Below are positions 1 through 64,000 of a stretch of 64,000 nt of DNA, piece by piece. The stretch's first letter is position 1. Every line of letters begins with the position of its first letter. The translations under genes were made by a program, and so were the position numbers. The notes beneath the pieces were generated by a model that was given only the letters and a program-made list of their open reading frames with translations, did not search any database and was not told where the DNA came from. The stretch spans positions 59,363,560 to 59,427,559 of the forward strand of contig NC_134839.1 in NCBI RefSeq assembly GCF_965363235.1, read 5' to 3'. This stretch comes from Mytilus galloprovincialis. Taxonomy: Eukaryota > Mollusca > Bivalvia > Mytilida > Mytilidae.

Positions 1-980
1 TGCCTACTCCAATAATCTAATATTTTCTTTTGAACTTTTCCTTCTCTTTTCAAAATCATTAGATTGATAAATAAGTTCTCGTGTCATAATGAGACAAAAA
101 TACAATAGCATGTCGTAATAATTTTTACGATTATGTGAAAGTTTAATATGAAAAACGGCATCATTGACCCCTCGGAGCTTGACTCCTATCGTCATTAAAT
201 AATTTATCCATCTATTTAAATCATTGATTTAACGACTATGTGTTTGACTACATGTATATATTCTAAAGCTACGTGTGTTTACATACCTCTACACGTCTAA
301 GTTTCGAAGATTCCTTCAAACATTGTATATTGCTATCTTCAGAGTTTTCATTTTTTACCAAGTGGGTTCCTTCAATTTTCCACAAAACCATATTGTAAAT
401 TCTCTAAATTCTTGTGAATGATCAAATAACACAACTGATTAAAGTCTTATATATCAATTATTCATAACACTAAATCCAGTGGCCAAGCCTCAAGATATCA
501 CTCAGCTTGACGCTTAGATTTTATAATTTACGACATGTCAATATGCGACTTTGATGTACATAATCTAACCATGGGTGTACAAAGTTTTTTATACACCTAT
601 GTTCTAATTTAATTAGACGAGTATGGAGATCAGAACAGCAAAAAAATAGAACAGAATTGCTGGGTATCGGGTTAGGTTAATTTATTTTTTGTTTAATGCA
701 AACTGCTGTAACAGTTGATATTTAAGGGTTGTACGAATTATTTATCTGCTTTCAGTAGATATTTACAAAATACGGTGTTAACTTAAGAGATATTTAAACG
801 GAATTCATTCCGACGAAATCTTTAAATAACAGTAATTAAAACAAATCGATCATAGTATTACATTGACATTGCAAAAATAGTGCTGGGAATCGGAAGCGAC
901 AATGTGTCTCCTTCACAAAATTATTCCCCTATTTTTTTTTTTTTTATTTTTTTTTTGATAACTGAAGTAATAGATATGAA
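1..980. other. No gene seen; AT-rich DNA
   Basis: AT-rich sequence with only short, compositionally random open frames. A poly-T run lies near 930-957. I see no splice-consistent exon, RNA gene or recognisable repeat family. Confidence 0.5.
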
Positions 981-1064
981 CATGTATAGCCTGGAGGTCC
1001 TGGCTTATCTTGTCCTTACGACGCGCAGCTAGATATCGGGCCGGGATACCAGGCTATAAACATG
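981..1064. repeat. Imperfect hairpin with CATG.TATAGCCTGG arms
   Basis: CATGTATAGCCTGG at 981-994 is answered by CCAGGCTATAAACATG at 1049-1064, with partial pairing continuing inward (GGTCC against GGGATACC). The layout suits a short foldback MITE or a structured repeat. No coding content. Confidence 0.5.
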
Positions 1065-3198
1065 TAATGAGAGAAAGTCTAGATAAAAGCCAAAATGCAT
1101 TCTTTCAAGGTCGTCGGATCTTTAGGAAAACACGTACAAGATTTCATCTGTCTAGGAGGTTATAAAAAATAAACAGATACCGGATACATAATTGTGTGCG
1201 GCCAAGCAGCTGACAAGCTTTTAGTACAATGCCGAATGTCTGATAGCAAAAGTATTCTTTCAAATAAAAATAATGGCTCGCCTTTACTTTTCAAACTTCG
1301 CTTCAAAAAATTTGCAAAATTATTTTTTATTATATTAAAAATTTCAAATCGTTCGCTCGCTCGCCCCAATTTTTGGAGTCGAAAAATTCCGTAGAACATG
1401 AAATTAAATTGTTGTGACCTTATCTATAATTTGTAGATATGTCTTTTTATGAAATAGATGATCGTAACAAACTCATGAATATGATTTACTTGTGGCCAAA
1501 CCATTAATTACTTGTGAGTAAATTAATTATTTTTGAATATATATAGACAAAAGATCCAGAATTTGTTGTTTATAATACGTCCATCGTGCATGCAAACAAA
1601 TGGAAGTTTTAAATGACCTTGACTGGCTAAACAGCCCTTGCACGTCGGTTAATCCGTGCATGCATGACACTTATACGAGCATGTTTGACTTGCATCTTCA
1701 AGTTTCTTTATACCAATTAAAGAAATTTCATATCTCTTTTACTGTCATATAGCCAGTCAGATTTTGATTCGTTTATTCAACGGAAAACATCAACGTAATG
1801 TGTATAAATGAAATTCATAAGTTTGGTTATGCCGTATGGACAGTTTTACTTCGATGATAAGGATTTGATTTGTCAGATTTGTCAAGTTTTAAGTTTTTGA
1901 CAAGGAGATGAGGACATATATTACTTAATAATTATTTTAATAACGATGGGAAATGCATGCCCTTTTTTGTTACATATTAACAGAACTAATATGTTAATTG
2001 ACCCTAAGCTAGTCTTATCATCAAACGCATCACACAGTGCGCAAAACACATCACACTGGGTGCACAACATGCGTCCTAACTGTTTTTGTTTCATTTAATA
2101 GTCGGGTGGTATGAAACAGTCCATTTGTAAGCAATATTTAGTTATTAACACATCATATGTTTGAACAGAAATATTTAGAATTTTAAATTTGTGTTAAAAA
2201 TCGGATGTTTCTTTTTATTGAGGAGAATATATCGAAAAAATAAAATCGTTTCTGGACGTTGCTATGAAAGCACTTATGGTTGCACCAACTGACTCGGTGA
2301 GTAGAAATTTCAAAAACAATTGGATACAAATAATATCTAAAGTATTGTTTATTTTATATGTGTACGTAACATCTGGGAATAAATATGTTCCTGGTAACAT
2401 TTATCACATTTCAACTGAATGCAATATATGGTCGTTAGTTTTAATTTTCGACTAAGAAGCATCAGATCGATTATTCATGTCATTCATGTCGGATTATATT
2501 TTTTACTTAAATTATTTTAAAAAAAAACATGTTCACGATTTTTACCGGGCTTTTTATTTTTTTTGGTAAATTTTAATTCAAAGTTGAAAATTTGACTTCA
2601 TCTTTATATTAAACAAGGAAGACTTCCGGTCAATTTCCCCCCGGTCAATTTTTAACCCTTTTTACGCAATGTAAATACATATTATACATTGTATATTTCT
2701 TTATATCATATTATTTTACATAAAATTATCTTTAAGAATCATTTTCCAGATTTTGATCAGGTTATATGCTTTTATAAATTCGTGAAATTAAGATTTAAGG
2801 TTCCAAAACGAATTGCTATGGTCACGCTAAGAGAGACTAATTCCGGTCAACTTTTCGGTGAAAACGCATACCTAAATTATTTTTTATCTGATAGTCTATT
2901 GTATAAGCTTTCAAAATCCGTTTTAATTATTAATTTATCTTATATTCCAGAGATATACCAATTTTTTCCGCGTTTTCCACTTCCGTGTTTTAGGCCCTGA
3001 GGGCTCCCCTTTTTATACCTCTGGGCTGTTACCTGTTACCTAGTCTTTATCTCCCTCCTCTAGCAGGAGCCTCGCTTCTAAAGCGTACTTCTTATTTGCA
3101 CCCTAACCCTTACACACGGGCACTCATAAAATCAGTTATGTAATATTGTACATGCTCGTATACGTAGTTATTAATAACAGTAACATATATAGAGCACC
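1065..3198. other. No gene seen; intergenic
   Basis: AT-rich stretch with short chance frames only. The frame at 2689-3000 reaches 103 codons but has random-looking composition and no domain, signal or splice support. No repeat family was recognised with confidence. Confidence 0.4.
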
Positions 3199-3202
3199 TT
3201 AA

Positions 3203-3606
3203 GGATGTACTTAGGTGAGGTTAGGCGAAAATTAATAAATTAATAAATTAAAATTAATACGATAAGTTGGTAGAGCATTCTTTAAGGATGAAAATAAGCT
3301 AAAAATATTGATAGGTCATGGACCTCCTTTTCGAGATGTTTGAGATTTAAAATATGGCGGGAAAAGTCTGACTCGGACTTTTACCTTACATTTGCATTGG
3401 TATTATTTGGGTCTCAAAACAAAAGAAAGAAAATCAAGAATCTTCTTAAATTTTGGAAAATGACCTTTCATGAGCTATAAAGTCTTATATGAAAAGATAA
3501 ATGGGTGTTATGGGACAAAATATTTTACCTTGTATTGTATGGAAAAACACCAAGGAGTCCGAACATTTGACACAAATTCCAAAACTTCACCTTAGTACAG
3601 TCATCC
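3203..3606. mobile_element. MITE with TTAA target duplication
   Basis: The left end GGATGTACTTAGGTGAGGTT is mirrored at the right end by AACTTCACCTTAGTACAGTC followed by ATCC. TTAA flanks both sides (3199-3202 and 3607-3610). The element is about 404 bp and has no open frame of note. TTAA duplications are characteristic of piggyBac and Kolobok transposases, so this is probably a non-autonomous member of one of those groups. The family assignment is inference. Confidence 0.75.
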
Positions 3607-3764
3607 TTAATAACGTTGTATATTTAGGTTAAAGGATTTCAGATCATGAGCAAAGCAATGCAAAATAACATTTAGGTCCATATCTCTTAACAGTTTAAGC
3701 ATTTCACTTATAAAACATTTTTGTCAAAAAGAAACTGAGGGCATAACCCCAATTCCTGCATAAG

Positions 3765-3893
3765 TAATTTGACATATCAAATTTTCTTTTTTGTTTTATC
3801 AAATTGATAAATTGTTATATCAAATAATTATAATCTGTTATATCAAATTGATAATCTATTATATCAAACAGATAATTTGTTATATCAAATTTT
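3765..3893 (+). repeat. Short tandem repeat, TTATATCAAAT-rich
   Basis: Repeated copies of TTATATCAAATTGATAAT-like units, about 21-24 bp long, run through this stretch. Copies are imperfect. Each unit contains the near-palindrome TATCAAATTGATA. Confidence 0.6.
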
Positions 3894-3949
3894 AAAAAGT
3901 AAATAAGCACGACTCTAAAAGGCTTCCGTAAAAAAAATAAATGAAATAA

Positions 3950-4440
3950 AATTGAGAATGGAAATGGGGAATGTGTCAAAGAGACAACAACCCGACCAAA
4001 TAAAAAACAACAGCAGAGGGTCACCAACAGGTCTTCAATTTAGCGAGAAATTCCCGCACCCGGAGGCGTTCCTCAGCTGGCCCCTTAACAAATATATACT
4101 AGTCCAGTGATAATGAACTCCATACTAATTTCCAAATTGTACACAAGAAACTAAAATTAAAATAATACAAGACTAACAAAGGCCAGAGGCTTCTGACTTG
4201 GGACAGGCGCAAAAATGCGGCGGGGTTAAACATGTTTGTGAGATCTCAACCCTCCCCCTATACCTCTAACCAATGTAGAAAAGTAAACGCATAACAATAC
4301 GCACATTAAAATTCAGTTCAAGAGAAGTCAGAGTCTGATGTCAGAAGATGTAACCAAAGAAAATAAACAAAATGACAATAATACATAAATAACAACAGAC
4401 TACTAGAAGTTAACTGACATGCCAGCTCCAGACTTCAATT
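3950..4440 (-). repeat. Dispersed mussel repeat (family A-like)
   Basis: Contains phrases shared with another copy near 9000-9600, including CTTCTGACTTGGGACAGGC and GGCGGGGTTAAACATG, plus GTGTCAAAGAGACAACAACC. The GGTCTTCAA...CCCGCACCC segment recurs near 51510-51550. It is non-coding and looks like an old interspersed repeat. The orientation label is chosen relative to the copies that end in CATACCACATCTTC. Confidence 0.6.
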
Positions 4441-4847
4441 AAACTGACTGAAAGATTATGATTTCATCATATGAACATCAGGCACAATATAGAATATTTT
4501 GTCTCTAAAAGTAAAACAAAAATGATATTTTTTTAGGTGGAAATGCCAGAAGAAAAGAAAAGGACAAAAGCAAACTGACAAGAGAAACGGAAACCAGCCC
4601 TTTTAAATGGCCCATCATGCTCATCTGGAAGAAAAAAAAACACAAAAAAAAAAACATCCTCAAAGAATAAAACCAAGCAAAACAGTACTTTAAAAGTTAA
4701 CAAAGATTTTGGAAAGAAACCAGCACATCAGCATAGGAAAATAGTTTCTTAATCAAAAAGAAATGGAAAAAACCGAGCAGCTCAAGACAAAGATTCTGGT
4801 AGGAATATATAATTATTCTTTTTTTTTTTATTTTATATAATGATTTG
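4441..4847. other. No gene seen; purine-rich, A-rich DNA
   Basis: A-rich sequence with long runs of A and AAAGAAAA motifs. Nothing coding is recognisable. Confidence 0.4.
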
Positions 4848-5600
4848 ATTTTTAGCTTACCTGGCCCTATGGGCCAAGTCATCTTTTCTCATCACTAGGC
4901 CTTCGTCGTCCGGCGTCTTTCGTCCGTCGTCCGTCAACTTTTACAAAAATCTTCCCTGATGAAACTCTTAGCCAAAATTTAAGCAAACTTGGCCATAATC
5001 AATATTGGGGTATCTAGTTTAATAAATATGTCCAATGATCCGAACAACCAACCAAGATGACCACCATCGCTCAAAAATAGAACAAATGGGGGAACAATTT
5101 AGATTTTGGCTTATATCTCTGAATCCAAATCATTTAGAGCAAATTTGACAAGAAACAATTGGTTTCCATGTCTAGATCTATCTGTCCCGAAATTTCAGAC
5201 GATCAGATGTAAATTGTTTGGTTTTTGTCCCTGAATAAATAATTTTAAGGACATTTTAGTTATTATCTTGAATATTATTATTGATAGAGATAGAACTGTA
5301 AACAACAATAATGTTCAGCAAAGTAAGATCTACAAATAAGTCAAATGACCAAAATGACTAATTGACCCCATAAGGAATTATTGCTCTTTAAAGTCAAATT
5401 ATATTATTTTTTTTCGAAATCTTTAACAAAAGTCTTCTCCTGAAACAATTGAGACAAATTTAATCAAACTGGCCAAAATCAGCATTTTGGTATATAGTTA
5501 AAAAAAAAAATGTGTCCGATGACCCTGCTAACCAACCAACATGACAGACATGGCTAAGAATAGACAATAGGGGGAAATGAAGTTCTTGACTTGTATCTCT
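4848..5600 (+). repeat. Bivalve repeat family G (AGCTTACCTGGCCC...GGGCC end)
   Basis: It begins with TTTTTAGCTTACCTGGCCCTATGGGCC and continues through GTCGTCCGGCGTC and CGTCCGTCGTCCGTCAACTT. Related copies lie at 37290-38040 and, reversed, at 49270-49875. Phrases such as AAGATCTACAAATAAGTCAA recur near 37900 and 39320. It is a dispersed, non-coding family. Confidence 0.6.
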
Positions 5601-6309
5601 GAAATTAAAGCAAAATTTACAACGGTTGCAATATTTCATGCATCAATTGTAAATAAAAATATCAATGTGAGCAATGGAGCATCTTGTTCTATCTTACAAT
5701 CACCTTTTACAAAGTGTTCCGAGCGACTGAACCGAACCCATCTGGTTGAGTTGGATTCCTCAATAGATGTCCTCTTTACTGTCTGTTTTAGCAGTATTGA
5801 CTCAACACATGGAAATATTTTGCAATAATACTTCAAAGAAACTGGTCCGTAATGGAAATTCACACTTCATTTACACATTAAATACTGGTTTACCTAATAC
5901 ATTTCTACAAACAAAATTCATGTAAATTGATTCCCTACGAAATCAACAGTTGCTGTTATTAAAAAAAGTTACACTTGTTTTTATTTAGATTGATATTTTA
6001 TAGTGTGTGTTTCTATGTTGTGATGTTATGCTACTGTTTCTGAAAAGGGAGAAGGTTTGGTACCATTAAAACGTTTAAACCATGAATCTGGAATTTGATG
6101 TTCAGTGGTCGTTTATGTATGTGGTACATTAGTGTTTCTCGTTTCTCTTTCTATAATAAGACCACAAAAAAATTTAAGATCGTATAATACTATGATGTTG
6201 TCGTCTACGTGGTCGTCATCGTCCGAAGACACAATGGTTTCCGGACAATAACTTTAGTTTACGTAAAAGGATCTTTATGATTTTTTTAGAAGGGTCAATA
6301 TCACAAAAA
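5601..6309. other. No gene seen; repeat remnants
   Basis: About 700 bp of AT-rich DNA. A fragment near 5975-6150 (GATGTTCAGTGGTCGTTTATG, GTGTTTCTCGTTTCTC) resembles a dispersed mussel repeat. The open frame at 5577-5828 has no recognisable domain and lies partly in repeat family G. Confidence 0.4.
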
Positions 6310-6493
6310 GAAAGCCTGTGATAAATTTTGGGCATGGGTGTCCCAACCGTTTAGGAATAAGAGGCCCAAAAGGGTCCTAAACAAGCATTTTTCTATTTTC
6401 AGGATAATAACTTGTGTATGAATATTTCTATTGGTTTGAAATTGTACCAAAATGTTAAATACCACAAGTAGAAGGTTAGGATTCTGTTTAGGG

Positions 6494-7957
6494 CACTACA
6501 AAAGTCAAAAAAGTCTGAAAAGACCAGTTTTTGTCTGAATTTGCAAGAATTTTTACTCGACATTCTTAATTTGTCTAAATAATTTTTAAAAATTCTTGAC
6601 ATAGTATGAATTTGTCTCATAAGGTTCTTAATTTTTCTTGACAAGTGTCTTGACAGTATGAACATTGTCTTAAAATTTCTCGACACTTCCTGTATCATCT
6701 GATAACAGTCTGGATTAGTCTCGACCAATTATTGACTGTCTTAAATTTGTCTCGATCTGTCTTGACATATTCTTGACATTCTTAATAATGTCTCGATCTG
6801 TCTTGACATATTCTTGACATTCTTAATAATGTTTGAATATGTCTTGACACATCCTTGACAGTCTTAAATATGTCTTGACACTATCTCAACAGTATAAATT
6901 TCGCCTTAAAATGTGAACAGACTTATTCTGCACTGTTTGTGACATTCTTTTGCTGTTATATACTTATCATGGCTAAACTAAACTTTGAAGAATCAACGAT
7001 TAATTTGGTATAGTAAGATACCCTTTTGGTGCAACTTAGTTGGAATACCCTTAATAATCCCCCATGTAATTTAATTTTGATTTATGTTTATTAAACGTTT
7101 AATTTATTAGTTGTTTTCACTTGGAACATAAGTTGAAGTTGCTGACAAACAGCATTTAGATTTTTGCCGTTCGCAAAACTGCCAGTCAAATGCTTTACTA
7201 AAATAAGTGTCTATTAGGCAGTTTTAAAATGTGACCATGCGTCTCTTTTGGACCCCAAAATTCATCTTTTGGGTTTGTGTGGCTAAAATAAGAGGGGGGA
7301 GGGATTTCGTGAAGGTCAAAGAATTTGTTCCCATCTTGTTTCAAAAACCTTATTCTTTTTTAGGACAACCAAAAATCATTTTTTATTGCAATATGAGTGT
7401 TGAATTTTATAATTGTTTGACAAAAAAAAATATATATGAATTGTGACTTTTTGTCCTGTGACTTTTTGTCCGTGACTTTTTGTCTGTGACTTTTTGTCCT
7501 GTGACTTTCTATTTAATTACCCAAATTTTCAATTATTTTACATGCCTTACTTTTATTTTTGAAGTGTAACTTGAAACAACAGAGAAATAAAGATTAAAGT
7601 TATATCATGAATATATATATTAGTCATGATTTGTTAAACTCAGAACTGTCAAGTAAATTTAAGACACAATTCAAAATGTTCAGAATATGTCAAGCCATAC
7701 TGAGAAAAAATAAGAATGTCGAGAACATGTCGAGAAATTTCAAGACACTATTTAAATGTCAAGAATTTGTCAAGAAATTTTAAGACCATATTCAGAATGC
7801 CAAGAATATGTCAAGTAAATTTCATACAAACTTGATATAAATGAGAATTTGTCAAGAAAACTTAAAACACAAGTCATACTTTTGGAGAATGCCGAGTAAA
7901 AGTTCATGCAAATTAAGACAAAAACTGGTCTTTTCAGACTTTTAGACCTTTGTAGTG
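6494..7957. mobile_element. Non-autonomous CACTA-type DNA transposon
   Basis: The ends read CACTACAAAAGTC... and ...GACCTTTGTAGTG, and GGG flanks both sides (6491-6493 and 7958-7960). The arms stay inverted-similar for several hundred bases (AGTCTGAAAAGACCAGTTTT on the left, its reverse complement on the right). Each arm is filled with short repeats: TCTTGACAT-type motifs on the left (about 6590-6890) and TGTCAAGAA-type motifs on the right (about 7650-7870). CACTA termini, 2-3-bp duplications and subterminal repeat arrays are established features of EnSpm/CACTA transposons. No transposase frame is present, so it would depend on a partner. Confidence 0.75.
7441..7510 (+). repeat. Tandem repeat of about 15 bp, TGTGACTTTTTGTCC
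   Basis: Five near-identical units (TGTGACTTTTTGTCC with one-base variants) follow each other inside the CACTA-ended element. Confidence 0.8.
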
Positions 7958-8321
7958 GGGGTTATGGGACCAACCATTTAAGAATGAAGGGCCGAAAAGG
8001 GGTCCAAAACCAGCCTTTTCTAGTTCCAAATAATAACTTGTGTGTAAGTGTATGGATCTCTCAAAGAGAATGACGGGATTGAGTTTGGGGTTTATTGCCC
8101 CAAACATGAAGGAATTAGGGGCAAAAAGGGCCAAAAAGAAGCATTTTTCTAGGTTTAGACAATAACTTGTGTTAGAGTATATGGATCTCGCTGAAATTGT
8201 ACTATAAGGTTCCAGATAATATCTTCAATTTGCACACTGACGAGCAATATCTATAGATTTGCAAGATTTTTGACCACATTTATTTTGTGTCAAAACCAAT
8301 ATTATGTCAAACATTTGACCA

Positions 8322-8612
8322 CATTCCAATTTCAGACAGTACCAAGCTTAAATGTTGTGTCCATACTTGCCCAACTGTTCAGGGTTCGACCTTTGCGGTC
8401 GTATAAAGCTGCGCCCTGCGGAGCATTTAGTTTATGTTTTTACACTAGTAATTTTTGGGCCCTTTATACCTTGCTGTTCGGTGTGAGCCTAAGCTCTGTG
8501 TTGAAGACCTTACCTTGACCTATAATGATTTACTTTTATAACTTGTGACGTGGATGGAGCGTTGTCTCATTGTCACTTATACCACATCTTCCTATATTTA
8601 TTATCATTTTAC
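8322..8612 (+). repeat. Dispersed mussel repeat family A, 3'-type end
   Basis: Contains GCGGTCGTATAAAGCTGCGCC, GTTCGGTGTGAGCC, GACCTATAATGATTTACTTTT and the terminal phrase GTTGTCTCATTGTCACTTATACCACATCTTCCTAT. Closely similar blocks occur at 50460-50617, 52030-52185, 16003-16090, 62441-62540 and 63585-63735. The open frame at 8270-8518 is part of this repeat and is not treated as a gene. Confidence 0.7.
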
Positions 8613-8974
8613 ATTACTGTGTTATTAATGATTCGATTCATGCATAATTTTGAAATTTTTGTCTGTTGTTTCTTACACTTTATCATTTTCGCTTGACAAT
8701 GGTTACAATGTTATGCCCATTTCAACTACACAGCGATTTCTTTTAAGATGGTACTCTGACTAAAATCTTGTATAGGTTCTAATTGGACGATACAGGATTG
8801 CAATTACTTCTTATTGAAAGCTTATCCAATTTGGTGTAAAAAAATCCAGAAAATCAAAATAACATTTTACAAATTATAGAAAATATGTTTAAAAATCTTC
8901 ACCTCAAGGTCATTAAAATTTACTTTTTTCATTAATTGAAAGATTACATGTAGTCGATGTTTTAAGCAGCATTT
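8613..8974. other. No gene seen
   Basis: AT-rich spacer between two family A copies. No supported feature. Confidence 0.4.
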
Positions 8975-9610
8975 TAATATCACCGTACGGCCTTCAACAA
9001 TGAGCAAACCCCATACCCAATAGTCGATCAGCTATACAAGGCCACGAAATGACAAGTTTAAATAATTCTAACAAGAAAATCAACGGCCAAATTCATGTAC
9101 AACAAAATCAACGAAAACGAAATAAAAATATGTATCGCACCAACAAACGACAATCTCTGAATTACAGGCTTCTGACTTGGGACAGGCACATACATATAGA
9201 ATGTGGCGGGGTTAAAAAGTAAAATCACAAAAATATAGAACTCCGAGGAAAATTCAATCGGAAAGTCCCTAATCACATGGCAAAATCAAATGACAAAACA
9301 CATCAAACGAATGGACAACTGTCATATTTCTGACCTGGTACAAGCATTTCAAGTGTAGAAAATGGTGTATTGAACTTGGTTTTATAGCGCGTAACCTCTC
9401 ACCTAAACATGTTAGCGGGATTCAAAATCTCTCATAACCTGGGAAAGTGGCACAACAGTACAACATACATTTGTAAGAACGAACTATAAATTCAGTTGAA
9501 AAAGCCTAACTCATCAGGTGGATAAATAGAAATACATATAACAAAAACACACTGTGGACGTGGCCGGGTACTTGTATATCCCAACAACAAAAAAGACACT
9601 ATCCATTTTT
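8975..9610 (-). repeat. Family A repeat, reversed, interrupted by family B
   Basis: Starts with CACCGTACGGCCTTCAACAATGAGCAAA, the reverse complement of the phrase at 63623-63655. It runs through GGCTTCTGACTTGGGACAGG, GTGGCGGGGTTAAA and GTGGACGTGGCCGGGTACTT. Between about 9215 and 9400 it is interrupted by a family B block (CTCCGAGGAAAATTCAATCGGAAAGTCCC). Family B also occurs at 16130-16450, 33160-33545 and 61855-61915. Confidence 0.65.
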
Positions 9611-11392
9611 GCTGCATACCATGTATATGATTTTGATTGTTATACAACACGGACATATCTAGTAACAGGAAATGCTATCCATTTTTCCTGTATAGTCTTC
9701 GATGAAAAAAATGAAGAATATACCACTGGTACCGTATGGAATTGCATTATAGGAATAATATTGTTCTTTTGTAACATTCTTGACCAACGGAAACACTTGC
9801 ACTCTCCGAAGTGTTGAGGTTTTAAAAATGATTTTGTCCGCTAGTATAACATACATTCCTGGAAGCAGGAACCAGAAGGATACGTTGATATTCAAACATT
9901 TGCGTGTGAAAGTAACATAAAGGAACTTCAATTAGTTGATTAAGAACTTTCAAATTGTCACTCATTGTTGTTTTATAATGGTTTTGGGGTTCAGACTTGA
10001 TGCATAATCACCACATGGCAATCGTTTATTATTTTTTCTACATTCACACATGCTCATTAAACATGTTAAAGGCCCTTCGAATCATTTTAATTGAATGCTG
10101 CAAGTTACAAATGGGACCAATATAATCATTACCTCACTGATACAAAATTCTATCTTAAACAGCCAAGAGTGGAGAGGATGGGACTTGGTCATATCCTTAG
10201 CCAGATTATATAACTTAAAATAAATTTATTTTGTTTTTATGAATATTGGTGTATATTTGAGTAAAGTTCATGCTATTGATACATCTTCATGTTTTAGACA
10301 GAGAACATAATTATGCGGTACTTTGTTTTTTCAGATAAAATAAAGGCAACAAAGAAACAGAAACAAAGTACATTCTTGTGTGAACTGATAATACTATTAC
10401 CAGAGAACTGCAGGAAAAGGCAAACTAAGAGATTTCTTTTTTGAACTTAATATTATGTTTTGTTGATATTGTATTGCAATGCATTTATCTGTTGTAGAAT
10501 TATTATTTGTGTTCAATTAATTGATCATATTTCATCTTGAAGTGACTTTAAATAGTCTCATTACTACTGTTATTACCGGAGAAATGAATAGCTTTGTTTA
10601 ACAATATGCCAAAACCAGCTAATAGTAGTGTACTGTTAAGCATTCTAGTTAGTGGTTGTAGTGCATAAGGTAACAATTAGAACCTATTTTGTAAAATCAC
10701 ATTTTCTTACTTTTGAAACCTTTATGTTAAAAAAAGTCAAACAAATATGTAAGCCTCAAATCTATGGCCAGCCTCAAATCTGTTTTCTATATTGTACTGT
10801 GTCATAGACGTCACAAATCTATGTCCTGTCCTTTTTACAGAAATTTGATATGCACTGTTGGTGTCAGAATTAGCAAAACGTCTTGTAGGATAAGAATAGA
10901 TATGTTGGAAAAATGCCTTTAACCAAATATTAGTCTGGGAGTAGGGTATAGGAATCAGGGAAACATGTTCACCTCTTCTACTGTACATAGAGCCTTTCAG
11001 TTTACCGCACATTAAAAAGTGCAAATAACTAATTCTTCAGATTCCCCCTCCTTATTGTCTCCCCCTTATTAATATTAAACAGTTACATGTATTTGGTGTT
11101 TAGCATTATTGTTTTATGTAATATGTATGTGCTAGCTATTCAAAATTTAGTGAATTAACTTCAGCGTTCAAGTCTAACATGAGTTCTAAAAAACCTGTTT
11201 CATGTAATACTTGTTAAAATGTACTTCATTTTTTCTAGATTTCTTAAAAGGTTTAATTTTTTTTTATATAAAGGTAGAGGAATAAAATATACTGTTGGAA
11301 AAAAATGACGAAATAAAAAAAAAATATTCCAAGAAATGACGGAGCTTTTATAGGAAACGAAATGACAATTTTTCACATGGCTATAAATGCAC
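9611..11392. other. No gene seen; long AT-rich spacer
   Basis: Open frames at 9554-9817, 9659-9931 and 10737-11024 have no recognisable domain, no supported splice pattern and biased composition. The first two overlap on opposite strands. I see no RNA gene or terminal inverted repeat in this stretch. Confidence 0.4.
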
Positions 11393-12235
11393 TTGGAAGA
11401 AATTTCTTCCAACCAGTATCAATGACAACAAATTTGTACACTTACGGGTGTAAATGAACTTGGAAGAAATTTCTTCCAAGTAGTGGTGGATACTTTATTC
11501 AGAATGGAATGATTTTTTTCTTTCTGCTGTAAAAGTTCTTGGAAGAAATTTCTTCCAAGATTGAGTCTTGAAATGGAGTGACTTATTTGTTTTATAATAT
11601 AAATACCAAATATAAATATGTTTCTTTTTTTAATATGTTGAATAATTAATAATGTATTGGCAATTTTTTTTTTTGCTAAATTCAATTGAAACTTCTGCAG
11701 TGCACTGTGGAAATATATTTTTTTAATCTTTAAAGAAATTTCTTACTGTTGTAAAAGTAACTGAAAGAAATTTCTTCCAAGAAGGAACATTAAATAAGTG
11801 AAATATCTGTGTTGAACAAATGGACAATAATTTGTAAAAATATTACATGTTTCTATATTTGGGACAAGTTTTGGATGATTTAAATTTACTTGGAAGAAAT
11901 TTCTTCCAACTTGAGAGGGGATAACAAATGAAGTGAAAAAGTTGAGTTTATGAACTAAAATTGTACGATACTTTATTAGAAATGAAATAAATTTTCGAAT
12001 TTGTTGGAAGAAATTTCTTCCAAGGAGACGGGAAATTTATATGAACAAAATTTATTGAACAAATTATGGCTTTCCATTTTATTAATTTATAGGTTACTGT
12101 TCCTCCATCTCGTTGTAATTTGAATGTTTTGTATAATATGAATAGTAATTTAATATATATATCCAATAAAATTGTCATACTAATGATGTTTTTTTCTCCA
12201 TGTGTTCCCTTTGCAAGAGAAGAAATTTCTTCTAA
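11393..12235. repeat. Array of dispersed 20-bp palindromes TTGGAAGAAATTTCTTCCAA
   Basis: The perfect palindrome TTGGAAGAAATTTCTTCCAA occurs at 11393-11412, 11460-11479, 11539-11558, 11890-11909 and 12004-12023. Partial copies lie near 11732, 11763-11780 and 12217-12235. Spacers differ in length and sequence, so this is not a simple tandem repeat. Each copy contains GAAATTTC, matching the inverted GAANNTTC geometry of a heat-shock element, but no promoter context is visible. It could instead be a set of subterminal protein-binding sites of an unrecognised element. Confidence 0.8.
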
Positions 12236-12479
12236 CACTGTTTGTTTGCAAAAAATACCCATCAAAAGCAGAATATTAGCATATGAAATTACAGAATTAG
12301 GTATTTTCACAATAACAGCAAATTTCGACCTGTAAAAAGGACATTCTTGGATTTTCCTTTTTTATTTTGGACTCTCTTGTATATAACTATGAGCAAGCCT
12401 TATTTTAGTATTAGTATTGTCATCTGATAAAGTCATGTCGATTATAAGATACAGTTTTTCTCTGCTTTCAAGTCTTTCT

Positions 12480-13515
12480 CTGTTTGAACCCGTTGAACTG
12501 GAACTTACCAGTTATTGGTAATATTAATTATTTGGAAAACAAAAGGTCCTGGAATGGAGTATTTTTTAATCAACAGCATTGTCCTATATAAGTTATAAAT
12601 AAAGTTGAATTCTTTGCTTTGCTGTTTTACGTCATGCCCACTAACAAATTGAAAACTGTACATATACGCCTTATTTTTAGTCCAGATTTTTAATATTCGT
12701 ATTGTTATCTTAAAAAAGTCTTACAGATTAAAATACTACAATAGGTAACAATTTTACAATTAAGTAGTGTCAAATTAACCCTGTGGTTATGACCCGTGTA
12801 TATAGCATATTAGTCCTGAATACAACGTTTGGTGGTGCGCCTGTCAGATGCGGAGCGTACAGATAAGGTGGCACGGTAGTATTTCCTGGCCCATAAGGGA
12901 TAATGATAGCCTTTTTAGAATTTTCACCACTTTCTAACACTGCAAAAAATTCTACATTCACAGTTAACTGAAGTACTTTCATTTTACTATTCAGAAATGA
13001 ATTTGAATATGTATCATGACCGTTTACTTTTTTTGCTATTTTTAAAAACCTAAGGCCACTAGTACTTTTAGGTCTTTTATGGTGCAGTGAATAAAAAATT
13101 TAAAAAAATTCTCAAAAATTCATTTTCATCTGTATGTAAAATTATTTCATATTTTTCTACACCTGATTCATCCCTCAGTTTGGGAAAGTATGTTCAGTTG
13201 TAGTGTATTTTTTGTCCAATCACACTGTTTAGATACATTAACCTAAGTAGGGTACACAAAAGAGCAACCTAAATTCTGGAATGCAAATACTGCCGTGCCA
13301 CCATAAGGTAACAGGTGAATATACTATTGGTATCGGTAGCGGACTCGACCCGGAACTTCTTAATTACTGGCAATATTAATTACGTGGAAAACAAAAGGGC
13401 CTGGAGTGGTGTAATTTTAAATCTACACCTTTGTACTATATTAGTTATATATAATAAAAGTTGAATTCTGTGATTCGTCGTTTTTACGTGATGACGGCTG
13501 ACAAATTGGACCTCG
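12480..13515 (+). repeat. Pair of diverged direct repeats about 0.86 kb apart
   Basis: The segment near 12485-12650 (GAACTGGAACTTACCAGTTATTGG, GGTAATATTAATTA, GTCCTGGAATGGAGTA) is repeated near 13345-13510 (GACCCGGAACTTCTTAATTACTGG, GGCAATATTAATTA, GGCCTGGAGTGGTG). The spacer contains an unassigned 70-codon frame on the minus strand at 12770-12982. Copies differ at many positions, so the duplication is old or the two are separate insertions of one family. Confidence 0.6.
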
Positions 13516-13953
13516 TAATTTTAGTATTATAGATATATATTTATTAACTAAAAATAAATACTTTGTGTATTGTATCAGAGATCCTTGTTTAATTCCTACA
13601 AGCAGGTAACACCTCCCGAAACGAAAGCTTATTTTTATAAGCTAGAGTTAGAGGAGGGGATAAGGTCTCTGCACAATGCTAGGCGGTGTTGTCGTAGAAG
13701 TTAGAAAAAAAGTACAGGTTCCAGCACCGGCGCCGGGGAGGAAGTTACGAATCAAATCTACTCTTACATCGTTAGGTTGATTTTCTAGGCACTTTATATA
13801 TATGAACATAGGAATAAAACAAAAATTAAATAGAATAATAATGTAAATTAAGAGCATTGAAAGGGGAAATATATATCACAATAAATACCATAAAAACATA
13901 TTAAATATAACAGTCAATCAAAAATTAAATAAAATAATGATGAACATTGAAGT
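13516..13953. other. No gene seen
   Basis: AT-rich spacer with a short GC-richer patch near 13715-13745 (CCAGCACCGGCGCCGGGGAGG). No exon could be supported. Confidence 0.35.
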
Positions 13954-15482
13954 ATGTCCAGTGCACGATGTTTTGTCGATATTGTCAACATCGCAATGTC
14001 AACTTTATAGTGTCGTTATTGTGTTAACATTGTATCCTATCTTTATGTTCTGTACCTTTGTGTTTACATTGTTCACATCGTATATTCCTGATGTTGACAA
14101 TGTCGTGTCAACATCGTGTTCATGTTGTATATCGACCTATAATTTTCTGTTTACATCGTTGACATCGTATACATCGTGATGTTGACAATATCGTTTTTAC
14201 ATTGTCAACATTGTATAGATGTTTTGAACCAAGTCTTTACTTTTGTGTTTACATCGTTCACATCGTTTACATCGTGATGTTGATAATATCGTTTTTTACA
14301 TTGTCAACATTGTATAAATGTTGTGAACCAAGTCTCAATCTTTGTGTTTACATCGTTCACATCGTATACATCGTGATGTTAACAACATCGTGTCAACATC
14401 GTTTTTATGTTCAATATAGAGTCCAAACCTTTCTGTTTACATCGTTCACATTGTATACATCGTGATGTTGACAATATCGTTTTTACATCGTCAACATCGT
14501 ATAGATGTTGTGAACCAAGTCTTTACCTTTGTGTTTACATCATTCACATTGTATACATCGCAATGATGACAATATCGTGTCAGCATCGTGTTTATGTTGA
14601 ATATAGAGTCCACACCTTTCTATTTACATCGTTCACATCGTATACATCGTGATGTTGACAATATCGTTTTTACATCGTCAACATCGTATAGGTGTTGTGA
14701 ACCAAGTCTTTACCTTTGTGTTAACATCGTTCACATCGTATACATCGCAATGTTGACAAAATCGTGTCAACATCGTGTTTATATTGTATATCGACTCTAT
14801 AACTTTATGTTTACATCGTTAACATCGTTTACATCGTGATGTTGATAATATCGTTTATACATCATTTACATCGTCAACATCGTATAAATAATGTGAACCA
14901 AGTCTATACCTTTGTATTTACATCGTTTACATCGTATACATTGTGATGTTGACAATATAAAAAAAAAGTTTTTTTATTCATTTATATAATAATTATTCAT
15001 TGAAGTTTGTCGATTACATGTATACAGTTTGCATTTTTATGTTTTTCTTTAAAATAAAATGTGATGTTATAGCTCTAATTTGACACAAAATAGTGTCAAC
15101 ATAGTTTATATGGCGATGTAAACTATGTAAACACAAAATCTTTTTAACATTGTATACATCACGACGTTTATGATGTCAACGATGTAAACAATATATGAGA
15201 GTTAAACAATGTAAACGATGTTGACACAACATCGTGTTAGTATTGTATACATCGCGATGTTAACGATGTCAACGATGTAAACAATATATAAGGGTTCAAA
15301 CAATGTATACGATGTTGACACAACATCGTGTAAACATTGTATACATCGCGATGTTAACGATGTCAACGATGTAAACAATATATAAGGGTTCAAACAATGT
15401 ATACAATGTTGACACAATATCGTGTTAACGTTGTAGATATTGTTATGTCTACAATATTGATTAATCATCGTGCACTGGACAT
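13954..15482. mobile_element. TIR-bounded element filled with inverted satellite arrays
   Basis: ATGTCCAGTGCACGATG at 13954-13970 is exactly mirrored by CATCGTGCACTGGACAT at 15466-15482. The left two-thirds (about 14030-14960) is an array of units of roughly 88 and 98 bp that share GTTTACATCGTTCACATCGT and GATGTTGACAATATCGT. The right third (about 15110-15460) carries units of about 94 bp in the opposite orientation (CGATGTTGACACAACATCGT, GTATACATCGCGATGTTAACG). An AT-rich segment (about 14960-15100) separates the arrays. Frames across the arrays are repeat translations and are not genes. The transposon superfamily is unknown. Confidence 0.7.
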
Positions 15483-15689
15483 GAAAGTGAACATTATAAG
15501 TATTTACATTCCCTGCGGTAGATACACAAGTAAAATCTATAAAAATTTGCATCAAAGGATTAATTCACTTAGCTAAGAGAAAATATAAGGTAGAAATTTA
15601 ACCAGTAAGACAGAGAAAAAATAAATAAAACTGTCTCTTAAATAAAATCTTTAAAACTAAAAATTTAGATAAACTTTAAAAATTAAAAG

Positions 15690-15995
15690 GCCCTATCACT
15701 TAAGCTTTTAGAATAATAAATAAATATCACAGTTCTTACACATCACAGAACGCCAGTCTAAAAATATGTGTCTTCAAACCTTTTTTAAAACGAGGAAGCG
15801 ATTGTTAATTCCGTAAATGAATTGGTAGGTCATTCCACAATGTAGCTCCAGCTCGGTCGAATCGTCTTTCACCGTAAGTTTTAGTGCGGACATCTCTTGG
15901 TTTCTTTATGAGTCCTTAATTTTCTGACCGAAGTGTTCTAATAGGAGCGTATGGTACAATCATTTCTTCCAAATATTTAGGTGCTTTATCGTGTA
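15690..15995 (-). pseudogene. LINE ORF2 C-terminal fragment
   Basis: Read on the minus strand, this gives a stretch resembling the C-terminus of CR1/RTE-type ORF2 proteins: KAPKYLEEMIVPYAP, then GERRFDRAGATLWNDLPIHL and LPRFKKGLKTHIFR. The Trp-Asn-Asp-Leu-Pro and LPxFKxxLKTHIF signatures are typical of that region of LINE ORF2. In-frame stops interrupt it (one after SEN, one before QSLP), and everything upstream of the C-terminal region is missing. It is a 5'-truncated LINE relic. Confidence 0.7.
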
Positions 15996-16002
15996 ATGCC
16001 TT

Positions 16003-16090
16003 TGCTCATTGTTGACGATGTCTTGTCATTTTGGTCTTTTGTGGATAGTCGTCTCATTGGCAGTCATACCACATCTTCTTTTTTTATATT
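16003..16090 (+). repeat. Family A repeat end
   Basis: GCTCATTGTTGACGATG ... GATAGTCGTCTCATTGGCAGTCATACCACATCTTC is the recurring end of family A. It abuts the LINE fragment. Confidence 0.65.
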
Positions 16091-16129
16091 GGTACAGATA
16101 ATTTTTTTATGTATAAAATGGTTGATTAA

Positions 16130-16450
16130 ACATGGTTTTATAGCTAGCTAAACCTCTCACTTGTATAATAGTCGCACCAAATTTGATCATATTGACAAAG
16201 ATGTGTGAACATAGCAAACAGACATAATAGGTATAAAGGTCAAAAATAGGGGAACAGCAGTCAACATTGTATTATAATATTAATTATTATAAAAACAAAC
16301 ACATATGTCACAAAAAGATAAAACCACAAAAAGGCATATAGAAAAAGCACATTAGCAAAAACGAAAAACAAGAATACAAAGATATTGCTTGTTTTAAAAT
16401 TACTTCTATTAATTTTGTAAAATGTATTTTTTAATAGTTTAGTTATATAT
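16130..16450 (+). repeat. Family B repeat copy
   Basis: Shares a run of phrases with 33300-33545: AACCTCTCAC, GTGTGAACATAGCAAACAGACA, ATAGGTATAAAGGTCA, and ATGTCACAAAAAGATAAAACC-like text. Non-coding. Confidence 0.55.
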
Positions 16451-16626
16451 AGCGAGGCAAACAATTATACACAGCTGCTGGGCCTTGCAAATAAAGTTAG
16501 TTAAAGATATAACTCATTTGTTTTAATTGGTCTTAATAATTTATATTAATCTTGATCTAAACACATTTTTTTAGCCAAAGTGTACATCATCTTAATAGAA
16601 CTGAACTGACTCTCATTATAATAACA

Positions 16627-19600
16627 CTAGTCTGCTGTCTTATCCATGAACAATAAAACGGCGGCAATTATTGCTAGGATTGCTGCTATGATGACAAATG
16701 CAAACGCAAAGTGGATATTTTCCTTTAATAGCTTTTCCGCTTCTCCGCCATAAATACAAACGCCTATCAGAATGAATATAGCTGAAATAAAAAGATAATT
16801 AACAGATATTGATATGAATGAACAAATGATATGTTTAATTCTATAACACAAGAATTCGATAGATAAAAAAAGACCATTAAAAATTTCCTTTGAATTTATC
16901 AGAGGTCTTAGCTGTTAAAACGAGACTGATAATTTATCATAATTCACTTTGGCCGCCGTCCATGATACACAAAATAGTATGTGTCAAAGGATTTGATATC
17001 ATCATTTACAATTTTTGGTTTGCGATGATTTCGAATCCTGATTGCGACCAATGACTTTCTCAAGCTTTTAGGTCCAATCCAAAAAAATGCACAAAATCAT
17101 GATAATTTTTTGACAATATATCCAAAATGTGCTTATATTTAAGCCAGGAATGTACTTTTATGAAGAGAATTATTTTTTAGAGTACGGCTCAAAAATTAGA
17201 TATATATAAGAACCAATTTATGGCCATTTTGATATTTTATGATACAGTTGAAATTCAAGGACATATTTGGCCTTTGACGTAGAAAGGGAGTGAGCTCTCC
17301 GTCCACAGTCGTTTATAGGTACATATAAATCTGTAAAAACTGCACGCATTCGTAGATAAATAATAGACTGTATTTGAATGTATTATTATATATAGGATGA
17401 AGTGTTGTCCAATGTAAACAAAATCAATTCACATAACAGTAGATAACTGTTCCCTTAAGAAAAGACGTCACCTTCAATTTCATGATAAACTTGAAAATAG
17501 TTTTATAAACAGATTGAATACATTATTGGGTTTCAATAGTGTGTAACCTAGAGCAATGAACTCCAAAACGAATAAAAGTTCGAACAATTTTACGCAATAA
17601 AAGTTGGTGAGTGATTTGGTCCAGTGAATACATCAAAATAAATTCCGGAAATAATCTGACTGTTTCTTTCCATACTTGGTTACATTTCATTTGATCAACC
17701 GTAGATTTTAAAATCATTGTTTGTTTTTATTTACAAACTCTGAAAATCTCTTTAGAAGTTGGATGGGAAAATTTACCTGGCAGAAGAAAAAGATGAAAAT
17801 AACATTTTTTTTTATAACATTCAATATAAACAAGCTCCGGATTATCTATACAATCTTGTTCCACCTAGTGTACAGAGCACACCTGTATATTCCTTGTGAA
17901 ACGGCAGTGATATCATTGTTCCTTTTTGTAGATTATCTCTTATTAAAGAATATTTTATACCATCAACAACTTTTAGACTATGAAATCATACCGATTTGTC
18001 CCTACGAAAATCAGACTCTTTCTCGCACTATCTATATGGACTGAGGAAACTAGATATGATTCAATTATAATTCAAATGCTATTCATCTATCTTGAACTAT
18101 AACGTGTTAAGGGTCAATATAATTGCTGATCCATCTTGCTTCTGTGGATGCAACATTGAGACTGTACACCATTTCATTTTCGACTGTTCTTTATATACAC
18201 ACCAGAGAGAAATTTTAATGAAAAATCTAAGATGGCTTCCTGATGACCTAATTCTTAATGTTAAGTCACTAACATCTGGTAATCTGGACCTCCCGTATGA
18301 ACAAAACGTCCATATATTTAAACATGTATTCGAATTTATTAAAAGTTCAGTGATATTTCTTGTTATGTAGACAAATTATATTTGTGGTACATTTACGTCA
18401 TCATCATCATCATTACCAATTTTTACGTCATTACTGTTTCATCTTTTTTCAATTGAAAGACTCGTTAAGTATTTGATACTCTTAATTATTGCATGCTCAT
18501 ATTAATATTGTATTGTATTTTATTGTTATTTGGAGCGGACTTCATAAGTATAGTTTACTTGTGTCCAATCAATTTTACTTTGAGTCAATAAAATATGTTT
18601 AAACTAAATAAATAATGTTTCAAAATCGCGTTGTTGTTTATTTAGGCTAAGAAAATACTCAGGAGGTCTATAATAAAATGACCTGCCAAATCATTACAAC
18701 AGAAAGCGCTTAAAACCAATCATAACAACAATTGGTTTCTAATTAGTCAAAATATCATATAAAAACTATACAGTAAGCAAATTTCGTTGCAAATAGCCAT
18801 TATCCTACCCTAACAATGATCTCAGATTACACTCATGCAACGTTCGAGTATATCGTATCTTGGTATTATGTTCATTTATTAGCACACTTGTTAGATATGA
18901 TTTGTTTTGATGTATAATTTTTTTGCGATATGCAATAAATATACACTTTGTTTGCAACACAAAGTTTGAATTACTTTTAGTGCTTTATAATTGCTATTGC
19001 ATGAATGTTAGTTTATCTGCATTTTATGTTTGCTTATATGCTTTAATTGTGCTAATTAATTGTTGTGCTTGATAACATTATTTATTTTGCATGTTTTATG
19101 TGTTTTATGTATTGTGCTTGTCTTATATGTATGTCGGATAAAAGCTCTACAGAGCTTATGTTGTATTGTTATATGTATAACCGACTTTAAATAAATCTTT
19201 TATGCTTTATGCTTTATACAGTGCATACTGTCAACATAGAAATTTCGCGGCCCAAAGAAATCATAGTTTATTTGTGCATGCGAATTTTCTGTTTTATATT
19301 TACGAGGGAAAAAGTGTTTCTTTTCTTACCTGCACCAGCTAGGGATCCTATGACAACCCATTTAAGCATTTGTTTGTCCTTCATAACAAACAACTTTAGT
19401 ATCAATACCACAAGTGCGACAAGTAGACAAATAAAACCAAGAGTCTCCATTGCTTGGACTGCTTCTTGCCATGCTGAAATTCATTGCAAAATTTAGAAAT
19501 TCGATTTAAAAAACTACAGGTGAAAACTTTAAACTCATCACAGAAAGCAGACTTATCATTTAGTGAGCTAGACGCTCATTTCGCATATACAAAATGCATT

Positions 19601-21418
19601 AAACATGGAAATAGCACTCGATTCAAAATAGCTGAAAAAATTAATTGATTTTGAAGTTCAAGAGCACTGAATACCAATAATTTCAATACGATGAGTAAAA
19701 AAACAAAAAAATAAAAAACAAAAAAAAACAAAAAAAAACCTTGTACATATTTTGTGTAGTTTGCATCTTTTTTCCTGAAATCGATGCATATTCTTATCTA
19801 TACTAAATTAACAGATGTCACTTTGAGTTTGAGTGTTGGCAATATCTGAATACGTAGCAAGGAATATATCCACACTTTCATATGTAAAATGGTCAATGAT
19901 GTAATGTATCAAAATTTTATTTAAAAATATTCAGTATAATAGTAATATCTATGCACACTTGGATATATACAGATTTGAAGAAACAATATCCATACACACT
20001 TCAATATGTGTACCATATGCACCCATGGAAATTGAAAGTAAAACTTTATAATTCGGTACGTCCGAAGCGTTTTTTCTGTATTCGCCTTCATCAAACTTAA
20101 AAAAAATATTAAACCCATGGATGAATAAATTGTGACTGATTCAATATTTTTTCGACGGGAGCTAGTTCATAATAAATAGCCTGGATTTTGCATTATAATA
20201 TGTGTCACATACATTAATTGTGTCTACAACAAAAGCTTGTACACAAAAAAAAATATTCACAAAGCATAGATAAATTGAACATAAAACAAATAATCTTCCA
20301 CAGTATATATAAATACGCCACACAATTATCTATAACAGGAACAAATCAGAAATGCGGAGATGAAGAACAGCAATAAAAGCGCATTAATTATACATTTGCT
20401 ATTAGTCTGTGGTTTTTTTTTCTTGTTGTTCATGTACTGATTTTGTGTCATGGTCATGATAATAATTGTTCTGAAAATTGATACGATATGCTAATTTATC
20501 AAACCGACAAAACAACTTGCTGCTTTCTCGTCGTATTATAAACTCACACGAAATAAACTACGTTCCATACGTTATTGTGACTATAAACACTTTCACCGTT
20601 TACCATTGATTTTAGAAAACGAAATATATATTAATACAGGTTCTCGGTTCTAAAAAAATCGTATTCGTAGAAAACCGAAATAAACGGAAAACGGTCAAGT
20701 AGAACAAACAAGTGAAACTGCGAGCTACTGCTCACTGATGATACCCCCGCCGCAAGTGGATAATATTAATAGTGTAAAAATATGCAAGTGTTCGGTAAAC
20801 AGGAAGTTGTCGAGTGATGAATCTGAAAACGCATCACACGGTATAGCTGACTTATATAAATCCTGAAACCAAATTTCAGAAATCCTTGTATTGTAGTTCC
20901 TGAGAAAAATGTGACGAAAATTTTCAACTTGGCTATCATGTGTAAAATCATTCAAGTGTTCGGTAAACAGGAAGTTGTCAAGTGATCAATCTGAAAACGC
21001 ATCACACAGTATAGCTGCCATTTATAAACCCTGAAATCAAATTTCAGAAATCCTTGTATTGTAGTTCCTGAGAAAAATGCGACGAAAAATATTCATGGGA
21101 CGGACGGACTGACTGACGGAAGGACAGACAGAGGTAAAACAGTATACCCCCCTTTTTAAAGCGGGGGTATAAATACCAACTAAATTGTTTAAGTTCTTTG
21201 AGTCAGTTGGCAATGTACTTACATTTTAGGTTTTCAGCGTTGACACAATCAGGGGTACATGTCTTCCATAGTCCTGCTTTATATACTACATCATTTAAAG
21301 CGGCAAATTTTTGATAATACCAATACGGTGAAGCAAATCCCACGATGTCGATGATTAACGCAACCACTGTCAGAATTAAGGATATGAAAGAAAAGAGTGG
21401 AACTCCAGCCACTTCCAT
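16627..21418 (-). CDS. Claudin/PMP22-like four-pass membrane protein, three exons
   Basis: Exons on the minus strand are 21418-21223, 19473-19330 and 16781-16627 (TAG). All introns are GT-AG and phase 1 (donors GTAAGT and GTAAG, acceptors TTTCAG). They give a 164-aa protein, close to the roughly 160 aa of PMP22. Hydrophobic segments lie at about residues 9-29, 76-95, 102-122 and 139-159. The first extracellular loop carries the family signature: W33 in SPYWYY, G49-L50-W51, then C54 and C58. Known relatives are tight- or septate-junction claudins and PMP22/EMP proteins, acting in the plasma membrane. Which subfamily this belongs to is not decidable here. The ATG at 21418 lies directly before the first hydrophobic segment; an upstream in-frame ATG would add a non-conserved leader. 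The introns hold LINE relics and a MITE. 5' untranslated exons were not sought successfully. Confidence 0.88.
18060..18620 (+). pseudogene. 5'-truncated LINE 3' end
   Basis: The frame at 18092-18370 contains DPSCFCGCNIETVHHFIFDC followed by SLYTHQRE, a cysteine/histidine motif seen near the C-terminus of several non-LTR retrotransposon ORF2 proteins. It ends at 18370 and is followed by a short 3' region and a tail rich in AATAAA and AAATAAATAA at about 18589-18615. The reverse transcriptase and endonuclease are absent. It lies in the second intron of the claudin-like gene, antisense to it. Confidence 0.7.
18700..19215 (+). repeat. Probable LINE 3' tail with AAGCTCT/AGAGCTT hairpin
   Basis: The segment TCGGATAAAAGCTCTACAGAGCTTATGTTG forms a short hairpin. 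It is followed by ACCGACTTTAAATAAATC and a TTTATGC microsatellite-like tail (about 19180-19215), which resembles the 3' end of a non-LTR retrotransposon. The family is not identified, and the left limit is uncertain. Confidence 0.45.
19520..20740. other. Intron 1 of the claudin-like gene, no feature identified
   Basis: AT-rich intronic sequence with A-runs near 19695-19740. The frames at 19921-20118 and 20725-20955 are not supported as exons. Confidence 0.45.
20741..21170. mobile_element. ATACCCCCGC-ended MITE with internal duplication
   Basis: Ends are ATACCCCCGC (20741-20750) and GCGGGGGTAT (21161-21170). Inside, a unit of about 168 bp starting CAAGTGTTCGGTAAACAGGA (20785 and 20953) is present twice with few differences. 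It is followed by GGACGGACGGACTGACTGACGG. No open frame. It lies in intron 1 of the claudin-like gene. Confidence 0.7.
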
Positions 21419-22499
21419 ATTTGTACTGATGTTCGGGGCTATATTTTCGTCCAAACAAATGGCATGTATGATACTGACAGGCTTTTTTAAAGTTATGAAT
21501 TTGTTTACTGTAACTATGTACACTTTTAAAAATTCATATTTTTAAATTCTATTTCTCAGACAACTTTTTATAATTGTATATAGAAAGCATTCAATAAACT
21601 ACATTATCTGTTTGTATTTACATTGGGAGAATCCATATCAGTCATTGTTGTAACTTAAGAAATTGTTTTATCAAATAATAACATATTTCGTTTATACCGT
21701 TTCTGCCACTCCTTCTTTGATATAAAAATAAATCGTCAATATGCTTCTGTTGTTTGTTGCGAAAGTGGGACTAACTATATTTCAACAGTTTAAAACCAAT
21801 ACAAAATGTTTTGATCAGCTGTAAAATAAAATGAAATGTCGGTTTGAAGGTCACTTGCATGAATAGTTGTTGTATAAAAGGTAATATTACGACGACTTTC
21901 AAATTCGTGGACGTTTCCGCATTTTGCGTTGTTACAATACTAAATGTTATTACGTCACAGGAATTGATCCGATTGTTCGTGGCGTATATTTCGCCGATTG
22001 TCCTTTGATAAGCCGTTGTTTTTCATTTCAGGTTGAGTGTGTCCTTTACATTTTCTTTAGACGACGTCTGAATTCTCGCGTTTTCCTGTAAATTTCCTGT
22101 CATAACGCTTATGTTACTACATCACAGTAAGAACCGCTTGGTCGACGTCTGTCACCGATGTAACTCATTCATAAAAATAATACAAATAGGGATATTGGTG
22201 TATTTAGTATTTGTAAATGGTGTAGCATATATATTTCATGATCGTTTAGAATTTCCTAGCCATTCATAGTTCTTGAAGGTCCGTCAAAGTTACCCGTCTT
22301 ATATCTTTGTTTTGGAGTCGTTTAATTTGCAAATTACACTTTCTACAAAGTTATGAATTTGAATACTATAATTCAATTTAATTAGAATTATTAAAGATGA
22401 TTATTTTAAGTGAGAGAAAAAAAGTTTGCCATTTTTTTTAATTGTTTTAGCATGTTTCAGTAAGATTAGTGTCAATTAGTGCAATAATTATTATATTAT
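21419..22499. other. Upstream region of the claudin-like gene
   Basis: No exon could be assigned. A GC-richer patch at about 21890-22160 contains ATTACGTCACAGG (CRE-like) and several CG dinucleotides (CGACGTC), which could reflect a promoter or an old repeat. Nothing here fixes the transcription start. Confidence 0.3.
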
Positions 22500-22690
22500 A
22501 GTTAATTTCTAAGAGTGTAGCATTGTCGTTTGTTTTTTGTTTCTCTTAAGTGTTTCTGCTGTTTTGTTGTTTTCCTTTTATATTTGATGTGTTTCTCTCG
22601 GTTTTATTTTGTATACCGGATTTGTTTCCTCTAAATCAATTTTTTACTTTCGAACAGCGGTATACTACTATTGCCTTTATTTGCCATTAA
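22500..22690 (+). repeat. Dispersed mussel repeat family F
   Basis: Contains TGTTTCTCTCGGTTTTATTTTG, ACCGGATTTG and TTTCGAACAGCGGTATACTACTATTGCC. Related phrases appear near 35320-35430, 37195-37262 and 39770-39860, and reversed at 36590-36860. Confidence 0.55.
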
Positions 22691-23042
22691 AGGACACCAC
22701 TGATTTATTATTAGTAAACGACTGATACTCATTCGTTCTAATCATTTCATTCCTCGCACAACAAACAGGAATATCCCTTTTTAGTTTAGCCGAATCTGCA
22801 CAATCATCACATATTTGAGCATATTTGCGCATGCCCATGCTGAAGTGAAGTGAAAATTTTCGCTGTGAAAAATTTGTGGAAAATATTGGATTTATATGGA
22901 ATAACTTGTTTATATGCAATTAAAACCAGTAAGTTTTGTATTTAGATACTGTTTAAAACCTTTAGTGGTTGAAAAGTGAACTAGTAATCAGTTATTCAGT
23001 GACACAAACACTTTACTTTTACGAACAAAGAAAAACATTAAT

Positions 23043-23785
23043 ATGGTGGGAGTAGATAGTTCAAATAGCACAATAAGAAATCAAGTAGACCAACGTAAAC
23101 GCAAACCCTCGCAAAATTTAGATGGGCCCGAACATCAAACTGAGATGAAAAAACAATAACAAAAGGGTTAAAAATGACGATCCTAATAACTCCGAGTCAT
23201 CAGTTTTATATGTAATTTTACTTTGACAGAGAAAGTGAATTCAGTTTTGGATTCTCTAAGTAGTCGTATGGATAATCTGGAGAAGAAATTTGAGGACGGA
23301 TTATCTGAAAAGATAGCCGATGCTGTACGCAAAGTCTTGCATGAAGAATTTGGTAAAGAAATCTCCAACTTCAAAAGGCAAATAAATCAGGACATAGGCA
23401 ATATAAAATCTGATTTAAATAAACTCTCGAAACCTTACGCAGAAGTTGCAAAACCATCCGAAAATAATAAGAAATGTAACATTGTTATAAAAAAACCTAG
23501 CCCCGTGTACGATAGAGATAAACGATCCATCTGCCAGGATGAACACTGTTAATAAGATATACGAGACGGATTAAAACTAACGGACATCAAAGTTAGTCAG
23601 GCAAAAAGGTTAACACCTAAAGGCAAAAACAAGACGGGTTTAATTATTGCAACGGTAGATACATTTGAACAAAAGCAAAAACTTATGAAATCAAAATCCA
23701 GTTTGAAAAAGTCTAAGAATCTTGCAAACGTTTATATTGAAAATAATCTTACACCTGAAATGCGTTATAATGACAACAATTTATG
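23043..23785 (+). pseudogene. LINE ORF1-like protein, broken
   Basis: The first ATG (23043) opens a lysine/arginine-rich stretch that stops after about 38 codons (TAA near 23157). The following frame, 23223-23552, encodes a predicted coiled coil (EKVNSVLDSLSSRMDNLEKK, then EEFGKEISNFKRQINQDIGN). A shifted frame after 23552 continues as VSQAKRLTPKGKNKTGLIIA and NNLTPEMRYNDNN, with TGA at 23783-23785. A coiled coil followed by a nucleic-acid-binding region is typical of LINE ORF1 proteins, which coat element RNA. At least one stop and one frameshift are present. Confidence 0.65.
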
Positions 23786-23865
23786 AAAAATTCTTAACAT
23801 GGTTCGAAAAAAACGGAATTTCAAAGTTTTTGGTGGTTGAATCCTCCCAAAGAAAGCAAGTTACG

Positions 23866-26800
23866 AAAACGTCAGGCTTGGTGTGTGGAACGTAAATGGT
23901 TGGTCTAAATATAAAAATTCGGATAATTCTAGGATTAGAGAAAGTGTTTTGAATTTCCTTAATTTGGATATAATTTGTGTTTGTGAAACCTTCTTAAAAA
24001 ACGATGATAATATTGAAATCAGTGGTTATCAATGGTATGGCCATAATAGAAAGTTTTAAAATGCAAAAATGAGAGGATCTGGTGGTGTGGGTGTGTTGAT
24101 AAATGATGAAGTCTTGGATATTTTAAGTGTTTCAATTCTTGATAGTTCAGTGGAAGATATTTTGTGGATTAAATTATCACATAAATATGATGATTCAAAT
24201 AATGTATGTGTGTGTTTGCTATTTACCACCGGAAGGGTCAAGTCGTTTAAATGATGGTGAAAAATTTTATAATGATCTGCTACAACAAGTTTCTTGCTAC
24301 CAAAATGAAGGCTTTGTGTATATTGGTGGAGATGTTAATTCTAGATGCGGGAGCGAGCAGGATTACATACAAGGTGTGGATGATATTAACGACAGAGAAA
24401 TTATTGACGTTATAAGTAACAAGTACGGTGATCGTCTAATTGACTTTTTGACCAGTTGTAACTTGTGTATGCTAAATGGTCGTGCTGATGGACATAACGA
24501 CTTCACTTGTGTATCAAAGCGTGGACGGTCAGTTTTTGACTATGTCTTTACACCTCATGAACAGTTAGACATGCGTACAAGCTGTGACGTGTATTTAATG
24601 TCTGATTTTATAGTCGATACTGGTTTGAACTTTGAGAAGTCCATCCCGTACCATGGACCAACAGTGTGGACTGTAAACGTAAAGAACGACATTGCATGCG
24701 ATACGAGTAATATTGGACAAGCACCAAATACAGATAGACCCAGGTACAATTTAAAACGCTTCCCATTGAACTTTCTTGACAACAATAAACACATTCAAGA
24801 TACTATTGACAAAATTAAACACGAACTAGTCACAAATAAAGACTTTAAAAGTCCATATACAGAGTGTGTTACTTTAATTGAAAGAGGATGAAAGACACAG
24901 TTCCCATATCGAAGACCCCGACAGGACCAAGTTCAAATAAAAGGAAGAAATCGCTTTGAAAAACATATTGGACTGAAGAACTTACCTCATTATGGATTAA
25001 GTGTGTATTAAAGAAAAGCAGTGGTTGAAATGCAAAAACTACACTAATCTGAGACGTAAACTAAAACAGGAGTTTTGTAATAATCGTAATTAGTTCGATA
25101 AACTAAATAGAAATACTAAACGTAACTTTCAATTAAAGGAGCAGGATAATTTGACTAAACTGTTTCAAAGTAATAGCACTCGGGACTTTTGGAAATACAT
25201 TGGTAATATTGGCATTGAGAATGAACGTCGCCAAAACATTCCATTTAAAGTAAAAACAGATGAAGGCTTTAGTAGTGATGTTGATGTTGTCCTGGACGAT
25301 TGGAAAACAGATTATGAAAAACTATTTAATTCTGGTGATAATAACAACTTTGATAACAATCATTTAGACTGGGTAAAGGGAAACAATCATGTTTTCCCCG
25401 ACTAGGAAGTATGATACCTTGAACTGCCCTGTTACGAGACAAGATGTCATTGACGCTGTAAATAGGACTAACTTGAATAAAGCAGTCGGTTTTGACTATA
25501 TTCATGCGGAAAGTTTACGCAATAGCATATGTATAGACCTGTTATTTAAACTTATGTCATTCTGCTTTCAAAATGGTAAAGTGTCTGATTTATGGTTAAA
25601 TGGAATTATCAATCCTATTCCAAAAAATGATAGTGGTTGTAAATTCGATCATATGTCATATAGAGGTATAACTATTTTATATATCCCATGTAAAAAATTT
25701 GCTGACAATTGGAATAAGCGTCTAAATAAATGGCTTCATGAAAATGAAATTTTATGTGATGAACAGAACGGTTTTCGAAAAGCTAGAAACTGTACAGATC
25801 ATGTTTATGTATTAGATAATATTGACAAAATCAAAAAAAATGCAAACAAGGATACATTTGTATCTTTTGTTGACGCAAAGAAAGCATTTGATATTGTTGA
25901 TAGAGACTGTCTACTATTTAAATTGAGAAAAAATGGTAATAGCGGTATATTTTTAAATTGTATTACTTCTTTATACAGTAATGTCAATTGTGCAGTCAGA
26001 GTAAATAACTTTATGACATCCTTTTTTCCTGTTGCTCTTGGTGTAAAACAAGGCTGTGTTTTATCGCCGACTTTATTTTCTATCTATGTAAATGATTTAG
26101 CCTCAGATATTAAAGAAGCAAATTGTGGTATTCAAATAGATAACATAATGGTCTCTATGTTATTATATGCTGATGACATTGCATTGATTGCACCTGATGC
26201 AGAGAAACTGCAAAAGCAGTTGGACATTTTAAAGAAGTGGTGTGAAAAGTGGAGATTAACTCTAAATAAAAACAAAACCAAAATTGTTCATTTTAGAAAT
26301 AAATCTATACAAAGAAGTAATTTTCAGTTCAAATGTGGTGAACTTTGTCTTGAATATGCAGCTTGTTATAAATATCTTGGTGTACTTTTGAATGAATTTT
26401 CAGATTATTCTATAATTGCAAATGAATTGTATAAATCAGCTAATGGAGCTCTTGGTGTTATAAAGGCAAAATTTTGTAAAACTGGTGGTATGAATTTTGA
26501 TGTATTTACTAAATTATATGACACTTTAGTCAAACCCATTTTTACATATGCTTCCGGTGTATGGGGCATTAATATACATAATAGTATAAATAATTTGAAA
26601 AACAATGCTTGTAAATTTTTCTTAGGCTTAAGCAAAAGACGCAGCAACTTAGCTGCTAGAGGTGATATGGGTTTTTTATCAGGTGATGCACTACTAAAAG
26701 TTGAAGTTTTTAAACTATAGAATCGTCTGAAATGTGACAACACCAGTAATATATGTAAAAAGGTTCATACCTGGACGATTGGAAGAAAATCGTCATGTGA

Positions 26801-27330
26801 TTATAGAGTTTTACAGTTAGCTCGTAAATATAGTTTGATTATAAATGTAGGAGATGAAATTAATATGAGTAATGTATGGGATTCTATACAAACTTTTGAA
26901 AAAGAATATTGGCACCATAAAGTATGGAATGATAAAAAATAATGTCAATGGTAATAAATTAAGATTTTATAGATTGTTTAAAACTTGTATTGGTACGGAG
27001 CCTTATGTAAAGGTAGTTAATAATAGATGCCACCGACGTATTTTGTCACTATTCAGAGCTGATTCTTTACAACTTAAAGTTGCTAGATCACCAGAACCTC
27101 TACAAGACCGTTTATGTATTTTTTCTGATAGTTGCCAAATTGAAGATGAAAACACTTTCTTTTTAATTGTTGTTTTTACTCTGATATCAGACATGAATTA
27201 TATGCTAAAGCCTGTCTTTTAAATGTTGATTTTGAGTATTTATGCGATATTGAAAAACTTCGGTATCTTATGTGTAATGAGAATATGGTTCCTCTTTTAG
27301 CTACTTCCCTTTATCATATGTTTTATCGAC
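23866..27330 (+). pseudogene. LINE ORF2: endonuclease plus reverse transcriptase, broken
   Basis: The AP endonuclease starts near 23866 (GVWNVNGWSKY, then IICVCETFL, GSGGVGVLI, GGDVNSRCG and FDYVFT). The usual C-terminal SDH motif reads SDF. Reverse transcriptase occupies 25151-25405 and then 25389-26720 in another frame. Its landmarks are VGFDYIHAE, NGFRKARNCTDHVYVL, FVSFVDAKKAFDIVD, LGVKQGCVLSPTLFSIYVND and the catalytic YADD at 26166-26177. A C-terminal Cys/His region (CHRRILSLFRADSLQL ... DEN) follows at about 26870-27222. Stops and frame changes occur near 24056, 24240, 24890, 25085, 25400, 26720 and 26940. The reverse-transcriptase core itself is one uninterrupted frame of 443 codons. 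Confidence 0.82.
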
Positions 27331-27613
27331 GAAAACATGTCATCTAGAAATTATATTTGGTTTTTTTTTATTTTTTATTTACGAAATACTTTTTAAATGC
27401 AACAAAGCTGTCTTTTTGTGCATGTATTAGATGTTTGTTTTAATGATAGTGTCTCATAAGTCGTTTTAGGCTGGCATCCTTTTACTTAAATGTTAGGTTC
27501 TTATGACTGTATGTGTATATATATAGCAAAAGTAAATAAACACGATGTACAGAAGGTATATAATAATATTTTTAAATTTGCAAACTACATTTCACATCAA
27601 ATAATAACAGTTC

Positions 27614-27673
27614 GTTAAAATATTGTCACTAGCGCTTTCATGCCTTCTGGCAATCTTCAGGCGACATTTTAAC
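27614..27673 (-). ncRNA. Hammerhead ribozyme of the Penelope-like element
   Basis: The minus strand shows the conserved core in order: CUGAAGA (27660-27654, the CUGANGA box), then stem II UUGCC-AGAA-GGCAU (27653-27640). Next come GAAA (27639-27636) and GCGCUA (27635-27630), with cleavage predicted after the A. Stem I forms between GUUAAAAU...GUCGC (27673-27661) and GUGAC...AUUUUAAC (27629-27614). The very short stem III is the type reported for Penelope-like elements, where hammerheads reside in the terminal repeats. Predicted from base pairing only. Confidence 0.72.
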
Positions 27674-27753
27674 AATGTCCTTGACGACACTGCCGTTGGT
27701 AACGTTTATTACGTTACAATAACGGTTAGGGGAGATAAATCAAACGTGTTTAC

Positions 27754-27822
27754 GTAGATCCGTTTAATTTTGGCTGAAATCCTTTATAAAGTGTGCTTTC
27801 AGCCAAAATTAAACGGATCTAC
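27754..27822. repeat. Perfect 26-bp inverted repeat with 17-nt loop
   Basis: GTAGATCCGTTTAATTTTGG and the next six bases (27754-27779) are exactly complementary to 27797-27822. The loop is TCCTTTATAAAGTGTGC. It sits inside the Penelope-like element's terminal region, about 80 bp from the hammerhead. Confidence 0.85.
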
Positions 27823-28203
27823 TTATTTTATTAAAGTGTCACCATCCATTACAAGGACATGACAGTTTCCTCAGAGGGCATTAATGAAAAACATAGAAGA
27901 GTCACTCATTTTCCCTGCCATCACTTGTGTCCAGTAACTCCGGCTTCCGTACTGGACTCTTACATTTTTCAGGAATTTTTGAATTATACTAGTTTTAATT
28001 ACAGTTGGCAGAGATGTGTAAATACACAGCCACGTTCTATTACTTAACCTTAGTAAAATTTATTACTCATTTTTCTTATCATCTAATTATTATATTTTTC
28101 CCCTCTGGGGAAACTGTCCTGAGCTTTCTTATCCAAAAACTTTCCCGAGCAAGTCTGTCGGTCTTTGACCAGTCCTCGTTGTGATCTATGATGGTGATGG
28201 TAA

Positions 28204-28635
28204 TTATTTTAAGATCAGCTTGGGCATGCCATGTGATCTTAAATGACGACTTACGGGGAGGTCGGGCTTGCAGGTGTAGTCACTACGATGACCATTCATG
28301 CGTTTGTTGAATGGCTGTTCTGTCTCGCCAACATACTGCATGCCACATCGACACTGAAGAATGTATACAACATTCTGGGTTTTGCAAGTTACATTACAAA
28401 ATATTGTGTACACAGACCCAGTGGAGTGGCAAGTAAAAGTTTGAGTATTCAGTAATTGTTGGCAAGTCAGACATCGTCCACATGACTTGCACCATCCTGT
28501 AGTTGAACAGCTTTTATTAGAGGAGACGGCAGCTTTCACTAATAAGTCTTTTAGACTTGCTGGTCTCCGAAAAGCTAAGACAGGAGGATCGGGAAAGATT
28601 TTGGATAATTTTGGGTGATTGGCAATACTTGCCAA
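28204..28635 (-). pseudogene. GIY-YIG endonuclease region of the Penelope-like element
   Basis: The readable frame contains CCKSCGRCLTC-like zinc-binding cysteines (CKSCGRCLTCQQL), then NVVYILQCRCGMQYVGETEQ and FNKRMNGHRSDY, and ends ...SRHLRSHGMPKLILK. The VYILQC...YVGETEQ core is the GIY-YIG signature, with the downstream R and H of the nuclease. In the family, this nuclease nicks target DNA for reverse transcription. The element as a whole is broken. Confidence 0.8.
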
Positions 28636-29011
28636 TTGGCACGGATCAAACGTGAAAGGTTAGTAAAGGCGGGATTTTATGTTAAAACAAATGGAACTAT
28701 TTTGCTGCGCATCTTCTTTTTGTATTGTAATAGATCATTGCGGCTGTTATTGTTAGCACGCGCAAAACCCTTATCTATGTCCCATTTCTTATAACCTCGT
28801 TTGATTAAAAATCCGCGAAGTTCCTGTAACCGCTGAGTGACAGCCTCCTCAGAGGAGCAAATCCGCTTTACTCTGAGAGCTTGACTGTACGGGATACTTT
28901 TTGTACAGTGTTTGGGATGACAGCTTTGGGGAGAAAGGTCCTGATGTTTATCTGTAGGTTTACAGTAGAGGTCTGTTGATATGACACCGTCCTTTATAGA
29001 TGTAGTTGTGT

Positions 29012-30274
29012 CTAAGAAAGATATCTTAGAGTTGGATATTTCATATGTAAATTTAATTGACTGTTTGCATGTCTGATAAAAGCATCCAATTTTTGTTGGG
29101 ATTCAATCCATTTCATGTCAACATCATCGATGAAACGGAACCAAGACAGAGGTTTGGATAAAGATGTTGAAATAATTTGTTTCTCTAATTTGCCCATGAA
29201 AATATTGGCGTAAGACGGTGCCATTTTCGTCCCCATCGCTGTCCCGTTTATTTGACGGTAATTCTCACCATTAAAGGTAAAATTGTTACATTTCAGGACC
29301 AGAGTAAGCAGCTGGACTACACATTCGGTAGGTGGTTCTAAAGTGTTGCGCGAGTCCCATATTTCCCTACACGATTGTATTCATATCATCATGAGGTATG
29401 TTGGTATACAATGAGGTGACATCTAAAGTGACAAGGAGGGTTTCCGGAGGAAGAGGGTTCATGGATTCCATTTTGCAAAGATAATCTGTAGTGTCTTGAA
29501 TATGAGAAGGAAGATTTTCTACATGAGATCTTAAATGAAAGTCTACAAATTCTGAGATGTTCTCAGTCGGTGGCCGTTGGCGGATACAATGGGTCTACCA
29601 GGGTTGTTAACCTTGTGTATTTTAGGAAGAAGATACAATCGACCAGGCTTGGCGTTCTCTGGTTTTAAATATCCAATTGTATCCTCATCTATGTGACCGT
29701 CATTGTGCATGGTTTGTAACGCAGTAATAATTTTGGAACTAAACTCGGAAGTAGGGTCATAGTCAAGTTTCTTATAAAATCTCTCATCAGAGAGCTGACG
29801 CTCTACTTCCGCGATGTAGTTGGCTTTGTCCATTATCACAACGGCACTTCCCTTGTCTGCTGGTTTTATAACAATATCATCTCGGTTTCTCAACGATTGT
29901 ATGGCTTTTTTCTCGTCAGAAGAGGTGTTATAAAACGACGAGTACTTGTTGCTGGCTAGATGAACAACATCCGATTTGATTTTGTCAATAACATCTTCCA
30001 GTGTAGCAGATTTGCTGGGCTTTGGAATCCATGAACTCTTCTTTTTAAAGTGCGGAATTATGATTTCGTCCTCCGAGTTGGACGTGTCTGTGTCTTCCTC
30101 ATTATCCTTCTCTTTATCCTTGTTACCAAAGTATTCTTTAATTCTGATGGTTCTGGCAAAGTTATTGAGGTCATCCTCCAGTTTCACATTATCTATGTTA
30201 CTTGGAGTAGGGCAAAAATTCAAACCCTTAGATAAGACTTTAGTTTCATCCTCAGTTAAAGAGACTGTTGACAA
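29012..30274 (-). pseudogene. Reverse-transcriptase region of the Penelope-like element
   Basis: The N-terminal part (30274-29543) has an acidic linker, then AIQSLRNRDDIVIKPADKGSAVVI, PGRLYLLPKIHK and [12 protein letters not shown]. The RDDIVIKPADKG and PKIHK signatures are diagnostic of Penelope-like reverse transcriptases. The C-terminal part includes [17 protein letters not shown] and WFRFIDDVD, the region carrying the catalytic acidic pair. The gene is broken. Confidence 0.8.
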
Positions 30275-30779
30275 ATTTATTTATATATAAATTAAATTAA
30301 ATTTCAAAATGCTCTTAAAGTCCTTTAACTCTCTACATTTTTCTCCAACCTGTTTCACATCTTTGTGATAATCATGGATGAATGTAACTAACGGTAATGT
30401 AACGTCACGATAATAAGGCTGTAACAATGCATTAAAGGGACGTAACCCTTACAAAAGTAACGTCTTATCTGTTTAGGCTTGGTTTGTACTTTTGTATAAA
30501 CATATTTTCTTTATTAATTCTCATTTCTTTGGTAAATTGGTCGTCACATTGGTAAAATGGGAAAACATAGTATTTGGGTGACTTGTTGCTAGCGCATAAA
30601 TCCATGTGTTCACTTACGTTAATCATCCTAATTTCTTTATGTCGAATTTGATGACGGTGAACAGTAAATCTTTTATATATATATATATAGATATTGTAAT
30701 GGATGGTGACATTATCTTATCTTATCACAAACCAAGCTAAACTAAATGGTCTACCGTTAGCTTTAAAGCATATGAAAAT

Positions 30780-32806
30780 ATCGCGCCTAATCGATGCCGG
30801 TGTGAGAAAAGGTGTAAAATCGAAAAATCGAACTCAGTTGAGCTCCACTGACTAATGCCAGCGTCACACTGTCCCGATTTTTACGCCGATGGCAACACGA
30901 TTATGGAAATTTTCAAAATCGGGACTGATCGTATCCAGATCGGGCTATTCGTAGTGCCATCTTTAACCATCGTAGAACCATCGGCCACTTTTTCTAGCCT
31001 TCGGGGACAACTTCGGGAAGGGTTCTAATTTTTTTAACATGTTGAAAAATCCCCGAAGGTGCGTCTGATGTTGAGGGTTCGTATTGAGTTCGTATCACCA
31101 TCCTCACCATCGTAATGTCACCGGGAATGCATCTTTGAACATCGTATTGCATTCGTGTTTCCATCGTTTTCATTGGGCAGTTTTGACATTACGATGTCTA
31201 CACGAATGAATCACGAAGCTACCCGGAGGTCTTACGATGGCAACACGACTTCGTGAAGACTTCGTAATCCCGTCGTGTTGCCATCGAATAAAAGTACGAA
31301 GGCGACAAGATGGAACTACGACAGCAATAAATCCAGCTAAATGTAAGTTAATTTTCGCGCTAAAATACATTTAAAGTGCCATGCGCGATATGCACTGGTC
31401 AGTCTAATACGACAGTTAAGAAAGACGCTCACAAAACATGGAGCTCATATCATATGATTCTATGAGAACAAGAAAGGCGATAGCGTTGTTTCTATTAATT
31501 CAAATGGAACAAGAAGAGCAGCTATTACAGGCTAAGGATTTATTTACAAGTAGAATATTATTTTTTGTCAATTTTTCATATCAAGTAACATAATGAAAAT
31601 CATAAACGCGCCTCGTACACCAACACTGCAGGTACACAGTATATAGGGAAACCAACTTTTTCTTCATTATTCTGATTTTTTATGTATCTTCTGAGTTGTT
31701 GTCATACGAACGTTTACTCCATAACCATTTTGTTTTCTATATGTCATGTTTTTGCCGCATTTGTTGCTTTCCCCACATTCTTCCTTTTGTCTATATTATT
31801 ATGATATTCTCCTGGAAAGAGCTCTTTTGAATAAAAGGGATCAACGAACCCATTACCTTACCTTTAAGATAGATCAGTAAACATGGGCATAATTATGGGT
31901 GATTATTCAGACTAGTGCACACATTTAACAGTTCAAACAAGGCAATGCCGAGCGTGGCATCCCCTCGTATGTAACATATTGGGGACAAATATGGACACTA
32001 TATTTGTATATGACACATGCAGAAAATAGTAAATTGAATATGCATATTTGATACATAAACTATTTTTTTAGAAATCAACAAAAACATTCAGTAACTGGAA
32101 ATACCTTTAATATTGTCTTTAGAACCAGCAGGTAAAAAAATGAGCAACCAATTTCCTGGGTATTATGCTATTTCAAGGAGAAAAAACAAGTTCATCTGCA
32201 TGACCTTGACCTTTGGCCTTGAACGTAAAAAATGTCAGATCATTACAAGGAGGAACAATATACCAGATGTGGTTAAAATCTTTTGAAGAATATTGGTTTT
32301 AGTGTGTCCACAAGGGTGATATTGCCTTGTATTCCAACTGCCACTGTGACCTTGACCTTTGAACTTTAAAGTCAATAGCGCTTAAGCTGTACACGACGTC
32401 TTTTAGACATCGTATGGCCATCGCGTCATCATCGTAATCCATCGTGTAGCCTTCGTAATCCATCGCGTAGCCTTCGTGATCTATCGTGTAGGCTTCGGCT
32501 GCGATATGAAGCTTAAATACCCGTCTTCGGTTAACCTTCGTATGTCCATCTTTTGATATCGTTTATAATTTCGGCACCATCGTATAAACTTCGTTATTCT
32601 TCGTACTTGCTTCGGTCACTTTTTGGTATTTTAACGAGATCGGGACCAACTTCGTACGAACTTACAATTTTCGCATTCGGGTGTCCATCGTATATAAAAA
32701 TCGGGACAGTGTGACGCGGGCATTATAACGGATCATAACGAGCATAATCGAGATCATTGTGAAAAAGGGCGTTATATCGAATTCAGTTAAGCTCCACATT
32801 GAACAC
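30780..32806 (+). repeat. Direct repeats flanking the short TIR element
   Basis: TAATCGATGCCGGTGTGAGAAAAGG...CTCAGTTGAGCTCCACTGA (about 30788-30851) is repeated as TAATCGAGATCATTGTGAAAAAGG...TTCAGTTAAGCTCCACATTGA (about 32742-32803). The short element therefore appears to have inserted in or between two units of an older tandem repeat. Confidence 0.6.
30855..32723. mobile_element. Gene-less 1.87-kb copy of the recombinase element
   Basis: The ends ATGCCAGCGTCACACTGTCC and GGACAGTGTGACGCGGGCAT match those of the 41719-48831 element. The left block (30855 to about 31742) matches 41719 to about 42594, and the right block (about 31750-32723) matches about 47767-48831, nearly identically by eye. 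The join falls near TATGTCATG|TTTTTGCCGCATTTG. Both terminal kilobases are rich in CATCGTA and CTTCGTA motifs. The whole gene region of the long copy is missing. TA flanks both sides of the ATGCC/GGCAT ends (CTGACTA- and -TATAACG). Confidence 0.85.
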
Positions 32807-33159
32807 TGAAACAACAAAAAATGAGCACGACATCATTCCGTTCGTTGCTACATATGATACTTATTATAAACGTAAATGATGCCCAAGAAAAACTGGTTTT
32901 AATAAAAAGCGAGACTACGACAGTAAGTATTCAAGAGTTTTAGATTATTCATAGTAAGGTAATCTACAACAATTTGTAAAACCTTAAATTTCCGGGGGGA
33001 AACATGAGGTGACCCAAGATTTTAATATTTGTAGTAGAGGTAAATAAATAACCTCCAATGTCGTAAATATTACGCATGTCCAAATTTAGATTGAATAAGA
33101 ATTGATATGAAGCCTAATGTATGTATTTACATTTTGTAGCTTCTTGTTAAAAGTAGAAT
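32807..33159. other. No gene seen
   Basis: Short AT-rich spacer. No supported feature. Confidence 0.4.
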
Positions 33160-33545
33160 AACAAAAATACCGAATTTCGAAGAAAACTCAAAACGGAAAG
33201 TTCCTAATTAAATGGCAAAATCAGACGCTTAACCACATCAAACGAATGGATAACAACTGTAATATTCCGGACTTGTTACAGGCATTTTCCAATGTAGAAA
33301 TGGTAGTTTAGCCCTAGTTTTGTAGCAACCTAATTTAAACCTCTCGCTTTTATGAAGGACGCCTGAAATTCCATTACATTGACAACGATATGTGAACAAA
33401 ACAAACAGACACAATAGGTAAAAATGTCACAAGTTAACATTGTGTTATAATCCCAATCAATATGAAAAAAAAACATTGAAATATGTCAACAAAGAAACAC
33501 AAAAAGGTATAAAGACAAATCACATTAGTAAAAATGAACTACAAT
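33160..33545 (+). repeat. Family B repeat copy
   Basis: Contains CTCAAAACGGAAAGTTCCTAATTAAATGGC, ACATCAAACGAATGGATAACAACTG and AACAAAACAAACAGACACAATAGG, shared with 9230-9400 and 16190-16330. Confidence 0.6.
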
Positions 33546-35214
33546 AATACAAAAGTTAACATAGCACAATAACACAGTGACGGATGTAATAAGTATCGAG
33601 ACCCGTCACTTGGATATTTCCAAAAATAGACTAAACAGTAAAAGTAATATTTTCAATGACAGTATAAAGAATATAATAACACTTTATTAAGATGATAAAC
33701 ATTATTAAGATCGTGAAAAGAGACGTACATATAGCTTCTTGTTATTAAGATACGTAAGTCGAAATGCACTAGTGCAAACAAAGTTAACACTATGTATACA
33801 CAGAGTGTTCTACTGGTTTGTTAGGAACTATTCGTTCTAATCCTTACTCCTTTACCATAATTTGAAATATTTAATCGTGTCGAGTCTTACATGGGTGTAA
33901 ATAGTGCCGACATGGTCATTGCTCGATAGTTTAATACTTAAAAGATTAAACAAATTTAGTTTAGGGCATCATATGCACATTCATTTTGAAACATTACATT
34001 CATCAAAATTTTCGGAACAGTGTGTATTTGTAAAGATTGCTATACTCTATAGGAGCTCTAAACCAAAAACTGAAAATTTTAAAAGTATAGAAATTTGAAC
34101 ATAAAACTCCAAATAACACCAAATAAAATTATTAAAAAATGAATATGAGACGACTTAAGTATGCAAATGCATGAAATATATAATCACAATAACTGCTTCT
34201 ATTGAGTCATATCATTATAAAGTTTTGATTTATAACGTGATAAATTATATGGTTCTTCGTCTTATGATATTTTAATGGTATCGCATTGTGGTGGCTACGA
34301 TCTGTCATTACTTAAATGTTAATCTTAGACTTGCTGCTGTGATCCTTGCAAAATACAATTTTTATGTATTAAAATCGAATGAAGAACTTGTTGAAACAGT
34401 TCAAATGGTAAACACTATAATGATGTTTTATATATACTTGTGATGTACTCTCGTTTTTTATCTTTTATAAAGGCGAATAATAATAACGATTTTAACAATG
34501 ATATATGGGTATGAGAGTAAATCGAATAAAATGTAAAATATGAAGGTAGTAAATATGTACCATATCATTTGTAATATACCTTTATGAACGAGCCTGTCTC
34601 AAGTCATGAGTTTTTATAAAAATTAGAAGATTATGTACGATTGCCAAAGAGACAGCTCTCCTCCAGTAATCAATTGACGCAAAAGGCAACAGATGTAGTC
34701 CAGAATTTGCCGTTTGTAGCTGTTTGTAATATTGCTTTCAGTTTTCTCTTTTGAGTTAACTGAATGACTGCTATTTTGGTTCCTTCTAAAAATGAAAGCT
34801 TTCTCTACGTTTTTGGTTTTGACTAACAGTCGAAGGTATTATACTGTACAAAAATTGTAACGTTTAATCATTGAAGTGCATGTCCTGATAGTTTTCTCAT
34901 TGGCAATTATAATAGCCCATTAAAATATATTAATCCAAGTAAAAGCAAAATAAATGTGAATGAAATCGATTTCAATAGAAATCGTATGAATTCCTCACAG
35001 AGCGTGAGACTTGTCAATGTAACGGGCAACTGTTGACAAGTTTGATTCACAATCAGAAGATTCTAAAATTCTTTTCATAATAATGTTTCAAATTTTAGCC
35101 AGGTGCATGACAAACTTGATTTTTTTTTAGTCGAACAAGAACAGACCGTTAAATCTATAAAGTTTTCATTACATTGAAAGAAAAAGACAACGTAACAACC
35201 AAACAATTTTTAAT
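33546..35214. other. No gene seen; AT-rich spacer
   Basis: The frame at 33904-34098 is short and featureless. A piece near 34625-34680 (TTGCCAAAGAGACAGCTCTCC) resembles the family A end in reverse. Nothing else is recognisable. Confidence 0.4.
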
Positions 35215-35430
35215 TGCGATGACCGGGTCTGCATTTACATGAGCTAAACTACGGTTGCCATATGTGGAGCAGGTTCTGTTTACCTTTCCGGAGCGGGGTT
35301 GGTGTTGTTCAGTCTTTAGTTCTAAGAGTGTGTTTGTGTATTGGTGTTTGTCTGTTTTTTGTTTTTTTTTATTATTTTAGTTATCGCATTGACAGTTATG
35401 AGTTTTAATGTCACTTTGGACTCACTGCCT
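35215..35430 (+). repeat. Family F repeat copy
   Basis: Contains GGTCTGCATTTACATGAGC, GGTTGCCATATGTGGAGCAGG and TTGACAGTTATGAGTTT, shared in part with 37195-37262 and 39770-39860. Confidence 0.55.
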
Positions 35431-36589
35431 TAATACCAAATTAAATAAATGGTGCAGATTACCAGCAATCGTGTGATCATTAACCTTAACAAGAAAAAAC
35501 ACCCATGCTTTGATAAATAGGGTTTAAATAGTCTTCCTACAGCAGTGAGGTCAACATAGTTTGGTTTATACTACCCCTACAACCGGGTGTTGCTAAACGG
35601 CGGAAACGGAAAACGGAACGGAATACGGAACGGAAACGGAAAACGGAAACTGAAAGAATTGACATCGTTTCTTTTTGGTATCTCATCTTCATAGGCTTGT
35701 TTCATAAAGTATAACATATGTTTTCAAGAAAGAAAAACAGAGGAATAAATTAAAAATAAAAGATTTTAGAGCATAAGGTAATAAAGTATTGAAATAATTA
35801 GCAGGACATATCATGATGAGACTATGATTTTGAAATCCAAGATCCAAGGCTAGATCATGCATACGTCGCTTATGTGATTCAGTAATCGGTTCAACTTTTC
35901 TTATTGAAAAAAGTTGAATAAATGTCAATAAGATAGTAACCCAACAGCACAAAAATAAATCTACATATGACCGAAAAAGATGGACATTGGCCTCGATTCT
36001 ATAGATAGGCTATGAATTAATACATTTTGGGGGAAATGTTTTTCATCGATTTTTTCTTTTGTTTCATTTTTAATTGTCTTGAATTTTGATGTGGTGTATC
36101 TTGTTGCGTTGTTATGCAATAGTTATTTTCGTTGTAACTTTTCGTGTATAATGGAAAGAAAACTATAAAGAAACCTAATGGGACAATGATTTTATGGACA
36201 ACAACCGATAAGGAAACCCGGAAACTATAATATAACCTTTATTTTTATGTAGAAAATAATTAAATTGAAAAAATCACTTACTTTACAAAACTTTCTCACC
36301 CGATTACAATATTGAAGTACGCTGTTTGGTTTTAACGTTTGAAAAGCAAATATGCATCTCCTAGAACTTAAAACCAATTAAATACGAATTGATGTGAAAC
36401 AAGTTGCCACAGTTTCCTTACCAAGATAGTCGTAGTCATGTCCTAGTCCTTTCAAAATCAAAATGTCCACACGCAGTCAGCTTTAAATATCATACCGCTT
36501 AATTCTTCTCTGAAAAATCAGTCCCTCTCAAGTAGCCATGATTTTTTTTTTTTTTTTATTTTTACAATGGAAAATAGTCTCACTCATTC

Positions 36590-36860
36590 AATATGATGTT
36601 TTACTATTATTTGAAATATTAAAAGATAGGCGAAAGTTACCACAGGGACGTTCAAACTCACAAGTCGACAATAAACTGACAACGCCATGACTAAAAACAC
36701 AAAAAAAGACCAAAAAGACAAACAATAGTACTCAAAACCCAACATATAAACTAAAGGTGATGACAACGCAAAGTTGCAACTGCTATATTTACGAAAAGCA
36801 TTGATGATATTATAATAATCCAGCCGGTTACGCATTATGTTGGAGCATACTATATGTTAT
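36590..36860 (-). repeat. Family F repeat, reversed
   Basis: Contains CACAGGGACGTTCAAACTCA, GACAATAAACTGACAACGCC and GACAAACAATAGTACTCA, the reverse complement of family F phrases. The 83-codon frame on the minus strand here belongs to the repeat. Confidence 0.6.
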
Positions 36861-37289
36861 AGCATCTTAGAGAGAATTAGTAGCACAAATGTACAAACGC
36901 TGTTGTCCATAACGATTCATCGGGTATTCAGCTGGTATTGATGATTGTAGTAAATTAGCGAATAATGATAAAACTTTTAGCTGCTAATTCATTATATATG
37001 TTTTAGACATTCTATGGCTTATTTCTCTTGGCCTTCATACTTTTGATGTATTGAGTCCATATTCTATTTTTTTTTCTCTCGTCCTATTTTTAAATTGATT
37101 ATGTCTTTTCATTTTGGAATTAACGGTTAATTTAGTGGTACATATTTAATTGATGTCTTCTTAGTTAATGTAATTATATAAATTGAATTGTTCATTCAGT
37201 GTTTCTGCTCTGTCATGTTCGTTTTCTGCTGGTTTTAGTCATTGGTGGTGGTATACTTTCAACGTCTTTTTTAAAAATCTGACCTGACC

Positions 37290-38040
37290 CTACCAAGCGA
37301 GTTTTTCACGTCACGTGACGTCCGTCGTCCGTTTTCGGCTTTTTTTCACTTTTCCAAAAATCTTCTCTGATACCACTGGGCATAATGTTACCAAGCACAT
37401 TTCTTAAAGGAAGTCGTTTGACAGTTTTAGTTAAACTTGGCAACAATTATCATTGGTGTATCTAGTTTAAAAAGTGAGCTTAATAACCCTACTTACCAAG
37501 GTAACCGACATGGCTGAAATTAAATCATAGGAATGAAATGCAAGTGTTGTCTATTAAAAACCTCTATGAATAGCGAAAAACATGTTTAGAAAGTTAAGCT
37601 CTACCTAATGTACATTCACGTAAAAACGGTCAAATGATTTCTAATAGGAATTATTGCCCTTATATGACACATTTTACCACTTTCCATGTTTGCCTATAGT
37701 ATAGAAAAATACAGAAATAGTTAAAAACTATTAATTGCAAAAGTTATCAGCAACACAAGATTTACAAGGAGGTCAAAATGTCCGTCGAAATCGTTAGTCG
37801 ATTCGTTATCATTAGTATCTAGTCTTCGCTGATTTACCAATCTTTGGTGTTGTTGCCAAATATCTTGAAAACTATAACCTATAGCTACAAACTATTGAAA
37901 CAAAAATAATCAGCAAGACAAGATCTACAAACAAGTTAATATTTCCGTTATAGTAAGTAGCCTTTAAAAGTAATGATTGACCTTAAATGACGGACGACTT
38001 TCATCCTCTCTTGTGTTTTGGGTAAAATCTGCAGGAAGCA
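37290..38040 (+). repeat. Family G repeat copy
   Basis: Begins near GAGTTTTTCACGTCACGTGACGTCCGTCGTCCG and contains AAAATCTTCTCTGATACCACTGG, AGTTAAACTTGGCAACAAT and CAAGACAAGATCTACAAACAAGTTAA, paralleling 4900-5350. Confidence 0.55.
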
Positions 38041-38461
38041 GACAGAGAAATTTTTATCATGAACTTTTCAAGTCTATAATGTTCTAGAGTTCCTATTGTT
38101 TAAGATGCACATATATATAGATGAATGGCACGTGCTCTTTCTAGCATCTTATTTTTTTAGCTATCAATGTTATGTATTTCCCAAACTGTTTGCTATTTTC
38201 TTTGTTATCTAGCTCCTACTCTATTGTCAACATAATTGTTGTGTGATTTCATTTATACTTCAGTCGTTATTTATTTTCGTAGTTCTTTGCATTCAACCCC
38301 CACCCCCTTATATTCCGTCCATATGAATATTTCTTTCCGTTTCCGTTCCGTTTTCCGTTTCCGCCGTTTAGAAACACCCCTTTACAACCATGTACACCAA
38401 TAATGGGAACGATATAACAATCCTACATCTAATTAAAAATAAGTATTTTAAAATTATTTCT

Positions 38462-38467
38462 TTTATT
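38462..38467 (-). terminator. Candidate polyadenylation signal AATAAA
   Basis: AATAAA on the minus strand, about 80 bases downstream of the stop codon of the secreted-peptide gene. It is the first canonical signal after the coding sequence. Confidence 0.5.
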
Positions 38468-38546
38468 ACATATGTACATGTATATTATAAATCATATTTG
38501 AAAACAAAATAGAAATAAATATAGAGTTTATCGTTATTGTGTGATT

Positions 38547-40826
38547 TTATACACTTGTTTTTCTTTTCGAATCCAAGTCTCTTCTTCTTCGTCCGAGGAA
38601 TCCATTGCCAAAAATTCCATCTAAAATTAGAAATAAAACGAAATCTAAGATAGAGCATGCATTCATATACGTTCAACATTGGTAATATATATGCAACACT
38701 CCGAAATGTGTCCGATTCCCCAAAAAGTATCTATATGACCTCAATAAACAGCATGTACATTAATTTATTGTTAATATGTTGTCGTTTTAAACATGAAATA
38801 TTTGCCACTGGACGTAATCATCCATGGAGCAATCAATAATTCTTTATCCTAAATATGCACGAGAAAAATGCAACAAAATTTTGTGCAAGCAACAATCAGT
38901 TAATCTATTATTTGTTTTCTGTTAGTCGATTAAATTCACATCTTGTTAGTTACGCGTTAAAGTTTTAACGTATGTAAACGTTACCAATTATTATAGGTAA
39001 TACATGTTTTCCGAACCGCGATTGTAAATGATTAGGCTGGTACATATATATCAGAGATGCTTATAATACATGTACAGTTATTTCACTATTTGCGTCTGGC
39101 GTATATACAAAATTTAGTCCTGGTGTCTATGATGAGTTTATTACTTATCATTGATACGTTCATAATTATAAATTAACTGTTAACAAAACTTGATTTTTTT
39201 TTGAAAAACTAAGGCTTTTTTTCTACCTCAGTTTTTTTTTGGGGGGTTTGTATTTTGTCTAAACTATAATACCAAAAAGATAAGAAAAATCACAAAGCAA
39301 ACATGATCAGGAAGACAAGATCTACAGATAAGTCAACAAAGCTAAAATCTTCATTCGACCTTTTATAGGAGTTATATGTTTTGCCATTGAAAGACATTTT
39401 TCACCTATTTTTGTTGAAATAGTTGCAGATTAAGATAAGTTGTAAATAGACAAAAAAAAAAAAAAAAAATGAGTAGTAAATCAAAATCTACAATTAATTA
39501 AAATGGCGGATGGCGAAAATAGTCGGTTGACCCCGAAAAGAAATTATTGGCTTTTAAAACTATTTATTATTCATTTGAATGGGTTTTATTTTTACTTTGC
39601 GAAAGTATAGTAAATAGATATTGAAACTGTAAACTGCAACAATGATCAGCAGGACAACTCCTTATAGGATTTATTGTCCTCGGAGGATGATAGAACATTT
39701 TATTTGCGTTTTTTCTAGACACTTTTTTAAATATTGTCATTCAAATATTGTCATTCTATTATTTTTCATTTTGTCGGGGTTTTTTTAAGCGTTGTCAGTT
39801 TATTTTTCATCTATGAGTTTGAATGTCCCTCTGGTATCTTTCGCCCCTCTTTTAATCCGTTGTATGCTGAATTGATGCCATTTTGATTGTCTATAATTAA
39901 CATATTAACCTTTTCTTAATATTGTCTTTTTTATTATTTTTTTATTCATGAAAATAGAGATGCAAATAAACTCATCTTACCAGGATTAAAATGTGTACAC
40001 CGGACACGCGTTTTGTCTTCAAAATACTCAACAGTGATGCTAAATAATATCTAAATATATTTTAAAAGGCCAATAAAGGTTCGAAGTTAAAGACTAAGTC
40101 TATTTAGGACACAAATTCCGAAAGGTTTCAAATTGGCCAAATATAGCTAGCTTAAAGGTAATTTTTTCTGGGGAAGAAAATCCTTTTTTTTTACACTTTA
40201 ATTTTGAATACTTAATCTAACATATATTTTTTTTTTTTTGAGGGGGTATTTTTTGTTGTTGCTTTTAACTTTTACTTCTTACCGTCATCGGTGCATCCAC
40301 CATTGCCATCTGGATGTAGAGGTGGTTTACATCCTTCCCGTCTTTTTCTTATTATTTCTGGCGAGGGAAAACATTCTGCAACAGAAAAAAGCAACATTTA
40401 CTACCTGTGTCTCCATTGTGCACAAACCATGCTGGCATTATCAAAAACTATTTTTAAAGTTTACGCAATTGTATATAAAGTAGGTTATCATATTAAGATA
40501 AAGCATTTTAATATCAACTCACAAAAAATCTAATTGATTTTTATGAAATACAATCAAATTCAAAAGGCGAGTTCGAACTCATGGAATAACCTCAATCAAT
40601 CCTCAATCCTGAATAGTAATAAATTGGATATGAAGTTTTACTAGCAACACAAATCATACTAGAATATAATGTTCTACAAATGCTACCATAACAATAATGT
40701 GGATTCACTCCCGAATGACTTTTTTCTTAAGACATAATTAAACTTTACACTGAAAATAATTACCAACTCACCTGTTCGAACCATTAATATGAACAAAAGT
40801 CCAAACAACAGAAGAACACGTTTCAT
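38547..40826 (-). CDS. Secreted peptide (neuropeptide-like) precursor, three exons
   Basis: Exons are 40826-40772, 40375-40283 and 38620-38547 (TAA) on the minus strand. All junctions are GT-AG (GTGAGT and GTAAG donors; TTGCAG and TTTTAG acceptors), all phase 1, giving 73 aa. Residues 1-18 (MKRVLLLFGLLFILMVRT) form a signal-peptide core. The basic site R28-K-R-R31 precedes E32-G59, which contains C34 and C46, the motif PDGNGGC and the end GIFGNGFLG. This is followed by R60-R63. Family knowledge of prohormone processing predicts cleavage at both basic sites and amidation through G59. That would give a 27-residue cyclic amide ending FL-NH2. I do not recognise the family, so no name is given. 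A TATA box and CCAAT motif lie upstream. A conventional antimicrobial or structural peptide is less likely because of the processing sites. Confidence 0.72.
39290..39860 (+). repeat. Intronic repeat remnants (families G and F)
   Basis: GAAGACAAGATCTACAGATAAGTCAAC and GGTTGACCCCGAAAAGAAATTATTGG match family G phrasing. GTTGTCAGTTTATTTTTCATCTATGAGTTTGAATGTCC matches family F. An A-run lies at about 39453-39471. All lie in intron 2 of the secreted-peptide gene. Confidence 0.5.
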
Positions 40827-40932
40827 CTTTACTCTACTTCTACTGTACTTTTTGTATTTTACTGTTTTATTAGTATTCAACCGATGGTAGATGGTTTGTG
40901 CGTTGTATGTTTGAAAATAAGATTAGTTCTGT

Positions 40933-40952
40933 ATTTATATATTGCACATTGG
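40933..40952 (-). promoter_or_regulatory. TATA box and CCAAT motif upstream of the peptide gene
   Basis: On the minus strand CCAATGTGCAATATATAAATAC reads toward the gene: CCAAT at 40952-40948 and TATATAAAT at 40941-40933. The start codon is at 40826, so the leader would be roughly 80 bases. Placement is right for a core promoter; function is inferred. Confidence 0.5.
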
Positions 40953-40959
40953 AGTTTTA

Positions 40960-41449
40960 ATTGTAACAGCGGGAGAAAATTGTTCATCTTTTGATACGAA
41001 CATCATCTTTAATTTGCATATGATTTTCCTAAACTGTAATTTAATATACACAGCTTGAAGTTTTGTTCGTTTATTTGCTCGCCCGTGTATACGAAAAGCT
41101 GCATAATGTATGCAGTGTATATTTAACATGATTTATGTTGACAGAAGGGTACTTTTGACTGAAAAGCATTAATCATTATATCTTTTCAATTTTTTTAAAT
41201 ATGGAATTTATATAGTAGAATATTTAAGAAGTACACGCGTACACCTTAGGTATTTTGACGATGTACATATCGCAATATCATTGAATGTAGAATAATCGAC
41301 TAGGAAAAGACACATTGCAAGTCGGATCTTAAAAATACCCTTAATTGAAATGTTTGGTAAGTTGTTTCCACAAAACGCACTACTTAAATATGATAATTAA
41401 ATAAGGAGAAGTTAAGATCTTGTGCCAAATCAGGCCTTAAATCAAACAA
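40960..41449. other. No gene seen
   Basis: AT-rich spacer. The minus-strand frame at 40935-41129 overlaps the inferred promoter and is not supported. Confidence 0.4.
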
Positions 41450-41718
41450 AGGAGTAGGTTCAGTAAGACCCCTTTTTGGCCCCAAAATATAACTGTTTTA
41501 CAAAATTGTTAAAATGTAAACCTTTAGTTATTTATTGGACAGTAGAATGCTTCTGCTACATAAATATGGGCTGATTTTGACAATACAATGCACATATATC
41601 CGGTACTAGCACCATTAAGTCATGCTAAATTACTGAAATCCTCATAATTCTAGCATTTTAGCTAAATTTTAGACGGTTTTCGTGTAAAACGAAAGTGGCC
41701 GCATTCGTGTTCATCCTG
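41450..41718 (+). repeat. Left arm of an outer inverted repeat around the recombinase element
   Basis: AAAGGAGTAGGTTCAGTAAG at the outer end and GAAAGTGGCCGCATTCGTGTTCATCCT at the inner end are mirrored by 48887-49143 (AGGATGAACACGGATGCGGCCACTTTC ... CTTACCGGACCTACTCCTTT). The recombinase element appears to sit near the centre of this older foldback repeat. Confidence 0.65.
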
Positions 41719-42730
41719 ATGCCCGCGTCACACTGTCCCGATTTTTACGCCGATGGCAACACGATTATGGAAATTTTCAAAATCGGGACTGATCGTATCC
41801 AGATCGGACTATTCGTAGTGCCATCTTTAACCATCGTAGAACCATCGGCCACTTTATCTAGCCTTCGGGAAGAACTTCGGGAAGGGTTCTAAATTTTTTA
41901 ACATGTTAAAAAATCCCCGAAGGTGCGTCCGATGTTGAGGGTTCGTATTAAGTTCCTATCACCATCCTCACCATCGTAATGTAACCGGGAATGCATCTTT
42001 GAACATCGTATTGCATTCGTGTTTCCATCGGGCAGTTTTGACATTACGATGTCTACACGAATGAATCACGAAGCTACCCGAAGGTCTTACGATGGCAACA
42101 CGACTACGTGAAGACCTCGTAATCCCGTCGTGTTGCCATCGAATAAAAGTACGAAGGCGACAAGATGGAACTACGACGGCAATAAATCCAGCTAAATGTA
42201 AGTTAATTTTCGCGCTAAAATACATTTAAAGTGCCATGCGCGATATGCACTGGTCACGACAGTTAAGAAAGACGTTCACAAAACATGGAGCTCATCATAT
42301 GATTCTATGAGAACAAGAAAGGCGACAGCGTTGTTTCTATTAATTCAAATGGAACAAGAAGAGCAGCTATTACAGGCTCGGGATTTACTTTTACAAGTAA
42401 AATATTATTTTTTGTCAATTTTTCATATCAAGTAACATAATGAAAATCATAAACGCGCCCCGTACACCAACACTGCAGGTACACGTATATAGGGAAACCA
42501 ACTTGTTCTTCATTATTCTGATTTTTTATGTATCGTCTGAGTTGTTGTCACACGAATGTTTACTTCATAACCATTTTGTTTTCTATATGTCATATTCTAA
42601 TGCAATATTTTTAAAACAATCAATTTCATTGGTCAATATCTATTTCAGGCTTATGTAAATTTCACGTTTTACTAGGTCGCAACCGCATAACAAATTCATA
42701 CGCGTCGCACTTGTTTTGTTTTGCATAACA

Positions 42731-45700
42731 ATGGCTGACCTAAATACCTCTACTTTTGACAACAATGACCCGAATGACGAGAATAACTCACAGAATGAAC
42801 TATTTTTGTTAATGCCTTTAGTGTTGCCAAACTTTAATTTAGAAACAAGTTTATTAGAAGGGTTAGAAGAGGACCAAACGGCAGATACGGCAGAAAACCC
42901 ACCAGTCAACACAACAGCAGACGACGCCGACATATTGCAATTGTCAACGGAGAATTGCACAGCTGATCAGTCTACTAGTATGAATTCAAATCCCATGGAA
43001 GTGGACTTGGTTGCAGCTGATGTTTCTCGTAGGTGTCAAACAAATTCAAGCAGAATAAAACCTGCACAGCTTTCTCCATAACACCTTATCTCTTCTGTTA
43101 TGCACCCCCCCTTTTCTTTTTTTTGTTACTCCTCTTAAAAGTCTTTAATAATCTATGTTTTTAATAAGTGGAATTAACCTTTCCATGCAAGTCAAAATAA
43201 ATATATAAATACATATAAACTTGCAAATTTTCAAATAAAACCACTTCATTTTAATTCAGCATAACATTGGGCTGCGAAAAAAGGAGTGAGACACAAAAAT
43301 ACTATTTTTAAACCTGAAATCCACCTTCCATATAAGAGATACATGTAATTGTATTGTATTTAAAGCTTGGCCTTTCGTAAAATTGGGTGATACTGTATTG
43401 TATTGGAGGATTTGCGGGTAGGTAAACCGGGGTTTTTACTGTTGCAAACTGAGTTTACCTGGCGACGCGGAGAGGAGACAGGTAAACAGATATTTGCACC
43501 CCCAGTTTACCCGGCTAGTCCCTAAATACAATACAGTTATCTCCATTCTAGTGCAATTGTCTCTAAACTTTTACGAAGGCTTAAAATACAATACAGTTAT
43601 CTCTATTTTAATGCAGCATATTAAAACAAATACCATATGCATTTAACAAATATTTTGGGGTAAAATGACATAAATGAAAAAGTCCAGGGAAACTGTTGCA
43701 TTGTCTTTAGCAACTTAACAATGTGACGTTATATGTATACTCATGATGCCAAACATAAACTAAAACTAGACATATTTATACCCTTTGAATGCTTTAGAAT
43801 GCCTGAATGGCTTCAATGTTGACAAAAAGAACATTTTGAGGCTAAAAATGTGACTTTCAATGTTTATCTTGTGAGAAATGAAATACATTGTATCAAAAGA
43901 ATGTTGGAAATCAAAATGTTTGCTTTCGATTAGGCATGATTAGTTTACATTTGTAGTAACGAACTGATAGAAAGTGGAATTTACCCATTCAAAGTATTTG
44001 TCAACTTCCAAAGACAATTATTGTTACAAAAAATCGCCTTAAAAAATAAAAAAATAAAAAGCTTTGTTACAAACGTACTGTTGCAAATAAGATAAAGCAT
44101 GTACATGTATCTTTGTTTATCTGTTGCAGTGGACCCCTTGATTGACCCTGAGAGTGATGTTGACTTGATAGAAGCTGTCAACATACTAGAATCACAGAAA
44201 GAAAACAATGCTGTTCTTCAAAGCCGCTTTGCGGAACTAGATGATGAGGAAATGGAGTTGATTTTAGATGATGCCAACAGCAAAGGAACCAAAAAAATGA
44301 CCAAATATGGAGTCAAAATATTCAAACGTACGTTATCTGATGGACAAAAAATTTTAAGAAAAGATATGTAAATTGTATATGAATTTCATTATAATGATAA
44401 ATACCACTAGAGATTATAAATAATACAAAAAAGTTTATATTTTCCTGCTATTGACCTATTGTTGTATATATATATAGTCAATATGTAACCATGGCAACAG
44501 GCAATATCTTTGAATACTCTTATTTAGATTGATTTGACGCATGTTTCAACATGTACATCATCATTAATGTAGATCTTGTATCACAAAATTGTAAATCAGC
44601 TAGCTGCTATTATGCAGCAAGTACACATTCTGTAAATCATACAGTTAACTACATGTACATTGTACATGTATAGGAGGAAGTTTATATCCAAAGTAGGAAA
44701 GCTTTTTCTGCACATTCAGTCTCCATTTTAATAACTCTCATTTACCAATAAAGCTCACTATATTCTGATCATTCATCCACCATTATTATTTGCACAATTG
44801 AAATCTTCACACTATTTTTCATTTTCATCTTTGAAAGGCGTGGTCATGAAAACCAATGTAAATTTTCAGAAAACACTTTTGCAATTTAAAAAGATATTAG
44901 CGGTTTATTCTATATTCTTAACTCGGTCCAAATATCACCATCTCCTTGCTTTCCCTGTTCTTTCAATCACAAAAGGTGATCTTGAGAAACTACAAAATTC
45001 AAATATGTTGTGTCTTGAAAACCAAAGATGTCTACAACGCAAAGTTTGGTTTGACATGCATAATGCTAAGTTTTAGAAGGCACAGTCGTGAAAACCATCT
45101 TGAATTTTTAAAGAACACTTTTCAATTTAAAAGATAGTTGCGTATATTCTATATCTTTAAATAGGCCGAAATATCACCCTCTCCTTGCTTTCACTGTTCA
45201 CATGATTATGTTGTGTTTCAACATTAACTCTTTCGGCAAATAAGGCATGCAGAACCAAAATGCTCTCAGTAGCAGTGCCCAGCACTGTGTGGCCATACAT
45301 ATATGATCGTCACTTGTTACTGAAATTGAAAAAAATATCACATATTACTACTGTATTATATATATATATAACTACTTTGATATGCAAGACGAGAACAATT
45401 ATTGCTGTACAATATTAAGTTAAAACAAATTAGGAAATAACTGTACGGTATTTTCAGCTTGGCCTTCGTAAAACCTACATTTTACTGTTCATTTCAAATT
45501 CAGTTTTCTTGGCGACACGTAGCAGAGCTAGGTAAACAGATAATTTGTGACAGTAAAATCAAGTTTTACGAAGGCCAAGCTTAAAATAAAATACAGTTTA
45601 CTCCATTCTAGTGCAGCATATTAAAATAAATACCATTTAACTAATATATTGGCGTAAAATGTGATGAATGAGAAAGTCTGCGAAACTATTGCATTGTCTT

Positions 45701-47222
45701 CAGCATTAACTCGTATACTCACGATGTCAAACATAAACTCTAGACATATTTATTGCCAACCACTCAAATGGCGACAGTAAAACCAGCGGTTTACTGTTGC
45801 GAATTCTCAAATACAATATATGGTTTTAATATGCAACCTAACAATAAATGTACGTCAAGCTAAAAATACATTTAGCATGTTAAAGTAACTCCACTCGAAT
45901 CACATAAAATAAAGGCCATAATTTTTCCAGATCTTAAAGTTACATAAAAGCCGTAATTCTTTACCGGTCCTTCAATTACATTAAGAATAATAAACAGCTT
46001 AAAGGAACCTTTGTATCTCTATTTTTTAGAATGGCTTGCTGACAGAAACAAAGATGTCAACTTTGAAAACTTCAGCACAGAAATGCTCAACACTTCTTTA
46101 CGTGAATTTTACACTCAAGTCAGGACAACTGATGGGAACTTCTACTCAAAAAGTACTTTTGTTGGAATCCGTGCTTCCATAAGCCGCCATTTAAGAAGCC
46201 CTCCCTATAACCGTCCAGAATCTCTTATGGAAGATAAATCGCTTTATACCTCAAACCAAATGTTTACTGCAATGTTAAAGAAGTTACAGCGGGAGGGACT
46301 TGACAGAACAAAACACCACTCTTCAATCGCAGAAGGCGATCTCGAAAAATTAAGAAATTCACATGTGTTGTCTCTTGAAAACCCAAGAAGTCTACAACGC
46401 AAAGTTTGGTTTGACATTATGCTAAGCTTTGGGAGGCGTGGTCGGGAAAACCAACGTAAATTTGCAGACAACACTTTTGCAATTCAAAGAGATAGTCGCG
46501 GTGTAGAATATGTTGAATTTCAAATGTCAGAAACAACTAAAAATCATAAAGGGGATCAAACAGACGATGACTTTGAAAGAAATCCACGTATGTATGCAAC
46601 AGGCAATGACAACTGTCCTCTTAAAGCATTTCAGAAATACATGAGTAAAAGGTGTACAAGCAGTACTCATTTCTTCCAGCAACCGCGGGCAAAAGTAAAC
46701 AAGGATGATAATACATGGTATACATCACGGCCTGTTGGAGAAAAAATGCTGAATGACATGATGAAACAAATATCTACAGAAGCCAAACTCAGTAAAATGT
46801 ACACTAACCACTGTGTTCGCGCTACGACAGTTACTGTCTTGTCTCATGCTGGAGTTTCCAATAGGGAAATCATGAAGATTACAGGGCACAAGTGTGAGAG
46901 CAGTCTCGATTCGTACAATGCCGACTCTTCTGAAGCCCAAAAAAGAAAATATTCGGGAATCCTGCAAGGGAAATCACCCAATAATCAAACTGCCACCTCT
47001 CACACTGTTGCAATATCTCAAAACCCTGCTAATGTCTTACCTGCACATCTTCAAGCGCCACCTTGTCCTCCGTCTGTACCGTACAACATGAACATGTTGC
47101 AGAACGTGTGTCTCAACAACACTAACATCAACACCAGAATGTCGGTTCCTTCATACAACAAACAGTTTGAAATAAACCATTCCTCCGTTCAGATCTTCAA
47201 CTACCATGTACCACAGCAATGA
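42731..47222 (+). CDS. DUF3504/Crypton-like tyrosine recombinase, three exons
   Basis: Exons are 42731-43028, 44130-44327 and 46030-47222 (TGA). Donors GTAGGT and GTACGT and acceptors TTGCAG and TTTTAG are all phase 1, giving 562 aa. The ATG (AACAATGG) begins an acidic, Asn/Asp/Thr-rich N-terminus (about 1-165) that may act in protein contacts. From about residue 160, KIFKQWLADRNKDVNF starts the SAM-like/core-binding domain. The catalytic domain shows Arg in FGRRGREN (301-304), H426-C-V-R429, H452 in TGHK and the nucleophile Y461 in SLDSYN. The spacings R429-H452 (23) and H452-Y461 (9) are normal for tyrosine recombinases. The family includes Crypton transposases and the host-adopted ZMYM2/QRICH1/KCTD1-type domains, many of which I believe have lost active-site residues; here none is missing. 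The gene lies between matched element ends. A poly-Gln/Pro-containing tail follows the domain. Confidence 0.88.
43382..43560. repeat. Palindromic repeat P, copy 1 (intron 1)
   Basis: ATACTGTATTGTATTGGAGG ... AGTTTACCTGGCGACGCGGAG ... AATACAATACAGTTATCTCC. It shares ends and core with 47592-47759 but is more diverged. Non-coding. Confidence 0.7.
44836..45210 (+). pseudogene. Two degraded tandem copies of part of exon 3
   Basis: Within intron 2, GGCGTGGTCATGAAAACCAA (44836) and its tandem relative GGCACAGTCGTGAAAACC (45078) match exon 3 at 46436. The preceding stretch, 44972-45075, translates as KGDLEKLQNSNMLCLENQRC and LQRKVWFDM, against EGDLEKLRNSHVLSLENPRS and LQRKVWFDI in exon 3. Stops and frameshifts follow. 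The unit is about 242 bp. These are decayed partial exon duplicates, not alternative exons. Confidence 0.75.
45445..45606. repeat. Palindromic repeat P, copy 2 (intron 2)
   Basis: CTGTACGGTATTTTCAGCTTGGCCTTCGTAAAAC ... TTTTCTTGGCGACACG ... GTTTTACGAAGGCCAAGCTTAAAATAAAATACAG. The core and ends are related to the other P copies, and the arms carry a different inner segment (TTACGAAGGC). A further partial copy lies near 45766-45815. Confidence 0.65.
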
Positions 47223-47389
47223 TCATTGTCGACCCAATATGATTGACTTCTTCAGTGATTTATACGGAGTTTAGAAGTGCTGCACCTCCAAACATCCGTG
47301 GTTGCCGCCATCTTACTTGTTATTAATTTTGTTCAAGTTTGAATCGTGAACTTTATTTAATATTCTATAAACAGTATTTCATTGAGAAA

Positions 47390-47395
47390 AATAAA
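47390..47395 (+). terminator. Candidate polyadenylation signal AATAAA
   Basis: First AATAAA after the recombinase stop codon (47220-47222), giving a 3' UTR of about 170-200 bases, before palindrome P copy 3. Confidence 0.5.
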
Positions 47396-47591
47396 ATATT
47401 TGATATATCTTTACCAGCAAGTTATTTATTCAACAATATTTTGTGGTCTGAAAATATTTTGGAAACTTTCTTCTTGGAACTATATTTTGTCGGAGGGTTA
47501 TTATTATGACGCTTCGAAAACATATTGAAGTCACATGACTTCTATAAATAATTCCAATATTAACTATTTTTAAAGACGATTTCACTAGAAT

Positions 47592-47759
47592 GGAGATAAC
47601 CGTATTGTATTTGAGGATTTGCGGGGGTAAACCGGGGGTTTTACTGTCGCAAATATCCGTTTACCTGTCTCCGCTCCGCGTCGCCAGGTAAACTCAATTT
47701 GCGACAGTAAAACCCCCGGTTTACCCCCGCAAATCCTCAAATACAATACGGTTATCTCC
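47592..47759. repeat. Palindromic repeat P, copy 3, nearly perfect
   Basis: GGAGATAACCGTATTGTATTTGAGG ... GGGGTAAACCGGGGGTTTTACTG is followed by an unpaired core (TCCGTTTACCTGTCTCCGCTCCGCG) and the reverse complement of the arm. The arms are about 65 bases and match almost without error, so this is the youngest P copy. It abuts the block shared with the short element. Confidence 0.85.
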
Positions 47760-48886
47760 TAATTTTCCCGCATTTGTTGCTTTCCCCACATCCTTCCTTT
47801 TGTCTATATTATTATGATATTCTCCAGGAAAGGGCTCTTTTTGAATAAAAGGGATCAACGAACCCATTACCTTACCTTTAAGATAGATCAGTAAACATGG
47901 GCATAATTATGGGTGATTATTCAGACTAGTGCACACATTTTACAGTTCAAACAAGGCAATGCCGAACGTGGCATCCCCTCGTATGTAACATATTGGGGAC
48001 AAATATGGACACTATATTTGTATATGACATATGCAGAAAATGGTAAATTGAATATACATATTTGATATATAAACTATTTTTTTTAGAAATCAACCAAAAC
48101 ATTCAGTAACTGGAAAAACCTTTAATATTGTCTTTTGAACCAGCAGGTAAAAAAATGAGCAACCAATTTCCTGTGTATTATGCTATTTCAAGGAGAAAAA
48201 AACAAGTCCATCTGCATGACCTTGACCTTTGGCCTTGAACGTAAAAAATGTCAGATCATTACAAGGAGGAACAATATACCAAATGTGGTTAAAATCTTTT
48301 GAAGCATAATGGTTTTAGAGTGTTCACAATGGTGATATTGCCTTGTATTACAACTGCCACTGTGACCTTGACCTTTGAACTTTAAAGTCAAAAGCGCTTA
48401 AGAGAAATTAAATGTACAATATAATATATTCAATATTGATTAAACAATTTACAACGCGTGATGCCTTCGGCATATAATTTAAATGCATCGTAAGCTGTAC
48501 ACGACGTCTTTAAGACATCGTAAGGCCATCGCGCCATCATCGTAATCCATCGTGTAGCCTTCGTAATCCATCGTGTAGCCTTCGTGATCCATCGTTTAGG
48601 CTTCGGCTGAGATATGAAGCTTACATACCCGTCTTCGGTTAACCTTCGTATGTCCATTTTTTGCTATCGTACATAATTTCGGCACCATCGTATAGACTTC
48701 GTTATTCATCGTACTTGCTTCGGTCACTTTTTGGTATTTTAACGAGATCGGGACCAACTTCGTATGAACTTTCAATTTTCGCATTTGGGTGTCCATCGTA
48801 TATAAAAATCGGGACAGTGTGACGCGGGCATTAATATTGAAATGTAAGTTGTATTTTATGATAATACATAACATATATAAAGGTTG

Positions 48887-49143
48887 AGGATGAACACGGA
48901 TGCGGCCACTTTCATTTTTACCAAAAACCATCTGAAAAGTGATATTTTTCGGCATATTAGGTAGATTTTTCATATTTGAGCTTGAATCGGATCGTTTTTA
49001 ATGACTAAATCTGTTAAAATCTTTCACATAAACTAATTAATTCAAATAAAATAGACACTTAAGTGTTTAAAAAGTGGTCAAAATCTTCGTCAGATGAACC
49101 TGAAATTTGAGGCCAAAATCGGTCCTTACCGGACCTACTCCTT
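48887..49143 (-). repeat. Right arm of the outer inverted repeat
   Basis: Reverse complement of 41450-41718, with several internal differences. See the left arm. Confidence 0.65.
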
Positions 49144-49269
49144 TCCTTTCCTTTTTTTTCAATTCGAAATCAAAGTTATGTATTTCAAGTGAATAGAGAT
49201 TTCCCAAGAGGCTGTGTCGCTCACCAGACTCTACTTCGGTTTTTGAAATCATATAAAAAAAGATAAAAT

Positions 49270-49875
49270 TGGTTTAATATTGCATTCCATTCTGTGGTTT
49301 TCTAAAAGAAGACATTTGTATGTTTTTCTCATGGGTGCTCTTGGATGATGGATCGGCTACAAAGTAACAACATTTGGTCAGAACCTCATAAGGAACATTC
49401 ATGCTATGTTTGATTCCATTCAGTGGTCCTCTAAAAGAAGACATTTGTATGTATTTTTTCCATAGGGTCCTATGTTAAACTAAGTCCCATGCTGGCGGTA
49501 ATCTTGGATGATGGATCGACTACAAAGTAACAACTCTTGGTCAGCACCTCAAAAGGAACATTCATGCTATGTTTGGTTTCATTCTATTCAGTGGTTCTCT
49601 AAAAGAAGACATTTGTATGTATTTCCTAATGGGTCCTATGTTAAACTGAGTCCCTCGCTGGTGGCCATTTTGGATGATGGATCGGCTACAAAGTAACAAC
49701 ACTTGGTCAGCACCTCATTAGGAACAGTCATGCCATGTTTAGTTTCATTCCATTCAGTGGTTCTCTACAAGACGTTCAAAATGTAAAAAGTTAACGGCTA
49801 CGACAGACGACGACGGACGACGGACGCTAAGTCATGAGAAAAGCTCACTGGGCCCTTCGGGTCAGGTGAGCTAAA
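49270..49875 (-). repeat. Family G end with an internal ~165-bp tandem repeat
   Basis: It ends TCATGAGAAAAGCTCACTGGGCCCTTCGGGTCAGGTGAGCT, the reversed family G terminus. Upstream, units beginning TTGGATGATGGATCGGCTAC occur at 49341, 49504 and 49670 (periods 163 and 166). Each has AAAAGAAGACATTTGTATGT and GGTCCTATGTTAAAC in the same place. The 62-codon frame at 49508-49696 is part of the array. Confidence 0.75.
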
Positions 49876-52800
49876 AAAAACGATAACAGAGCATTAAACA
49901 ACGCAAGGCCACCAATAACCAACACAACGATAAAAAGTTCCTTCTCCAAGTGTGGGATTTAATAAAGATTGAAGCTTCTTCATTATTGTCGGATTTTTTT
50001 CTCATCTTAATGACCAATCTTTCTTATAGTGTCACGAAGCGTTAGCTTACATTTACTTTTTCAAACCATAATTCAGCCGTGTAATTAAAGTGCTGAATTA
50101 TGATATTTCTACTTATTCTTTGCAAATTTATTGGTCCAATAAATCCCGAAACGTAAGTTCTGAAACATATAATTGCTCTTTAAGTCATCGATATATCTAG
50201 TCTATAACTGCCTTTCTGACATTGCCTCATTGTATATTTGCGTCCAAATAGAGTTTATGGTACCTGAAAAGCTGTAAGCCTTTGCTCGTATTTCAGACCA
50301 CTTGATAATTAGTGCAAGTTTTGTTTAACTCATTGCTGCATGAAAAAAATACCATGGACTTTAAATACACATTGAGTCACTGTTTATTGCTAGGATTAGC
50401 GTAGTCACTTTTGAATTAACGCTATGAACTTATGTTTAACATCCTGTTTGAATGGTTAGTCATTTTTGGGACGCGTTATTGTTTGGCTGTTTGGTGTGAG
50501 GCCAAGGCATCATATTAAAGACCGTGCCTTTACCTAAAATGAATTACTTTTAGAAATTGTGACTTTGATGGAGAGTTGTCTTATTGGCACTCATACCACA
50601 TCTTCTTATATCTATGAACGCTAGATAATGATCAACGAATAAAAATTGACTACCGACACTAACTGCCATCAGGCATGGTCGCCACCCAAGTAAAAGTAGA
50701 AAATTCAAGAAAAAATCTTTTAAAAAAAATCGATATTTGTTTTGCCAACAACATTCTAGATTAAATGATACATTAACATGATGGCCAAACTGGATTTAAA
50801 CATGGCCACCACCAATCATTTAATCCGCCGCCAGGCTTTTATTGGATGATACATTTTTTATCATCCACCGGTAATAGAATATTCATTTATTTAATAGGAT
50901 GGAAAATGGAGAATGGAGAACCAAAGGTGTAATACAGGCAATTTAATGCCTCTTAATTTGATTAATTTTATTTGAAACATATTCATTTAAAATAATGAAT
51001 GAGACCAGTATGCTTTATATAGCTGTATGCAGTTTAGGTTTGTTTTTGTCGTTTATTTGCTGTTTAATTTATTAACACCAAATAAATCATCGCATTTTCT
51101 TCATCTACACTCTACACTCGTTCGATCTCCTATTTGAGTTTTTTTTTTTTTTTTTCATATATATATACAGGTTTATAACGTCAACTATAACTCGATCTAT
51201 TATATCTTAGCCTGAAAAATCAATTTATAACTTCAAACTTTACAACTTCATTTTATTCCGATATCAACACAACATGTATTACTAATTTGAAATCAACTAT
51301 CACGCCTTTTCATCGTATTTCCTTATTGACCTTTGATTCCATGATTACTGCGATTACGTTTCTAACAAGCATGTTACCTAGTGTTTTGTTTGTTTTTATT
51401 GTCGGTCGTGGTAAAGTTTGGGATATAAAAAGTCATCAAATATATAAGTATCAGGAAACGTAAAACGCCGATTATCCGATAATAGTGCAGAAAACAGCCC
51501 AATAACACCAATGGGTCTTCAACACAACGGAAAAAAATCCCGCACCCGTGGCGGTTTTCAACTTTCTATTAATGTCTCAACGATAGTTTCACAAAGCGTC
51601 AGGTTGTATTTACAACTTTTTAAGCCATAATTCAACGGTGTAATCAATGTGCTGAATTATGATATTTCTATTTATTCTTTGCAAATTTACGGGTCCAATA
51701 AATCCGCAAAAAGAACTTTATGAAACATACAATTGCTCTTTAAGCCATCAAAATATTTAATCCATGATGGTCTTTCTGACATTGCCTTACTAAACATTTG
51801 TTTGCGTCCAAACAGAGTCTTATTTTACATAAAAAGCTGTGAACCTCTGATCTTTTTTACGACCACTCGATAACTACTAAAAGTTTGGTTTATCTCATTC
51901 TTGCATGGACATAATACTATGGAATTTAGATAATGTGCACTTTGATATCCTGTGTAAGTTGGAATAGCACAGTTACTTTTGAATTTAACAATATGAACTA
52001 CTGTTTAACATCCTGTTTAAATAGTTAGTCATTTTTGGGGCCCGTTGTAGCTTGCAGTTCGGTGTGAGCCAAGACACCGTGTTAAAGACCGTACTTTGAC
52101 CTATAATGGTTTACTTTTACAAATTGTGACTTGAATGGAGAGTTGTCTTATTGGCACTCACACTACATCTTCTCATATCTACATGTATTAACGCTTGATA
52201 ATAAATAATCAATTAATAAAGCTTGATCTAAATGACTACTGACACTTTCTGCCATCAGGCATGGTCGCCACCTAGTAAAAGTAGACTATTTAAGATTATT
52301 TTTTCAAAAGACTCTTATTCGTTTTAGCCACCATAATTTGATTAAATTATTATAATACATTAACAGTAACTTTGTTGACACGTTGTTGTTGAGGGCCAAA
52401 CTGCCTTCAAACATGGCCACTACCACTAACACAATCCGCCTCCTAGCTTTTATTTAATGATAAATTTATGATCATCCACAAGAAAAATAGTTTATGAATA
52501 AGTGCAGTAATTACTACCAACCACTGTTTGAACTGATACAGACCGAAATATTGTTTAATAGGGGTGGAGAATGCAATTTTTCAACCACACGAGTACTGCA
52601 GGCAATTCAAGGCCTCTTATTTGAATAACCCTTCATTTGAAACATATTCATTTAAAATACAAAATGAGACGAGTATGTGTATAGCTATTTACAGTTTATG
52701 TTTGTGTTTGATGTTTGTTTGCTGTTTTACATCAATCATCGCATTTCTTCATAACTACATCTACATGTCTATGAAGCTTGATCTAACACTCGTTTGATCT

Positions 52801-53155
52801 CTTATGTGATATTTTTTTTTATATAGATCTATAACATAAACTAATACTCGATCTATTATAATAGCTTAACACTTTAAACTAAATTGATAGCTTAATTTTT
52901 AAACTACATTGATAGCTTAACATTTAACTTAATTATCGCTCATTTGAAATAAAGTTTTAACTCTACCAGATGGCTTATTATTGACCTTTGGATCCTTGAT
53001 TACAGTGCTTTTATTTCTAACAAGCATTTAACTTAGTGTTTTAGTCTTTGACATACTCCCATTGCCATTCTTATTGCTAATATACATTTAACCTTTAATG
53101 TTTTTGTTTGTATTTATTTTCGGGTGTTAAAGTTTGGGATATAGAAAGAAATCAA
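49876..53155 (+). repeat. Diverged tandem duplication, unit about 1.56 kb
   Basis: Unit 1 (about 50030-51440) and unit 2 (about 51590-53155) share a long series of landmarks in the same order: GCTGAATTATGATATTTCTA (50092 and 51651), CATACAATTGCTCTTTAAG-type text, the family A end (50580 and 52140), GCCATCAGGCATGGTCGCCACC (50665 and 52251), CACTCGTT(C/T)GATCTC, and GTTTGGGATATA. The offset rises from 1559 to 1586, showing small later indels. Many substitutions separate the copies, so the duplication is old. No gene is present. Confidence 0.8.
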
Positions 53156-54897
53156 AGATATTAGTCTTACTTAGGTGCGCCAGACGCAGGTTTTGTCTTA
53201 CGTTACGCATGCTGCTCCTACAACCCCTAGGATTTAAAACAGAATCTTCGAAATTTTCCGCAAAACAAAATAAAAATGTAAGCAAACACGAACCACTATT
53301 AAAACAAATTCAACATTTAAAAAAACAAATAAAACTTGCAAAAATTATTCGAAGTGAAAAACCCTCTTTGATGCCGAATTTTTAATGTTACGTGTTGTAG
53401 GAACATCGTGCACAACGTTTCTACATAAGACTCCTGTCGAATCAAAATAGTATGATGACCATCTATAATACGAAGTTGAAAAGCATTACTAATCGAAAAT
53501 TCCGAAAAATGTGTGCCGAATACAACTTTGCCAAATTAAAGTCAATGTATGCCTGCAAATAGAAAAGTCTTAGTAAATATAGAGAAAACGAAAATACAAA
53601 TTATAATTCACGTCAATATGGAAAAGTGCTGACTACAGGGATTGTGGTTATCATTGGAAACAAAACGTCAATCGTCAATGGCATCGATCCAGTTGTTTTA
53701 AATACTTATCAGTAATACCATGCTAATAATTTGGCATGTTTGAAGCACGTTTCGTTTACATTTTCTCATCAATCGAATCAAAGTAGTTGCAAAATTGTTA
53801 AAGCAATCTAATACGATGTTGAAGGGCATTATAAATCGAAAATACAGAAAAGCTGTGTCATATACTAAAAAATGCAAAATATGCATGAGGGTAGAGAAAC
53901 CTTAGTGTTTCAAACAAACCAACCTATTAAAACAGTAAATTTACAGAAAATTAAAATACCAATGATATTTTATGACAACACAAAAATTGAATATTAGACT
54001 GGTTAACCCGCTGGGACGAAACGTTCACCACCAATGGCACCGAACAAGTAGCTATACATGAGATTAACTTTGTCTGTTTTATACGTACAATGTATTGGGC
54101 GAATAACCTAAACACTAGCCGCAATAAGCCGGGTTAATTCTACGCCTATCTATTATTTTGTTAATACATATATGAATGATGTTTCTTCGTAATCTTTAAA
54201 AGTTGTTTTTTAAATTTTCATGCAGATAATACATTATGTGTTTCATTTAAAACAAAAACAAAACAGTATGGCACTTAGCCTATGAAACACATTTCCAAAC
54301 ATACTTATTACTCCTAACGAAATGTCAATAGGTATATGGGCAATCTAATTTTTTTATTGTGTTATACACGTGAAAAGTAGGAATTCACAATTAAGTATTT
54401 CTTAATTTGACAACTTAAAAGTAACCGGATTATATTTATCAATACAGCATAATTCAACATATTGTTCAGGTTGCAGTTTCACTAGTAATGTGGTGCTTCT
54501 GAGCTGTCAGAAATAATGTTAATATGTTAAACATCAGACAAGATTATCCCAGATGCTCATATTCAATAGTTTACAAATTTTAACATATATAATTAAAGAT
54601 GTTGGAAACGCGTCAATGAGACAGCATGCAACAAAACAACACAAAAAGAAATGAATTCTGAATATATCCATGATATTTACGTACATCATTTGTATTACTT
54701 ATATTCAATTTTTACATTTAGCTTCAACAAAAAGTCGTAATTCTTGCGTATTTAGTCATGATTACTCAATTTAGCAATAATTCGTTGTTCTCTTTTGTCT
54801 AGCTCGTGCATGCCATCTGCTAGAATTACAATGAAATTGGAAACAATCAACAGGAAGATACATCGTTTTACACCGACTCATTATCGAGGGTTTCTTA
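53156..54897. other. No gene seen; repeat remnants
   Basis: Fragments of a dispersed family (TGCGCCAGACGCAGGTTTTGTC near 53175; GACGAAACGTTCACCACCAATGGCACCG near 54015) are visible. The frame at 53134-53385 includes one of them and is not supported as a gene. Confidence 0.4.
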
Positions 54898-55222
54898 TCG
54901 TCGAGTTGCAAGTTGCGAGTTTAGAAAGTCGAGTTGCAAGTTATGAAAGTCGAGTTGCGAGTTACAAAAGTCGAGTTGCGAGTTAAGAAAGTCGAGTTGC
55001 GAGTTAAAAAAAGTCGAGTTGCGAGTTACAAAAGTCGAGTTGCAAGTTACAAAAATCGAGTTGCAAGTTACGAAAGTCGAGTTGCGAGTTAAGAAGGTCG
55101 AGTTTCGAGTTACAAAAGTGGAGTTGCGAGTTACAAAAGTGGAGTTGCGAGTTATAAAAGTCGAGTTGCGAGTCACGAAAGTCGAGTTGCGAGTTACAAA
55201 AGTCGAGTTGCGAGTTACAAAA
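54898..55222. repeat. 21-bp minisatellite, GTCGAGTTGCGAGTTACAAAA
   Basis: About 15 copies of a 21-bp unit with small variants (TTACAAAA, TTAAGAAA or TTACGAAA between GTCGAGTTGC cores). Because 21 is a multiple of three, several frames on both strands stay open (for example minus strand 54895-55176, repeating VTRNSTF). These are not genes. Confidence 0.92.
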
Positions 55223-56248
55223 ATATTTTGACACCGAATTTTCAGGTTTCATTCCCATTTGATAAACAAAGCATGCATGTACCCGAACATAGTTATTCCC
55301 GTGATTGCGGGATTTGAAAGAGTTATATGTGGTACTATTTATAATAAGAGTCTAATATAAGTTAGTTCTGGAGGTATTTGAAAAAAAAATAATGTATCCT
55401 TAATGGACGAGATCGATCTTTACATTTCAACATAAAAAGAACCGGTCTGACCATAAATTACCTTATTACCTTATATTTCGTAAACGTATAATCCAAAAAA
55501 TAGAATAATAAAGGAAATTCTGCATCTCGCGCGGACTATAACACATTGCAAAATCATGGAGAACATAGTTTGCTCATTGGAACTTGTATGGATTTATTAA
55601 TCATTTTTTTTGGTTCATACATGTGTAACAAGTTAAGACACATGTGTAGACCATCGCTAAATAACGAACGGCCAATACGTTTGAAGATGAGGATTTGCAG
55701 CAAAGAAATAGAAATAGATTTAGAAGATAATCCAAAAATAGCGGAATCGATCAATCTAAGCATGCATTTACACTTGAAAAAAGATCGATTCATATAAGAT
55801 TGATCTTTTTAAAACCGCATCTGGAAGTGGACTTTTTAAGACCGATTGAAGATTAAAGATCGGTCTTTCCCGTTTTCATTAGACTAAAGATAGATCTTTT
55901 TTTAGACCGATCTCAAGATAGCCATTGTAGTAATTAATAAAGGTGTTGATTGTATATTTTTGACGAAATAATGGGGTTAAATGGCGTCCGTCACATGAAA
56001 CATAAAGGATTTATTAAAAACTTTGCGACGCACGTGTTTGAAGCATAGTTCGAGACGTCTCCTCTCCTTCTTTTATCGCTGGTCCGTAAAGGAAAAAATG
56101 TTCAAAAGCAAGTACAATCTCTCACTTAAAACTTCATCCTTTGACTTTGATATACATGTAGATGACTGATTTAAGAAGGTTCTTTAAAGTCGTTTTAGCG
56201 ATGTTACAAGCATAGTTTTACGTCCCGACTTTCTTTTTCATGACGATA
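55223..56248. other. No gene seen; GATC/AGACCGATC-rich patch
   Basis: The region 55785-55930 repeats short motifs AGATCGAT, AAGATCGGTC, AGACCGATCT in both orientations. The frame at 55546-55797 has no recognised domain and its minus-strand twin is equally open. Confidence 0.4.
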
Positions 56249-56262
56249 GTATGGAAGCGCAT

Positions 56263-56717
56263 ATCGTCGCTGGGCTTCTAAAATGTCGTATAAGACTTTT
56301 TTGGCTAAAAATACTTTTTTACACCAATGGTCTGGGCGGGAGGAAATCTTTGGTATTACAAAATAGCATTCAGTTAGACCAATCAAAATGTGTGAAATAA
56401 GACATATTACAAAATTGCCAATGTCAGTTGTTTGTAAAGTTTGCTTCCAAAATGTTGTATGAAAACTTGAAAATCGTTGTAGAATGGCTTTGGGAAAAAA
56501 AAATTGTACATTTCTTTATTTCTGTGAAAATAATTTAAGTTCTTGGATAATCCAGAAATGTCAAAGTTTTTATTTCACTGCTATTTACAAAAATGTTCAA
56601 GTTCACATACGACATTTTGGAAGCATGCATTTTGCCCAAATTTTCAAAGCCTGTTTGTGAGATATTTTTTTCTTCAAAAATTTGTAATTTACAACATTTT
56701 AGAAGCCCAGCGACGAT
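56263..56717. mobile_element. 455-bp MITE nested in the left arm
   Basis: Ends ATCGTCGCTGGGCTTCTAAA and TTTAGAAGCCCAGCGACGAT are mirror images. The opposite arm of the host element reads GCGCATATGGTAC at the equivalent place, an intact empty site. Comparison gives a 2-bp AT duplication, or TA/ATAT given the local AT repetition. A second inner pair (CTTCCAAAATG near 56443 and CATTTTGGAAG near 56612) suggests nested foldback structure. Confidence 0.85.
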
Positions 56718-57461
56718 ATATGGTACACCGCTCGGGTAATAAGCTGGAATGAAATCATCATGAGGAATCAACTTGTCGGAATGATAAAGAAAAAGTTTCA
56801 TAACAATGTCGGCTTGCTGATACTGTATAAATATATTGACATGGTAATAAGAAGTCGACATGTTAAATTTAACTTGTTAATTGATTAAGCCGACAACTTA
56901 TTTGATGATGAGATAAAACCACGTGACCATTTTGAAAAAAAACCAACATGATCTATCTTTAAACCGATTTTCATATGTCGATTGTTTAATGTGCTTCGGA
57001 TAGGTGTCGCTATCCATTGAGTTAAATTTCAAATTAAAGTTCTAGTTGATGATCTGAGTTATTTGGTATGATAAGGGGTAACGGCAGTCAAAGTACTAAA
57101 AAAAATCACTATTTCGGACATAAGGGGGATATCCCCACACTAGTTCGGCTGTTTTTCCCTCCCTATTTCTCAAATGGAATCAGTATTATAATAAATTCAC
57201 GAAGGATTGCATGAAACTCTCCGTCTCGCCTGAGATTGCTGCTGTCAATGCAAAATTTGTAATATTGACTGTAAAATGTTAATTTTTCTGTAACATACAA
57301 AATTTAGAAAATATTTTTTTTTATGTAGATGATTTATCTTGATCTTAAAGATTAACTTCAAAGAAAGTTTAATAACAATTCATGGAGTTTTGCAAACTTA
57401 TCACGACAAAACAGTTTTATTAACTGCATCAAAAAACCTAACCTTGTATAAAGATATTAAG

Positions 57462-57640
57462 AAGATGTGGTATGATAGCCAATAAGACATCTCTCGACCA
57501 CATATCGAATCATGGAGAAGTAAACAATTTTATGTCACAGTATGGTCTTCAACTATGAGCAAAATCCTTACCGCATAGTAAGCTAAAACATTCTGAAATG
57601 ACACTAGTAAAAAAAATCACACGAGAAACATACGATCTAA
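57462..57640 (-). repeat. Family A repeat, reversed
   Basis: AAGATGTGGTATGATAGCCAATAAGACATCTCTC ... GGTCTTCAACTATGAGCAAAATCC is the reverse of the family A end. Confidence 0.65.
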
Positions 57641-57769
57641 ATGGAGAAGACGCCGACGCCATTGACGACAACGGAATAAAGATTTGCTGTGTCTCACTTC
57701 CGCGACATTAATGTCGAAGTCTCGACACAAATCCAATGACTCGTACTTTGTTGTCAACAAATGAAACAC

Positions 57770-58040
57770 TTTTTAAATTAATCATTTCATTAATTAACTG
57801 TTTACAAAACTGTTTACAAATCTTTTGAACTTTTGAAATACATTTCTACCTCAGGAATAGATTACCTAAGCTGTATTTGGCAAAACCTTTAGGAATTGTG
57901 ATCCTCTATTCTCTTCTACTTCGTACTTTATTTGGCCCATTAAACTTCTTTGATTCGAGCGTCACTGATGAGTCTTTTGTAGACAGAACGCGCGTCTGGT
58001 GTAAATACAAAATTTTAATCCTGGTATCTTCACACCAAAG
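57770..58040 (+). repeat. Dispersed repeat family D
   Basis: AACTGTTTACAAA...TAGATTACCTAAGCTGTATTTGGCAAAACC...AACGCGCGTCTGGTGTAAATAC parallels 60075-60240 and 59895-59935. The 78-codon frame here is part of the repeat. Confidence 0.55.
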
Positions 58041-58165
58041 TTACAGGGAAACAACAGATAATATATGTTCAATTGTTGTAACCATAATCCTGTCCACTTT
58101 TCCTCGAAGATGACCTACTGCATTGAACCAAATCGCCGGGTTTGTAATTTCACAATGACACGACA

Positions 58166-60821
58166 CACGGGTGTCATTCGGTTTATCGAGAGAAATGAGC
58201 GTGAAAGAATATCTAACGGCGGTCAAGTATTGAGAGACGATCGTGAAAGTTCTGGTAACGGATCGTGAAAGACATTTAATGTACATTCTAGTTCAGAATC
58301 TTTGAAAACATCGCTTAATTTTCAAAACGCGGAACAAATCCGAACAAAAAAACATGTCTGTCAAAATGGTTTTACTTCTTCAACATAACTGCGAAAGAAG
58401 ATAAAGAAAATATGAAGTACTTTTTGAAAAAACACAAAAGGCGCAATGCGTGTCTATGAAATTAATTACAAATAACACGCTTTTGAATTTAATCTTTGGT
58501 GTATCTGATAGTACAGTAAAATTAAAGTATGTTCTTCCATTAAAAGCGTTAATTTGTTCATGAAAACCTTGAATTTGTTGAATTTCCATCAAACTTGATC
58601 GTGAAAGATCAGGCAACGTATTATTTTGATCGTGAAAGAAAATGCGTGACCAGACTTAATACTAGTAATCAGAAATCAGTATTTCTTTTACCATTTGATA
58701 AATCTGCAAGTGGTTGAAGCCTGTAACTATTTTGATAAGGATGGACATTAAAGCTATTATCTTTTTTCTATTTAACACTTTACCTCGAAAGTTAAAAAAA
58801 AACCAAACTAATAACGTGTCTAAATAAGTGTGAAAGATTCAGCTCTGTGAATCAGTCTAGTGCACTTCAGGCAGACCGACACTAGTTAGCCAATAATATG
58901 GATATGCAACGTTTAAACCAAAATGTTATCCATCAAACAAAAAATCATAGCAAAAACAGCACATTTCATGTGTAATTTTGGATTGAATGATAACCAACAT
59001 TTTGTGCAACAGAACTTTTTAAGTTCTTTATAAACAACGCAGATAAGTATTGATTTAACTATATGGTACATACTATAGAATACGTATATATACCAAAGCG
59101 GAAATGCTGTAATGTCTTGTTTGCTTTACTTATGATAGTATATTTGTTGAACGTCTATAATATCAAGGGTTTTACTAGAAGTGTCAAATGCGCTTAAGAT
59201 TGTCAATGTTTCATAAAAAAGGTCAAGGTCAGATGAACTATGCCATACAGATCTCTACAAATATCCCGTACACCAAATAAATGTGTTCCGATCCTTACAG
59301 TGCATTAGAAACTGACAAATGTGAAAGTTATGCTTGGCCAATTAATTCGGAACATAAGGTCAAAAGTATATGAACCCTGACCGACAGCCAGACATAGACA
59401 TCTTACTATCATTTAATAAATCAAACACAATTGACGTAATCATGGTCATATAAGAAACATGCAGACAGACATGTACACCATACACGAAACACCTTGTCGC
59501 TATAGCATACAGGTATATATTCAAAAGGCCAAACAACATAAAACAGACATTGCCGAATGGTGCATGATAATGAGTTCAATGTTAGTTGAAACCTTGCACA
59601 AGTCGAAAATATACACCTTACAATCATAACAACAGACAGTTATCCTAAAGCTTAACGAATCCTAGATACGGACTTGACCACTAAAATGAATCTTCATTCA
59701 TGAAATGAGGCAAATTCAGGGTCAGGTGAATCCTGTCTGACGGACATTCAGTGTATAGGATCCAATATACAAAATATGGGTATCCTATAACTCATGATAA
59801 GTGAGTACTTCACATGACAATAAAAAAAACTTCATCCTGCAATCATCCAACTATTTTACAAACAACATGTTCACAAATGCCCAAATAATAATTTTAATGT
59901 ATTTGCGCGTCTGGCGTACTAAATTATAATCCTAGTACCTTTAATAACTATTTACACCACTGGGTCGATGCCATTGCTGGTGGACGTTTCGTCCCCGAGG
60001 GTATCACCAGCCCAGTATTCAACACTTCGGTGTTGACATGAATATCAATAATGTGGTCATTTGATACAAATTTCTTGTTTACAAAACTTTGAATTTTTCG
60101 AAAAACTAAGGATTACCATAGTCGTATTTGGTACAACTTTTTGGAATTTTGGATCCTCCATGCTCTTCAACATTTTACTTGTTTGGCTTAAACCTATTGA
60201 GGATGTTACCTATCTAGCCTTTCTCAATACCAATAACAAATATCAGTTATCATATATAAAAGAATAATGTGAACGTCTACGTAGCATCAGATCTTTCACG
60301 ATCCTTTTCACGATCTTCAAAAATTCGGCCCGTGATCTTTCACGATCCAAAAAATCAATTTTGTGTAAATAGTTCTTTATTTACCAAGTTTCAGATTATA
60401 TTTATACAAAATAAATATGAGAACCGTTTAATTAATTCAAATACAATGCCCTTTTTCTGATAAACGTAGTTTATCTAGTCGAATTTGTGAAAAAATCGTG
60501 TTTGTTTACATTTTTTATGTCATTGAAATGTCGAGAAGCAATCTGCCTTTTGTCGTTTTGTAATAACTATGTACTTTTGAAACTGGATATTCTGACATAC
60601 TGATCATAATGTTGAACCATTTTGACAGACAGTTTTATTTTGTCGTAAATGTGTCTGTGTAATTAATGAAATTAGAATATTTACTGACCTTTCATATGTC
60701 TTCTCGATTAAATGTCTTTCACGATCCGTTACCAGAACTTTCACGATCGTCTCTCAATACTTGACCGCCGTTGGATATTCTTTCACAACCATTTCTCTCG
60801 ATAAACCGAATGACACCCGTG
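58166..60821. mobile_element. 2.7-kb TIR element with CGACA duplication and GATCGTGAAAG repeats
   Basis: The left end CACGGGTGTCATTCGGTTTA and the right end TAAACCGAATGACACCCGTG are inverted copies. Similarity continues for more than 100 bases (ACGGCGGTCAAGTATTGAGA; GAACTTTCACGATCGTCTCT). CGACA flanks both ends (58161-58165 and 60822-60826). GATCGTGAAAG occurs at least four times in the left part (58240 to 58640), and CTTTCACGATC or a one-base variant five times in the right part (60290 to 60750), in mirrored orientation. No transposase frame. It lies inside the 56249-63240 element. Confidence 0.8.
59895..60245 (+). repeat. Dispersed repeat family D copy
   Basis: GCGCGTCTGGCGTACTAAATT, GGGTCGATGCCATTGCTGGTGG, CGTTTCGTCCCCGAGGG and TTTGAATTTTTCGAAAAACTAAGG are recognisable family D phrases. 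The copy is internal to the 58166-60821 element. Confidence 0.6.
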
Positions 60822-60826
60822 CGACA

Positions 60827-62649
60827 GGTGACTCACGTTGAGCAGGGTCAGCTTACTTTTCCCGGAGCATCGAGATCTACACCGGATTAGATGAATTTAC
60901 ACTAGCCAATTATAATACTGATATATTGAGTTAGACAGCTGCAACTGATTTTTATAGTTTTTGTTGTTTATTTACACAAGGCCGATCAGATCAATTCGAT
61001 GATCCCGATTGTCCAAATTTCCACTACCGAACGTGACAAAATACTTGATCGGGCCTGTTTACGACTTCTACCCGACTGCTATCCGACTGTATACGAGCTT
61101 AAGTAAACCATTCACGACTCCTTGATGATTCCATCACCACTCCAACCCGATCACTAATCGAATACATATTCCATAAATCCGACCAATTCACTATCTTTAC
61201 TCGACTAGCTAGACCTAATCAACTATGCTCGATCTCAGCCTGATCTCTGCCAGAACAAATCTACTTGATCGTATAGGGGTAATAGGGATAGTCGGGCATT
61301 GCTCGGGTATGTACAATTTCAGTATAAAAAAAAACATCTGATTTTTTTTTATATCACCCGCTGCAATGGCGGAGGCAATAAGTGATACCTTTGTCCGTAT
61401 ACGTACGTCCCAACAATTTGTTTCCGTTCTCTTATTTTATTTTGCCGAAACCATTTTGAAACGTAATACAATAAAACGCAGATCATAGCGAATTTGGATG
61501 GTGTCACTTTTACCGTTGTTGGTAATGACTCTCCATAACGTTATATGCAAGCTGGGCATTATTTGTGTCCAATGAACACGTTCCCCATTTATTTGGTTAG
61601 ATTCAGAAGTTCACAGAATGTCTGAGTAAAAATATACATTTAAAGTATCTATATAGAAATAAAGCAGTTGGATTGTTTTGCAATGTGGTTAGAGCTCAAG
61701 CAGACAGATTAATAGCTGTGACGGAGCTTGCAGAGAGCGTAGAAGACCAGTAAAAAGAGGTAGACAGCAAACTAAAGGGTGCCTAGAAATCTGGGTGATG
61801 CCGAGTGGCTTACAAGGCGACCACTGTGTGGGTAGTATAAATTGTGATCACAAAAAATACTAAACTCCGAGGAAAATTTAAAACGGAAAGTCCCTAATCA
61901 GATGGCAAAGTCAAAGGTATTACAGACTTGCAGGAGCTGAACAAAGAGGATCCCAATGGTTATAAAAACTCACTAAAAGTTATTTAGGACGCTGATTTGT
62001 TATGGGAGTTTTACTGTTCTTCAAAATGTGTCACTGGATTAATACTGATGTTAGACAGCAGTATACATAAATTTTACCACCCCCTTTTCCTTGCTTTCTT
62101 ACAAATTAAGCCTATAGTTTGTGTCATACATGTGCATATGTATGCAACCAGTAATTTCCGTAGATTTGATACACAAATTAGCTCAATGGTCCAAGATATT
62201 TCTTTTTGGTGTATCAATGGCAAAAAACCGCTTGTTTTTACTAATAATGTTGGAAAAAAGGGTAAAGATGTTGCATATTTCCCCAAAATTTGGTCAAAAT
62301 TAGAATTTCAATCCACCGGATAATACCTTTTTTTAAACTGTTTAGTACATATATATAATATATATATAACGAATTAAACAAAAATCATTTGTCATTTGTA
62401 TCATTTAACTGTGTCAAAAAGCGTAAAAAAAGGTGTTGCTAATATTCGTCCGTACGGTGACATATAGTTGTTAATTTTTGTGTCATTTGGTGTCCTATGG
62501 AGAGTTGTCTCATTGGCAATTATACCACATCTTCTTAGTTTTATACTACAAAAATGTATGGACATACGGAAAATACGGACAGTCAAACAAACATAGCCCA
62601 TTTAACAGCTAAAATATATTGTCACGATTTTATTTTGAACTGTACACAA
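60827..62649. repeat. Interior of the long-inverted-repeat element: repeat mosaic
   Basis: Positions 60980-61320 are dense in CCCGAT, CGACT and TCGATC motifs in an otherwise unique stretch. Positions 61350-61560 begin ATCACCCGCTGCAATGGCGG. A family B piece lies at 61855-61915 (CTCCGAGGAAAATTTAAAACGG) and a family A end at 62441-62540. The frame at 61997-62323 (108 codons) has no recognised domain, and I do not call it. Confidence 0.5.
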
Positions 62650-63475
62650 ATTCCCCCGCAGCAGCAATCTCAGGCGAGACGGAAGGTTTTATGCAGTCCT
62701 TCACGAATTTATTATAATACTGATTCCATTTGAGAAATAGGGAGGGAAAAACAGCCGAACTAGTGTGGGGATATCCCCCTTATGTCCGAATTAGTGGGTT
62801 TTTTTTTTAGTACTTTGACTGCCGTTACCCCTTATCATACCAAATAACTCAGAACATCAACTCGAACTTTAATTTGAAATTTAACTCAATGGATAGCGAC
62901 ACTCATCCGAAGCACATTAAAAAAACGACATATGAAAATCGATTTAAAGATATATCATGTTTTTTTTTCCAAAATGGTCTCGTGGTTTTATCTCATCATC
63001 AAATAAGTTGTCGGCTTAATCAATTAACATGTTGAATTTAACATGTCGACTTCTTAATACCATGTCAATATATTTATATCAGCAAGTTGACATTGTAATG
63101 CAACTTTTTCTTCATCATTCCGACAAGTTAATTCCTCATGATGATTTCATTCCAGCTTATAACACACCACTTAACTAATAATTCCGACTAATTTGCAACA
63201 AAATAATTTTCCAAGGGGTGTACCATATGCGCTTCCATACGATAGTCTGGGAAAGCAAACGGTCGGTATAAAGAAATATATGCACAAGTCAGAAAAACCT
63301 ATAACTTGGACTTATATATATCCGATAAACTTATTGAAGATGAATCTCGTGTCCGCAGAAGTCAAAATGATGATTTCTATTACTATAATCATAGACAACA
63401 ATTATGAAAACTCATTTTTTTTAATTCTTTATCCACCACTACTAAGAGGAGGATCGACAGCCTAAGCATATATTT

Positions 63476-63590
63476 TCCAATTTCTAAAGCGTGAGGGTCC
63501 ATCTAAACCTGAAAACTATAGAGGTATTTCAATTGATATATGTATAGGAAAACTATTCAATTCAATACTAAATAAAAGGCTCATTTCGGG
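63476..63590 (+). pseudogene. LINE reverse-transcriptase fragment
   Basis: About 38 codons read FLKREGPSKPENYRGISIDI followed by CIGKLFNSILNKRLI. The PENYRGIS...KLFxSILNxRL pattern is the conserved start of the LINE reverse-transcriptase domain. The match stops abruptly at a family A repeat (GGGGCCTTTTATAGC), which may have inserted into it. No other part of the LINE is present. Confidence 0.72.
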
Positions 63591-63735
63591 GCCTTTTATA
63601 GCTGACTATGCGGTATGGGCTTTGCTCATTGTTGAAGGCCGTACGGTGACCTATAGTTGTTAATTCCTGTGTCATTTTTGTCTCTTGTGGAGAGTTGTCT
63701 CATTGGAAATCATACCACATCTTCTTTTTTTTTAT
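63585..63735 (+). repeat. Family A repeat copy
   Basis: GGGGCCTTTTATAGCTGACT, GGTATGGGCTTTGCTCATTG, AAGGCCGTACGGTGACCTATAG and GTTGTCTCATTGGAAATCATACCACATCTTC form the fullest plus-strand copy of this end in the window. Confidence 0.75.
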
Positions 63736-64000
63736 ATTTAAAGCACGGTTTTGATTGCATAATAAAGCATATTTCCAGAATCGGTCATCGTAACCACTAA
63801 AAATGTTGAAGCGCAGTTCTGTTATAAATTAACATCATCATAAAACTAAAAGAAAGCACTATACACTATACACTATAGTTAAACCAAAAGTTTTTTCTAA
63901 CACGAGACTTGAAAGCAACGTACTAATTTACACTGGATAACTGCCTACATGTGTGGTCCTTAAAAGCTACAGAATCATTACCTCTATATAAAAATAAGGA
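63736..64000. other. No gene seen
   Basis: AT-rich end of the window with a short CACTATA repeat near 63860-63880. Confidence 0.4.

What the first reader, a model, noticed from the sequence alone, without database searches (positions are those of the whole stretch)
41719..48831. A transposon with terminal inverted repeats that carries a tyrosine recombinase
The only intact gene between these matched inverted termini encodes a DUF3504/Crypton-like tyrosine recombinase with all catalytic positions present. Classic Cryptons lack terminal inverted repeats, and TIR transposons normally use DDE enzymes. The combination suggests either an undescribed class of YR transposon or a recombinase gene captured by a TIR element. 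The terminal kilobases are rich in CATCGTA/CTTCGTA motifs that could be protein-binding sites.
Basis: partly seen in the sequence, partly recalled or inferred. Interest (0 to 1): 0.88.

Follow-up and report, generated by a model that had tools for sequence, protein, structure and literature searches.

The report
Inverted-repeat transposon carrying a tyrosine recombinase
A jumping-gene unit has matching inverted ends, usually a sign of one type of enzyme, but its only recognisable gene encodes a different type, a tyrosine recombinase; a shorter copy without that gene lies nearby, so whether this enzyme moves the unit is still open.

Summary
Perfect 29-bp inverted repeats (41719-41747, 48803-48831) bound a 7.1-kb unit (A) whose only recognised gene is an intact three-exon DUF3504 tyrosine recombinase (562 aa predicted; R-HxxR-H-Y present). 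No DDE domain was found in six frames. A second copy (B, 30855-32723), not in the finding, has the same ends, different flanks and 65 mismatches in 1843 aligned bases, and lacks the 5.17 kb holding the whole gene. So the ends bound a mobile-type unit, and 1 of 2 copies has no gene. No target duplication exceeds 2 bp: TA fits B only; AT fits both copies if the repeats start at GCC. The likeliest single mechanism is a CryptonA-type element whose inverted ends are recombinase half-sites, with B an internal-deletion derivative (0.35). Two rivals together weigh more: a Crypton nested in an ordinary inverted-repeat transposon (the missing segment starts and ends with CTAAT and B reads as a clean empty site), or a unit moved in trans by a DDE enzyme with the recombinase as cargo. 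Published animal Cryptons lack terminal repeats; some fungal Starships have inverted ones. No eukaryote genome was searchable, so the deciding census of copies could not be made.

The parts
41719..48831 (+). copy A, whole TIR-bounded unit (7113 bp)
41719..41747 (+). left terminal inverted repeat, 29 bp
48803..48831 (-). right terminal inverted repeat, 29/29 complementary to the left
41719..42230 (.). left subterminal region rich in CWTCGT motifs (both strands), with a second ATCGGGAC site at 41782
48403..48831 (+). right subterminal region: 14 CWTCGT motifs, all on one strand, partly a 21-bp tandem array; ATCGGGAC at 48747 and 48808
42731..43028 (+). exon 1 of the recombinase gene (predicted)
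   Evidence: ATG, GT donor, frame kept
44130..44327 (+). exon 2 (predicted); the joined protein has a better QRICH1-domain match than exon 3 alone (E 3.1e-4 against 0.04), both below cut-off
46030..47222 (+). exon 3: DUF3504 / tyrosine recombinase catalytic region; HxxR at 46809-46820, Tyr codon 46914-46916
44829..45142 (+). degenerate partial duplicates of exon 3 inside intron 2 (80-85% identity)
47569..47766 (.). hairpin repeat (63-bp perfect arms 47592-47654 / 47697-47759); further copies at 43379-43567 (inverted) and 45427-45613 and a piece at 45762-45818; no hit outside A in the window
42597..47763 (.). 5167-bp segment absent from copy B (borders uncertain by 1 bp); begins and ends with CTAAT
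30855..32723 (+). copy B: same termini, no recombinase gene, different flanks

Best explanation
Copy A is an autonomous-type DNA transposon of the CryptonA kind that has true terminal inverted repeats. Its DUF3504 recombinase is its own transposition enzyme. The recombinase binds the inverted ends, with help from the subterminal ATCGGGAC and CWTCGT sites, cuts at the ends and joins them into a circle. The joined ends form a palindrome that works as a pair of inverted recombinase half-sites around a short crossover (as in Cre/loxP or Tn916-like elements, recalled). The circle then integrates at a new AT-rich site without a long target duplication. Copy B is a non-autonomous relative that lost the gene by internal deletion and can only move in trans. 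Shown: the two copies, their ends, the open gene, no DDE domain found, no duplication longer than 2 bp. Inferred: that the recombinase acts on these ends, the circle, and the direction of the A-to-B change. This is the likeliest single mechanism, but the two rivals in which a DDE enzyme moves the ends weigh more together.
For: Perfect TIRs with homology ending at them in two copies with unrelated flanks. The gene is open across three predicted exons; HxxR, GH and Tyr align with a solved integrase, weakly, E 0.04. No DDE domain in six frames of A or of B. No target duplication of 3 bp or more in 2 of 2 copies. Joined ends give a 58/58 palindrome for A and 56/58 for B, which any such TIR would give. 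ATCGGGAC occurs 8 times in 64 kb, all in A and B, two per end. B also lacks 92 bp near the right end (88 bp between BLAST blocks plus one copy of a TAAG repeat); in A this stretch holds part of a CATCGTA motif of the terminal type, so I read it as a deletion in B. The right edge of B's large gap lies within a few bases of the edge of a long hairpin, a plausible deletion end point.
Against: Only one copy carries the gene. Described animal Cryptons have no terminal repeats (PMC3212892, passages). The ends also allow a 2-bp duplication of DDE type: with repeats starting at ATGCC, TA/TA in B but TG/TA in A; with repeats starting at GCC, AT/AT in both A and B (sequences), and unit C (13954-15482) also begins and ends with AT. 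Removing 42597-47763 from A gives B's sequence in register (4 mismatches in 74), and that segment begins and ends with CTAAT (0.0017 of random cut pairs, noticed after the fact), which fits an insertion into a B-like element. The shared left arm holds a coding-like stretch unrelated to the recombinase (noticed in passing).
Confidence: 0.35

Rival explanations
1. Nested insertion: a CryptonA element without inverted repeats (about 42597-47763, 5.17 kb) inserted into a B-like TIR transposon that a DDE enzyme moves. The recombinase then has nothing to do with the TIRs, and B shows the empty site.
For: B matches A with that segment removed, with no filler (4 mismatches in 74). The segment starts and ends with CTAAT, and fungal, oomycete and diatom Cryptons have 4-6-bp terminal direct repeats (PMC3212892 passages). 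Animal Cryptons were reported without TIRs (same passages). The predicted gene starts only 134 bp inside the segment. Two B-type frames in 64 kb suggest a common host element (inference from n = 2).
Against: A Crypton joins at a shared core, so the empty site should keep one CTAAT; B has none. The right CTAAT belongs to the edge of the hairpin repeat, since the intron-2 copy shares CCTAATTT, so the match may be chance. B appears to have lost other DNA (92 bp).
Confidence: 0.28
2. Capture or passenger: A is a non-autonomous TIR transposon moved in trans by a DDE transposase (for example one of ISL2EU type with AT duplication, a TA-duplicating one, or a Spy-like one with none), and it carries the recombinase gene as cargo or as a second enzyme, as in MarCry.
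For: AT flanks both ends of A, B and C if the repeats are taken to start at GCC or GTCC (sequences), and ISL2EU elements make 5'-AT-3' duplications (PMC4482050 passages). Precedents: MarCry-1_FO (mariner plus Crypton, 16-bp TIRs, TA duplication) and Spy, DDE elements with no target duplication. The left arm shared by A and B has an open 30-codon stretch ending at a GT donor (A 42307-42396) that to my recollection resembles the leader of PIF/Harbinger transposases, which are relatives of ISL2EU. Subterminal motif arrays are common in DDE elements (recalled).
Against: No DDE domain in six frames of A or B, though a non-autonomous copy need not have one. The 30-codon stretch matched nothing in Pfam or the PDB. 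ISL2EU repeats usually start with GG, here GC. The flanks as read fit neither Spy's AAATTT nor PIF/Harbinger's TWA duplication. In A and B an AT duplication cannot be told from repeats that simply start with AT.
Confidence: 0.28
3. A host DUF3504 gene (ZMYM/QRICH1/KCTD1-like) lies by chance between two TIR copies, so the unit is not one element.
For: The gene has predicted introns and a QRICH1-domain match below cut-off.
Against: A's outer 0.9 kb and 1.07 kb match B in order on both sides. The catalytic residues are present, while the yeast CryptonF derivatives Cbf2 and Gcr1 do not keep theirs (PMC3212892, passage).
Confidence: 0.05

Closest known systems
CryptonA (animal Cryptons; Kojima and Jurka 2011, PMC3212892)
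   Same: DUF3504 tyrosine recombinase as the only gene; non-autonomous derivatives exist.
   Different: The authors found no terminal repeats in animal Cryptons; here there are perfect 29-bp TIRs.
MarCry-1_FO (Fusarium, mariner fused to a Crypton)
   Same: TIRs, a Crypton recombinase inside, possibly TA next to the ends.
   Different: MarCry carries a mariner DDE transposase; none was found here. Its recombinase is fungal CryptonF.
Starships (fungal, DUF3435 captain)
   Same: Tyrosine recombinase transposon; sometimes flanked by TIRs (PMC12134995).
   Different: Giant cargo elements of ascomycetes with direct repeats; their recombinases and those of Cryptons are described there as very distantly related.
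ISL2EU and Spy (PHIS superfamily)
   Same: TIRs; AT duplication (ISL2EU) is compatible with A and B; Spy has no target duplication.
   Different: DDE enzyme, not found here; ISL2EU repeats usually start GG; Spy prefers AAATTT.
Tec elements of Euplotes (recalled, not read)
   Same: TIRs plus a tyrosine recombinase gene.
   Different: Very long TIRs and a DDE transposase as well.

Membership tests
CryptonA | DUF3504-type tyrosine recombinase with catalytic residues | tested here: met
   placement rests on the Pfam family, no tree was built; the first Arg is assigned by recalled motif
CryptonA | no other enzyme encoded | tested here: met
   no other Pfam domain at cut-off
CryptonA | no terminal inverted repeats | tested here: not met
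   29/29 bp TIRs; would be met only if the true element is the inner 42597-47763
Crypton in general | 4-6-bp terminal direct repeats shared with the target | tested here: inconclusive
   CTAAT at both ends of the inner segment but absent from B
MarCry | mariner DDE transposase in the same TIR unit | tested here: not met
MarCry / Tc1-mariner | TA target duplication | tested here: inconclusive
   B: TA/TA; A: TG/TA
ISL2EU (PHIS) | AT target duplication | tested here: inconclusive
   AT at both ends of A and B if the repeats start at GCC; cannot be told from repeats starting with AT
ISL2EU (PHIS) | DDE transposase plus YqaJ exonuclease protein | tested here: not met
   neither in A or B; does not exclude a non-autonomous member
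Spy (PHIS) | DDE transposase and insertion within AAATTT | tested here: not met
Starship | DUF3435 captain at the 5' edge | tested here: not met
   Pfam reports DUF3504, not DUF3435
DIRS-like retrotransposons | reverse transcriptase inside the element | tested here: not met
CryptonA | moves by a circular intermediate and site-specific recombination | not testable with these tools
   needs experiment or polymorphic copies

The most novel reading that the evidence does not exclude
A lineage of animal tyrosine recombinase transposons has evolved true terminal inverted repeats that act as recombinase half-sites, and it supports gene-less, MITE-like derivatives. It would be a TIR superfamily that moves with no DDE enzyme, and surveys that equate TIRs with DDE would file it as unknown MITEs.
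Probability: 0.34. Interest if true: 0.78.

Novelty: new variant of a known kind. Interest (0 to 1): 0.52.

Why it matters
If the recombinase drives these ends, terminal inverted repeats no longer imply a DDE transposase in animals, and part of the unassigned inverted-repeat MITEs could have a tyrosine recombinase parent. A 2023 curated bivalve repeat library was built from DDE/D, LINE and SINE elements (PMC10294476, passages; 'Crypton' and 'tyrosine recombinase' occur 0 times in its main text), so such a family could be missed there. The A/B pair gives a concrete, cheap test.

Tried and rejected
Searches for further copies gave nothing useful. The TIR core in IMG/VR and in GTDB genomes: 0 hits. 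A back-translated catalytic motif in IMG/VR: 0; in GTDB: 1 hit, L001, an archaeal contig whose long reading frame there looks by eye like queC, so I take it as chance. The recombinase protein in IMG/VR: 1 stretch matched a pattern, not confirmed. The subterminal array in IMG/VR: 0. These collections hold prokaryotes and viruses, so the misses say nothing about animals. Structure prediction from one sequence gave mean pLDDT 32.3 and was not used. The only solved relative by sequence up to E 10 was an integrase at E 0.04. A DDE domain was sought in six frames of A and of B and not found. That B's flanks carry a long target duplication was rejected: the 22-bp direct repeat (20 of 22 identical) ends 6 bp before the left end and starts 52 bp after the right end, and the sequence around it is less alike. 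That the outer inverted repeats around A (41667-41717 / 48887-48937) belong to the element was rejected, because B's flanks do not have them. Literature: no animal Crypton with TIRs seen in the ten searches, of which I saw titles and starts of abstracts, some lists being cut (for example 20 of 74); Repbase Reports and most subscription journals are not held.

Full report
Observation. The reported unit (copy A) lies at 41719-48831. Its ends are 29-bp perfect inverted repeats 7055 bp apart. A 21-base core of the end, with up to 3 mismatches, occurs four times in the 64-kb window and in none of 100 shuffles. Two of the four hits are A's ends. The other two bound a second unit (copy B, 30855-32723), which is not part of the finding I was given.

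Copy B. B matches A over 41716-42596, 47763-48402 and 48491-48833. Counting only aligned bases, there are 65 mismatches in 1843 (26 of 870, 22 of 632 and 17 of 341). The matches stop 2-3 bases outside the inverted repeats, and the flanks are unrelated. So these termini bound a unit found at two places, as expected of a transposon. B lacks the 5.17 kb that holds the entire recombinase gene. It also lacks 92 bp near the right end: 88 bp between the BLAST blocks plus one copy of a TAAG repeat. In A that stretch contains part of a CATCGTA motif (48486-48492) like those of the terminal array. I read this second gap as a deletion in B; an insertion in A is not excluded.

The gene. Exon 3 contains the DUF3504 domain (E 7.3e-14) and a Phage_integrase match (E 1.1e-6). 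Two upstream open stretches join to it through GT/AG introns in one frame, giving 562 aa. The joined protein has a better QRICH1-domain match (E 3.1e-4 against 0.04), still below Pfam's cut-off, which supports the splice model. HxxR, GH and Tyr align with a solved integrase, although that match is weak (E 0.04). The first catalytic Arg (GRRGRE) is assigned by recalled motif. Degenerate partial exon-3 copies lie in intron 2. In six frames of A no domain but DUF3504 reached its cut-off, and six frames of B gave no family up to E 10.

Ends. CWTCGT is enriched in the right 429 bp (14 against a mean of 0.7 in 500 shuffles, all on one strand) and the left 512 bp (7 against 0.7, both strands). ATCGGGAC occurs 8 times in the window, all in A and B, two at each end: once in the TIR and once 47-61 bp further in. 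Such repeated sites fit binding by a recombinase or by a DDE transposase alike. Joining A's two ends gives a 58/58 palindrome. This follows from any perfect TIR, but it has the form of a recombinase core site, described as 11-13-bp inverted arms around 6-8 bp in PMC3212892 (passages).

Target sites. The flanks read CCTG|ATGCCC...GGGCAT|TAAT for A and ACTA|ATGCCA...GGGCAT|TATA for B. There is no duplication of 3 bp or more in either copy. If the repeats start at ATGCC, B has TA/TA and A has TG/TA. If they start at GCC, both copies have AT/AT, which would fit the 5'-AT-3' duplication of ISL2EU elements (PMC4482050, passages). But repeats that simply begin with AT would look the same. A third unit, C (13954-15482), also begins and ends with AT. 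Absence of a duplication would not prove a recombinase either, because Spy DDE elements make none. A sits inside an imperfect inverted repeat of other origin (41667-41717 / 48887-48937), 1 bp from the arm on the left and 55 bp from it on the right.

Deletion or insertion? If 42597-47763 is removed from A, the join matches B in register with 4 mismatches in 74 bases. That segment starts and ends with CTAAT; random cut pairs in A do this at a rate of 0.0017, and I noticed it after the fact. It favours a nested Crypton. Against that, B contains no CTAAT, although a recombinase joining at a shared core should leave one. The right CTAAT is also part of the edge of a hairpin repeat, whose intron-2 copy shares CCTAATTT. 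The hairpin repeat has three main copies and a fragment inside A and no hit elsewhere in the window at E 1e-3. I lean to deletion at the hairpin edge but keep the nested model at 0.28.

Known relatives. Kojima and Jurka found no terminal repeats in animal Cryptons; the same paper describes MarCry-1_FO with TIRs and a mariner enzyme (PMC3212892, passages). Starships are sometimes flanked by TIRs (PMC12134995, passages). Crypton annotations exist in the bivalve Mercenaria (PMC8905726, one passage). In the library searches (titles and starts of abstracts, lists partly cut) I saw no animal tyrosine recombinase transposon with TIRs and no DDE gene. Repbase Reports are not in that library, so a prior record there is possible.

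Limits. No genome is held for this window. The collections that could be searched hold prokaryotes and viruses and gave no relatives. Everything rests on two copies in one window. The mechanism is inferred. Odds: own recombinase 0.35, nested Crypton 0.28, DDE in trans with passenger 0.28. So it is somewhat more likely than not that the ends themselves belong to a DDE-type element, although the recombinase model is the likeliest single one.

Noticed in passing
13954-15482: A third TIR unit (C): perfect 17-bp ends ATGTCCAGTGCACGATG, arms 80% complementary over 50 bp, with CATCGT arrays in opposite orientations and no long gene seen. Its ends begin ATGTCC where A and B begin ATGCC; it may be a relative of the same group.
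   Followed up: partly
42307-42396 (and the matching stretch of copy B): Open 30-codon stretch MRTRKATALFLLIQMEQEEQLLQARDLLLQ ending at a GT donor in the left arm shared by A and B; it looks coding and, from memory, like a PIF/Harbinger transposase leader. B has a 2-base loss there. No Pfam or PDB match.
   Followed up: partly
41448-41717 and 48887-49144: Copy A sits inside an imperfect inverted repeat of another element, close to its centre.
   Followed up: partly
about 30774-30848 and 32731-32797: Copy B sits between two diverged direct repeats that share a 22-bp core (90.9% identical).
   Followed up: partly
44829-45142: Degenerate partial copies of exon 3 within intron 2 of the recombinase gene.
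   Followed up: no
43566-43779 and 45561-45753: Introns 1 and 2 share a 75%-identical stretch next to their hairpin repeats, as if part of one had been copied to the other.
   Followed up: no
24127-26720: Fragmented LINE: endonuclease match (E 1.3e-5, below Pfam's cut-off) and reverse transcriptase (E 8e-38).
   Followed up: no
28204-30274 (minus strand): ORFs that look by eye like a Penelope-like element with a GIY-YIG end; of the two ORFs scanned none had a Pfam match at its cut-off.
   Followed up: no
49339-49772 and 54911-55222: Tandem arrays with 166-bp and 21-bp periods.
   Followed up: no
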